From the NCBI GenBank assembly GCA_003648635.1, contig QMPQ01000004.1:1-43754 (forward strand): a stretch of 43,754 nt of DNA, given 5' to 3'. The position numbers and the translations under genes are program-made. Position 1 is the first letter of the stretch. Every line of letters starts with the position of its first letter. Below, in pieces: positions 1 to 43,754 of the stretch. The notes beneath the pieces are model-generated. The model was not told the origin of the DNA, ran no database searches, and saw only the letters and a list, made by a program, of their open reading frames with translations. The stretch comes from Bacteroidota bacterium (GTDB lineage: Bacteria; Bacteroidota; Bacteroidia; Bacteroidales; GCA-2748055).

Positions 1-985
1 AAAGGATATTCGACGCATGTATTCCAACGTGGCTGAAATGGATCACAGGGTAGGGGAGCTATTGCAGCAGCTGGAAGCGGATGGCGAACTGGAAAACACA
101 ATCATTTTTTGGTATACGGATCATGGTGGGCCCTTGCCCAGACAGAAGCGCTTGCTGTATGACTCTGGACTAAAAGTACCCATGATCATCCGCTTCCCGG
201 GATCGAATGGTGCAGGAAGCGTTGATGACCAGATGATTAGCTTTATTGACTTCCTGCCTTCAATTATTTCACTGGCAGGTATTGATCCTCCGGAATATTT
301 GGATGGGAAGGCCTTCCTTGGAAAGTATAAGGCGACAAAAGAGCGTCATTTTATACATGCAGCGGCTGATCGCTTTGATGAACATGCAGATATGATCAGG
401 GGCGTACGGAATGAGCGCTTCAAGTACCTGCGTAATTACAATCCACAGAAGGGCTATTATCTTCCACTGAGTTTCAGGGAGCAGATGGCTCTTATGCAGG
501 AGATGCTTCAAATGCGGGATGCCGGAACCCTGGATGAAATCGAATCTCTATGGTTTCGCTCTTCGAAACCGGAAGAGGAACTTTTCGATTGTATCAATGA
601 TCCGGAAGAGTTATATAATCTTGCCGACGATCCGCAATATGCTGAAATACTATCCGAATTAAGAGCCGAATGCAGTCGATGGATGGAGGAGGTTGATGAC
701 AAGGGATTTGTGAATGAGCATGAGATGGTTAAGCAATTCTGGCCCGGGAGGATACAGCCTGTTACCAGTGATCCTTCCCTTCAGGAGGAAGCACAGAAGA
801 TCATTGCCATTTCAACAGATGAGGCCGGCAGTTACCTGGGTTACCAGTTGGTGGAAGATGGAGATACACTTAGCAGCCAATGGGAAATCTATACGGAGCC
901 TGTAAAACTGAAAAATCAGCAACAACTCTATGCCATTGCTCATCGGAAGGGTTATTTACCCAGCCAGATTGTGAAGTGGGACTAA
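1..985 (+). CDS. Sulfatase, S1 family (heparan N-sulfatase-like), 3' part
   Basis: This is the C-terminal part of a type I sulfatase. The frame is open to the first base, with codons for K-D-I-R-R before the first ATG at 17, so the true start and the formylglycine motif lie outside the window. The visible part has the alkaline-phosphatase-fold metal motif YTDHGGPLPRQKR, then SGLKVPMIIRFPG, then a C-terminal subdomain ending in an ELFDCINDPEELYNL stretch. These are typical of SGSH-like (S1_8-type) bacterial sulfatases, which remove sulfate esters or N-sulfates from glycans outside the cytoplasm. Family membership is clear from the motifs; the substrate is not. The TAA stop overlaps the stop of the convergent minus-strand gene by four bases. 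Confidence 0.9.
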   Translation, partial: KDIRRMYSNVAEMDHRVGELLQQLEADGELENTIIFWYTDHGGPLPRQKRLLYDSGLKVPMIIRFPGSNGAGSVDDQMISFIDFLPSIISLAGIDPPEYLDGKAFLGKYKATKERHFIHAAADRFDEHADMIRGVRNERFKYLRNYNPQKGYYLPLSFREQMALMQEMLQMRDAGTLDEIESLWFRSSKPEEELFDCINDPEELYNLADDPQYAEILSELRAECSRWMEEVDDKGFVNEHEMVKQFWPGRIQPVTSDPSLQEEAQKIIAISTDEAGSYLGYQLVEDGDTLSSQWEIYTEPVKLKNQQQLYAIAHRKGYLPSQIVKWD

Positions 986-1665
986 TCTATTTTGTTTAAC
1001 AGCATTACCTCCTTGCCATCTGCATCGTGAAATTTCAGCATGTTTTCGTTGATCTTCCAGCTTAATACTTCAGGTAAAGTAGCGTTGAATAGATCGGGGG
1101 TTTCCATATCCATACACATCATCCTAGTTCCAGCGGCTATTCCAAAGCGTATCGTAGAATCATCCAGTTCGATGATTCCGCCGTTGAAGTTATTGCAGGC
1201 ATCACTGCCCATATAACGCATTTCACCCACATTGATCTCAAGCTGGGGAAGTGGGAGACTATCTCCTTCGGACAGCAGGGTCTCTCCATTGATTTCAATG
1301 GCGATCCAGATATCGTTGATCCTTAGCTTCAGGTCCTGCCTTTTCTCAAGGATTTCGACAAGGGTATATTCAATGGAGGAGGCATCTGCAGGAAGATCAG
1401 CTGAATCGGGCTGACTCTCTTTCACAATAATTTTATAGATATAACCAGCTTGATACTCAAATCCCTGGATAGATTCATGAAATGATTCCCAGATTGATGG
1501 ATCCAGGGTTTCAGATTTTTGAATCTGTAAGCACTTCATGGGAGTTAGTCCCACACAGGATACCTTCGTACTGTTCACCCAGTAGATATGATGATCTTGA
1601 TTCTTTTCTCCTGCCCCACACGACAGAAAGAAAATGGTGCCAATTAGAAAGTACAGTTGTTTCAT
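982..1665 (-). CDS. DUF4377 + META domain (HslJ-like) lipoprotein
   Basis: This is a predicted lipoprotein of 227 residues. I start it at the ATG giving MKQLYFLIGTIFFLSCGAG, with the lipobox cysteine at 16; an in-frame ATG five codons earlier (1680) would only add MLTGI before the leader. Residues about 25-110 match DUF4377 (conserved CVGLTPMKCLQI, GFEYQAGYIYKI). Residues about 125-227 match the META/HslJ domain (GSDACNNFNGGI, TRMMCMDMET). META proteins are envelope proteins linked to heat-shock and novobiocin resistance in enterobacteria; the function here is unknown. It is the last gene of the minus-strand run, 35 bases after the MaoC gene, and may not share the glycan role of the genes upstream. 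Confidence 0.85.
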   Translation of the reverse strand: MKQLYFLIGTIFFLSCGAGEKNQDHHIYWVNSTKVSCVGLTPMKCLQIQKSETLDPSIWESFHESIQGFEYQAGYIYKIIVKESQPDSADLPADASSIEYTLVEILEKRQDLKLRINDIWIAIEINGETLLSEGDSLPLPQLEINVGEMRYMGSDACNNFNGGIIELDDSTIRFGIAAGTRMMCMDMETPDLFNATLPEVLSWKINENMLKFHDADGKEVMLLNKID

Positions 1666-1700
1666 AATGCCAGTAAGCATTCATTAATTGTAAGCAGTAC

Positions 1701-2165
1701 TTACTTAAACTGATAGAGGAATACAATAACTCCCTTCAAGGCATGCTTCTTGCTCCCTTTGATCTCAAGGATGACATCCACCTCTGTTTTAGCGGTTCCC
1801 CTCAGGTTGGTAATGGCCTTCAGTTTGGTCACTATCCGCACTTCACTGTCAACGACGACAGCCTGACCAAATCTCATGTTTTCAATCGCGTAGTTCACCA
1901 ACATGGTGATATTGTTTACTTCGATGGACTGGAACCAGAGGTAGGCAAGCATGGAGACACTCAGGTAGCCATGTGCAATAGTGGATCCATATGGACTCTC
2001 CTTTTTCGCTCTTTCTACATCCACATGAATCCACTGGTGATCCAGGGTAGCATCTGCAAACAGGTTGATTTGCTCTTGTGTAATCTTATGGTAGTCAGAG
2101 CTTGCCAATTCTTTACCCACGTATTGCTCAAACTCTTCGTAGCTGTTGATGATTAGTTTCCCCAT
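1701..2165 (-). CDS. MaoC-like (R)-specific enoyl-CoA hydratase
   Basis: This is a 154-residue single hot-dog-fold protein of the MaoC/NodN family. The hydratase motif D-x4-H is present as D42 and H47 in DATLDHQWIHVD, followed by GSTIAHGYLS, the usual substrate-tunnel segment. Such enzymes hydrate trans-2-enoyl-CoA to (R)-3-hydroxyacyl-CoA in the cytoplasm. There is no signal peptide. It follows the beta-lactamase-like gene by 42 bases on the same strand, so it may be read through from the glycan operon, but its chemistry does not fit that pathway. The length is usual for the family. Family call is strong; the physiological substrate is not visible. Confidence 0.9.
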   Translation of the reverse strand: MGKLIINSYEEFEQYVGKELASSDYHKITQEQINLFADATLDHQWIHVDVERAKKESPYGSTIAHGYLSVSMLAYLWFQSIEVNNITMLVNYAIENMRFGQAVVVDSEVRIVTKLKAITNLRGTAKTEVDVILEIKGSKKHALKGVIVFLYQFK

Positions 2166-2207
2166 ATATATCCTTTAGGATGATAAACATAAATTTAGGC
2201 AAAGGGT

Positions 2208-3791
2208 TCAATCTGTCAGTTGAAGGGTGAGCCATTGCACTTTGGGATCAGCTTCCGGGGTGAGGGTAAAGTCGACCCGCAAGTTCTGTTCTTTTCCCTT
2301 GAGAAAAAAACTTCCACGCAGTTGGTTTTCAGGGATCACCGGTCCGGTGGACACAATCTCCCCCAGCTGGTTCAATAGCTCACTGGCTTCAGACATTCTT
2401 CTTTCCCTGGAGATATCCATATAGAGATTTGCTGCCACAATATCTTTTTCCAGCTCGGGATCCCAGCTTACTATCAATTGAGCTACTTGTTCCTTTCTAA
2501 GCTCCAGAATTTCAGAAGCTGGCAAGATTCTGGGCCTGAACAAACCCTGATCGATCAGTTTACTTATCACCTTATAGTTGGCCTTTTTTACGATTCCACC
2601 AGCATAGGTAAGATTGCTGAATGCCATGATGCCTATGCCGTGCTGTGGATAGAACATATAGCTGCTTCCGAATCCGGGAAGTCCTCCGCCATGGCCCATC
2701 TCCAAGACTCCCTCAAGGTCCTTAATGCCCCTCAGACCGTAACCATATCCCTGTATCATGGGCCTGGTATCGTTCCCAAACCATTTAGAATCGCTAAGGT
2801 ACCTGGGCTTGTTCAAGCTGTGCATCTCCCTGAGCGTGCTTCTTTTAACAGGACCCGATTCAGCATCACTTCTTGCTGGCCACGCCGAAAGGTGATAAGA
2901 GACATATTTGCTGAAATCCTCAATGGAGGTAATCAGTCCACCCATGGCACCAAAAGCACCATCGTGCAGCAGAGGTTCAGCTACCCATCTTTCATCTTCC
3001 CACCAGTAGCCCTGCGCCAGAAGCTCTTCAGGAACCTCGCTGTATTCCCAGAAAGTGCTGGTCATATCCAGGGGATGCAGGATATTCCTGGTAATATATT
3101 CCTGATATGGCAGGTCTGAAACAGCAGTTATAATATGCCCGAGCAGACCAAAGCCCAGGTTGCTGTACTCATAGTGAAGGGAGGGAACAGATGAAAAAGA
3201 AATTCCTTCTTCAACCTGTCCCATTAAGGCATCATCGCTTATATCCAGGAAGCGGTCACCCCAGGGATTATCTTCAGGAAATCCTGCAGTCATGGTAAGA
3301 AGGTTGAAAATAGTTATAGTAGAGGCATCTGCAGTCAGATATTTGAGCTGTTCTAATTCAGGCATATACCTGGAGACAGGATCTGACAGAGAGAGCTTTC
3401 CCTCATCCCTCAGTTTCAGGATGGCCATGGCCGTAAAACTTTTAGTCATGGATGCGATCCTGAAAAGTGAATGTTCCGTAACTGAAGAGCCGGTCTCCAA
3501 ATTGGTGACTCCAGAAGCCCCAAAAAAGACCAGTGAATCATCCACCACCAGGCCATAGGCTATACCAGGGAGATGCTGATTTGCTGAGTATTCTATATAA
3601 TAGTGATGTGATTCCGCCAGGGCTAAGCCTATTTTTTGAATACGCTCCTGCTCTTTGAACACGGGAGGGACATAGCTAGTTGAGAATTGATTGGGCGCAG
3701 CTTTCTCTGCAGACTCATGTCCGGATCGCGTAGAGCATCCGCACAGGCACAGCAGGATTATGTTCAGGAAAATCAGTGGTATAGATTTCAT
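2208..3791 (-). CDS. Serine beta-lactamase/penicillin-binding-like hydrolase, lipoprotein
   Basis: This is a class C beta-lactamase-fold serine hydrolase of 527 residues. The start chosen is the ATG of MKSIPLIFLNIILLCLCGC, which restores a Sec leader with a probable lipobox cysteine near 19. The longer open frame to 3905 runs into the preceding GH2 gene and has no leader. The catalytic motifs are all present: SMTK at 114-117, YSN at 209-211 and HGGG from 366. A C-terminal extension of about 120 residues follows the catalytic domain. This superfamily includes D-aminopeptidases, esterases and beta-lactamases, so the substrate is open; a deacylase or esterase acting on decorated glycan would fit the neighbours but is inference. 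The gene lies 22 bases after GH2. Confidence 0.88.
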   Translation of the reverse strand: MKSIPLIFLNIILLCLCGCSTRSGHESAEKAAPNQFSTSYVPPVFKEQERIQKIGLALAESHHYYIEYSANQHLPGIAYGLVVDDSLVFFGASGVTNLETGSSVTEHSLFRIASMTKSFTAMAILKLRDEGKLSLSDPVSRYMPELEQLKYLTADASTITIFNLLTMTAGFPEDNPWGDRFLDISDDALMGQVEEGISFSSVPSLHYEYSNLGFGLLGHIITAVSDLPYQEYITRNILHPLDMTSTFWEYSEVPEELLAQGYWWEDERWVAEPLLHDGAFGAMGGLITSIEDFSKYVSYHLSAWPARSDAESGPVKRSTLREMHSLNKPRYLSDSKWFGNDTRPMIQGYGYGLRGIKDLEGVLEMGHGGGLPGFGSSYMFYPQHGIGIMAFSNLTYAGGIVKKANYKVISKLIDQGLFRPRILPASEILELRKEQVAQLIVSWDPELEKDIVAANLYMDISRERRMSEASELLNQLGEIVSTGPVIPENQLRGSFFLKGKEQNLRVDFTLTPEADPKVQWLTLQLTD

Positions 3792-3813
3792 AGTGCTGCA
3801 GCTTTGGATTGAA

Positions 3814-6588
3814 CTATTCAAACAATAGAGTGGGATCCAGGGGGTAGCGACCGAATAGTTTTCCGTAGATGGCCAGTCCACCGGGCATTCCTTCATCCAC
3901 CTCAAAGCGGATGTTCAGCTTTCCGTCAGGTGAATTACGAAGCAGTTCAAGTGGAATATTTGATTTAAGGAGGTAGCCATAGGAGCCGGCTTCCCTGAGT
4001 AAGCCATCCTGTAGTTGCGAAAACCAGGAGAGCACTCCCCGGTGATCTGCAGGATCATCTTCCAGGTAGAAGACATCGACCACTTTGCCGTTTACTTTTA
4101 CTTTTACCAGACTTGCATACTTGTAGCTATCCGTCATAGGATAGGAATTGGGATTCCGGCTGGGATCGAAAGTGCCTCTTCCCTGCATGTAATCAAAGCC
4201 CAGGTTACTTTTATCCTTCCTGTCCTTGCCGTGAAGTTTTTTCGCAGATGCTTCGAAAACGAGGGTGACCTTCCTCACTGTATCCAGGTTCAGGGAAGCT
4301 GGAAGCTCTACATCGTAGGAGAAAAAACCTTCTCCTGCACCATTTACTTTCAAGCCATCCAGGATGTTCCACTGGCCATCGGACCATGAAGCTTCCGTGA
4401 AGGAGGAAGGTGCAAAGGGTACCTGGTGAGTTTCTTCAGGCTGATCCGGACCGGACTGTTTCCGTTCTTCCACCAGGAAGCTTGTAAAGTTCAGGTGATA
4501 GATATAGGCATTTTCGTCACGTAGCCTGAGTGTCAGGTGATAAAGCCCTGGTGTTTCGGGCATTCGAACAGAAAGGGGGGTCACCTTGCCATTAAAATAG
4601 GGGAGGGATTCAAGTATTTCACTTTTCAGGAATATGTGACGAAATTTTCCCTGGTGGTCCCTTCCCGATAGTTCATAGTCAAGAATATAGTGATCGGGCG
4701 GTACCTGATCGGTCATCACCGACAGGAAGAGAGGAACCTTGATCAGTCCGTCGGGTCTCACAGACTGGCAGAGTTTTGATCCGGTGGACAGGTATACATC
4801 ACTGTGCATGTGCCGGAGCTCCATGTCAGGAATGAAATCATTAAATCCTGTATATTTCTCAGTGCGGTCAAATTTATAGTAGCCGTTCCACTCATTAATT
4901 ACATCGTGATGTTCGGTGTAGAGCCATCCGGCAACCTGCGGGTGCTGCCTGAATTCATTCATCATGATATGGTAATCCCAGCTCCAGTCCACATCTCCAG
5001 TACTTCCAGTATAACCCCACACATTCCCGCATTCACTGTTGAGCATGGGGACCTTTGTCTGTTTGTTACCCCCGATAAAGTTCCATTCAGAACCTGCATA
5101 GGTATTATCGACCACATTATCGAGAAAATCGCTCCACTTATAACCAGGCAGGTAAGCGTGCCATGTATTGAGATCGGTTAACACATGATCATAGTTACAG
5201 GGAGAGTTATCCTCAATGAGCCGGCTTTGATCAAGCTCTTTGGCCTGGACAAATTTCTCCCTGACCCAGTCCTGGGTTTCACTAAGGTAGGCACGATCTT
5301 TTCCCTTGCCTGAAAAGAGTCCCCAGGTTTCATTAAACAGAACCCAGGAGAATATGGATGGATGATTATAGTCACGTGCAATCATCTCCCGCATGGCATA
5401 TTCCCATTCCTGCCTTGCTTCCTCATCGGGTTCACCCCAGAAATTGGGAACATCTGCCATAATCAGCAAACCCAGTTTATCGGCCCAGTATAGTTTGCGG
5501 GGCACCTCTACTTTGATATGAATCCGGTTGCCATTGAGGCCTATTTTTTTGGATCTGATAATTTCATCCCGCATAAATTCATCACTGGGATAGGTGTAGT
5601 ACCCATCGGGGTGATAAGCCTGATCAAGACTCAGTTGCAGGTAAATTGGCCTGTTGTTCAGAGCCACATATGGCAGGTCAGTTCCAGGAAGATTCATAAT
5701 GCTGATCTTACGCATGCCAAAATAGGTGGAGAACTCATCATATACGGTCTGGTTGTTGTGAAGCTGGACTTTCAGATCATAGAGGTAAGGATTGTCCAGA
5801 TCCCAGAGTTGTGGGTTAGGAATTGTGACTTCAAAATCTACCTCCTGCATCTTTTTTCCAATCTTCGGTGAGGAGATCATTCCTGCCAGTTCTTTGTTGG
5901 GAAATGAGAGATTTATATAGAGGTCCTCTTCAGCACTCTGGTCCAGCACTGCGTGTACCCTGACCGAACCATTGTCAATGTCCGGAGTGAAATGTATATG
6001 TTTCAGTGCAACGGATCCCCTGCTTTCCAGATAGACGGTTTGCCAGATTCCTTTGGCTTCACCATAACCCTGTTTTCCCTCCAGTTTAAAGGGGTGTGGA
6101 GTATCATCCACACGCAAAACCAGCTGATGGACCTTCCCGGGTGTGGTAAAATGAGTAAGATCAAATTCAAAGGGGGTATATCCACCCCGGTGCTCACCCA
6201 CAAATTCGCCATCGATCCAAACGCTTGTAAGCCAGTCACATGCTCCGATTACCAGAAATCTTCTTTTACCACTCCAGTCTTCCGGAATAGTCAGTGGGCG
6301 GCTATACCAGGCCATATGAGCCAGGTCTTCCACTCCCGAAAGCTTAGAACCCCAGGGGAATGGCACTGTTATTTCTTCAGTGAATATGGGATGGATATAC
6401 CACTGTTCTTCCACTCCCACATCAAGACTGTCGAATTGAAATTCCCAGGAGCCATTAAGGTTGATCCAGGCCTCACGCTGGAAATCAGGACGGGGATGCT
6501 CGGGCAGGGGGATGTCCTGTGCATGCATATTCACACTCATTAGGATGATGGCAAGAACCTGGGTTCCTGCAAGTCGGACTCTGTTCAT
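3814..6588 (-). CDS. Glycoside hydrolase family 2 enzyme, secreted
   Basis: This is a GH2 enzyme of about 924 residues with the usual order: leader (1-23), sugar-binding jelly roll (about 30-195, with WINLNGSWEF and AWYSRPL), immunoglobulin-like domain (about 195-300), and TIM barrel (about 300-600). The acid/base glutamate is at about 420 in SWVLFNETWG and the nucleophile at about 519 in PMLNSECGNVWG. A C-terminal extension of about 300 residues follows. I use the ATG at 6588; an in-frame TTG two codons earlier is less likely. GH2 covers beta-galactosidases, beta-mannosidases and beta-glucuronidases. The GH26 and GH130 neighbours suggest a beta-mannosidase-like role, but the sequence alone does not settle it. 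Confidence 0.92.
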   Translation of the reverse strand: MNRVRLAGTQVLAIILMSVNMHAQDIPLPEHPRPDFQREAWINLNGSWEFQFDSLDVGVEEQWYIHPIFTEEITVPFPWGSKLSGVEDLAHMAWYSRPLTIPEDWSGKRRFLVIGACDWLTSVWIDGEFVGEHRGGYTPFEFDLTHFTTPGKVHQLVLRVDDTPHPFKLEGKQGYGEAKGIWQTVYLESRGSVALKHIHFTPDIDNGSVRVHAVLDQSAEEDLYINLSFPNKELAGMISSPKIGKKMQEVDFEVTIPNPQLWDLDNPYLYDLKVQLHNNQTVYDEFSTYFGMRKISIMNLPGTDLPYVALNNRPIYLQLSLDQAYHPDGYYTYPSDEFMRDEIIRSKKIGLNGNRIHIKVEVPRKLYWADKLGLLIMADVPNFWGEPDEEARQEWEYAMREMIARDYNHPSIFSWVLFNETWGLFSGKGKDRAYLSETQDWVREKFVQAKELDQSRLIEDNSPCNYDHVLTDLNTWHAYLPGYKWSDFLDNVVDNTYAGSEWNFIGGNKQTKVPMLNSECGNVWGYTGSTGDVDWSWDYHIMMNEFRQHPQVAGWLYTEHHDVINEWNGYYKFDRTEKYTGFNDFIPDMELRHMHSDVYLSTGSKLCQSVRPDGLIKVPLFLSVMTDQVPPDHYILDYELSGRDHQGKFRHIFLKSEILESLPYFNGKVTPLSVRMPETPGLYHLTLRLRDENAYIYHLNFTSFLVEERKQSGPDQPEETHQVPFAPSSFTEASWSDGQWNILDGLKVNGAGEGFFSYDVELPASLNLDTVRKVTLVFEASAKKLHGKDRKDKSNLGFDYMQGRGTFDPSRNPNSYPMTDSYKYASLVKVKVNGKVVDVFYLEDDPADHRGVLSWFSQLQDGLLREAGSYGYLLKSNIPLELLRNSPDGKLNIRFEVDEGMPGGLAIYGKLFGRYPLDPTLLFE

Positions 6589-6623
6589 TATCAAAGCTTT
6601 ATTTTACAACAATAATCTAAGGA

Positions 6624-7727
6624 TCATTCTGAAATGGCCACTCCCACATAAGAGTCGGCTGTTCCATAATAGAGAAACCACTTGGATTGATAGTATACCA
6701 GTCCTTCAGCAAAGGTGGTCCCCGATTTATACTGACCTGTAAGTTCATGTGGCAGCGTAGGTCTTAGCAGGCAGGTATCGGAACGAAACAGAACTTCTTC
6801 GGGATTGGCAGGATCAAAAACAATTTTTCCAACTGAATAGGTTCCTCTGGGCAGATCAGGAGAGGCATCATCACCATCCGAATTCTTGCCATTGTAGAGC
6901 AGAACAATGCCCTCCTCTAAAATTACTGCCGGGGGCCCACATTCAGTGAGCATGCTATCGAAATACCCGGGCCGTGTTTTAATGATCGCCTCCAGTTCGC
7001 CCTCCTCATCGAGAGCAGGATACCAGTCGTAAAGATTCTCTGACCAGGCCAGGTTGATAAACTGTTCGCCCCAGTACATCCAGTACTTGCCGTCAATTTT
7101 AGCCACCACCTGATTCTCACCTTCCAGACGGGTGATAATGGAACCCGATTTGGACCAGTTTCCCATAAATTTGCCGTCGTAAGCATTTGCGAAAGCAGGC
7201 CCCTTTTTCTCCCAGTTTATAAGATCGGTAGAGTGGGCAATACTTAGTCTGGCCACATCATTGTTCCATGAGGTATAGGCCATCACATACAGGCCTTCTT
7301 CGGTGACGACCACTCTGGGGTCCTCACAACCACCCGGATAATCGTACTGCAGAAACTGTCCGCTATCGGGATAGAGAACAGGGGTAGGGTAGATCTCAAA
7401 ATGAAGTCCATCTTCACTGGTAGCCAGTCCAATCCTGGAAGTACGACCGCCAAGGATGGCCTCAGGATTGTCTTCTGCTCTGAATAACATATGGATCTTA
7501 TTGTCCTTTACTATGGCAGCCGGATTAAAAACATCCGCCTTCTGCCACTGTACCAGTTCATTTTTAACTGGACAGAGAAATGTATAGGATGAGTCAGCAC
7601 TCATGATGGGATTTTCTTCCGGCTTATAGAAATTCAGGAATGCCCCTTTGGTTTCGCTTGTGGGTTTGACGCCTGTGGTACATCCTGCAATCAAAAGCAG
7701 TGTTAGTAGATAGATAAATTTTTTCAT
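6624..7727 (-). CDS. GH130 beta-mannoside hydrolase/phosphorylase, lipoprotein
   Basis: This five-bladed beta-propeller protein of 367 residues matches GH130. It carries the family signature PGGCEDPRVV at 131-140, with the aspartate that serves as catalytic acid in the family, preceded by DVFNPAAIVKDNKIHMLFRAED and followed by the C-terminal FAEGLVYYQSKWFLYYG segment. The leader ends in LLIAGC, so it is a lipoprotein exported from the cytoplasm. Known GH130 members are phosphorylases or hydrolases of beta-1,2- and beta-1,4-mannosides. Exported members in Bacteroidota tend to be beta-1,2-mannosidases, because little phosphate-dependent chemistry is expected in the periplasm. It sits 35 bases before GH2 and 13 bases after the TIM-barrel gene. 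Confidence 0.88.
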   Translation of the reverse strand: MKKFIYLLTLLLIAGCTTGVKPTSETKGAFLNFYKPEENPIMSADSSYTFLCPVKNELVQWQKADVFNPAAIVKDNKIHMLFRAEDNPEAILGGRTSRIGLATSEDGLHFEIYPTPVLYPDSGQFLQYDYPGGCEDPRVVVTEEGLYVMAYTSWNNDVARLSIAHSTDLINWEKKGPAFANAYDGKFMGNWSKSGSIITRLEGENQVVAKIDGKYWMYWGEQFINLAWSENLYDWYPALDEEGELEAIIKTRPGYFDSMLTECGPPAVILEEGIVLLYNGKNSDGDDASPDLPRGTYSVGKIVFDPANPEEVLFRSDTCLLRPTLPHELTGQYKSGTTFAEGLVYYQSKWFLYYGTADSYVGVAISE

Positions 7728-7740
7728 GTTTTCTTTGAGT

Positions 7741-8664
7741 TTATGCCTTGTTCCATGCTTTTTTCATAAGTTTTTTGGTGATCAGGATACCCTCGTGCTC
7801 GCTCTTCTCCATTCCCTCGTATTCTATACCGATGTAACCATTGTAATCAGACTTTTTTACAATCTTCATCATCCTGTAATAGTCGATCTTAGTATCCTCG
7901 CCCTGTTCATTGAAATTATAGGACTTGGCACTAACTGCTTTGGCAAAGGGAAGGAGTTCGCTTACTCCCTTATACCTGTCATATTCTTTGTCGCAATCTC
8001 CCTGGGTAGTACCCCATTTGGCAGAAAGGCACCAATTCCCGAAATCCGGAAAGGATCCAAAATTAGGTCGGTTCACTTCTTTGATAATCCCCGCAATCAG
8101 GGTAGCATCAGAGCTGAAAAGTCCGTGGTTCTCAATCACAATATTGACATCTGATTTTGCAGCATAATCGGCCAGTCTGGCCATTCCATCCATGATGGCC
8201 ATCCGGTAGATATCCCTGTCAGCATCGCCAAAGGCATTTACCCGCATGGTAGGACATCCCAGGAGTTTAGCAACATTGATCCATTTATAGTGATTCTCCA
8301 CTGATTTCAGACGCTCTTTTTCACTGGCAGCTCCCAGGTCCCCCTCATCATCGACCATCAGTACCAGGTTTCTTACCCCGGCGTTTGCTGAACGTGTTTT
8401 CATATTGTTCCAGAAAGCTTCGTCATTTGCCTTGTCCGGGTACAGGCCGTTTACAAATTCAACCGCATCAATCCCATATTTCTCCATGGCAATAGAGGCA
8501 AAATCGACCGGATCCAGGGAACCGTCTCCAAAACTCCGGTGCAGTGACCATTGCGCCAGTGATATCTGTAGTGCTTTTTCTTGAAAGCTACATGCAATCA
8601 ATGGGGTGGTAGCCAACGCAGTTGCGCCCATTGCGCTGTTTCTGATAAACGTTCTTCTTTTCAT
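7741..8664 (-). CDS. Sugar phosphate isomerase/epimerase-like TIM barrel, Tat-type leader
   Basis: This is a 307-residue xylose-isomerase-like TIM barrel (AP endonuclease 2 superfamily). The N-terminus MKRRTFIRNSAMGATALA is a twin-arginine leader with a cysteine near 25 in LIACSF, so the protein is exported folded, possibly as a lipoprotein. Likely metal ligands lie in IVIENHG, FPDFGNW and IGIEYEG. Exported members accompany Bacteroidota glycan clusters, and several act with periplasmic sugar oxidoreductases in 3-keto-glycoside chemistry. No oxidoreductase of that type is visible in this window, so the substrate is unassigned. It is co-directional with the mutarotase-like gene (35 bases upstream) and GH130 (13 bases downstream). 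Confidence 0.87.
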   Translation of the reverse strand: MKRRTFIRNSAMGATALATTPLIACSFQEKALQISLAQWSLHRSFGDGSLDPVDFASIAMEKYGIDAVEFVNGLYPDKANDEAFWNNMKTRSANAGVRNLVLMVDDEGDLGAASEKERLKSVENHYKWINVAKLLGCPTMRVNAFGDADRDIYRMAIMDGMARLADYAAKSDVNIVIENHGLFSSDATLIAGIIKEVNRPNFGSFPDFGNWCLSAKWGTTQGDCDKEYDRYKGVSELLPFAKAVSAKSYNFNEQGEDTKIDYYRMMKIVKKSDYNGYIGIEYEGMEKSEHEGILITKKLMKKAWNKA

Positions 8665-8699
8665 GGGGCTTGAGATCTTATTTAAATATTAATGTCATC

Positions 8700-9683
8700 T
8701 TATTGCACAAAAAGTGTGTATTCAGAGATCCACTCCTCCTCTTCTCCAGGCTCCACGGTAATCCATATAGAGTTCTCTGGACTTAAGGTTGTCTTGCATG
8801 CCCAAAAGGCCATCCGGTAGAGCGGCTTATCTATCGTATAAGTAACACCGGCACCTGATTTACGATTGATTACGGTAACCTGATGATCCGCAACTTCGTC
8901 GCTATACCCCTTAAGCAACAGGAAAAAGGAGTCATCGCCTTCCAGATCCTTTATAAAGTTCAATTCTTTATCCTTAATTTCAACAAAGCCCTTGGGATCA
9001 TCTTCGGTGTTAATAGGGTAGGGGAAGCTGATATTAAATGCGGTGCCGCTCTGCTCCCCATCGATCATAAAGAAGTTATGATTGAACTGATCCGTTTCAA
9101 TGGCTTTAACCCCTGTGTTCTGCAGCTTATGTTCTATGATAAAACCATTACTCTTCAGTTTTATAATCTTCTGATATATGTAACTAAACCCGATATCGCT
9201 ATTTAACTCATGTGTGAATGAGATCCGATCAGCTCCATGTTCCACAGTCCACTTCCCATGGTCCAGCAACTTGTAAGAGTTTCTGAAACTGTAGGACTCT
9301 TCATCCGGCTTTTCAATGACACCAACGCCTATCCTCACGTACTTTCCACCTGCCTCTGCTTCCTCATATCCCAAACCTGGTTTAATATAACCTTCAACCG
9401 GACCGGTAAGATCTTCATGAAACAGGGGATCATGTGTATCCTTCCAGTACCCAAAGTACTCATGGCCCTTGTATTTAACGCTGCCTATCACGCCCGACCA
9501 ATCAAAGCGGGTACCACGATATAAGCCATTTTCCGCATCAGGCAGGTATAGCTTCATCTCCACTTCTTCATTGGAAATGGTCAGGGATGGATATTGATCG
9601 AAATTCATGTCATTAAAAGTACAACTTCCAATGGCTAGAGCCATGGCAGCTATTGATAATTGCATTGCAATGTTTTTTTTCAT
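8700..9683 (-). CDS. Galactose mutarotase-like fold lipoprotein
   Basis: This is a 327-residue lipoprotein with the lipobox cysteine at about 21 (MALAIGSC). The body is rich in beta strands and resembles the galactose mutarotase-like (aldose 1-epimerase) superfamily: a DWSGVIGSVKY segment near 61-71, HKLQNTG near 185-191, and a conserved FNHNFFMID segment at 200-208 where epimerases place their catalytic histidine. The assignment rests on these loose matches, not on a strong family signature, so this could be a sugar-binding protein instead of an epimerase. Its place between GH26 and the TIM-barrel isomerase supports an exported sugar-processing role. It ends 35 bases before the isomerase gene. 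Confidence 0.7.
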   Translation of the reverse strand: MKKNIAMQLSIAAMALAIGSCTFNDMNFDQYPSLTISNEEVEMKLYLPDAENGLYRGTRFDWSGVIGSVKYKGHEYFGYWKDTHDPLFHEDLTGPVEGYIKPGLGYEEAEAGGKYVRIGVGVIEKPDEESYSFRNSYKLLDHGKWTVEHGADRISFTHELNSDIGFSYIYQKIIKLKSNGFIIEHKLQNTGVKAIETDQFNHNFFMIDGEQSGTAFNISFPYPINTEDDPKGFVEIKDKELNFIKDLEGDDSFFLLLKGYSDEVADHQVTVINRKSGAGVTYTIDKPLYRMAFWACKTTLSPENSIWITVEPGEEEEWISEYTLFVQ

Positions 9684-9736
9684 GATCTCTGGTTTAGTGT
9701 TTAAGGAATATCAGTTAAAAAGCTCTTTCATTGATT

Positions 9737-11113
9737 TTATTTCCATCCGGGCATTTCCTCTCTGGTAATAACAGCAGGATGCTCATATATCTCAATAATC
9801 TGCTCCTTCGTGTTACCTTGCTTGACAAGCTCGGCCCAGGGCATAAAAAAGACCCAGCGTGGTTGTGCATCAAGAATTTCCGGACTTGGGAGTCTGGAGC
9901 ACTCTCCAATAGCCATAGGTTTATCTCCAACAATTGGGAGAATGTAGTTATACCAGGAAATATCATAGCCCTGGTCGTAGATATCAAATCCAAAAATATC
10001 CCAGTATTCGTTTCCCGGATTATATTCTTCAAAATCCCTGCTCATATCCTGCATATCCCATACCCAGATCAAATTGCTCAGACCTTTGATCCATGTGAAA
10101 TAGTCATGGGTGATCCGGAAAAGCTCTGCAGTTCCCTGGGGCCCGGGCTTGCCTCCCCACCAGAATAAGCCCTGGTTCATCTCATGGAAGGGTCTGAAGA
10201 GGACCTCCACACCATTGTCTTCCAGATACTGGAGGTAGACAGCAACATCATCCATACGTTCTTTCCAAAGCTTGTTGAGAGGAGTTCCATCACTAATAAG
10301 CTCTGCCCATTGCTCATCATCCAGTTGAGCGTTTAGCAGTCCGGGATCCCATCCGCAGGGCTCCCCTAAATCAGGAGGACAGCCATGCCACATCAGGTTT
10401 ATCACAGCACCATGATCCCATTGATTTTTCGCTTCATGGATCATCTCCCATCTGTTATCAATATTATCCTGTTGAAACAAAAAATCGCCACTCCAGAGGG
10501 CTGGATATTGCCCTGTGGTTTCCTTTATAAACCGGATCCACTTGTCCGGATCAGCATTTGGTTCCTTGTTATGCTGACCAGCCAGAGTCTTCTTGCCTGA
10601 GATACTCTTGATAAAATCCAGTGATTGCTTAGATTGTGCATTTGCTTTTGATGGCAGTTTTTGACTTGTGTGATCCACCACAATCTTCCATTCCCCATCG
10701 ATCTTTCTCCAGATCAATAGGAAATGCCCGCCCGGCCGGTCATGTTTCCGCTCCAGCTCCCAACTTCCAGTGAGGCTCACAACTTCTTTGCTTTGCTGGG
10801 TCATATCTTTAATCTGAAAGCTTAGCTTGCCCATGGTTTCCTTGTCCGGATAGCCTCTTTTATAATTTTCAAGTGTCTGCTGCCAGCCCCTGGTGATTCC
10901 ATTTGCTCCGCCAAACTGCAATTCTTCAGAGTTCCAGTATGCCTTCATAAAAGCATCAATATCTCCCTTGTTCCAGTCTACTTCCTGCTGGAAAAAGATC
11001 TTCTTGATTTCCTCAAAGTCTTTGTTGTTTTCCTGAGCCTGACTAAGTGTGCTAAAAGAGATCAGGCAGATCATCTGCATCAGTATGTTGCCTGGCAATT
11101 TTTGAATTTTCAT
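9737..11113 (-). CDS. DUF4440 (NTF2-like) domain fused to GH26 beta-mannanase
   Basis: This is a 458-residue secreted protein with two parts. Residues about 30-150 form an NTF2-like DUF4440 domain (DWNKGDIDAFMKAYW, then HFLLIWRKIDGEWKIVVDH). Residues about 163-458 form a GH26 (beta/alpha)8 barrel with the acid/base glutamate at 311 in RPFHEMNQG and the nucleophile at 404 in PMAIGECSRLP. GH26 contains endo- and exo-beta-1,4-mannanases and some beta-1,3-xylanases. A leader ends near SQAQ (24-27) and has no lipobox. The ATG overlaps the stop of the NAGPA-type gene by four bases, implying translational coupling. DUF4440 at the N-terminus of a glycosidase is unusual. Confidence 0.92.
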   Translation of the reverse strand: MKIQKLPGNILMQMICLISFSTLSQAQENNKDFEEIKKIFFQQEVDWNKGDIDAFMKAYWNSEELQFGGANGITRGWQQTLENYKRGYPDKETMGKLSFQIKDMTQQSKEVVSLTGSWELERKHDRPGGHFLLIWRKIDGEWKIVVDHTSQKLPSKANAQSKQSLDFIKSISGKKTLAGQHNKEPNADPDKWIRFIKETTGQYPALWSGDFLFQQDNIDNRWEMIHEAKNQWDHGAVINLMWHGCPPDLGEPCGWDPGLLNAQLDDEQWAELISDGTPLNKLWKERMDDVAVYLQYLEDNGVEVLFRPFHEMNQGLFWWGGKPGPQGTAELFRITHDYFTWIKGLSNLIWVWDMQDMSRDFEEYNPGNEYWDIFGFDIYDQGYDISWYNYILPIVGDKPMAIGECSRLPSPEILDAQPRWVFFMPWAELVKQGNTKEQIIEIYEHPAVITREEMPGWK

Positions 11114-11931
11114 TTTTCAAGTATTAATAATGCATTTGCCACAGGCCGTTCGCCTGTTTTATCACTGGGTATATTCACAAGTCCTTTATCTTTAAGCCAC
11201 ATGCTTGTGGACCCTCCACCATCCAGGTTTATAGCATCCTGACAACCAATTTCAAGCAGGAATTGTTGGACTTCATACAGGTTCATTCCGGCTGCCGTTT
11301 CGGAGCGTCCATCAATTGTGGCGCAGATGATAGATTCTTCAGTGATACCCACACATGTTCTCGGATGGCGATTGTTTGTAAATTTCATATCAGGCAGATC
11401 CTGTAGGATCGCATCTTTGATCAGCAAAGGACCGCTTACCATCACAAAGGCTTCCATTTTAGAGTCCTCATAACTGTGATGCAAATTAGCAGAATCTATC
11501 TCCAAAATGTTGTTTTTATACAAAATTATTGAGCCGTTAGTTAAACTATCAGGTACAGCCCATTTTAAGCCAGGTGTTCTGCTTCTGCTGATCACGGAAT
11601 CATTTATTTCAAAATAGCTAACACTACCACCACTGTCCATATTAAAGAAGCCACCATTGATTGCAGCCCTTGCATTCCTGTTCTCCGCAATCTGGCTTGT
11701 TCTTAATAGTTCAGATGTTTGGTAGGCAAACTCTATGCTGTATTTATGCAGATATTCTTTAGCTACTATTAAGAGATTGATTCTCTGAGGACTGTCATAT
11801 AGTGAGTCTGTTTCAATCTGAATATGAGTAAGGAAATCATTGTCAGTCAGCCAGGCTTGCTCAGTCGTCTGGCCATAGCTATAGAAACCTAAAAGTAAGA
11901 ACGTGAGGGTGATTAGGCTTGTTAACTGCAT
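11110..11931 (-). CDS. NAGPA-domain phosphodiester glycosidase family protein
   Basis: This is a 273-residue secreted protein of the NAGPA (formerly DUF2233) family, named after the mammalian uncovering enzyme that removes GlcNAc from GlcNAc-1-phospho-6-mannose. Conserved motifs are INGGFFNMDSGGSVSYF near 91-107, NRHPRTCVGI at 187-196, TIDGRS at 205-210 and the hallmark INLDGGGSTSMW at 234-245. The leader MQLTSLITLTFLLLGFYSYG has no lipobox. Bacterial members hydrolyse sugar phosphodiesters, for example in cell-wall or exopolysaccharide turnover. Sitting next to GH26 and GH130 genes it may unmask phosphomannosyl groups, which is inference. It follows the S9 peptidase gene by seven bases and overlaps the GH26 start. 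Confidence 0.9.
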   Translation of the reverse strand: MQLTSLITLTFLLLGFYSYGQTTEQAWLTDNDFLTHIQIETDSLYDSPQRINLLIVAKEYLHKYSIEFAYQTSELLRTSQIAENRNARAAINGGFFNMDSGGSVSYFEINDSVISRSRTPGLKWAVPDSLTNGSIILYKNNILEIDSANLHHSYEDSKMEAFVMVSGPLLIKDAILQDLPDMKFTNNRHPRTCVGITEESIICATIDGRSETAAGMNLYEVQQFLLEIGCQDAINLDGGGSTSMWLKDKGLVNIPSDKTGERPVANALLILEK

Positions 11932-11938
11932 TGTTTTA

Positions 11939-14188
11939 TTACTCCCATTTAAAATTCCAGAGGGGTTCTACACCCAGGAGATGCTCCACAAAATAGTTCC
12001 ACCTGAGTCTGGTAAAATATTTCTGATGCGCACCCTGATATCCATGCCGTTGACTGGGCAGGATAAGCATGTCAAATTGCTTATCAGCCTTAATAAGTGC
12101 TTCAGCAAGCTTAAATGTTGCCGATGGATTAACGTTCTCATCGATGCCTCCATGTGTAATAAGCAACTTTCCTTTCAGCTTCCCGGCCATAGTGATGTTT
12201 GATTGCAGGTGATAGGCAGAGTCAACCGGCCAGCCCATATACATTTCCGGCCACCAGGCCTTTTCCATTCTATGATCATGGTCGGCCGAACTCGCTACTG
12301 CCACTTTATAAAAGTCAGGATATGCCAACAAGGCATGTGCAGCATCATAACCTCCGGCCGAATGACCGAATATCCCGATACGTGATGTGTCAATCCAACT
12401 ATAGCGCTCACCCAGCTGACGAATAGCACCCACATGATCTTCCAGATTACCACCAAGGTTCTTATAGGAGTAGTTGTGGAAGTGCTTTGAACGGCCCGAT
12501 GATCCGAGTCCGTCAACAACGATGGCCACAAAGCCCAGCTCAGCATATGATTGAAGTAGAAATGCTCTTGAAAAGACCGTAGGGAAGAGCTGAGTATGCG
12601 GCCCCGTATAACTGAGTTCCAGGATGGGGTATATTTTTTCAGGATCAAAATTACTTGGTTTCCAGAGAGCCCCGTAAAGGGTGGTTTCACCGTCACGAGC
12701 CAGTGTAGTAAATATCTCCGGGGGAGTCCATCCATCCAGGAGGCTTACATCTGCATGTCCCAGTTCCAGAGTTATTTCACCTGATTCCAGTTCCCTCAAG
12801 GCCGTGGTGGTCTCTACATTAACTGTGGAAAAATTATCAATAAAGTAAGACCCGTCCGGCGAGATGCTGATTCTGTGATTGCAATCTTCTTCACTTAGCA
12901 ATTTCAGATCTCCACCATTGAAGGATACGCTATAAAGATGTTGATAGTAAGGATTCCTATCCTTCTCCTTACCGGAAGCGAGGAAATAGATTAACTGTTG
13001 TTCTTCATCAATTCTTTCGATGCTGTTTACATAAAAATCCCCATGGGTGATTCTGGTCTCAATTTTGGTTTCCAGGACAAGACTATATAATTGTCGCCAG
13101 CCACTTTTCTCGGACAGGAAAAACAGAAGTCCGCTCTTTTCAGCAAGCTCATGGGTGAAGTTGTCAATATTGGTTGAGCTGGATTCCGAATACAGGGTTT
13201 CCACACGCTCTGTCTGAAGATCGAAAGTGTAGATGCTGTAATCTTGATAGCCCCGATTGGACCTGCTCAGATAAACCTTGCCAGGGGTACTGGACCACTC
13301 AACATATACATCATTGATATGCGTGCTTCTGGGCAAATCAGGTTTGATCTCGGAGCCACTATGCACATTAAAGAATACCGGCTCCATATAGATCATTGTT
13401 GTATCGCCGGGAGATCCGCGATAGTAGGAGAGCAGCCTGGGCCTGTAAAGGGAGTCCACACTCCAGTCGAGCAGGTACATTTTTTGCGCACTCCGGAGAT
13501 CACATATATTCGTCTGAATCCATTCGCTATCTTCAGACCAGCTTACATCAAAATGTTCGGGTCGCTCCCCATTTTCACCCTCCATAATATCATACCACCC
13601 ATACCTGGATGCATATTCGTATCCCTTTTTCCCTGAGGAACTGAGTTGCTTCTCCTTATTGTTAAGCTCAGATTTAACATAAAGGTTGTAGTCTTTTTGA
13701 TAAGCAATCCAGTTTTTGTCAGGAGACACCTCCTCCTTTTCATTTTTCTCCTTTTTAGGAGGTGCACTTAATGCATAGGTATCTGTATTCAGAACAAAAG
13801 TCTTCTTCTCCGCACTTATTAATAGTTCTTTGGAATTCCTGTATTCGACTTTTGTAAGTGGCAGCATATCTGCCTTCAATTCAGAACCCAGGGAATCGGA
13901 TAGAATGGCAGCCAGCTTCTGATGATCAAAGAGATCAGATCTAAGCATAGCGGGTAGAGTTATCTTATGATACCTTTTTTTTTCGGGACTTTGATGAACA
14001 TACCACAGCCCGGTGCTGTCCGGAAACCAGTTTGGCTGAATATGCAGGTTAAACACCTTCTTGTTATTGAGGTTTTCCCCGAGGAAGCCTACAGCACGAC
14101 TGTAATCATCTAAGGATATACTATCCTGGCTTGCAAGTATTTGAGGAATGAAGAGGACAAAGGCCAGTAGAAATTTCGAAGCTTTCAT
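11939..14188 (-). CDS. S9 family prolyl oligopeptidase/DPP IV-like peptidase
   Basis: This is a 749-residue secreted serine peptidase. A leader (about 1-19) precedes a DPP IV N-terminal beta-propeller (about 90-490) and a C-terminal alpha/beta-hydrolase domain. The triad is visible: Ser610 in GHSAGGYDAAHA, Asp683 in HGGIDENV and His715 in LPSQRHGYQG. The segment IVVDGLGSSGRSK is also typical of S9B/S9C enzymes. Such enzymes cleave dipeptides or short peptides in the periplasm. Being first in the minus-strand run, it may deal with the peptide part of a glycoprotein or may simply share the promoter. The length is usual for DPP IV-like proteins. Confidence 0.93.
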   Translation of the reverse strand: MKASKFLLAFVLFIPQILASQDSISLDDYSRAVGFLGENLNNKKVFNLHIQPNWFPDSTGLWYVHQSPEKKRYHKITLPAMLRSDLFDHQKLAAILSDSLGSELKADMLPLTKVEYRNSKELLISAEKKTFVLNTDTYALSAPPKKEKNEKEEVSPDKNWIAYQKDYNLYVKSELNNKEKQLSSSGKKGYEYASRYGWYDIMEGENGERPEHFDVSWSEDSEWIQTNICDLRSAQKMYLLDWSVDSLYRPRLLSYYRGSPGDTTMIYMEPVFFNVHSGSEIKPDLPRSTHINDVYVEWSSTPGKVYLSRSNRGYQDYSIYTFDLQTERVETLYSESSSTNIDNFTHELAEKSGLLFFLSEKSGWRQLYSLVLETKIETRITHGDFYVNSIERIDEEQQLIYFLASGKEKDRNPYYQHLYSVSFNGGDLKLLSEEDCNHRISISPDGSYFIDNFSTVNVETTTALRELESGEITLELGHADVSLLDGWTPPEIFTTLARDGETTLYGALWKPSNFDPEKIYPILELSYTGPHTQLFPTVFSRAFLLQSYAELGFVAIVVDGLGSSGRSKHFHNYSYKNLGGNLEDHVGAIRQLGERYSWIDTSRIGIFGHSAGGYDAAHALLAYPDFYKVAVASSADHDHRMEKAWWPEMYMGWPVDSAYHLQSNITMAGKLKGKLLITHGGIDENVNPSATFKLAEALIKADKQFDMLILPSQRHGYQGAHQKYFTRLRWNYFVEHLLGVEPLWNFKWE

Positions 14189-14203
14189 ATTAAAATGTTC
14201 AAA

Positions 14204-14305
14204 TTATCTAGGGTCAACTTCGGGAATTGAATGCAGCATATGGATATACTCAAGATCCTCTTCAGTGATGGTGATCAGGACAAGCCTGGGTGTTTCAATT
14301 TTCAT
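14204..14305 (-). pseudogene. GNAT acetyltransferase N-terminal remnant (33 codons)
   Basis: The minus strand encodes a 33-residue frame starting with MKIETPRLVLITITEEDLEY and ending with PEVDPR before a TAA. This closely resembles the first strand and helix of RimJ/RimL-type GNAT acetyltransferases (ETxRLxLR..TEED...H.L.S.PEV). The rest of the roughly 170-residue domain is missing: after the stop the sequence runs straight into the S9 peptidase start 15 bases later. It was read directly from the sequence because it is too short for ordinary ORF finding. I infer a decayed gene cut by a deletion. A functional micro-protein or leader peptide for the S9 operon is possible but less likely. Confidence 0.6.
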
Positions 14306-14380
14306 CGGTTTTCTGCTTTATTGATTTGATACAATTTAATGTTTTTTTTGAGATTTTTCCAAGCTGTAAAAACCATTCGA

Positions 14381-14388
14381 TATGTTTG
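14381..14388 (+). promoter_or_regulatory. Candidate -7 promoter box for the 14449 gene
   Basis: TATGTTTG is an exact match to the Bacteroidota -7 consensus TAnnTTTG, placed about 60 bases before the ATG at 14449. No clear -33 TTTG is seen at the expected spacing. The stretch after it is strongly A/T-rich, which is common in leaders of well-translated genes in this phylum. Confidence 0.45.
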
Positions 14389-14448
14389 TTGTTATATGCT
14401 TGCAGACAATTAATAACAAATTAATATTTAAAAAAAACTCTAACTAAA

Positions 14449-14919
14449 ATGAAAAAGTCAATTTTATTATTTAGCCTGCTAATGGCTTGTTTTTCTGTAT
14501 TTTCTCAATCAAATTTAGAGGAAATCGAACTTTACCAATCGCTTTTTGGAATGGAAAAAAAGGTCATTGTCTCCTCCTTTATTTCACTAGAAGGTGAAGT
14601 TTCCGATGCCTTCTGGAGTCAGTATGACGAATATGAATCAGCTCGCAAGGCTAATGGACAGAAGAGACTTGAATTACTGAGTAAGTATGCCAATTCATAT
14701 CTTAATCTGGATGATGCGACAACCGATGCTCTTGTATCTGAAAGTATGAAAATAACCAAGGAACATACTAAACTTATAAATAAGTATTATAAAAGCATGA
14801 AAAAGGTTGCAGGTTCAAAAGCTGCGGCACAATTCTTCCAACTTGAGAATTATTTTCATGGTGTTGTTCGCACCAGCTTAATGGAAGAAATTCCCTTTAT
14901 CGGCGAATTTGGTTTATAG
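14449..14919 (+). CDS. Small secreted helical protein, unknown function
   Basis: I do not recognise a named family. The protein has 156 residues, a Sec leader (MKKSILLFSLLMACFSVFSQ, cleavage near 20) and then mostly charged helical sequence, with a lysine-rich central helix (KITKEHTKLINKYYKSMKK). It is the only plus-strand gene between two long minus-strand clusters. It has its own candidate promoter and an A/T-rich leader, so it is probably transcribed alone. The layout, a short secreted all-helical protein with no cysteine pair after the leader, recalls periplasmic chaperone-like or Spy-type proteins, but no motif supports this firmly. Its stop lies 30 bases from the convergent sulfatase gene. 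Confidence 0.75.
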   Translation: MKKSILLFSLLMACFSVFSQSNLEEIELYQSLFGMEKKVIVSSFISLEGEVSDAFWSQYDEYESARKANGQKRLELLSKYANSYLNLDDATTDALVSESMKITKEHTKLINKYYKSMKKVAGSKAAAQFFQLENYFHGVVRTSLMEEIPFIGEFGL

Positions 14920-14949
14920 CTAAGCACTTATTTTTTGCTATGCTTGCAT

Positions 14950-17352
14950 CTACTTAAGTTCGAAATCTACCACCACTGGCAAATGGTCTGATAAGATAAG
15001 GGCCGTATCACTTGTGATAATTTCTGCTCTGGTAACTTCTATTGCCAGGTTTTTAGATGCGAAAATATAATCCAGTCGACGTTGATCCCCATGTTCGCCC
15101 TCTTTTTCTACCAGGGTAGGGAAGCTGCCCGGAAACTTATAAGTGGTGGTACGCAAACTGGCCTCAAGATCAACAAGCCCAAAGTCCAGGACATCCTGGA
15201 TTACTGTATAATCAAGTTCCCCTTTATTCAGGTTATTCTCTTCATACATCAAATCACGCTCCTTGAAAAAAGGCCCTAGCCTGCCATGGGAATAATAGAT
15301 GGAATCGAGTGGTGAGAAAGTATTAAAATCCCCGGCTAAAATTACTTTCGAGTTTGCTGGTAATGTTTTAATATCTTTCAGGATCTGATTGATTTCACTC
15401 TTCCTGGTTTCCCAGTTGGATGGATGTAAATGAATCACATAGAAATAGATGTCCTTGATTCTTACCCTCATCAGGCCATGATGGAAGCCTTGTGTTACTC
15501 GCTGTACATCTTCAATAGGATATCTTGAAGTAATACCGGTTGGAAATCCATCTTCTTTTAGTAATACACTATAAGGATGGCCATAGCTCTTTGCATCTTC
15601 CGCTAGTTTTTCTTGGGTATATTCATTGAGTTCCTGTAGAGATACAATATCGGCATCTTGTCCAGTCATCCATACAATCCAGCTCTCTTTTCTTTCGGGC
15701 ACCTTGGTAAATCCATACCAGACATTGTGGGTGATGATTCTAAGATTTGCGGATTCATTATCAGCGCTTCTTTGAATTTGAGGTTTAGAATATCTCCATC
15801 CTTTCTTGAGTTGTTGAGACAAGGCTTCAACAAGATCCTTGTGTTCAGGATTGGCAGCTATGTTTATATTTTCCTGTGGATCGATCTGATGGTCGAATAG
15901 CTCATTAACTAAAAGATCGCCCGGCTTATTCTCCTCTTTTATCCAGCTGTACCACTCCACATACCTGTATCGATCAGTCCGAATGGCATAGCCCATTTGT
16001 TCTCCTTCAACCGTAGTTGTGCGACCAAAGCGACCTAAAAGGAACTGACTATAAGCAGCAGTTTTCCATTCCTGATCAGGATCAGCTAACAAGGGGACCA
16101 GGCTTGTTCCCTGTAAATGGTCAGAAACAGGGAAATTCGCCATTTCGCATAGTGTAGGATAGATATCTACAAATTCAGTCAGTGCATTGCTATGTTGTCC
16201 TTTTGCTTTCACACCTGCTCCACTAATCAGCAAGGGGACCCGGGTGTCAATCTCATAGTTTGTCTGTTTGCACCAACCGTTATGCTCTCCCAGTTTCCAG
16301 CCATGATCACCCCAGAGCACAACAATGGTGTTCTCTGCCAATCCAAGCCTCTCCAGCTCATCAATGAGTCTTCCGATTTGTGCATCCGTATAGGAAACAC
16401 TGGCATAATAGCCATGCTTTATCTCTCTTTGCCGGTCTTCATCCCAGGGTTCTTCATTGGGCAGGGGGAGGTCATGGGAATCAGAATACCCCCGCAGCTC
16501 TGCTTCGCCATGAACAAGGTAAGCCGGGCTCCCTTCTGGTATAAATTGATTTTCAGCCAAAGGTATTTCACTTCGATCATATAGGTCCCAGTATTTTTTA
16601 GGGGCATTGAAGGGGAGGTGGGGCCTGTAATAGCCAACCGAAAGGAAAAAAGGTCTGCCATCAGATTTTAACTCCTGCAGGATTTCTATGGCCCGTGTGG
16701 TCTGAGCCCCGTCATAATAGGCATCATCATCCACATCTGCATTCTCAGTGGCATTTGCTTTCACATACCAGTGTCCCAGCTGATCAATCCTGGATCTCCC
16801 CTCTGCCTTTAATTGCTGAATCTTCATTTGTTGGATCTCCAGGTTTTCTGCATTGGCATAGACGGCGTCCGGATCAAAGGGGAAACCCTCTATATTCTCT
16901 GGAGTAATGGACCATGATATGGTATCCGGATCGTTGTTATGAAAAATTTTACCCAGGGCAATCGTTGTATATCCTTGTTGCTTGAAATACTGGGGAAGGG
17001 TAACCACGTCGGGTACATTATCCCTGAAGTCTGTTCTCAGATCCCAGACCTGAATGGAGTCAGGACGAAGACCGGTAAGGAGGCTGGCTCTTGATGGATT
17101 ACACACAGCCTGCTGGCAATAGGCCCGGTCAAAAGTGACTCCTTGCCTGGCGAGACGATCCATGTTTGGTGTTTGAACGAAGGCATTCCCATAGGCACCA
17201 AATTCGGGGCGAAGGTCATCTACCGGGATGAACAGGATGTTTGGCAATGGTTTATCTCCCTCTGAATTTGAATTCTTTATGGAACAGGAGGCCATGATCA
17301 AAATCAAAAGAGACAAAAAAGAGTGGGACAGACTAAGTCTAAAATGTTTCAT
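14950..17352 (-). CDS. Iduronate-2-sulfatase-like sulfatase fused to EEP-family domain
   Basis: This 800-residue lipoprotein (cysteine 23 in LIMASC) joins two enzymes in one frame. Residues about 35-520 are an S1 sulfatase close to iduronate-2-sulfatase types: metal aspartates at 45-46 (PVDDLRPEFGAYG), the formylglycine site C84-N-P-S-R88, LGKIFHN, and WGDHGWKLGEHNGW. Residues 537-800 are an endonuclease/exonuclease/phosphatase domain: ITHNVWYGF, Glu574 in SLQELNEY, HLHPSNW, GDFN at 674-677, RLDYIFAS, and SDH at 788-790. EEP folds cleave phosphate esters or phosphodiesters. I infer removal of both sulfate and phosphate groups from one glycan outside the cytoplasm. The sulfatase needs formylglycine maturation encoded elsewhere. 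Confidence 0.93.
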   Translation of the reverse strand: MKHFRLSLSHSFLSLLILIMASCSIKNSNSEGDKPLPNILFIPVDDLRPEFGAYGNAFVQTPNMDRLARQGVTFDRAYCQQAVCNPSRASLLTGLRPDSIQVWDLRTDFRDNVPDVVTLPQYFKQQGYTTIALGKIFHNNDPDTISWSITPENIEGFPFDPDAVYANAENLEIQQMKIQQLKAEGRSRIDQLGHWYVKANATENADVDDDAYYDGAQTTRAIEILQELKSDGRPFFLSVGYYRPHLPFNAPKKYWDLYDRSEIPLAENQFIPEGSPAYLVHGEAELRGYSDSHDLPLPNEEPWDEDRQREIKHGYYASVSYTDAQIGRLIDELERLGLAENTIVVLWGDHGWKLGEHNGWCKQTNYEIDTRVPLLISGAGVKAKGQHSNALTEFVDIYPTLCEMANFPVSDHLQGTSLVPLLADPDQEWKTAAYSQFLLGRFGRTTTVEGEQMGYAIRTDRYRYVEWYSWIKEENKPGDLLVNELFDHQIDPQENINIAANPEHKDLVEALSQQLKKGWRYSKPQIQRSADNESANLRIITHNVWYGFTKVPERKESWIVWMTGQDADIVSLQELNEYTQEKLAEDAKSYGHPYSVLLKEDGFPTGITSRYPIEDVQRVTQGFHHGLMRVRIKDIYFYVIHLHPSNWETRKSEINQILKDIKTLPANSKVILAGDFNTFSPLDSIYYSHGRLGPFFKERDLMYEENNLNKGELDYTVIQDVLDFGLVDLEASLRTTTYKFPGSFPTLVEKEGEHGDQRRLDYIFASKNLAIEVTRAEIITSDTALILSDHLPVVVDFELK

Positions 17353-17409
17353 ATAGTAGTAAGTTAGTTTGAAATCATTTGATACCCCGCCGTTTGTTAC
17401 TTTTCCTCC

Positions 17410-18342
17410 TCATTTTTTGTAATCGGATTTGATAATTTCTCTTATTCCTTCTCTATATGGGGTGACTTCAAACGCAAATTGATTTGTGAATTTGTCTGAG
17501 TTAAAGATATAATCTCTGTCATATTGATACATCATTTCAGGCATTTCTCTCATAATAGGATTAAAAAGTCCCAGTAAGTTCACAATAAACTTTGTGGCGA
17601 CTTGATATTTAGGTTCTACGCCCATCTCATTAGCAATGGTATCAATCCATTCCCGGCCGGTAAAGGTATTTTCCGCTGTGGGTAAGTGCCAGACTTGATT
17701 ATATGCTTTTTCCGAATTACCAAGAAGGGCGGTTGCTTTACCTGCATCAGGAGTATAAGTATAGGAGTGCTTAAAATTTAATGAGGCCATCCAATTTGCT
17801 TTTTTCCCCTTGCTGAGTGGATTAAAAACAGTCTCTGTCAACACGCTGGTATTTTTTATTCCCGGGCCATAAAAATCTGCTGAACGAGCAATAAGAGCAG
17901 TTAGTTTACCTTCTTTAACCTTGTCCATTATCATGTCTGCTATCTCAGCGCGTATTACTCCTTTCTTACTTGGCGGCTTAATTAGGGTATCCTCTGTCAT
18001 ACCATCCAGATGGTTTAAGTCATACATGTAAATATTATCAAAGAATACCAATTTGCTCTTGTATTCTATGCAGGCATCAATTACATTTTTTATGAACACT
18101 GGCCAGCTTTGTTTCCAGGTTTTGTAAGCATATGGAAATCCCACAGTGGCGTAAACAATGGATGATCCTTCTACTGCCTCCCGAACATCCCTTGGATTCA
18201 AAAGGTCTGCCTGGAAAAGTTCATCTGTTTCATTTATTTTATAAGGATTTCTGCTTACCAGCCTTATGTCTGTTGAGTATTCATTTAAAGCCTTTGCAAG
18301 TTCAATCCCAATGGCCCCACCTGATCCTAGTATTGTTTGCAT
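17410..18342 (-). CDS. NAD(P)-dependent epimerase/dehydratase-like (atypical SDR)
   Basis: This is a 310-residue cytoplasmic Rossmann protein of the extended/atypical SDR group. The N-terminal MQTILGSGGAIGIELAKAL gives a GxGGxxG-like dinucleotide loop, followed by a DLLNPRDV segment, ATVGFPY near the third strand and RSADFYGPG at the substrate region. No leader is present. Related proteins are annotated as NAD-dependent epimerases, some acting on nucleotide sugars, but the classic YxxxK pair is not clear, so catalysis is uncertain. The gene follows the DUF255 lipoprotein by 17 bases and precedes the sulfatase fusion by 57 bases on the same strand. Confidence 0.82.
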   Translation of the reverse strand: MQTILGSGGAIGIELAKALNEYSTDIRLVSRNPYKINETDELFQADLLNPRDVREAVEGSSIVYATVGFPYAYKTWKQSWPVFIKNVIDACIEYKSKLVFFDNIYMYDLNHLDGMTEDTLIKPPSKKGVIRAEIADMIMDKVKEGKLTALIARSADFYGPGIKNTSVLTETVFNPLSKGKKANWMASLNFKHSYTYTPDAGKATALLGNSEKAYNQVWHLPTAENTFTGREWIDTIANEMGVEPKYQVATKFIVNLLGLFNPIMREMPEMMYQYDRDYIFNSDKFTNQFAFEVTPYREGIREIIKSDYKK

Positions 18343-18359
18343 AAAATTTCCTTTCTTAT

Positions 18360-20471
18360 TTATTTGAAGATTTGTTTTAAAGCTTCTTCCACTTCAGTTA
18401 CAGGGCGTGCGCATGTTTTATCCTGGCACACATAAATAGTGGTTTGACCTTCTACTAATTTTCCTTCAAGCAAGGATAACCTTCCTTCATCTATTCCACC
18501 TGACAATAATACATTGGGCAGGTAGTGCTTGTTAAATTCTTTTCTTTTGCTTTCAAAACTGTCTCCTAAAATAGCCACTTCGTAGGGCGGACTGGCAAAC
18601 CAACTCATCAAAACGTCCCAGTTTGCATAATAGGCGCCACCTAAGATTGCATTTTGCTTCACATTGTTCAGCATCTTTTTCGACATGCTAATGTAATCAT
18701 CGTTGTAGAAATAATTTCCCAGTTGAAATAGATTTTTAGCCATTTCAGAATTGGAAGCGGGAATTACATTATCGGTGACCTCCATTTTCCTGGCTATAAG
18801 GTCTGGATCAAGATCTGAGGTGTAATAAAACATTCCGCTTGATTGGTCATAAAAATGATCAATAGTATATTCCGCCAAATGCTTTGCATCTACTAAGAAC
18901 TTTTCATCAAATGTGGTCTGATACAAAGAAATAAATGCCCCAATGGTAAAGGCATAGTCATCCAGGAATGCGTTGATAGAAGCCTTACCATTTTTATAGT
19001 TTCGATATAGTCTATTATCCGGCTGTTTGATTTTCGTGTTTATGAAACTGGCATTTTGCAATGCTATCTCTAAATAGTCCTTATCATCTAAAACATTATA
19101 CGCATCAATGTAGCCCTTCAGCATAAGTGCATTCCAGGATGTGATAATCTTATCATCAAGTCCAGGCGGAATCCGCTTTTCTCTTTCCTTCAGTAATATA
19201 TTTTTTGCCTTTGTAAGCTGAATGCTTAAATCGCTCTCAGTGAGATTATGTTTATTTGCAATCCTACGATCATTCCCGGATTTATATAAAATATTCTGAC
19301 CGTTTTCCCAATTTCCTTTTTCTTCAACATTGTAATAATCAATGATTAAAGCTGCATCGTCTCCCAGTACCTGTTGCAATTCATCTTGAGTCCAGACATA
19401 ATACTTCCCTTCCTCTCCTTCACTGTCGGCGTCTAAGGAAGAATAAAAGCCACCCTCATCTGAGCTTAGTTCTCTTTGAATAAAATACAGGGTTTCCTTT
19501 ATAATAACTTTATAGTAGTCGTCCTTGGTTTGTTGGTATGCAGACGAATACAAGCTTACAAGTTGTGCATTATCATAGAGCATTTTCTCAAAATGAGGTG
19601 CTTTCCAATAGGCATCGACAGAATATCGTGCAAATCCACCTCCAATTTGGTCGTAAATACCTCCATCGGCCATTTTATCTAATGTCAATGTAACCGCTCT
19701 CAGGGCAGCTTTATTTTTAGTTAGATAGTTGTAGTGTAGAAGAAATTGGCAGCCAACAGGTAATGGGAATTTTGGCGCACCTTTATGTCCCCCCTGAACA
19801 TAATCTATATGATTTTTCCAGGTGGAAAAAGTATTATCTAAGTCCTTTATAGAAAATTCCGCTTCTTCTGCATTCAAATAAATCATCTCACTGGACTGGA
19901 CTCCTTCTGTGAGAGCTAAGGCTTGTTGTTCTGCTTTTTCAGGATGTTCTTTTACAAAGGCCGATACTTTTGTAAGCATTTCAATCCATTGTTCACTTGT
20001 AAAATAAGTACCACCATAAACAGGCCGTCCATCAGGCAGGGCTATGCAGTTGAGTGGCCAGCCTCCTCTGCCAGCAATCAATTGAACGGCGCTCATATAT
20101 ACCTGGTCAATATCAGGTCGTTCCTCTCTATCCACTTTAATAGAAACAAAATGCTCATTCATATAACTTGCAACTTCTTCGTTTTCAAAACTTTCATGTT
20201 CCATTACATGACACCAATGACAAGCTGCATAACCAATACTTATAATAATTAATTTATTTTCTTTTTGAGCTTTATCCAATGCTTCCCTTCCCCAGGGATA
20301 CCAGTTCACAGGATTATGGGCATGCTGCAACAAATAGGGACTGCTCTCATGAATGAGTTGGTTGGTATATTTGTGCTCAGAAGTATTCATATTCACCTTT
20401 GTATTTTGAGCCTGGCCGCAAGAAGCAAGTGAGAATAAATAAACAAACAGTATGGAATATATGTTTTTCAT
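18360..20471 (-). CDS. Thioredoxin-domain DUF255 protein (YyaL/SSP411-like), lipoprotein
   Basis: This is a 703-residue protein of the YyaL/spermatogenesis-associated-20 family. The N-terminal thioredoxin-like DUF255 domain (about 33-195) has the hallmark [10 protein letters not shown], and a CHWC active site at 84-87 followed by HVMEHESF. The remaining 500 residues form the alpha/alpha-toroid region related to N-acylglucosamine 2-epimerases and glycosidases. Homologues are often cytoplasmic, but this one carries a leader with lipobox LASC (cysteine 18), so it should be exported. Function of the family is unresolved. It lies between DUF1080 and the SDR gene in one minus-strand run. Confidence 0.92.
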
Positions 20472-20531
20472 CGGCGCTTATACTTTAACAGAATTAAAGC
20501 AATTTAGTTTAGCGCCCTGAGCAGCTATAGT

Positions 20532-21317
20532 TTAATCAAGCTCTCTTATCATAATGTTTCTAAATGAAACCTTACCGGGGTGATCCTGAAAACAAATATG
20601 CCCTTCGGGAAATTTCCCGAAGTCGTACCAACGAGCGTCGCCGAGATACTCAGCTTCTTCTGGTTTGCTAAACTTGCTCTTGTCGAGCATAGCATCCCAT
20701 TCTGGTCCTTGAAGTGGAAATGAATTAATTAGAACATCATTAAGTATTACTTCACCACGATTGGCTTTGTAATCAATTAGAATGTGATAAGAGTTCCATT
20801 GCTCAGATGGCCTGGCCACATTAGTTTTTGCAGGAGCGGATAAATCATATAAGGCCCCAACAAAATGTTTACGGGCATCCAGATCCTCTCTGGCATTATT
20901 TACTTCAATCTCTCCTCCGAGAGCTATATTGGGGTCGTCATATATGGCAGGATCCAAAATCTGGATTTCTGGTCCTGTTTGATAGGGATAGTTGTATTTT
21001 TCATCTTCTTGCACGCCCCACATAAATCCGCTATTTCCGCCGGGGATAATCTTCCAATCAAACTTTATTTCAAAATTCCCGTAAACTTTGTCAGACAGCA
21101 AGCTTGCATCTCCTTCGCCCGATTCCATATCTGATACACCATTAAAGATCAGGGTCTGATCTTCAACGATCCATCCTTTCTTAGCTCCATCATCCTGAAA
21201 TATATGCCAGCCCTCCATAGAGTCATCAACAAGCAATGCTTTCCATTCAGAATTTGTGGTAGTACAGTTTGTAAGTACACACAGCAACAGTAAGTTTAGC
21301 AAGAGAGTCTTCTTCAT
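20532..21317 (-). CDS. DUF1080 (3-keto-disaccharide hydrolase) lipoprotein
   Basis: This is a 261-residue lipoprotein (cysteine 18 in VLTNC) covering one DUF1080 domain, a concanavalin-like jelly roll. Signatures include DDSMEGWHIF, WKIIPGGNSGFMWGV, GPEIQILD and the C-terminal GHICFQDHPGKVSFRNIMIR. Some DUF1080 proteins hydrolyse 3-keto-glycosides or carry out related elimination/hydration steps in the periplasm; others may only bind sugar. The exported TIM-barrel gene at 7741-8664 would be a natural partner, but a sugar 3-dehydrogenase is not seen in the window. This is the first gene of the second minus-strand cluster and is divergent from the TPR operon. Confidence 0.9.
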   Translation of the reverse strand: MKKTLLLNLLLLCVLTNCTTTNSEWKALLVDDSMEGWHIFQDDGAKKGWIVEDQTLIFNGVSDMESGEGDASLLSDKVYGNFEIKFDWKIIPGGNSGFMWGVQEDEKYNYPYQTGPEIQILDPAIYDDPNIALGGEIEVNNAREDLDARKHFVGALYDLSAPAKTNVARPSEQWNSYHILIDYKANRGEVILNDVLINSFPLQGPEWDAMLDKSKFSKPEEAEYLGDARWYDFGKFPEGHICFQDHPGKVSFRNIMIRELD

Positions 21318-21453
21318 AGCTTAGGTTTAGTATATGTCCAATTTAGGAAGAAATGTGCTACAGGCACCATTATATTCTTAATAAATAGTTGATATCTAAA
21401 AGGAGGAGAAACGGGCCCGGGGGAGCATATTTATATATCTTACAAATATCAAT

Positions 21454-21461
21454 TATCTTTA
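21454..21461 (+). promoter_or_regulatory. Candidate -7 promoter box for the TPR-comA operon
   Basis: TATCTTTA matches the Bacteroidota -7 consensus TAnnTTTG at seven of eight places, counting free positions, and is followed by C-A-C-C. It sits 22 bases before the ATG at 21484, which would give a short leader. The surrounding stretch is A/T-rich. No clear -33 element is seen. Confidence 0.5.
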
Positions 21462-21483
21462 CACCTTCAAATTGAGGAAATAG

Positions 21484-22893
21484 ATGAGTGAGAACAGGGA
21501 ACAAGTGTTTGAAAATGAGGAGTTCCAGGTGCTTCTGAGGAAGTATGAGGATATGAGGGGCGGCACGCAGTCAATCTTCTTTGATGTGGAGGAGTTTGAG
21601 CAGATTATCGATTATTACCTGGACGATTTTCAGTATGATGAGGCGAAGGAAGCGGCAAATCTAGGTGAAAGGCAGCATCCGGCTTCGGTTGAGATCAAAT
21701 ACAAATTCATCCATATATACATTGAGCAGGGACAGCCTAAAAAAGCGCTTGCTCTTCTGGATGAAATCCCGGTATGGGAGGAAAACAATCCTGAACGTTA
21801 TTTTCTGAAAGGGACGGCACTTTGTCTCACCGGAAAGCTGAAGGAGTCAGAAGTTCAATTCGACAGGGGACTGGAACTTTCTGGTAATGAGACTTTCGAG
21901 GCCTTGATTAATATCTCCATCGCCTTTGAAAATGTGCGGCATTTTGAGCAGGCAGTAAAGTACCTGATCCAGGCCTATCATCAACAACCGGAGAACCTTT
22001 CAGTACTCTATGACCTGGGCTACTTTTACGACCGCTTACATAAGTTTGACGAGAGTCTGAAATACTATCAGCAGTACCTTGATCTGGATCCCTATTCAGA
22101 TAATGTCTGGTATAATCTGGGTATTGTTTATCATAAACTGGAGAGCTTTGAAAATGCGGTAGAGGCATACGATTTCTCCATTGCTATTAATCCTGACTAT
22201 GCTTCATCTTATTTCAACAAGGCCAGTGTCTGGGTGAATGCAGGGAAGTATGAAAAAGCCATTGCATCCTACAGGGAGTTTCTTGAAGTAGAGCCGGAAA
22301 GCACACAGGCCTACTGCTATATGGGCGATTGTTATGAACAGATGAATCGGCTGGAAGATGCCCTTGGGGCCTTCCGCAGAGTGATTGAACTGGATAACAG
22401 CGATCCGGAAGGTTGGTTTGGGGCCGGAATGATCTATCATCGTCTGGGGAGTCAGCAGGAGGCAATCACCTACATTCTAAAGGCCATCGAATTTGATAAT
22501 AAGAACCTCGATTACTGGATCAATCTGGGATATGCCAACGAAGATGCGGGGCTCACTGATCAGGCCATCAAGTGTTACTCTTATGTAACACGTACCGATG
22601 CTAAAGATCTGGATGGTTGGGGTGCATTGACAGGGCTCCTCATGAAGGAGGGACAATACGAAATTGCCCTGGGTTTTTTACGCGAGGCTTTTGTTCACCA
22701 TACCGAAGATGCGGGAATAAAAATGAAGATGGCGGTTTGCCATCTGAAACAGGGAGATAAGGAGCTTTCTGTGAAATTTCTTAATGAAGCCCTTGAGGCA
22801 AACAGCGATCTTGATTCAGAATTTTCCTATTTTTTTCCTGAAGGTGTCAGGGATCTTGATATAGAGCAAATTATCCAACATTACAAAAAGTGA
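21484..22893 (+). CDS. Tetratricopeptide repeat protein, cytoplasmic
   Basis: This is a 469-residue TPR protein without a leader or membrane segment. After an acidic N-terminal helical section (1-55), about eleven TPR units run from about 60 to 440. The clearest contain LYDLGYFYDRLHKFDESLKY, VWYNLGIVYHKLESFENAVE and EGWFGAGMIYHRLGSQQEAI. TPR arrays bind partner proteins; nothing shows which partner. It is the first gene of a five-gene operon, with comA six bases downstream, so it may be scaffolding for, or just co-expressed with, envelope and lipid functions encoded there. Confidence 0.9.
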   Translation: MSENREQVFENEEFQVLLRKYEDMRGGTQSIFFDVEEFEQIIDYYLDDFQYDEAKEAANLGERQHPASVEIKYKFIHIYIEQGQPKKALALLDEIPVWEENNPERYFLKGTALCLTGKLKESEVQFDRGLELSGNETFEALINISIAFENVRHFEQAVKYLIQAYHQQPENLSVLYDLGYFYDRLHKFDESLKYYQQYLDLDPYSDNVWYNLGIVYHKLESFENAVEAYDFSIAINPDYASSYFNKASVWVNAGKYEKAIASYREFLEVEPESTQAYCYMGDCYEQMNRLEDALGAFRRVIELDNSDPEGWFGAGMIYHRLGSQQEAITYILKAIEFDNKNLDYWINLGYANEDAGLTDQAIKCYSYVTRTDAKDLDGWGALTGLLMKEGQYEIALGFLREAFVHHTEDAGIKMKMAVCHLKQGDKELSVKFLNEALEANSDLDSEFSYFFPEGVRDLDIEQIIQHYKK

Positions 22894-22899
22894 GATCTT

Positions 22900-23682
22900 A
22901 TGAATTTTCCAATAACACATGTTCCTGAAAGAACTACGGGTAAACGCGATTTCGGTCTGACCATGATGATGGATAAAGGTTTAAGTCTGAAAGAATCTGA
23001 ACACTTTATCGAATCCAGTGCACCCTATACCGACCTGGTTAAGTTCGGATTTGGAACAGCACTGATTACCCGCGATCTGAAAGAGAAGGTGAAACTCTAC
23101 CAGTCGGCCGGATTAAAACCCTATTTCGGTGGAACCCTCTTTGAAATGTTCTATGTGCGTGGTGAGTTTGATGCTTACAGAAAGTTTGTGTCCGAATCGG
23201 GACTGGGCAATGTGGAAGTTTCGGATGGTACCATTAAAATGGATCATGATGAGAAACTGGAATGTATTTCCATTCTTGCTAAAGATTTTGAGGTGCTTTC
23301 TGAAATCGGTAGCAAAATAAAAGGAGTGGAGCTATCTAATGATATTTGGGTCTCTCATATGAAAACGGAGCTTGAAACCGGGGCATGGAAAGTAATTGCC
23401 GAAGCCAGGGAGAGCGGCACCATTGGGATCTATGAGTCCGATGGTTCAGCCAACAGGGAACTGATTGATGACATCATGAAAGAGATTTCAGTAAATGATG
23501 TATTGTGGGAGGCCCCTCTTAAGGCCCAGCAGACAATGTTTATTCAGCTGCTTGGAGCCAATGTAAACCTGGGGAACATTGCTCCTAACGAAGTGGTCTC
23601 CTTAGAGGCACTTCGATGTGGCATGCGAGGAGATACATTCTTTGATGTATTGCCCGAGGAGTTTCACACCAGAAAACAATAG
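22900..23682 (+). CDS. comA: Phosphosulfolactate synthase (ComA)
   Basis: This is a 260-residue TIM barrel of the ComA family, which adds sulfite to phosphoenolpyruvate to give (2R)-phospho-3-sulfolactate, first known from coenzyme M synthesis in methanogens. Nearly every family motif is present: TMMMDKGLSL (21-30), DLVKFGFGTALI (45-56), FGGTLFE (76-82), VEVSDGTIKM (105-114), EARESGTIGI, WEAPLKAQQ, GANVNLGNI and LRCGMRGDT. Bacteroidota do not make coenzyme M, so the product probably feeds another sulfonate, such as sulfolactate or a sulfonolipid precursor; this is inference. It is translated in a tight operon between the TPR and DUF368 genes. Confidence 0.93.
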   Translation: MNFPITHVPERTTGKRDFGLTMMMDKGLSLKESEHFIESSAPYTDLVKFGFGTALITRDLKEKVKLYQSAGLKPYFGGTLFEMFYVRGEFDAYRKFVSESGLGNVEVSDGTIKMDHDEKLECISILAKDFEVLSEIGSKIKGVELSNDIWVSHMKTELETGAWKVIAEARESGTIGIYESDGSANRELIDDIMKEISVNDVLWEAPLKAQQTMFIQLLGANVNLGNIAPNEVVSLEALRCGMRGDTFFDVLPEEFHTRKQ

Positions 23683-23685
23683 GTT

Positions 23686-24612
23686 TTGAAGAAAAATGCA
23701 GCGAGGTATCTAAGCCTGGTACTCAAGGGAATGGGCATGGGAGCAGCAGATGTTGTGCCAGGAGTATCCGGGGGGACTATTGCATTTATAACCGGAATCT
23801 ATGAGGAGCTGATTAATTCCATCAAGGGGATTAACCTGAAGGCCATCAAACTGTTCTTTACAGGCCGGTGGATTTCCTTCTGGAAACAGATCAATGGAAA
23901 TTTCCTGCTGGCCGTATTTGCAGGGATCGCTATCTCGGTTCTATCCCTGGCCAAGGTGCTGGAATATCTGCTGGAAAACAAGCCTATTTTGATATGGTCC
24001 TTCTTTTTCGGATTGGTGCTGGCATCCTCTTATGTGGTTTCCCGTAAGATTACGCGCTGGCAATATCCCAAAGTAATTGCGCTTGTTGCTGGGATCGGTA
24101 TCGCTTTCTATATTACCAGTGTTACTCCCACCACAACCACCGACGCCTCCTGGTTTGTTATCCTTTCGGGCGGATTAGCCTCTTGCGCCATGATCCTGCC
24201 AGGGATTTCAGGTAGCTTTATCTTATTGCTACTTGGTAAATACAGCTTTGCTCTTCATGCCGTTAACGAACGAATAATTCTCGATCTCCTTTTATTGGGA
24301 GTTGGAGCAGTGACCGGGCTTATCCTCTTTGCAAACCTGCTTTCCTGGCTGCTTAAAAAATACCACGATATCACCATTGCTGTGCTCGTTGGATTTATGA
24401 TCGGATCCTTGAATAAGATATGGCCCTGGAAAGAGACCGTGAAGAGCATCATAGTTGAAGGTGAGCTCAGGCCACTGGTGGAGAAAAATATCCTGCCTTC
24501 TATTGGGAATCCGGGCGATCAGTTTTGGATGGCAATGCTAATGCTTGCTGCCGGTATTGCATTGATTCTTTTTGTGGAGATCGGACTGACCAGGAACAAA
24601 AAATCCAGCTAA
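23686..24612 (+). CDS. DUF368 polyprenyl-phosphate transporter family protein
   Basis: This is a membrane protein of 308 residues with the DUF368 signature GMGMGAADVVPGVSGGTIAF at about 17-36, a second PGISGSFILLLLGKY re-entrant-type segment near 162-176, and about eight hydrophobic stretches. DUF368 proteins have been shown in other bacteria to return undecaprenyl phosphate across the cytoplasmic membrane. The start is TTG, three bases after the comA stop; the ATG ten bases on is out of frame and later methionines would lose the first helix. The gene ends one base before aroE. The operon context fits envelope precursor recycling. Confidence 0.92.
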   Translation: MKKNAARYLSLVLKGMGMGAADVVPGVSGGTIAFITGIYEELINSIKGINLKAIKLFFTGRWISFWKQINGNFLLAVFAGIAISVLSLAKVLEYLLENKPILIWSFFFGLVLASSYVVSRKITRWQYPKVIALVAGIGIAFYITSVTPTTTTDASWFVILSGGLASCAMILPGISGSFILLLLGKYSFALHAVNERIILDLLLLGVGAVTGLILFANLLSWLLKKYHDITIAVLVGFMIGSLNKIWPWKETVKSIIVEGELRPLVEKNILPSIGNPGDQFWMAMLMLAAGIALILFVEIGLTRNKKSS

Positions 24613-24613
24613 G

Positions 24614-25354
24614 ATGCGTCAGTTTGGACTGATCGGATATCCATTGGGACACAGTTTTTCAGCATCCTTCTTTGCTAAAAAGTTCAGGGAAGAGGAAATA
24701 GATGCTGGATACAGAAATTTCCCTCTGGAGACTATAAAGGAGTTCAAAGATCTGGTAAAACGAGAAGAGGACCTGGCGGGATTAAATGTGACGGTCCCTT
24801 ACAAACAGGAGATTATACCCTACCTTGATTTACTGAGCCCCACGGCTGAGGCAATCAGGGCGGTAAACACCATTTCTTTCAGAAGGAGTGAGAGCAAGAT
24901 GGAACTTGTGGGTGACAATACGGATGTAATTGGCTTCAGGAGATCCCTTGAACAACATCTGAAGTCTCACCACACTTCAGCACTGGTACTGGGAACAGGA
25001 GGATCTTCTAAAGCAGTTCTACATGTACTTGAGCTCCTGGACATCACTTACACCAGGGTGAGCCGTAGTGCTGGGGAAAAACGAATTACTTATGGGGAGC
25101 TTAAGGGGGATCTGGTGAATAAAACAACTATAATTGTAAATACCACCCCCCTGGGTATGTATCCCGGGGTGGAGACTTTCCCCCAAATTCCCTATGAAGC
25201 AATCTCAGCAAATCACCTCCTCTTCGACCTTGTCTATAATCCTGCTAAAACAGGCTTTCTTCAAAGAGGAGAGAAGCACGGAGCGAGTATAGTGAATGGC
25301 CATGATATGCTTATATACCAGGCCGAGGCGTCGTGGGAGATATGGAATAGTTAA
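24614..25354 (+). CDS. aroE: Shikimate dehydrogenase
   Basis: This 246-residue enzyme reduces 3-dehydroshikimate to shikimate with NADPH in the chorismate pathway. The N-terminal substrate domain has GYPLGHSFSASFF (8-20), catalytic Lys64 in NVTVPYKQE, Asn85 in RAVNT and Asp104 in GDNTDVIG. The Rossmann loop GTGGSSKAV is at 127-135, and the C-terminal NGHDMLIYQAE segment supplies the usual glutamine. Length and motif spacing are normal for AroE. It begins one base after DUF368 and is followed six bases later by the thioesterase gene. Confidence 0.95.
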   Translation: MRQFGLIGYPLGHSFSASFFAKKFREEEIDAGYRNFPLETIKEFKDLVKREEDLAGLNVTVPYKQEIIPYLDLLSPTAEAIRAVNTISFRRSESKMELVGDNTDVIGFRRSLEQHLKSHHTSALVLGTGGSSKAVLHVLELLDITYTRVSRSAGEKRITYGELKGDLVNKTTIIVNTTPLGMYPGVETFPQIPYEAISANHLLFDLVYNPAKTGFLQRGEKHGASIVNGHDMLIYQAEASWEIWNS

Positions 25355-25360
25355 TAGTTA
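25347..25360. repeat. Heptamer tandem repeat at aroE stop
   Basis: ATAGTTA is present twice in direct tandem, covering the aroE TAA and running up to the start of the thioesterase gene. On the other strand it reads as CTATTAA-type heptads, resembling the run just past the thioesterase stop (26117-26144). Confidence 0.55.
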
Positions 25361-26116
25361 ATGATGGCGAATATTTTCACAAAGGAGTTTACCATTGCAT
25401 CCTATGACCTGAATCCAAAGGGTCAGGCGAGACTGACCAGTATGGCCAATTTTTTCCAGGAGGTGGCATACTACCACGCAAGTGAGCTGGGCCTGGGCTA
25501 TCACGAAATGAAGACCAGGAAAACCACATGGGTGCTTTCAAGAATGCGGATTCATATGAAACGTTACCCGGTTTGGAACGAGCAGATCAAGCTGGAGACC
25601 TGGCCCAGTGGTGCAGAGAGGCTTTTTGCCCTCAGGGATTTTAGGGTGCTGGATAGCAAGGGGGAAATTATCGGTATGGCAAGTACGGCCTGGCTGATCC
25701 TGGATATAGATACCCACCGCCTGATCCGTCCCAAGGAGATGATGGAGCAGTTTAAAATGATCGTTCACGATGTACAAATGTTTGATAGGCCACTTGATAA
25801 GATCGCTGTACCTGGTGAATGCAGACTGATGAAAGAGCATGAAGTGGTATTTTCTGACCTGGATATCGTTGGTCATGTAAATAATATGAAGTATATGGAG
25901 TGGTGCATTGATGCTGCTAGCTCGGAGGACAACTCAGATATGGAGATACGTGAATTGGAGATCAATTTCAATCATGAAGCGCTGTTTGGAGATTGCATCC
26001 AGATTTCCGGCCTTGAGCAAACTGGTGGCGAAACATATTTTGTGGCTACCCGTGAGGACGATGGTCAGGAGATTATCAGCTCTCGTTTAAAAAGAGTTAG
26101 CATGCCTGGTACTTAA
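25361..26116 (+). CDS. Acyl-ACP thioesterase
   Basis: This 251-residue protein has two hot-dog domains and matches the bacterial acyl-ACP thioesterase family (FatA/FatB-like). The N-terminal hot-dog holds a FFQEVAYYHASELGLGYHEM helix and TWVLSRMRIHMKRYP. The second begins near 153 and holds DLDIVGHVNNMKYMEWCID, with the conserved D-x3-GHVNN pattern. It releases free fatty acids from acyl carrier protein in the cytoplasm and could supply fatty acids for unusual lipids. The start is ATG-ATG just after a heptamer repeat; either ATG is possible. It is the last gene of its operon and its stop is seven bases from the convergent truA. Confidence 0.92.
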   Translation: MMANIFTKEFTIASYDLNPKGQARLTSMANFFQEVAYYHASELGLGYHEMKTRKTTWVLSRMRIHMKRYPVWNEQIKLETWPSGAERLFALRDFRVLDSKGEIIGMASTAWLILDIDTHRLIRPKEMMEQFKMIVHDVQMFDRPLDKIAVPGECRLMKEHEVVFSDLDIVGHVNNMKYMEWCIDAASSEDNSDMEIRELEINFNHEALFGDCIQISGLEQTGGETYFVATREDDGQEIISSRLKRVSMPGT

Positions 26117-26144
26117 CTAGTAACTAGTCACTATTCCCTATTTC
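26117..26144. repeat. Four degenerate heptads beyond thioesterase stop
   Basis: Four successive heptads, CTAGTAA, CTAGTCA, CTATTCC and CTATTTC, follow the thioesterase stop and run into the 3' end of truA. A CTA triplet recurs every seven bases. The first two also form near-perfect short palindromes (ACTAGT). No stem typical of a terminator is present. Confidence 0.5.
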
Positions 26145-26885
26145 GGGGTACCCTATATCCACCAGGAAAAGGCCCTTTGCCGGAGCAGAAGAACCTGCTT
26201 TTGAACGATCTTTCGCCTCTACTATCTTCTTAAATCCCTGGATATCCAGTTTCCCGCGGCCCACATCCAGGAGAGTTCCTGTTAAGGACCGTACCATGTT
26301 TCGAAGGAAGCGGTCGGCTGTTATTTCAAAAAGATATCCCTGATCAACATTTCTCCACCTGGCATTTGTAACCCTGCAGTTATTGGTTTTAACATTGGTA
26401 TGTAGCTTGGCAAAACTGGTGAAATCGGTGGTTGCCAGGATCACTTTACAGCAGCTGTTTATGGCTTCCACATCAAGTTCTCCATAAACATAGTGGCTGT
26501 AATTCCTTTTGTAAAGCGGTTTTATAGAGGATATATGGTACTGGTAGCTTCTGTAGGTGGCAGAAAAACGGGCATGCATATCATCCGGAACTGTTGTAAT
26601 TTTGTATATCACAATATCGGGAGGTAGAAAACGATTCAGTTTAAACAGGAACTGTTTGGATGCTGGAAGGTAAGTATCCGTTGAATCCAGGTCAAAATGT
26701 GCAATAAAATATGAGGCATGTACGCCTGTATCTGTACGCCCAGCACCGATTACAGCAATTTCCCGTTTCAGTAGGGTGGATAGGGCATTTTCCAGTACCT
26801 GCTGAACGGCAAGCTCATTTGGCTGAACCTGCCAGCCACAATAATTGCTGCCATCATAGGCCATATGAATGAAATATCTGCTCAT
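26124..26885 (-). CDS. truA: tRNA pseudouridine(38-40) synthase TruA
   Basis: This is a 253-residue TruA that isomerises uridines 38-40 of the tRNA anticodon arm. The catalytic aspartate is Asp52 in GAGRTDTGVHA. Other family segments are YDGSNYCGWQVQPN (10-23), HARFSATYRSYQYHI, FTSFAKLHTN and the C-terminal ADRFLRNMVRSLTGTLLDVG. Length is typical. The gene is transcribed alone, divergently from the Bat operon, with a good promoter box 19 bases from its ATG. Confidence 0.96.
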   Translation of the reverse strand: MSRYFIHMAYDGSNYCGWQVQPNELAVQQVLENALSTLLKREIAVIGAGRTDTGVHASYFIAHFDLDSTDTYLPASKQFLFKLNRFLPPDIVIYKITTVPDDMHARFSATYRSYQYHISSIKPLYKRNYSHYVYGELDVEAINSCCKVILATTDFTSFAKLHTNVKTNNCRVTNARWRNVDQGYLFEITADRFLRNMVRSLTGTLLDVGRGKLDIQGFKKIVEAKDRSKAGSSAPAKGLFLVDIGYPEIGNSD

Positions 26886-26903
26886 TGTGCCATATTAAGT
26901 GAA

Positions 26904-26911
26904 CAAATTTA
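26904..26911 (-). promoter_or_regulatory. Candidate -7 promoter box for truA
   Basis: On the minus strand this reads TAAATTTG, an exact match to TAnnTTTG, ending 18 bases before the truA ATG. That would give a leader of about 12 bases. No clear -33 TTTG is present. Confidence 0.55.
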
Positions 26912-26967
26912 CCCTTTTCTTAACATTTTTTAACCCCTCATTCCTTTCGATTGGTCAATTTCGAGGC

Positions 26968-26975
26968 TATTTTTG
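26968..26975 (+). promoter_or_regulatory. Candidate -7 promoter box for moxR/Bat operon
   Basis: TATTTTTG is an exact match to TAnnTTTG. A TTTCG at 26945-26949 is close to the expected -33 position, about 22 bases upstream. The leader to the moxR ATG at 27034 would be about 50 bases. It is divergent from the truA box, 57 bases away. Confidence 0.55.
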
Positions 26976-27033
26976 TTCTCCGCATAAGAAGCGTGATTAA
27001 CAAGATGATTATTAACATTAAAGAATCCATCAT

Positions 27034-28029
27034 ATGACTCAGGACGTAAACATCAAAGAGCTCAACGAAAGGATCAAGCAGGAGAGTGAGTTTGTGGATC
27101 TGATCACCCTGGAAATTCAGAAGGTGATTGTGGGACAGAAATCTTTGGTAGACCGATTGCTTATTGGTTTGTTGTCGGACGGACATATATTACTGGAAGG
27201 GGTGCCCGGACTTGCAAAGACGCTCGCCATCAGCACACTCTCACAAACCATCGATGCAGCTTTCAGTCGAATCCAGTTTACCCCTGATCTTCTGCCAGCC
27301 GACCTCCTGGGCACCATGATATACAGCCAGAAGAAGGAGGAATTTATTGTGAAGAAGGGGCCTGTTTTTGCTAACCTGATCCTGGCCGATGAGATTAACC
27401 GTTCACCTGCCAAGGTACAGAGTGCCTTGCTGGAAGCAATGCAGGAGAAACAGGTAACCATTGGCGAGACTACCTATAAACTGGAAAGGCCTTTCCTGGT
27501 GATGGCTACACAAAATCCCATTGAGCAGGAGGGAACCTATCCCTTGCCTGAGGCTCAGATGGACCGTTTTATGATGAAGGTTGTCGTAAACTATCCGGGC
27601 AGAGAGGAGGAACGGCTTATCGTCAGGGAGAATCTAGCAGATGAGTTCCCTGTGGCCAACAGCATCTTGAAACCTGCAGATATCATGAAGGCGCGTGCTG
27701 TTGTGAAGGAGGTTTACCTGGATGAAAAAATTGAAAACTACATCCTGGATATCGTTTTTGCCACACGTGATCCACAGAAGGCAGGACTGGCACAGTTTGT
27801 GCCTTTTATACAGTATGGAGGATCGCCACGGGCAAGCATCAACCTGGCCAGAGCAGCCAAAGCATATGCTTTTATTAAGCGCAGGGGATATGTGGTTCCT
27901 GAAGATATCCGGGCCATCTGTCACGATGTGATGAGGCACAGGATCGGACTAAGCTATGAAGCCGAGGCGGAAAATATTACCTCAGAGAATATTATCTCTG
28001 AGATCCTCAATCATGTGGAGGTGCCTTAA
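27034..28029 (+). CDS. moxR: MoxR family AAA+ ATPase
   Basis: This is a 331-residue AAA_3 ATPase. Walker A is GVPGLAKT (56-63), Walker B is in LILADEINRSPAKVQSALLE, and sensor 1 is in ATQNPIEQEGTYPLPEAQMD. A C-terminal lid domain follows. MoxR ATPases act as chaperones for von Willebrand factor A (VWA) proteins, and those partners (DUF58, BatA, BatB) are encoded directly downstream. It is the first gene of the Bacteroides aerotolerance operon and has a good promoter box in front. The protein is cytoplasmic. Length is typical. Confidence 0.95.
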   Translation: MTQDVNIKELNERIKQESEFVDLITLEIQKVIVGQKSLVDRLLIGLLSDGHILLEGVPGLAKTLAISTLSQTIDAAFSRIQFTPDLLPADLLGTMIYSQKKEEFIVKKGPVFANLILADEINRSPAKVQSALLEAMQEKQVTIGETTYKLERPFLVMATQNPIEQEGTYPLPEAQMDRFMMKVVVNYPGREEERLIVRENLADEFPVANSILKPADIMKARAVVKEVYLDEKIENYILDIVFATRDPQKAGLAQFVPFIQYGGSPRASINLARAAKAYAFIKRRGYVVPEDIRAICHDVMRHRIGLSYEAEAENITSENIISEILNHVEVP

Positions 28030-28041
28030 TATATATCTGGT

Positions 28042-28464
28042 ATGAGAGTTATGAAACCATTGCTTATTCTGACAACAGTTTTGTTGTTGTTTGCAGGCGC
28101 ATCCCTGAAGGGACAGTCGATGATCGATCTGACCAAGGAAGAGGTGCGTGTGATGGTGAAAGAAAAACACATGGAATTCAGACGCGACAAGTCAGTTGTG
28201 AACCAACGATTTAACTACCTGAAGTATGTAAATGGACTGCGGACGCGCACCTGGATTATCTACTTTACTGATGAGGATATCTGTAGAAGCTCAAAATTAG
28301 TTTGTGAGTACGGCGAATATGATGAGGTGCTGGAAGACTTAAATGAAGCACATGAAAAGGTGGGGGAGTCTGAGTGGTCCTATGACTTGAATGGCGATTC
28401 GATTCAGGTGATCCTGGCCAGGCAGGAATGGTATTTTACGGTGAGAGAAGCAAGAAAGAAGTAA
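28042..28464 (+). CDS. Small secreted protein in the Bat operon, unknown function
   Basis: I recognise no named domain. The 140-residue product has a Sec leader (MKPLLILTTVLLLFAGASLKG if the ATG at 28051 is used; an earlier ATG at 28042 adds MRV) and no lipobox. The mature part is acidic and has two cysteines in a TDEDICRSSKLVCEYGEYDE segment that could form a disulfide. It lies 12 bases after moxR and its stop abuts the GTG of the DUF58 gene, so it is part of the operon. A periplasmic accessory role for the Bat membrane complex is plausible from position only. Confidence 0.8.
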   Translation: MRVMKPLLILTTVLLLFAGASLKGQSMIDLTKEEVRVMVKEKHMEFRRDKSVVNQRFNYLKYVNGLRTRTWIIYFTDEDICRSSKLVCEYGEYDEVLEDLNEAHEKVGESEWSYDLNGDSIQVILARQEWYFTVREARKK

Positions 28465-29328
28465 GTGGAAACAAAAGATCTCCTAAAAAAGGTAAGGAAA
28501 ATTGAGATCAAGACCCGGGGACTTTCCCGGCAGATCTTTGCTGGTGAGTACCACAGTGCTTACAAAGGCAGAGGCATGACCTTTTCTGAGGTCAGGGAAT
28601 ACCAGTATGGAGATGATATCAGGAACATCGACTGGAATGTAACAGCCCGTTTCAACCATCCCTATGTTAAAGTTTTTGAAGAGGAACGGGAGCTTACCGT
28701 TATGTTGCTTATCGATGTGAGTGGATCGGGCGATTTTGGCACCCGTGTGCAGATGAAGCGGGCCCTGATTACAGAGATTGCTGCGCTGCTCTCCTTTTCC
28801 GCCATCGAAAACAACGATAAGATTGGTGTGATCCTGTTCAGTGACCGCATTGAAAAGTTTATTCCACCTAAGAAAGGTCGAAAACATATACTTAGAATAA
28901 TCAAAGAATTGTTGGAGTGCAAGCCACAGAGCCAGGGTACTGATATATCGGAAAGTCTGAGGTTCTTAACCAATGCCATTAAAAAGCGGTGTACAGCTTT
29001 TCTTATATCTGACTTTCGGGATAAAGGATATGCACGTTCTCTGCAGATCGCCAACAACAAGCACGATGTGGCGGCGCTTCATGTGTATGACAGACGCGAA
29101 ACGACGCTTCCTTCAGTGGGTCTCTTAAGGGTACTCGATGCTGAAACCGGTTTGGAACGCTGGATAGATACCTCAAAAAACCAGATCAGGGATAATTACG
29201 CCATCAAGTGGGAGAGTCACCTGGAGATCATGAAAGAGATCTTTTCAAGGGCCGGTGTGGATAGTGTATCGTTCGAGACCGGTGAAGATTATGTGAAACC
29301 GCTTATCAGGCTTTTCAAGCAACGTTAA
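28465..29328 (+). CDS. DUF58 domain protein (VWA-like)
   Basis: This is a 287-residue DUF58 protein, a usual partner of MoxR ATPases. The DUF58 core is seen in GEYHSAYKGRGMTFSEVREY (27-46) and RNIDWNVTARFNHPYVKVFE (53-72). The VWA metal site is DVSGSG (84-89), with TDISESL and ISDFRD further on. No leader or membrane helix is present, so it is cytoplasmic. The start is GTG, directly after the previous stop with no spacing; no ATG gives the full N-terminus. The next gene begins one base after its stop. Confidence 0.93.
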   Translation: METKDLLKKVRKIEIKTRGLSRQIFAGEYHSAYKGRGMTFSEVREYQYGDDIRNIDWNVTARFNHPYVKVFEEERELTVMLLIDVSGSGDFGTRVQMKRALITEIAALLSFSAIENNDKIGVILFSDRIEKFIPPKKGRKHILRIIKELLECKPQSQGTDISESLRFLTNAIKKRCTAFLISDFRDKGYARSLQIANNKHDVAALHVYDRRETTLPSVGLLRVLDAETGLERWIDTSKNQIRDNYAIKWESHLEIMKEIFSRAGVDSVSFETGEDYVKPLIRLFKQR

Positions 29329-29329
29329 G

Positions 29330-30313
29330 ATGCGCAGCAATGGAATCATACAAGTGGTTAAGGGACTGTTTTTTACAGGTCTGTTTCTTGTATTGGCCAT
29401 GCCGGTAAAGGGACAGCTCATCCGGGTGGAATCGAAGCTAAGTAGCGACTCACTGATGATTGGCGAGCAGATAAGCTATACACTTCGGGTCGATGCAGCC
29501 AATGAACTTAATTTCAGACTGCCAGCTATCCAAGACACCTTGAGCAGCACCCTGGAGGTCATTTCCCTGTTCTCCTCCGATACCACTGTTTCAGAGGGAA
29601 GAACTGTCATAGAACAAACTTATATCATTACTGGATTCGAATCAGGATCTCAAATTGTACCCTCTCAGGAGGTAGGCTACATGAGAGGGACTACGGTCGA
29701 TACAGCAAGAAGTATGCCTCTGATTATCAATGTGTATGACCCGGTTGTGGATACTACGCAACAGATAAAAGCTATTAAGCCCCCCATTAATACCCCAGTA
29801 TCTTTCAAAGAAGTGCTACCCTGGGCAGCAGCAGGATTGGGAGGATTGCTACTGGTGGGTGCGACGGTCTACATGTTGAGAAGGTATCTGAAACGAAAAA
29901 GAGATCCGGAGGCTTATACTCAAAAACCACTGGAACCAGCACATGTTGTTGCATTCAGGGATCTGGACAAACTCAAGAAAGAGAAAATCTGGACTAAAGG
30001 AGAGGTGAAGCGCTATTATACCCGACTCACCGAAATAACAAGGCACTATATTGAACGGCTATATGATATACCGGCCATGGAGAGTACCACAGAAGAGATC
30101 CTTCATGCATTCAGGAGGGCCAATCCGGAAGATCAATTGCTCGATGAGATACTGATGGAATTGCTTGAGCTGGCCGACCTGGTAAAGTTCGCTCGGGAAG
30201 ATCCCTTGCCGGTCGATAATCAGACCAATCTGAATAACGCCTATATTTTTGTGCAGAAGACCTATCCCTTGTTCTATCATGCAGAAGAGAAAAAGGAGGC
30301 TGCTGATGGCTAA
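29330..30313 (+). CDS. BatD-like single-pass membrane protein of the Bat operon
   Basis: This 327-residue protein has a leader (1-29), a periplasmic beta-rich domain (about 30-150, VESKLSSDSLMIGEQISYTL, similar to the beginning of BatD-type domains), one membrane helix at about 159-184 (PWAAAGLGGLLLVGATVYML) and a cytoplasmic helical tail (KGEVKRYYTRLTEITRHYIE) like that of DUF4381/BatD tails. It therefore looks like a short BatD relative. Such a gene is regularly found between DUF58 and batA in Bacteroidota. The function is not established. Its stop overlaps the batA start by eight bases. Confidence 0.85.
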   Translation: MRSNGIIQVVKGLFFTGLFLVLAMPVKGQLIRVESKLSSDSLMIGEQISYTLRVDAANELNFRLPAIQDTLSSTLEVISLFSSDTTVSEGRTVIEQTYIITGFESGSQIVPSQEVGYMRGTTVDTARSMPLIINVYDPVVDTTQQIKAIKPPINTPVSFKEVLPWAAAGLGGLLLVGATVYMLRRYLKRKRDPEAYTQKPLEPAHVVAFRDLDKLKKEKIWTKGEVKRYYTRLTEITRHYIERLYDIPAMESTTEEILHAFRRANPEDQLLDEILMELLELADLVKFAREDPLPVDNQTNLNNAYIFVQKTYPLFYHAEEKKEAADG

Positions 30314-31301
30314 TATTGAATTTACATATCCGGCTTTCTTTTATGCTCTGGCCATTCTTCCATTAATGGCTGCATGGTATCTGTGGAAGGGAAGAAAAGG
30401 AACGGCTCCCCTGAAATTATCTGGATTTGAGAACCTGGATGAGCGCATGGGATCCTCCAGAGTCTGGATGCGACATCTTCTGGCATTGCTTCGAATGCTT
30501 GTGATTGCCCTGATTATAGTGGTTCTTGCCAGACCGCAATCATCCAACCAGTGGGAGCAGGTAACCACGGAAGGAATTGACATAGTGCTTTGTATGGATG
30601 TGTCTGGTAGCATGCAAGCTATGGATTTCAGACCCAACAGGCTGGAGGCCTCAAAAAATGTAGGGATCGAATTTGTAAATGCAAGGCAGGACGACCGTTT
30701 TGGACTGGTGGTATTTGCCGGTGAGAGTTTTACTCAGTGCCCCATGACTACAGATAGAGCTGTGGTGGTTAATTTTCTGAAGGAGATTGATTTTGGTGTG
30801 ATAGAAGATGGTACAGCCATAGGCATGGGACTGGCAACAGCCGTAAACAGAATCAAAGAGAGTAAGGCCAAAAGCAAGGTGATTATTCTCCTTACCGACG
30901 GGGTGAACAACAGGGGAGATGTTGGGCCGGTAACCGCAGCCGAAATTGCAGCCGGTTATGATATCAGGGTCTATACCATTGGTGTGGGCTCCAAGGGAAA
31001 TGCCCCCATTCAGGTTCAGGATATGTTTGGCAGAACGGTCCTCAGGGACATGCCGGTAGAAATTGACGAAGAGGTATTGCAGCGAATTGCGGAGACCACC
31101 GGAGGAACTTACTTCAGGGCCACAGACAACAACAAATTAAGAGAAATATACCAGGAGATTGATCAACTGGAGAAAACAAGACTGGATGTTAAACAGTTTA
31201 GTAAGAAAAAGGAGGAGTATTTCCCTTTCCTGCTGGCAGCCATGTTAATTCTGCTTTTTGAAATACTCCTTAGATACACCCTATTTAGAACAATTCCTTA
31301 A
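30306..31301 (+). CDS. batA: BatA, VWA-domain membrane protein
   Basis: This is a 331-residue BatA. The start used is the ATG giving MANIEFTYPAFFYALAILPL, eight bases inside the previous gene; the longer open frame from 30249 has no leader-like start. Two N-terminal helices (about 10-27 and 57-76) precede a VWA domain with the metal motif DVSGSM (98-103), then LLTDGVNNRGDVG, and a C-terminal helix. BatA, with BatB, is needed for full oxygen tolerance in Bacteroides fragilis. The VWA domain faces the periplasm in the usual model. batB follows two bases after the stop. Confidence 0.95.
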   Translation: MANIEFTYPAFFYALAILPLMAAWYLWKGRKGTAPLKLSGFENLDERMGSSRVWMRHLLALLRMLVIALIIVVLARPQSSNQWEQVTTEGIDIVLCMDVSGSMQAMDFRPNRLEASKNVGIEFVNARQDDRFGLVVFAGESFTQCPMTTDRAVVVNFLKEIDFGVIEDGTAIGMGLATAVNRIKESKAKSKVIILLTDGVNNRGDVGPVTAAEIAAGYDIRVYTIGVGSKGNAPIQVQDMFGRTVLRDMPVEIDEEVLQRIAETTGGTYFRATDNNKLREIYQEIDQLEKTRLDVKQFSKKKEEYFPFLLAAMLILLFEILLRYTLFRTIP

Positions 31302-31303
31302 GC

Positions 31304-32347
31304 ATGATTCAGTTCGCACATAAGGATATATTATGGTTCCTGCTGGCCGCAGGACTAATGATAGTTGGATACATGCTCTACTGGAATCACCGCAGGCGTT
31401 CCCTGGTCTTACTGGGCGATAATGCCTTGCTTGAAGAACTGATGCCGGAGGCCTCAGGGTGGGCCTTGCACTGGAAGTTTCTACTTCTGTTTACTGGCAC
31501 TGTCTTGTTGATTATTGCCGCCTCGGGTCCCAGGATTGGATCCCGGCTGGAGGAGGTTGAGCATAAGGGAAGAGAGATTATCATAGCTCTGGATGTTTCT
31601 AACAGTATGTTGGCTGAAGATATTAAACCTTCAAGGCTTGAGCGTTCCAAGCAGATGATTAACCGGATGGTCGACCGGATGTCCAATGATAAGATTGGCT
31701 TAATTGTATTTGCAGGAGATGCCTATACCCAAATTCCCATTACAGATGATTACCCCAGTGTAAAAATGTTTCTTTCCGGAGCTGGCCCCGATATGGTATC
31801 CAAACAAGGAACTGCCATTGGTTCGGCCATTCATCTGGCAGTTCGTTCTTTTTCAAGTGATAAGGAGGAACGTATGGCTGGAGCGAGTGTTCCAAGCCAG
31901 GCCATCGTAGTAATTACCGATGGAGAGAATCATGAGGACGATGCTGTTGGCGAAGCCAGCCGTGCAGCAGAAAAGGGAATTAAGGTATATACGGTTGGAT
32001 TGGGTGATCCCAATGGGGTTCCGATACCAATCTCACCGGGTAGCAGTGCCACAAGACGGGACCGTGATGGAAACGTTGTGGTAAGTAAACTGAACGAAAA
32101 ACTTCTAAAGGAGGTGGCAACAGAAGGTAGGGGTGCCTATATCCCTGGAGACCGGATCAACAGCCTGATTGATGAGCTGGATAAACTGGAAAGGGCCGAA
32201 CTGAAAACGCGTGTGTTTGCAGAATTTGCTGAGCGTTTCCAGTACTTTGCCGGTTTTGCACTTCTTTTCCTGGTGCTTGAATTTTTTATTCGATCCAGAA
32301 AGAACCGCCTGTTGATGCGACTGAACCTGTTTAATACTGATAAATAA
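31304..32347 (+). CDS. batB: BatB, VWA-domain membrane protein
   Basis: This 347-residue paralogue of BatA has two N-terminal helices (about 9-26 and 56-74), a VWA domain with DVSNSM at 97-102, ITDGENHEDDAVG, and a C-terminal membrane helix (FQYFAGFALLFLVLEFFI). It differs from BatA in a GxGDPNGVPIPI stretch common to BatB. Its place directly after batA and six bases before batC is the standard Bat order. It probably works with BatA as a membrane complex tuned by MoxR. Confidence 0.95.
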   Translation: MIQFAHKDILWFLLAAGLMIVGYMLYWNHRRRSLVLLGDNALLEELMPEASGWALHWKFLLLFTGTVLLIIAASGPRIGSRLEEVEHKGREIIIALDVSNSMLAEDIKPSRLERSKQMINRMVDRMSNDKIGLIVFAGDAYTQIPITDDYPSVKMFLSGAGPDMVSKQGTAIGSAIHLAVRSFSSDKEERMAGASVPSQAIVVITDGENHEDDAVGEASRAAEKGIKVYTVGLGDPNGVPIPISPGSSATRRDRDGNVVVSKLNEKLLKEVATEGRGAYIPGDRINSLIDELDKLERAELKTRVFAEFAERFQYFAGFALLFLVLEFFIRSRKNRLLMRLNLFNTDK

Positions 32348-32353
32348 AAAGCA

Positions 32354-33076
32354 ATGATGAAGAGATCAGTTCTGATATTAATGGTTCTGATGGGGATGGG
32401 GATCACTTCGGCTTATGGCCAGAATGAGCGAAAGGTGATTCGGGATGGTGTCAGGGCCTACGAAGACGGGGAATTTGGGGAAGCCGAAGTTCAGTTTCGT
32501 AAGGCTGAGAATATCAACCAGGAGTCTTATGAAGCAGAGTTTAACACTGGAGTCGCCCTCTATGGTCAGGAGAAATATGAGGAGACTGTGAAACAGTATC
32601 AAGCCTTGCTGGACCAGACTGATGATGCAGGAAAAACAGCCCAGATTTGGCACAACATCGGTAACAGCCTGCTGGAAGCCCAGCAGTATGCTCCAAGTAT
32701 AGAATCCTACAAGAACAGTCTGCGGCTTAATCCTTCTGATGAGGATACCAGATATAACCTGGCCTACGCAAAACAGAAGTTGAAGGAAGAGCAACAACAG
32801 CAACAACAGAATCAGGACCAGAATAAAGATCAGGATCAGCAGGACCAGGATAAAGATCAGGATCAGCAGGACCAGGATAAAGATCAGGATCAGCAGGACC
32901 AGGATAAAGATCAGGATCAGGATCAACAAGAGCAACAGCCTGTGCCCAGGGAGATCTCCAGAGAGGATGCAGAACGCATGCTGAAAGCTATTCAGCAGCA
33001 GGAAAAAGATGTGAAGGAAAAGGTGGATAAGGAAAAAGCGGCGGCAGCCAAGGTAAAAACAGAAAAGGATTGGTAA
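32354..33076 (+). CDS. batC: BatC, TPR protein with a Q/D/K-rich repeat tail
   Basis: This 240-residue protein has a leader (about 1-22, ending ITSAYGQ), two or three TPR units (about 28-140, with FNTGVALYGQEKYEETVKQY and IWHNIGNSLLEAQQYAPSIE), then a low-complexity linker of glutamine, aspartate and lysine (about 148-197) made of a nine-residue repeat DKDQDQQDQ, and a charged helical tail with PREISREDAERMLKAIQQQE. The C-terminal segment matches BatC, but the length of the linker is set by a DNA repeat and is likely to vary between strains. batD begins nine bases after the stop. Confidence 0.92.
   Translation: MMKRSVLILMVLMGMGITSAYGQNERKVIRDGVRAYEDGEFGEAEVQFRKAENINQESYEAEFNTGVALYGQEKYEETVKQYQALLDQTDDAGKTAQIWHNIGNSLLEAQQYAPSIESYKNSLRLNPSDEDTRYNLAYAKQKLKEEQQQQQQNQDQNKDQDQQDQDKDQDQQDQDKDQDQQDQDKDQDQDQQEQQPVPREISREDAERMLKAIQQQEKDVKEKVDKEKAAAAKVKTEKDW
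32822..32920 (+). repeat. 27-bp in-frame tandem repeat in batC
   Basis: Three near-identical 27-base units (32822-32848, 32849-32875, 32876-32902) and an 18-base partial unit encode DKDQDQQDQ repeats. Units two and three look identical, and unit one differs only at its first codon (AAT for GAT). The identical third positions show recent slippage rather than protein selection alone. Confidence 0.9.
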
Positions 33077-33085
33077 TTTCAGACC

Positions 33086-34924
33086 ATGGGTAAAAAGTTA
33101 CTAATATCGTTTACGGGACTATTATTATTCGGCGTACTACTGAATGCTCAGAACGACTTTACTGCCAGAGCACCAGCTGTTGTCAGGGTAGGTGAACAGT
33201 TCCAGTATGTGATAGAGGGCTCAGAACGTGGCGATATTAGATTTCCAGCCATGGATAATTTTGATTTGCTTGGCGGACCATACTCCTCATTTTCGTCACA
33301 TTCACAATGGATCAACGGGAAGATGACTCAAAAAACGCTGGTCTCCTATACATATATATTAAGTGCACTTAGGGAAGGAAGTTATATTATTCCGGCCAGC
33401 ACGGTCAAAGTGGGACGCAAGGAATATCGTACCAACGTGATAGAGCTTGTAGTCAACGCATCTGGAAGTGGTGCAGCGCCGGATGGTGCCGGCAGAGACC
33501 AACAGGGAGTGGAAGATGGATCGGGTATTAATTCATCTGATGACAATGCTGTATTTCTGAGGGTGCTTCCTTCAAAAAAGGAGGTCTATGTAGGAGAGCA
33601 GTTTGTCTCCGCATTGAAAGTGTATACCAGGGTAAATACCCGTCCTGGTTCAGCAGCCAGTGATCTACCCTATGAAGGTTTCTATAAGCTTAGTCTGGAT
33701 GCTGATGCTACAGCGCAGCAAGAGGAGATCAGTGGTCAGGAATATGTAACCCAGGTAATTCAACGACATATATTAATTCCACAGAAGACGGGTAATCTGG
33801 AGATTACACCTTACGAATCCGATTGGATGATTCCTCAAAGGGTACAACGACAGCGAAGCAATAATCCTATAGATAATTTCTTTGATGATCCGTTTTTCAA
33901 TGGAATCCAGGAGGTGCCAGTCACCCTTGCAACACGTCCGGTGATCATTCGTGTGAACCCTCTGCCATCAGGTGCACCTGTAGGTTTTACCGGGGCTGTA
34001 GGTGAGTTCCAGATGAAAGCATCGCTCTCAAGCAATGAAATAGGGGTGAATGAAGCCTTGAGCCTGAAAATTATCATCAGCGGCGCAGGCAATCTTCCCT
34101 TATTGGGTGAACCCGAAGTGAATCTTCCACCTGATCATGACCTTTATGATGTGACGCGCTCTATTCAAAGAAGCACCTCGGGGAACCTGATTTCCGGATC
34201 AGTTACTTTTGAGTATCCGATTATCGCCAGACATGCAGGACGTTTCAGAATTGCCCCAGTGCAGTTTGCCTGGTTCGATCCCAAAGCTGGATCTTATAAG
34301 ACAGCTCTTACAGATGAGTTTAACTTCACCGTGGTAAAAGGAGAAAATGATGATACATCAGATGGGATCTATCAACCAGGTGTGGTCCATGAGAGTGTAA
34401 AAGATCTGGGAATTGATATCAGGGATATATCCCGGATTTCTCCAGTTTTCTCCAGTGTAAAAAACTCTCTGTTTGGGAGCTTAGCATACCGTTTGGTCTA
34501 TCCACTTGGCCTTATCCTCACACTTGTGCTAATAGTATTAATCAGTGTTGTGGCCAGAAGAAACGCAGATCTTACACTGGTACGCAACCGCAAGGCGGGC
34601 AGATCGGCTCGTGCCAGGTTAAAAAAGGCCGACCGTTTCCGAAAGTCGGGTGATCCGGATAGGTTTTATGAAGAAATCGGGAAAGCCATATGGGGATACC
34701 TCTCCCATAAACTGAATATTGAAACATCCGGGCTTTCAAGAGAAGTGATTCTTGAACACCTGGAGCTTAGGAAGGTGCCGGAGGAACCGCAAAGCGAGTT
34801 ACTCAGAATCCTGGAGGAAAGTGAGTTCTCCAGGTTTGCGCCTACCTCTGAAAGAATTGACATGAACACACTCTACAGCGATGCTGCACAATTAATCAGG
34901 AACCTTGAAAATACTCTGAAATGA
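33086..34924 (+). CDS. batD: BatD, oxygen-tolerance family membrane protein
   Basis: This 612-residue BatD has a leader (1-21), a long periplasmic region of repeated immunoglobulin-like beta domains (about 22-460; FTARAPAVVRVGEQFQYVIE, then PSKKEVYVGEQFVSALKVYT, and a third near 310), one membrane helix at about 474-493 (LVYPLGLILTLVLIVLISVV) and a cytoplasmic helical tail with ARARLKKADRFRKSGDPDRF. This layout matches the BatD family. The gene's TGA overlaps the batE ATG by four bases, so batE translation is probably coupled. Confidence 0.94.
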   Translation: MGKKLLISFTGLLLFGVLLNAQNDFTARAPAVVRVGEQFQYVIEGSERGDIRFPAMDNFDLLGGPYSSFSSHSQWINGKMTQKTLVSYTYILSALREGSYIIPASTVKVGRKEYRTNVIELVVNASGSGAAPDGAGRDQQGVEDGSGINSSDDNAVFLRVLPSKKEVYVGEQFVSALKVYTRVNTRPGSAASDLPYEGFYKLSLDADATAQQEEISGQEYVTQVIQRHILIPQKTGNLEITPYESDWMIPQRVQRQRSNNPIDNFFDDPFFNGIQEVPVTLATRPVIIRVNPLPSGAPVGFTGAVGEFQMKASLSSNEIGVNEALSLKIIISGAGNLPLLGEPEVNLPPDHDLYDVTRSIQRSTSGNLISGSVTFEYPIIARHAGRFRIAPVQFAWFDPKAGSYKTALTDEFNFTVVKGENDDTSDGIYQPGVVHESVKDLGIDIRDISRISPVFSSVKNSLFGSLAYRLVYPLGLILTLVLIVLISVVARRNADLTLVRNRKAGRSARARLKKADRFRKSGDPDRFYEEIGKAIWGYLSHKLNIETSGLSREVILEHLELRKVPEEPQSELLRILEESEFSRFAPTSERIDMNTLYSDAAQLIRNLENTLK

Positions 34925-35748
34925 AACGTGCAGTCATATACCTGATCTTATCCCTTGTTTGGACAGCACTGCTTCCCTTATCAGGAAGCGATCCAATAGT
35001 GAAAAACAAATTGTCAGGGATGGCTTTACCAGGAATTAATCTGGATCGGCCAGATATTGATTCCATATATAATATCGCCAACTCCTTGTACCAGCAGGGT
35101 CAGTATGAACAGGCTCTGGAACAATATAATGCAGTAATTCTGAGTGGCAAGGAATCAGCAGATCTCTATTACAATATGGGCAATGCCGCATACCGATCCA
35201 ATAGCATCGGTCATGCCATCCTCTACTATGAGAAAGCCCTAAAACTGGAGCCTGCCCACGAAGACGCAATACATAACCTGGATTTTGTTTCTCGTTATCG
35301 CCTCGATACCTTCGAGGAAGTACCTGTTTTGTTCCTGGGTACATGGATCGCTGGTTTTGTTCAGCTCTTCCCTGAGCATACCTGGAGCCTTCTGGCGCTG
35401 GTATTTTTTATAATCATCCTTACCGGGCTACTGGTCTTCCTGTTTTCCAGGCGTATGGTGCTCAAGAAGTCAGGTTTTATAAGTGGCCTTGTGGCCCTGG
35501 TGCTGTTTGTTATCACTATCTCCTCTGCTCTTTCCAGGCACAGGGATATTGTACATCCAGATACAGGCATTATACTTGCGCCATCAGTTGTGGTGCGCAG
35601 TTCACCAAGCGAAAGCGGAACAGAGCTCTTCATCTTGCATGAAGGGACCAAAATAAAGGTGAATGAAGAGGTCAGTGGCTGGCAGAACATCAAGCTTATT
35701 GATGGACGGGAAGGATGGATCATGGGCTTTGATTTTGAATCAATTTGA
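34921..35748 (+). CDS. batE: BatE, TPR-SH3 membrane protein
   Basis: This 275-residue BatE has a leader, a TPR pair (about 42-115, IANSLYQQGQYEQALEQYNA and YYNMGNAAYRSNSIGHAILY), two membrane helices (about 158-176 and 183-201) and a C-terminal bacterial SH3-like domain (about 215-270, VVVRSSPSESGTELFILHEG and GREGWIMGFDF). This matches BatE, the last member of the Bat operon. Its start overlaps batD. Its stop is 19 bases from the convergent acylphosphatase gene; the gap has a short TAGTTGA-TAATCAA stretch but no clear terminator. Confidence 0.94.
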   Translation: MKRAVIYLILSLVWTALLPLSGSDPIVKNKLSGMALPGINLDRPDIDSIYNIANSLYQQGQYEQALEQYNAVILSGKESADLYYNMGNAAYRSNSIGHAILYYEKALKLEPAHEDAIHNLDFVSRYRLDTFEEVPVLFLGTWIAGFVQLFPEHTWSLLALVFFIIILTGLLVFLFSRRMVLKKSGFISGLVALVLFVITISSALSRHRDIVHPDTGIILAPSVVVRSSPSESGTELFILHEGTKIKVNEEVSGWQNIKLIDGREGWIMGFDFESI

Positions 35749-35767
35749 GTGAGGTGGTAGTTGATAA

Positions 35768-36043
35768 TCAATTGTATAGAATGGTAAAAGGACCCAGTGC
35801 TTCTGGTTTCATCTCCCGTAGGTCAACTTTTTCCACCCAGCTGTAAGCGCTTCCCTCTCTGCACCAATTGATAAAGCTGGTGCAATTCTCCGTATCTCCA
35901 CAAAGCAATATCCTGACAGATCCATCAGCCAGGTTTTCCACCCAGCCTTTCAGACGCAGAAATCGGGCCTGCTTTCTTGCGGCTGCTCTGAATCCAACAC
36001 CCTGGACTCTTCCGGAAATTATAATTTCATACTGGCTGTGCAT
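35768..36043 (-). CDS. acyP: Acylphosphatase
   Basis: This is a 91-residue acylphosphatase with the phosphate loop GRVQGVGFR (Arg19) and the catalytic asparagine Asn37 in GWVENLADGSV. It hydrolyses carboxyl phosphates such as acyl phosphates. The size is typical and there is no leader. The gene follows the GAF/PAS sensor by six bases, so the two are probably co-transcribed. Whether acylphosphatase acts on the signalling pathway of its neighbours is unknown. Confidence 0.94.
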   Translation of the reverse strand: MHSQYEIIISGRVQGVGFRAAARKQARFLRLKGWVENLADGSVRILLCGDTENCTSFINWCREGSAYSWVEKVDLREMKPEALGPFTILYN

Positions 36044-36049
36044 AAGCAG

Positions 36050-38305
36050 TTACAGAATAATAAGTGTGTACAGCACTTCGTCAACCTGGTCGGTACTGAT
36101 CACCATAAGGCTTATCTCTTCGATTTTCCGGCCGGGTATCTGAAGTTCCTGTCCCTTAAATATGCCTGTGGTCTTGGTCCGGGCCGGATTGACAAATCCG
36201 GAGATTACATCTGAAGTAATGTCATCAGGAAAAAGCATCTCCACCCGGTTTCCGAGAACCGCCTTTTGCTTCATTTTCCATCGCTTCTGAGCGTGCCTGT
36301 TAAAGAAGAGAACAAATCCCAGGTTGTTGATGGTAATGACACTGTAGGGCAGTTCTTCCAGGACATGGATGTATTGTTTGATCCCCTTTTCGAACTTTGT
36401 GATCTCCTGCTTCCTAAGTTGATTGGACTCTTCCAGCTTCTTCTTCAGGTCAAGCGTAGCAAGGCTGAGCTCTTCCTCCTTAAGGATAAGTTTTTCATGT
36501 TGTTTCCTGGAGGCTAGTTCCATCTCTTTCTCCTTGGTCATTTCACTGGCCACAAAGATTACCTTCTCCACTTCACCATACATGTCGTTAACTGAAAGAA
36601 AAGTGGCCCTGAACCACAACTCCTCCTCAAATTTAGAACGCATTTTCAGTTGTCCCTGGAAGGCTTCCCCGAGAATCACTTTTTCCCAGATTTCATTGAA
36701 GCGTTCCTGCTCTGCAGTTCCAAAAAAATCAAAAACATTCATCTGCATAAGCTCCAGTTCGGTATACTTCATTGTGTTCCCAAACAGTGTGTTGCTCAAT
36801 TGGAGTTTTCCATCGGGTGAGAAGATCGCCTTGGCATTAAGGCGGTCAATGGCTTCGATCTGACCTTCAAAGTCAATGCTTTGCTTTTTCTGCTCAGTAG
36901 AATCAATGGCCAGAAAGAGTATTTTCTCAACGCTACCATCGTCGCGCCTTACGCCGGTATAGGTGGCCATGGTCCAGAGGTCCTGACCCAATTTTGTCTC
37001 ATGCTTCATATATCCTTCAAAGTGTTTTCCTCCCTTTGAAAGCTCGGCCCACAGAGAATTGAACCAGAGTAGGTCCTTCTCATTGATAAACATTGAAATA
37101 TGTTTCCCTTCTACCTCCCTGTTCCCCGAATAACCCAATTTTTTTAAAAATCTGGTGTTGGCATATATCAAGTTCCCATCTGTATCATAATCCGCGCGCA
37201 TCAGGGTGTGGTTTACCGTATTGGTAAAACTGATAAAAATCTCTGCTTGCTTGGCCCGCTCCTCCTGTGCCTGTTTAAGGGCTTCCATATTCTCTCTCAC
37301 CTGCTCTTCCTGAACCACCAGCCGGTCTGCCTGCGCCCTGGTTTCTTTCAGGAGCTGCTCCGTGCGCAAATTGCTCTCCATGGTAGAAATAGTAGTGGCT
37401 ATGTTCTCTGCCACGCGCTGAACAAACTGAATCTTATACGCTTCCAGCCGGTTAAAGGAGGCTATTTCAATGATCCCGAATACCTGGTCGTTCCATACCA
37501 GTGGCTCTATTAATAGATACCTGGGATTGGCTTTGCCCAGTCCCGAAGTGATGCTCAGGTATCCATCTTTGATTTTATCTGTATAGTATCCCTTTCTCTC
37601 TAATGCAGCGGCTCCAATCAGACCATCGCCCCATGCTATCCTCTTGCCGGGAAATTTCTTTCGTTTGTAGGCATGACATGCCACCATCTCCAGGTAAAGC
37701 TCCCCTTCATTCTCCCGGGCAAGAAACAAAGCTCCCTGGTTGGCTTCAAGATAGCGGATCAGTCCCGAAATCACACCATAGCTCATGGTTTCCATCTCAA
37801 AGGAGTGCTTACGCAGGATATCCCCAAATTCGGCCAGTCCTTCAGATATCCAATTTCTCTGGCGTTCATCCAGGCGGCGTTGCCGTTCCATCTCCCGGTT
37901 CCTAGTGAGTGAATCTTTTAATTTATTCAGTGTTTCGCTTAGCGTCTGGTCTGTAAGAGTCAGCTCAAAAGAGCTATGCAAATCCCCGGCAATCAGGAAG
38001 TGGATAAAACTTTTAATCTCTTCGTTTTTATCGGTCTCCTGTCTGATCCGTTCAGAAAGTGTATCCAGTTGCTTAAAGCGCCATTTGCCTATCCAGGCAC
38101 CAAAAAGCAGAGCGGGAATGGCAATAAGATCTAGAAGGAACAGGATGGGGAGATCGCTATGGACCTTTGCAATCGCTCTAAATGAGAAGGGAGTTTCCAG
38201 GGCATGAAGGAGCAGACCATACGCAGTGATTGTTAGAGTTGCTCCCAGTACAAAGCCAATTGCACCGTAACGGATGATCATCTCCTTTTTATTCACTTCT
38301 AACAT
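36050..38305 (-). CDS. Membrane GAF/PAS sensor protein without a kinase domain
   Basis: This 751-residue protein has two N-terminal helices (about 11-34 and 51-74), a HAMP-like coil (about 80-150), a GAF domain (about 160-315, GALFLARENEGELYLEMVAC), a coiled coil (315-360), and three PAS-type segments: about 365-480 (NLIYANTRFLKKLGYSG), about 485-600 (KLQLSNTLFGNTMKYTE) and about 650-751 (ELPYSVITINNLGFVLFFNR). A second coiled coil lies near 600-650. No H-box, ATPase, GGDEF, EAL or phosphatase domain can be found, so the output must be through partners. It is divergent from a lone receiver protein 61 bases away, which may be its partner. Confidence 0.88.
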   Translation of the reverse strand: MLEVNKKEMIIRYGAIGFVLGATLTITAYGLLLHALETPFSFRAIAKVHSDLPILFLLDLIAIPALLFGAWIGKWRFKQLDTLSERIRQETDKNEEIKSFIHFLIAGDLHSSFELTLTDQTLSETLNKLKDSLTRNREMERQRRLDERQRNWISEGLAEFGDILRKHSFEMETMSYGVISGLIRYLEANQGALFLARENEGELYLEMVACHAYKRKKFPGKRIAWGDGLIGAAALERKGYYTDKIKDGYLSITSGLGKANPRYLLIEPLVWNDQVFGIIEIASFNRLEAYKIQFVQRVAENIATTISTMESNLRTEQLLKETRAQADRLVVQEEQVRENMEALKQAQEERAKQAEIFISFTNTVNHTLMRADYDTDGNLIYANTRFLKKLGYSGNREVEGKHISMFINEKDLLWFNSLWAELSKGGKHFEGYMKHETKLGQDLWTMATYTGVRRDDGSVEKILFLAIDSTEQKKQSIDFEGQIEAIDRLNAKAIFSPDGKLQLSNTLFGNTMKYTELELMQMNVFDFFGTAEQERFNEIWEKVILGEAFQGQLKMRSKFEEELWFRATFLSVNDMYGEVEKVIFVASEMTKEKEMELASRKQHEKLILKEEELSLATLDLKKKLEESNQLRKQEITKFEKGIKQYIHVLEELPYSVITINNLGFVLFFNRHAQKRWKMKQKAVLGNRVEMLFPDDITSDVISGFVNPARTKTTGIFKGQELQIPGRKIEEISLMVISTDQVDEVLYTLIIL

Positions 38306-38344
38306 CCACTCCTTCTGTAAGCATTAAATTTAGTTAATATTTTC

Positions 38345-38352
38345 TACTTTTG
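38345..38352 (+). promoter_or_regulatory. Candidate -7 promoter box for the response regulator
   Basis: TACTTTTG exactly matches TAnnTTTG and lies 14 bases before the first in-frame ATG (38367) of the receiver gene. The later ATG at 38379 would give a leader of about 20 bases. The box lies in the gap shared with the divergent sensor gene. Confidence 0.55.
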
Positions 38353-38366
38353 TTACCTGATTGAAA

Positions 38367-38747
38367 ATGCACATGGCCATGCTGAGAATCCTGGTTGTAG
38401 ATGATATATATACGAATCGTTACTTGCTTTCCGAATTAATTAAACTAACAGGAAATGAGGCTGTGCCTGCTGAGAACGGGGAACAGGCCATTGAAATTCT
38501 GAAGAGTCAGGAGATCCATATGATATTCATGGATATTGAGATGCCGGTTATGAATGGTGTCGAAACCACTCAATATATACGTAATGAGATGGCTGCACCC
38601 CTGAATGCGCTACCAATCATTGCACTTACCGCCCACAATCCGGAACTTTTTTTTGAAGATTTTTCAGAAGCAGGCTTTGATGAGTTGATTACCAAACCTT
38701 ATTCCGTAGAGAAGATAAGGACCAAGATCAGAGAGCTGGCGGCTTAG
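38367..38747 (+). CDS. Receiver-only response regulator (CheY-like)
   Basis: This single-domain receiver has about 122-126 residues. Acidic pocket Asp-Asp is in ILVVDDIYTN, the phospho-acceptor in MIFMDIEMPVMNG (Asp52 counting from the ATG at 38379), the threonine in IALTAHN and the lysine in ITKPYS. There is no output domain. Three in-frame ATGs (38367, 38373, 38379) and a TTG at 38361 precede the conserved LRILVVDD; 38379 is the best fit to family N-termini and to the promoter. It is probably phosphorylated by a hybrid kinase elsewhere or acts with the divergent GAF/PAS sensor. Confidence 0.92.
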   Translation: MHMAMLRILVVDDIYTNRYLLSELIKLTGNEAVPAENGEQAIEILKSQEIHMIFMDIEMPVMNGVETTQYIRNEMAAPLNALPIIALTAHNPELFFEDFSEAGFDELITKPYSVEKIRTKIRELAA

Positions 38748-38757
38748 ATTCTCTTTG

Positions 38758-39225
38758 TCAGAACTTTCTATATATCAGATCCATAATCCCAGTTAATGCA
38801 AGCCGGTCCACCTCGCTAAATGAGTCAAGGCGGTCGGAATCAACATCAAAAATGGCCACGATCTCACCATCTTGATTAAAAACGGGTAGCGTAATCTCAG
38901 ATTTAGACCTGGAATCGCAGCTTATATGTCCGGGGAAGGCATGAACATCTGACACTATAACTGGTGCTGCATTATTCAAGGCTGCCCAACAAACCCCCTT
39001 GTCTTTTTCAAGTTCCTGACAGGCTACGGGACCCTGGTAGGGCCCCACTATCAGCTTGCCAGATTTGAACATGTAAAATCCAGTCCAGAAAAAGTGATCC
39101 ATTTTATGGTGTAGAACAGCACATATGCTGGCCATTCTCGCTAGAGGGTCTTCTGTTTTTGGCACAAGGGTCTCCAATTGCTTATAAATACGGGTATAAC
39201 GTCCTTCCTTCTTTTTATCTTCCAT
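38758..39225 (-). CDS. msrC: Free methionine-(R)-sulfoxide reductase (GAF domain)
   Basis: This is a 155-residue GAF-domain protein of the fRMsr family, which reduces free methionine-(R)-sulfoxide. Three cysteines match the enzyme: Cys69 (VACQ), Cys79 (GVCW) and Cys103 (HISCDSRSKSE), with the same 10- and 24-residue spacing as in the E. coli enzyme. The FFWTGFYMF and IFDVDSDRLDSFSEVD segments are also typical. It is cytoplasmic. It is divergent from prfC, and its own promoter box lies 24 bases from the ATG. It adds to the oxidative-stress theme of the nearby Bat operon, although the two are not linked. Confidence 0.92.
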   Translation of the reverse strand: MEDKKKEGRYTRIYKQLETLVPKTEDPLARMASICAVLHHKMDHFFWTGFYMFKSGKLIVGPYQGPVACQELEKDKGVCWAALNNAAPVIVSDVHAFPGHISCDSRSKSEITLPVFNQDGEIVAIFDVDSDRLDSFSEVDRLALTGIMDLIYRKF

Positions 39226-39248
39226 TTAAATTCACCTTAATGGGTTCC

Positions 39249-39256
39249 CAAAAATA
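39249..39256 (-). promoter_or_regulatory. Candidate -7 promoter box for msrC
   Basis: On the minus strand this reads TATTTTTG, an exact TAnnTTTG match, giving a leader of about 17 bases before the msrC ATG at 39225. It lies only eight bases from the prfC box on the other strand, so the two promoters must compete for the same site. Confidence 0.55.
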
Positions 39257-39264
39257 GGAATTAT

Positions 39265-39272
39265 TATCTTTG
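39265..39272 (+). promoter_or_regulatory. Candidate -7 promoter box for prfC
   Basis: TATCTTTG exactly matches TAnnTTTG and is followed by C-C, like many strong Bacteroidota promoters. The prfC ATG at 39289 is 17 bases further on, giving a leader of about 10 bases. Confidence 0.6.
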
Positions 39273-39288
39273 CCGCTCATTTTCAAGG

Positions 39289-40866
39289 ATGAAGTTAAAA
39301 GAAGAGATAGAGAGGCGGAGAACCTTTGCCATTGTTAGTCACCCCGATGCGGGTAAAACTACACTAACCGAGAAGTTTCTGCTTTTCGGGGGAGCCATTA
39401 ATGTGGCAGGCGCCGTAAAGTCCAATAAAATCAAAAAGACCGCCACCTCAGATTTTATGGAGATCGAGAAGCAGAGGGGGATCTCTGTGGCTACCTCTGT
39501 CATGGGCTTCGAATATGGAGGAAAAAAGATCAATATCCTGGATACACCTGGTCACCAGGATTTTGCAGAAGATACCTTCAGGACCCTTACGGCAGCCGAT
39601 AGTGTCATCATCGTGATCGATGCTGCCAAGGGGGTGGAGGCGCAGACCAGGAAACTGATGAATGTTTGCCGGATGCGGAAAACTCCAGTGATGGTATTTG
39701 TTAATAAGCTGGACCGTCCTGCACTGGATCCATTCGAGCTACTGGATGAGATAGAACAGGAACTGGAGATTCATGTTCACCCATTAAGCTGGCCTGTGAG
39801 TATGGGACCCGATTTCAGGGGTGTCTACAACCGTTTCGAAGAAAAGTTCCGTTCCTTCAGCAGCAAGAGCAAGCAAACAATTGGTGAACGGGTGGAGTTC
39901 ACTGACCTGAAGGATCCCGAATTTCAAAAACACATTGCACCACATGCCGACCGCTTAGAGGAAGAACTTGAACTCATCGGAGGGGTTTATCCTGAATTTA
40001 TACGGGAAGATTACCTGGTGGGAAGAACGGCTCCACTCTTTTTTGGTTCGGCCCTGAATAATTTTGGGGTACAGGATATCCTCGACAGCTTTGTTCAGAT
40101 AGCCCCTTCGCCCGGTACGATAGAGACTGAAGAGCGGAAGGTGGAGCCTTTTGAAGATAAATTTTCAGGTTTCGTATTTAAGATCCATGCAAATATGGAT
40201 CCAAAACACCGCGACCGTCTGGCCTTTATCAAAATTGTATCGGGCAAATTTGAACGAAATAAAACCTACGTACATGTCAGAAGCGGCAGGAAAATGAAAT
40301 TCTCCAGTCCCACCTCCTTTATGGCGGAAAAGAAATCTGTCATCGATGAGGCTTGTCCGGGCGATATTGTCGGAGTTCATGATACTGGAGTTTTCAAGAT
40401 CGGCGATGCAGTCACAGAAGGGGAGAAGTTACAGTTCCAGGGAATGCCAAGTTTTTCACCGGAGATGTTCCGCTATGTGGAAAATAACGATCCCATGAAA
40501 TTTAAGCAATTGGCAAAAGGCCTGGAACAATTAATGGATGAAGGGGTTGCTCAACTCTTTGTTAGTGTTGCCAATGGCCGGAGAATTATTGGTACTGTAG
40601 GAGCACTTCAGTTCGATGTGATCCAGTACCGCCTTGAACATGAATATGGTGCCAGATGCAGATATGAACAGCTTCCCATGCACAAAGCATGCTGGATAGA
40701 GACGGATAACTCAGAAAAATTGAAAGATTTCAGGCTCAGGAAATACCAGCAACTTGCTACAGATAAAGAGGGTCGTGAGCTCTATATGGCTGAATCACCC
40801 TATGCACTGCAGATGGCTCGCGATAATTTCCCGGAAATCACCTTCCATTTCACTTCCGAATTCTGA
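39289..40866 (+). CDS. prfC: Peptide chain release factor 3
   Basis: This 525-residue translational GTPase recycles release factors 1 and 2 from the ribosome. The P-loop is SHPDAGKT (17-24), switch II is in ILDTPGHQDFAEDTF, and the guanine motif is in FVNKLDRPALDP. A sensitive RF3-type segment GDIVGVHDTGVFKIGD lies in domain II. Length is close to the E. coli enzyme (529). Convergent with the CotH gene, from which its TGA is separated by three bases. Confidence 0.96.
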   Translation: MKLKEEIERRRTFAIVSHPDAGKTTLTEKFLLFGGAINVAGAVKSNKIKKTATSDFMEIEKQRGISVATSVMGFEYGGKKINILDTPGHQDFAEDTFRTLTAADSVIIVIDAAKGVEAQTRKLMNVCRMRKTPVMVFVNKLDRPALDPFELLDEIEQELEIHVHPLSWPVSMGPDFRGVYNRFEEKFRSFSSKSKQTIGERVEFTDLKDPEFQKHIAPHADRLEEELELIGGVYPEFIREDYLVGRTAPLFFGSALNNFGVQDILDSFVQIAPSPGTIETEERKVEPFEDKFSGFVFKIHANMDPKHRDRLAFIKIVSGKFERNKTYVHVRSGRKMKFSSPTSFMAEKKSVIDEACPGDIVGVHDTGVFKIGDAVTEGEKLQFQGMPSFSPEMFRYVENNDPMKFKQLAKGLEQLMDEGVAQLFVSVANGRRIIGTVGALQFDVIQYRLEHEYGARCRYEQLPMHKACWIETDNSEKLKDFRLRKYQQLATDKEGRELYMAESPYALQMARDNFPEITFHFTSEF

Positions 40867-40869
40867 TTA

Positions 40870-42405
40870 TCAATCGAAATTCTGGTCAAGATATTCCAGG
40901 CGAAGTGCAGTCCATTGAGTAAAATACAGGAGTTCCTGATCGATGTCGATGTCCACACCCTCCCATCTGTTGTTTTCCCGTTCAATGGCTCCACTCTGTT
41001 TCAGCAGATCTGTATATAACCGGGCAGGAGCCAGCAGTGAATCCAGTTGAAAGATGGATTCCCGGTAATGCTCCCACCTGTCTTCCAGCAGATCGTTGAA
41101 CTCTTCCACATCCAGCTCCATAAGTCGCTTATAAAGATTGTTTTCAAGCATGCCATTGGAAGTGCTTTCTCCTCCATGCCACATGATTCCCCAGGAAGCC
41201 TCCAGGTCCCAGGGCATTATCAGGAATCGGGATTCATCCGCATACCTGGTCAGGAAGTAATTTTTGATGATGTTGTCGTGGGCCAGAAGCAGGTTGGTAA
41301 AGAGGTAGTAGTCTGCTGCAGCATCCAGGTTGAGCAGGGTGTCAATCTTCACTATGAACATTTCGTCCTCATCCAGGACCACAGTTTTTCTAAGTTCAGC
41401 AAGGGGTTCCCAATGGTAGAGATGATCTGGATAGACCTGCTCCCAGCCATCCCATATCATGGATGAGCCGGGTTCACTGGAATAGCTTTGAAAAGCGGTG
41501 GCTCCTCCGTTCCAGTCAATGGCCTTGTAGAGAACTCCTTCCGCGCCGGCAGCAGCAGAAAGGTTGATCAAAGTTTCATCCAACCTTTCTGAGAGACAGT
41601 AGAGCCCCATATATCTCTGGTTGATAAACAGCTCTATGTACTCACATTGAATACCGGGATTAAGCGTTCTGAATGGCGTTTCATGCTTACTTTCCCACAT
41701 CTTCTCCCAGATTTCAAATGAAAGCTTATTGCGCATACGCAGGGGATCGATATACATGGCATCCAGAATCCAGTCTTCGCCATTCCTCAGACCCAATAAT
41801 GGTGCCTTTCTATCCTTCCCATAGCTGTCTTCCCATAATTCCAGGCCATAGGCCTTTTTCTCATGCAAAGCAGAGGTCCTGCCACGAATTTCTATTCCGG
41901 CATAACTTGTATAAACACGCGTCTCGCTGGCTCCATCCTTCACATTCGCATAAGCAAGTTCCATCGATGAAAGCACCTTGGGTTCATCTGGAATCATTAT
42001 TTCAGTTTGAATTTGAATCAGTGGTAGCTTTGTGAAATAGAGCTGATAGCTATCTGTTATATTGCCACTTCGGGCAGTCACAATATAGGGGCGGTTAAGT
42101 ACCACTTCACCCAGATCGTTCTCTTCATTCTCTTTCAGTTCGATACCATCGATTTCAACCGATTGATAAGCTCCGAAGCATACTAAAGGCGAGAATGAGC
42201 TGATGGTATCATATGGCAGGGTATAGAGTAGCAGATGCTCTTCCAGATCGGTAAATGCAAATACCCCATCAAATCCAAGTACCCGCAAGGGCATGCTCCA
42301 CACCTCGGGCTCCTCCAGGGGCATCTCCTTGTAACAACTCTCCATAAGTACAGCAGCAAAAGCTACAAGGAGGAAGATTGTCTTATAAGGGCCCGGAGCA
42401 ATCAA
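40870..42405 (-). CDS. CotH-kinase family lipoprotein
   Basis: This is a 511-residue exported CotH-family protein. The start is TTG, whose TGA overlap with the DUF2490 gene (TTGA) gives the leader MIAPGPYKTIFLLVAFAAVL and a cysteine near 24; the next ATG would lose it. An N-terminal beta domain (about 30-165) precedes the CotH kinase domain (about 165-480), with RGRTSALHEKKAYGLELWE, MRNKLSFEIW, YMGLYCLSERLDE, LLLAHDNIIKNYFLTR and MPWDLEASWG, the last providing the likely metal aspartate. CotH proteins are atypical secreted protein kinases, first known from spore coats. The targets may be the neighbouring beta-helix or barrel proteins, which is inference. Confidence 0.9.
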   Translation of the reverse strand: MIAPGPYKTIFLLVAFAAVLMESCYKEMPLEEPEVWSMPLRVLGFDGVFAFTDLEEHLLLYTLPYDTISSFSPLVCFGAYQSVEIDGIELKENEENDLGEVVLNRPYIVTARSGNITDSYQLYFTKLPLIQIQTEIMIPDEPKVLSSMELAYANVKDGASETRVYTSYAGIEIRGRTSALHEKKAYGLELWEDSYGKDRKAPLLGLRNGEDWILDAMYIDPLRMRNKLSFEIWEKMWESKHETPFRTLNPGIQCEYIELFINQRYMGLYCLSERLDETLINLSAAAGAEGVLYKAIDWNGGATAFQSYSSEPGSSMIWDGWEQVYPDHLYHWEPLAELRKTVVLDEDEMFIVKIDTLLNLDAAADYYLFTNLLLAHDNIIKNYFLTRYADESRFLIMPWDLEASWGIMWHGGESTSNGMLENNLYKRLMELDVEEFNDLLEDRWEHYRESIFQLDSLLAPARLYTDLLKQSGAIERENNRWEGVDIDIDQELLYFTQWTALRLEYLDQNFD

Positions 42406-43112
42406 AACTGGTATTTATATCTTACTTTAAACTGGTATATCATGGCCGGTTCAAGATCTGCAAACTCCCTGTTGAAACCAAAGCCGAAATCAAAGGATCC
42501 AATTTTGCCTGGTTCATAAACAAGACCTCCAACAACACGTATGTACTCTAATTCAGCATTGTAGTCAGGTCGGAACAGCTGAAAGAGTTCGGCTGAAATA
42601 TAGGGTTTAATTTTTTGTAAATCATTGTAACGAATCCGGATACGGTGTCTTACATACTTCTCAAAATCGGCCGCCTGGTCAAGGAGATTAAAACCCTCCA
42701 CCTCTTTCTGGTATCTCAGCCGGTAGTATATGGTAATAAAGTCCAGTCGTCCCTTGTACCTCAGATCAAGATTATAACGTGTCAGGGTTTCATAGCTGCC
42801 ATCAGATTTCCTGTCCCTTGTATACCTGTATCCGCCCTCCAGGGCAAAGTTTTTATTGATCCGGTACTGCAATCCCGCTTCTGTGAAAAAGTTATTGATC
42901 TCACTGATATCATGCTTGAACCTGATCTCTTCCTGCAGGGAAAGGGTCCAGGTTTTCTTCCAGGTTTTTTCAATTGCAGCGCCTGTCCAGAGCTGCAAGT
43001 CCTGGACCACCTTTGTGTCCTGAGCTGACAATTGCATAAAAACAGCCAGAAGCGGGATGATGTACAGAAAGCGAATGGGACCACGTTTATATGTCACTTG
43101 AGGTCTATTCAT
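42402..43112 (-). CDS. DUF2490 outer-membrane beta-barrel protein
   Basis: This 236-residue protein has a leader (to about 30, ending MQLSAQ) and then the DUF2490 pattern of about ten amphipathic beta strands with alternating charged and aromatic residues, for example FALEGGYRYTRDRK, YNLDLRYKGRLDFITIYYRL and a C-terminal MIYQFKVRYKYQF. The last residue is phenylalanine, as in outer-membrane barrels. DUF2490 proteins are of unknown function. The gene overlaps its neighbours on both sides (8 and 4 bases), so the three proteins are probably made in coordinated amounts. Confidence 0.9.
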   Translation of the reverse strand: MNRPQVTYKRGPIRFLYIIPLLAVFMQLSAQDTKVVQDLQLWTGAAIEKTWKKTWTLSLQEEIRFKHDISEINNFFTEAGLQYRINKNFALEGGYRYTRDRKSDGSYETLTRYNLDLRYKGRLDFITIYYRLRYQKEVEGFNLLDQAADFEKYVRHRIRIRYNDLQKIKPYISAELFQLFRPDYNAELEYIRVVGGLVYEPGKIGSFDFGFGFNREFADLEPAMIYQFKVRYKYQF

Positions 43113-43754
43113 AAATAATCAATTCCGGGTACATGGGATTAGCTGTCGTGATATGCACATTTTCAAAACTCATATGGGAGGTGTCGGCAGCCCAGTGTTC
43201 CCTGTTCATGTTCCAGACATCATAATCATTGTTCTCCAGACTTTCCGAGTTTCTAATATGGATATATCCTTGATGAGACATTTCATAACAGTCCCCGTAC
43301 CGGATTCCGATTCCATTCCCGATGAAGCGGCAAGAATCAACTTCAACCTGGTGCATGGGACTGCTGTAGCCCAGTTCAAGTCCCTGACCACAGTTCGTAA
43401 ACACTGAATTGGTAATCCGGTGCAGCTTAACGACAGAATGGCCACTGGAGAGGGCAGCTCCTTCGTGAAAGTTTGCTTCAAACCTGCAGTTGTTTATTAA
43501 CACCTCACCTCCTCCGCTGGCCCCACTGTCCAGGCCATCATCTTTGGCAAACATGAAAACTGATTTGCTGATCACCGCATTGGTCCTGTCAAGGTACAGT
43601 CCATCGTTATCCTCATCCCTGTACTCATCGCTGTCATCAGGAAAATCTGTGAATATACAACGATCCATTGCAAGTTCTGATTCATTCATCTGTCCCCCGG
43701 TTTTGGCTCTTTGTACCAGGCAATCGCTCAGTTCCACGGTACATGAAACCGGAT
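43105..43754 (-). CDS. Right-handed parallel beta-helix protein, 3' part
   Basis: The frame is open to the last base (codons upstream of the GTG at 43737 continue P-V-S-C-T), so the N-terminus lies beyond the window. The visible 215 residues show repeated short beta-strand turns of the right-handed beta-helix type: VISKSVFMFAKDDGLDSG, VLINNCRFEANFHEGAALSS, ITNSVFTNCGQGLELGY, VEVDSCRFIGNGIGIRYGD and HIRNSESLENNDYDVWN. Such folds occur in pectate lyases, other polysaccharide lyases and adhesins. No catalytic motif can be assigned. It is followed, with an 8-base overlap, by the DUF2490 and CotH genes. Confidence 0.85.
   Translation of the reverse strand, partial: PVSCTVELSDCLVQRAKTGGQMNESELAMDRCIFTDFPDDSDEYRDEDNDGLYLDRTNAVISKSVFMFAKDDGLDSGASGGGEVLINNCRFEANFHEGAALSSGHSVVKLHRITNSVFTNCGQGLELGYSSPMHQVEVDSCRFIGNGIGIRYGDCYEMSHQGYIHIRNSESLENNDYDVWNMNREHWAADTSHMSFENVHITTANPMYPELIIYE

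Follow-up and report, generated by a model that had tools for sequence, protein, structure and literature searches.

The gene at 11110–11931 of the window (the whole stretch of 43,754 nucleotides analyzed here) probably codes for a NAGPA-family phosphodiester glycosidase that is exported and, in the explanation that we favor, is a member of a secreted glycan-degrading cassette in this species and two congeners (Table 1). The arrangement is ordinary but locally informative, as the older partners of NAGPA are other genes of the same sugar-degrading cluster. NAGPA and the GH26 domain that adjoins it are not a conserved gene pair, a result that holds at the level of the genus, the order and the phylum.

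Table 1. Features of the NAGPA locus, with positions in the window
Feature	Position	Strand	Description	Evidence
Beta-lactamase-fold exported hydrolase	2208..3905	(-)	Downstream end of cassette	PF00144 E 4e-61; same place in G299
GH2 glycoside hydrolase	3814..6594	(-)		PF00703, PF02837, PF02836
GH130, BT3780-like beta-1,2-mannosidase candidate	6624..7727	(-)	Lipoprotein	NF058598, 5a7v, D136/E221/E262
Sugar-isomerase-like TIM barrel (AP_endonuc_2)	7741..8664	(-)	Exported	PF01261 E 4e-23
P3	8700..9683	(-)	Exported protein	Conserved in genus (51–81%)
GH26 domain of fusion	9737..10659	(-)		PF02156 E 9e-39; Muricauda GH26A 6q75 E 2e-58
Signal peptide and NTF2-like (DUF4440) part of fusion	10660..11113	(-)		PF14534, 3b7c, stand-alone homologues
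ATGA overlap	11110..11113	(-)	NAGPA stop with next start	Read from sequence
NAGPA-fold phosphodiester glycosidase	11110..11931	(-)	273 aa, signal peptide	PF09992, motifs, fold match
S9 prolyl oligopeptidase	11939..14188	(-)	7 bp upstream of NAGPA	
Sulfatase fused in frame to EEP-family phosphatase	14950..17352	(-)		PF00884, PF03372

An earlier note on this DNA had named NAGPA, GH26 and GH130 enzymes, and all three family assignments stand. The NAGPA protein matches PF09992 across positions 2–168 of the 169-position profile (E 4.7e-35; 121.7 bits compared with a Pfam cut-off of 25) and contains the conserved motifs NGGFF (residue 92), RT (191), DGR (207) and NLDGGGS (235). A structural model built from an alignment of 10 homologues, of modest confidence (mean pLDDT only 57.7) and weak over residues 96–187, aligns with Bacteroides ovatus BACOVA_00430 (PDB 3ohg) with a Z score of 17.4 and with guinea-pig NAGPA (6pku) with a Z score of 16.8. 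The next unrelated structure in the comparison scores 2.6.

Support for the cassette comes from the genus. The window has its isomerase–GH130–GH2 arrangement in common with G125 (81–84%), G299 (83–90%), G303 and G300. In G125, the genes run EEP, SIMPL, P3, isomerase, GH130, GH2 and MaoC, and NAGPA, NTF2 and GH26 are absent; the slot that holds EEP, a SIMPL-domain gene and P3 in G125 is occupied in the window by the sulfatase–EEP fusion, S9, NAGPA, the NTF2–GH26 fusion and P3. Two congeners carry NAGPA at the same locus. In G306, a 3-keto-disaccharide hydrolase joined to a sulfatase is followed by EEP and then, after 9 bp, by NAGPA at the contig end. The G299 contig begins inside NAGPA and leads into the GH130/GH2 cassette, with an NTF2 fragment, P3, isomerase, GH130 (90%), GH2, beta-lactamase and MaoC; no GH26 follows NAGPA. 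Joined, the congeners would give the order 3-keto-disaccharide hydrolase, sulfatase, EEP phosphatase, NAGPA, NTF2-like, P3, isomerase, GH130 and GH2. As both genomes are incomplete (80% complete for G299 and 65% for G306) and their evidence lies at contig edges, the window is the sole contig in which the NAGPA flanks are intact on both sides. Since no NAGPA orthologue was found in the other 15 genomes of the genus that were searched, NAGPA is dispensable for the cassette.

Other parts of the locus vary, with the GH26 domain, the S9 peptidase and both the NTF2–GH26 and sulfatase–EEP fusions seen in this genome only. The S9 peptidase is absent between EEP and NAGPA in G306; in the rest of the genus, its best match is only ~40% identical and located elsewhere. 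In G125 and G306, EEP forms an independent gene that carries a signal of its own, and in G306 it directly precedes NAGPA; the G306 sulfatase instead shares one ORF with the 3-keto-disaccharide hydrolase. Profile searches with P3 returned no Pfam or PDB relative. At the downstream end, the TTG start listed for the beta-lactamase-like gene gives it a 92-bp overlap with GH2; translation probably begins instead at an internal ATG, as it does in G299. Elsewhere in the window, a gene for a ComA-like phosphosulfolactate synthase family protein (22900–23682) adjoins a TPR gene and is conserved in the genus.

How much can be read from the overlap between NAGPA and the next gene? The earlier note was correct that the two genes share four bases, as the downstream gene starts at 11113 and the bases ATGA are common to both. 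Its description of the partner as a GH26 gene holds in part: a GH26 domain is present, but the gene (11113–9737, minus strand) is a fusion in which a signal peptide and an NTF2-like/DUF4440 domain (approximately residues 27–150) precede GH26 (155–453), and the overlap touches the NTF2 end. The further claim that the overlap signals coupling between NAGPA and GH26 was rejected, since exact four-base overlaps occur in 3 of the 27 same-strand neighboring pairs in the window, on which alone this frequency was computed (the others are at 34921–34924 and 42402–42405), and in G299, the closest congener, the end of NAGPA and the beginning of NTF2 share no bases. In L029, a NAGPA relative has a four-base overlap with an unrelated gene that encodes a tRNA-editing domain. 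The overlap is normal operon packing and provides no evidence for a dedicated NAGPA–GH26 unit.

The NTF2-like part of the fusion matches PF14534 with an E-value of 3e-5, just below the cut-off, and PDB 3b7c with an E-value of 1.4e-28. In the GH26 part, candidate catalytic residues are the acid/base E311 (HEMN) and the nucleophile E404 (GEC). A search of 295 order-level and 28 family-level genomes found the full fusion in this genome only, every other match covering just one part; NTF2-like genes stand alone in G300 (71% identical) and G304 (66%), and a GH26 gene stands alone in G064 (55%). A frameshift or assembly artefact is an unlikely source of the fusion: given an open frame and a linker that lacks a second signal peptide, a simple indel joining two neighboring secreted genes is improbable. 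The NTF2-like gene of G299 (L144:207–600) is 76% identical over residues 11–129, ends near residue 130 just before P3 and is separated from the next gene by a short sequence. As the gene stops there and the gap is short, a deletion is possible, and the G299 gene may be decayed or partly deleted. Either the NTF2 gene acquired GH26 in this lineage, or G299 lost it.

Beyond the genus, the earlier proposal that NAGPA and GH26/GH130 might be neighbors in other Bacteroidota found no support. No GH26 or GH130 relative was detected near nine close NAGPA relatives (51–57% identical; Bacteroidales, Calditrichota, KSB1, Polaribacter, Draconibacterium and Saprospiraceae), two of which are on contigs of only ~4 kb, and the NAGPA–GH26 pair was absent from 11 further order-level NAGPA neighborhoods and 8 GH26 neighborhoods (in this set, G260 duplicates L026). 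A sample of 394 Bacteroidota genomes included 138 with NAGPA and 85 with GH26; 28 besides the source genome contained both, and coordinates of both were listed for 26. Among the matches listed, on which this comparison rests and which leave weaker NAGPA matches outside, NAGPA and GH26 lay within 200 kb of each other in none of these 26 genomes, the nearest spacing being ~264 kb (G509). A GH26 domain adjoining NAGPA was seen in this genome only. For GH26, then, the conserved linkage whose absence the earlier note had named as counting against its idea is indeed lacking, and since there is no such linkage, the adjacency says little about the NAGPA substrate.

The GH130 protein closely resembles a beta-1,2-mannosidase. 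It matches NF058598 with 487.8 bits and 5a7v with an E-value of 2e-109, and its residues D136/E221/E262, spaced by 85 and 41, match D142/E227/E268 of BT3780. The Asp and two Glu make BT3780 a hydrolase rather than a phosphorylase and replace the phosphate-binding residues (PMC4599007). From these residues, the protein is likely a BT3780-type beta-1,2-mannosidase; as the score is below the NCBIfam equivalog cut-off of 550, this function is likely rather than assigned. Since Candida beta-1,2-mannan chains are attached via phosphate bridges (PMC4599007), a phosphodiester glycosidase beside a BT3780-type GH130 would be chemically sensible, and by analogy a phosphodiester-bearing mannoside is a possible target. 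The failure to find NAGPA in most GH130-bearing congeners and the solitary position of its relatives beyond the genus count against this target. NAGPA could act in the periplasm or at the surface, where hydrolysis of a glycosyl-1-phosphate diester would release the sugar and leave a phosphomonoester behind. EEP may act on the phosphoester, and GH130 and GH2 would trim sugars from the non-reducing end. That NAGPA, the EEP phosphatase and the GH130 act in sequence on a phosphodiester-bearing beta-mannoside in the three congeneric species is, as a specific proposal, improbable; in the literature searched, we found no bacterial NAGPA described for such a step.

Might the three enzymes of the earlier note instead form a dedicated pathway for mannan bearing sugar phosphodiesters, in which production of NAGPA is coupled to that of GH26? 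The adjacency and ATGA overlap in this genome, the BT3780-like GH130 and the phosphate-bridged Candida mannan are all consistent with this reading, and the link between NAGPA and the GH130 cassette persists in congeners. However, the NAGPA–GH26 unit that it requires is missing in relatives, including G299, which has neither a GH26 after NAGPA nor the overlap. Moreover, the closest relative of the GH26 domain is Muricauda GH26A, an enzyme whose substrate is beta-1,4-mannan from a diatom bloom, not fungal alpha-mannan (PMC9860051); by this analogy, the domain points to a polymer other than Candida beta-1,2-mannan. No SusC or SusD was seen among the window proteins scanned, and as the window starts at a contig end, the cluster could extend further. 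We therefore regard a dedicated pathway of this kind as quite unlikely.

It is also conceivable, if rather doubtful, that NAGPA targets phosphodiesters of the cell's own envelope or exopolysaccharide and that its position in the cassette is incidental. Each of the nine nearest relatives outside the genus (in Bacteroidota, Calditrichota and KSB1) is a lone gene, and most lie amid unrelated genes (neighbors include a carbonic anhydrase, a tRNA-editing domain protein and a TonB receptor), and the order-level relatives are likewise scattered. Against this, NAGPA occupies the same locus, amid secreted glycan enzymes and the EEP phosphatase, in three congeners, and membership in the cassette is the reading that we prefer. 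We also note that a NAGPA relative in Calditrichota is tail to tail with a GH5 gene bearing CBM6 and CBM35 domains (L031:1821–4340).

NAGPA-family proteins are common in bacteria, as their presence in 138 of the 394 Bacteroidota genomes indicates, and almost nothing was found on their substrates; our literature search returned nothing direct on the substrates of bacterial NAGPA or on its role in polysaccharide utilization. The member described here, found repeatedly in the company of a mannosidase and an EEP phosphatase, provides a concrete set of testable substrates. As the adjoining mannanase is not common to relatives, little about function can be read from a single overlap in a single genome.

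Among solved structures, those nearest to the NAGPA protein are BACOVA_00430 and vertebrate NAGPA. Vertebrate NAGPA is the mannose-6-phosphate uncovering enzyme. Its structures (6pku, 6pki and 6u11) have the same fold as our model (Z 16 to 17) and share the glycine-rich and Arg motifs, but are only ~22–24% identical to the protein described here, which is bacterial, predicted to be exported and consists of the catalytic domain alone. BACOVA_00430, a DUF2233/NAGPA domain protein, aligns over 225 residues and shares the motifs HPRT, DGR and NLDGGGST, but is ~22% identical in the structural alignment and belongs to another genome. The GH130 protein aligns over its full length with the beta-1,2-mannosidases BT3780 and BACOVA_03624 and retains the hydrolase-type Asp and two Glu; unlike those enzymes, it has no alpha-mannan enzymes in view around it. 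The closest solved GH26 structure is that of GH26A from Muricauda sp. MAR_2010_75 (6q75); in contrast to GH26A, the GH26 domain here is fused to an NTF2-like domain and has no SusCD pair in view nearby.
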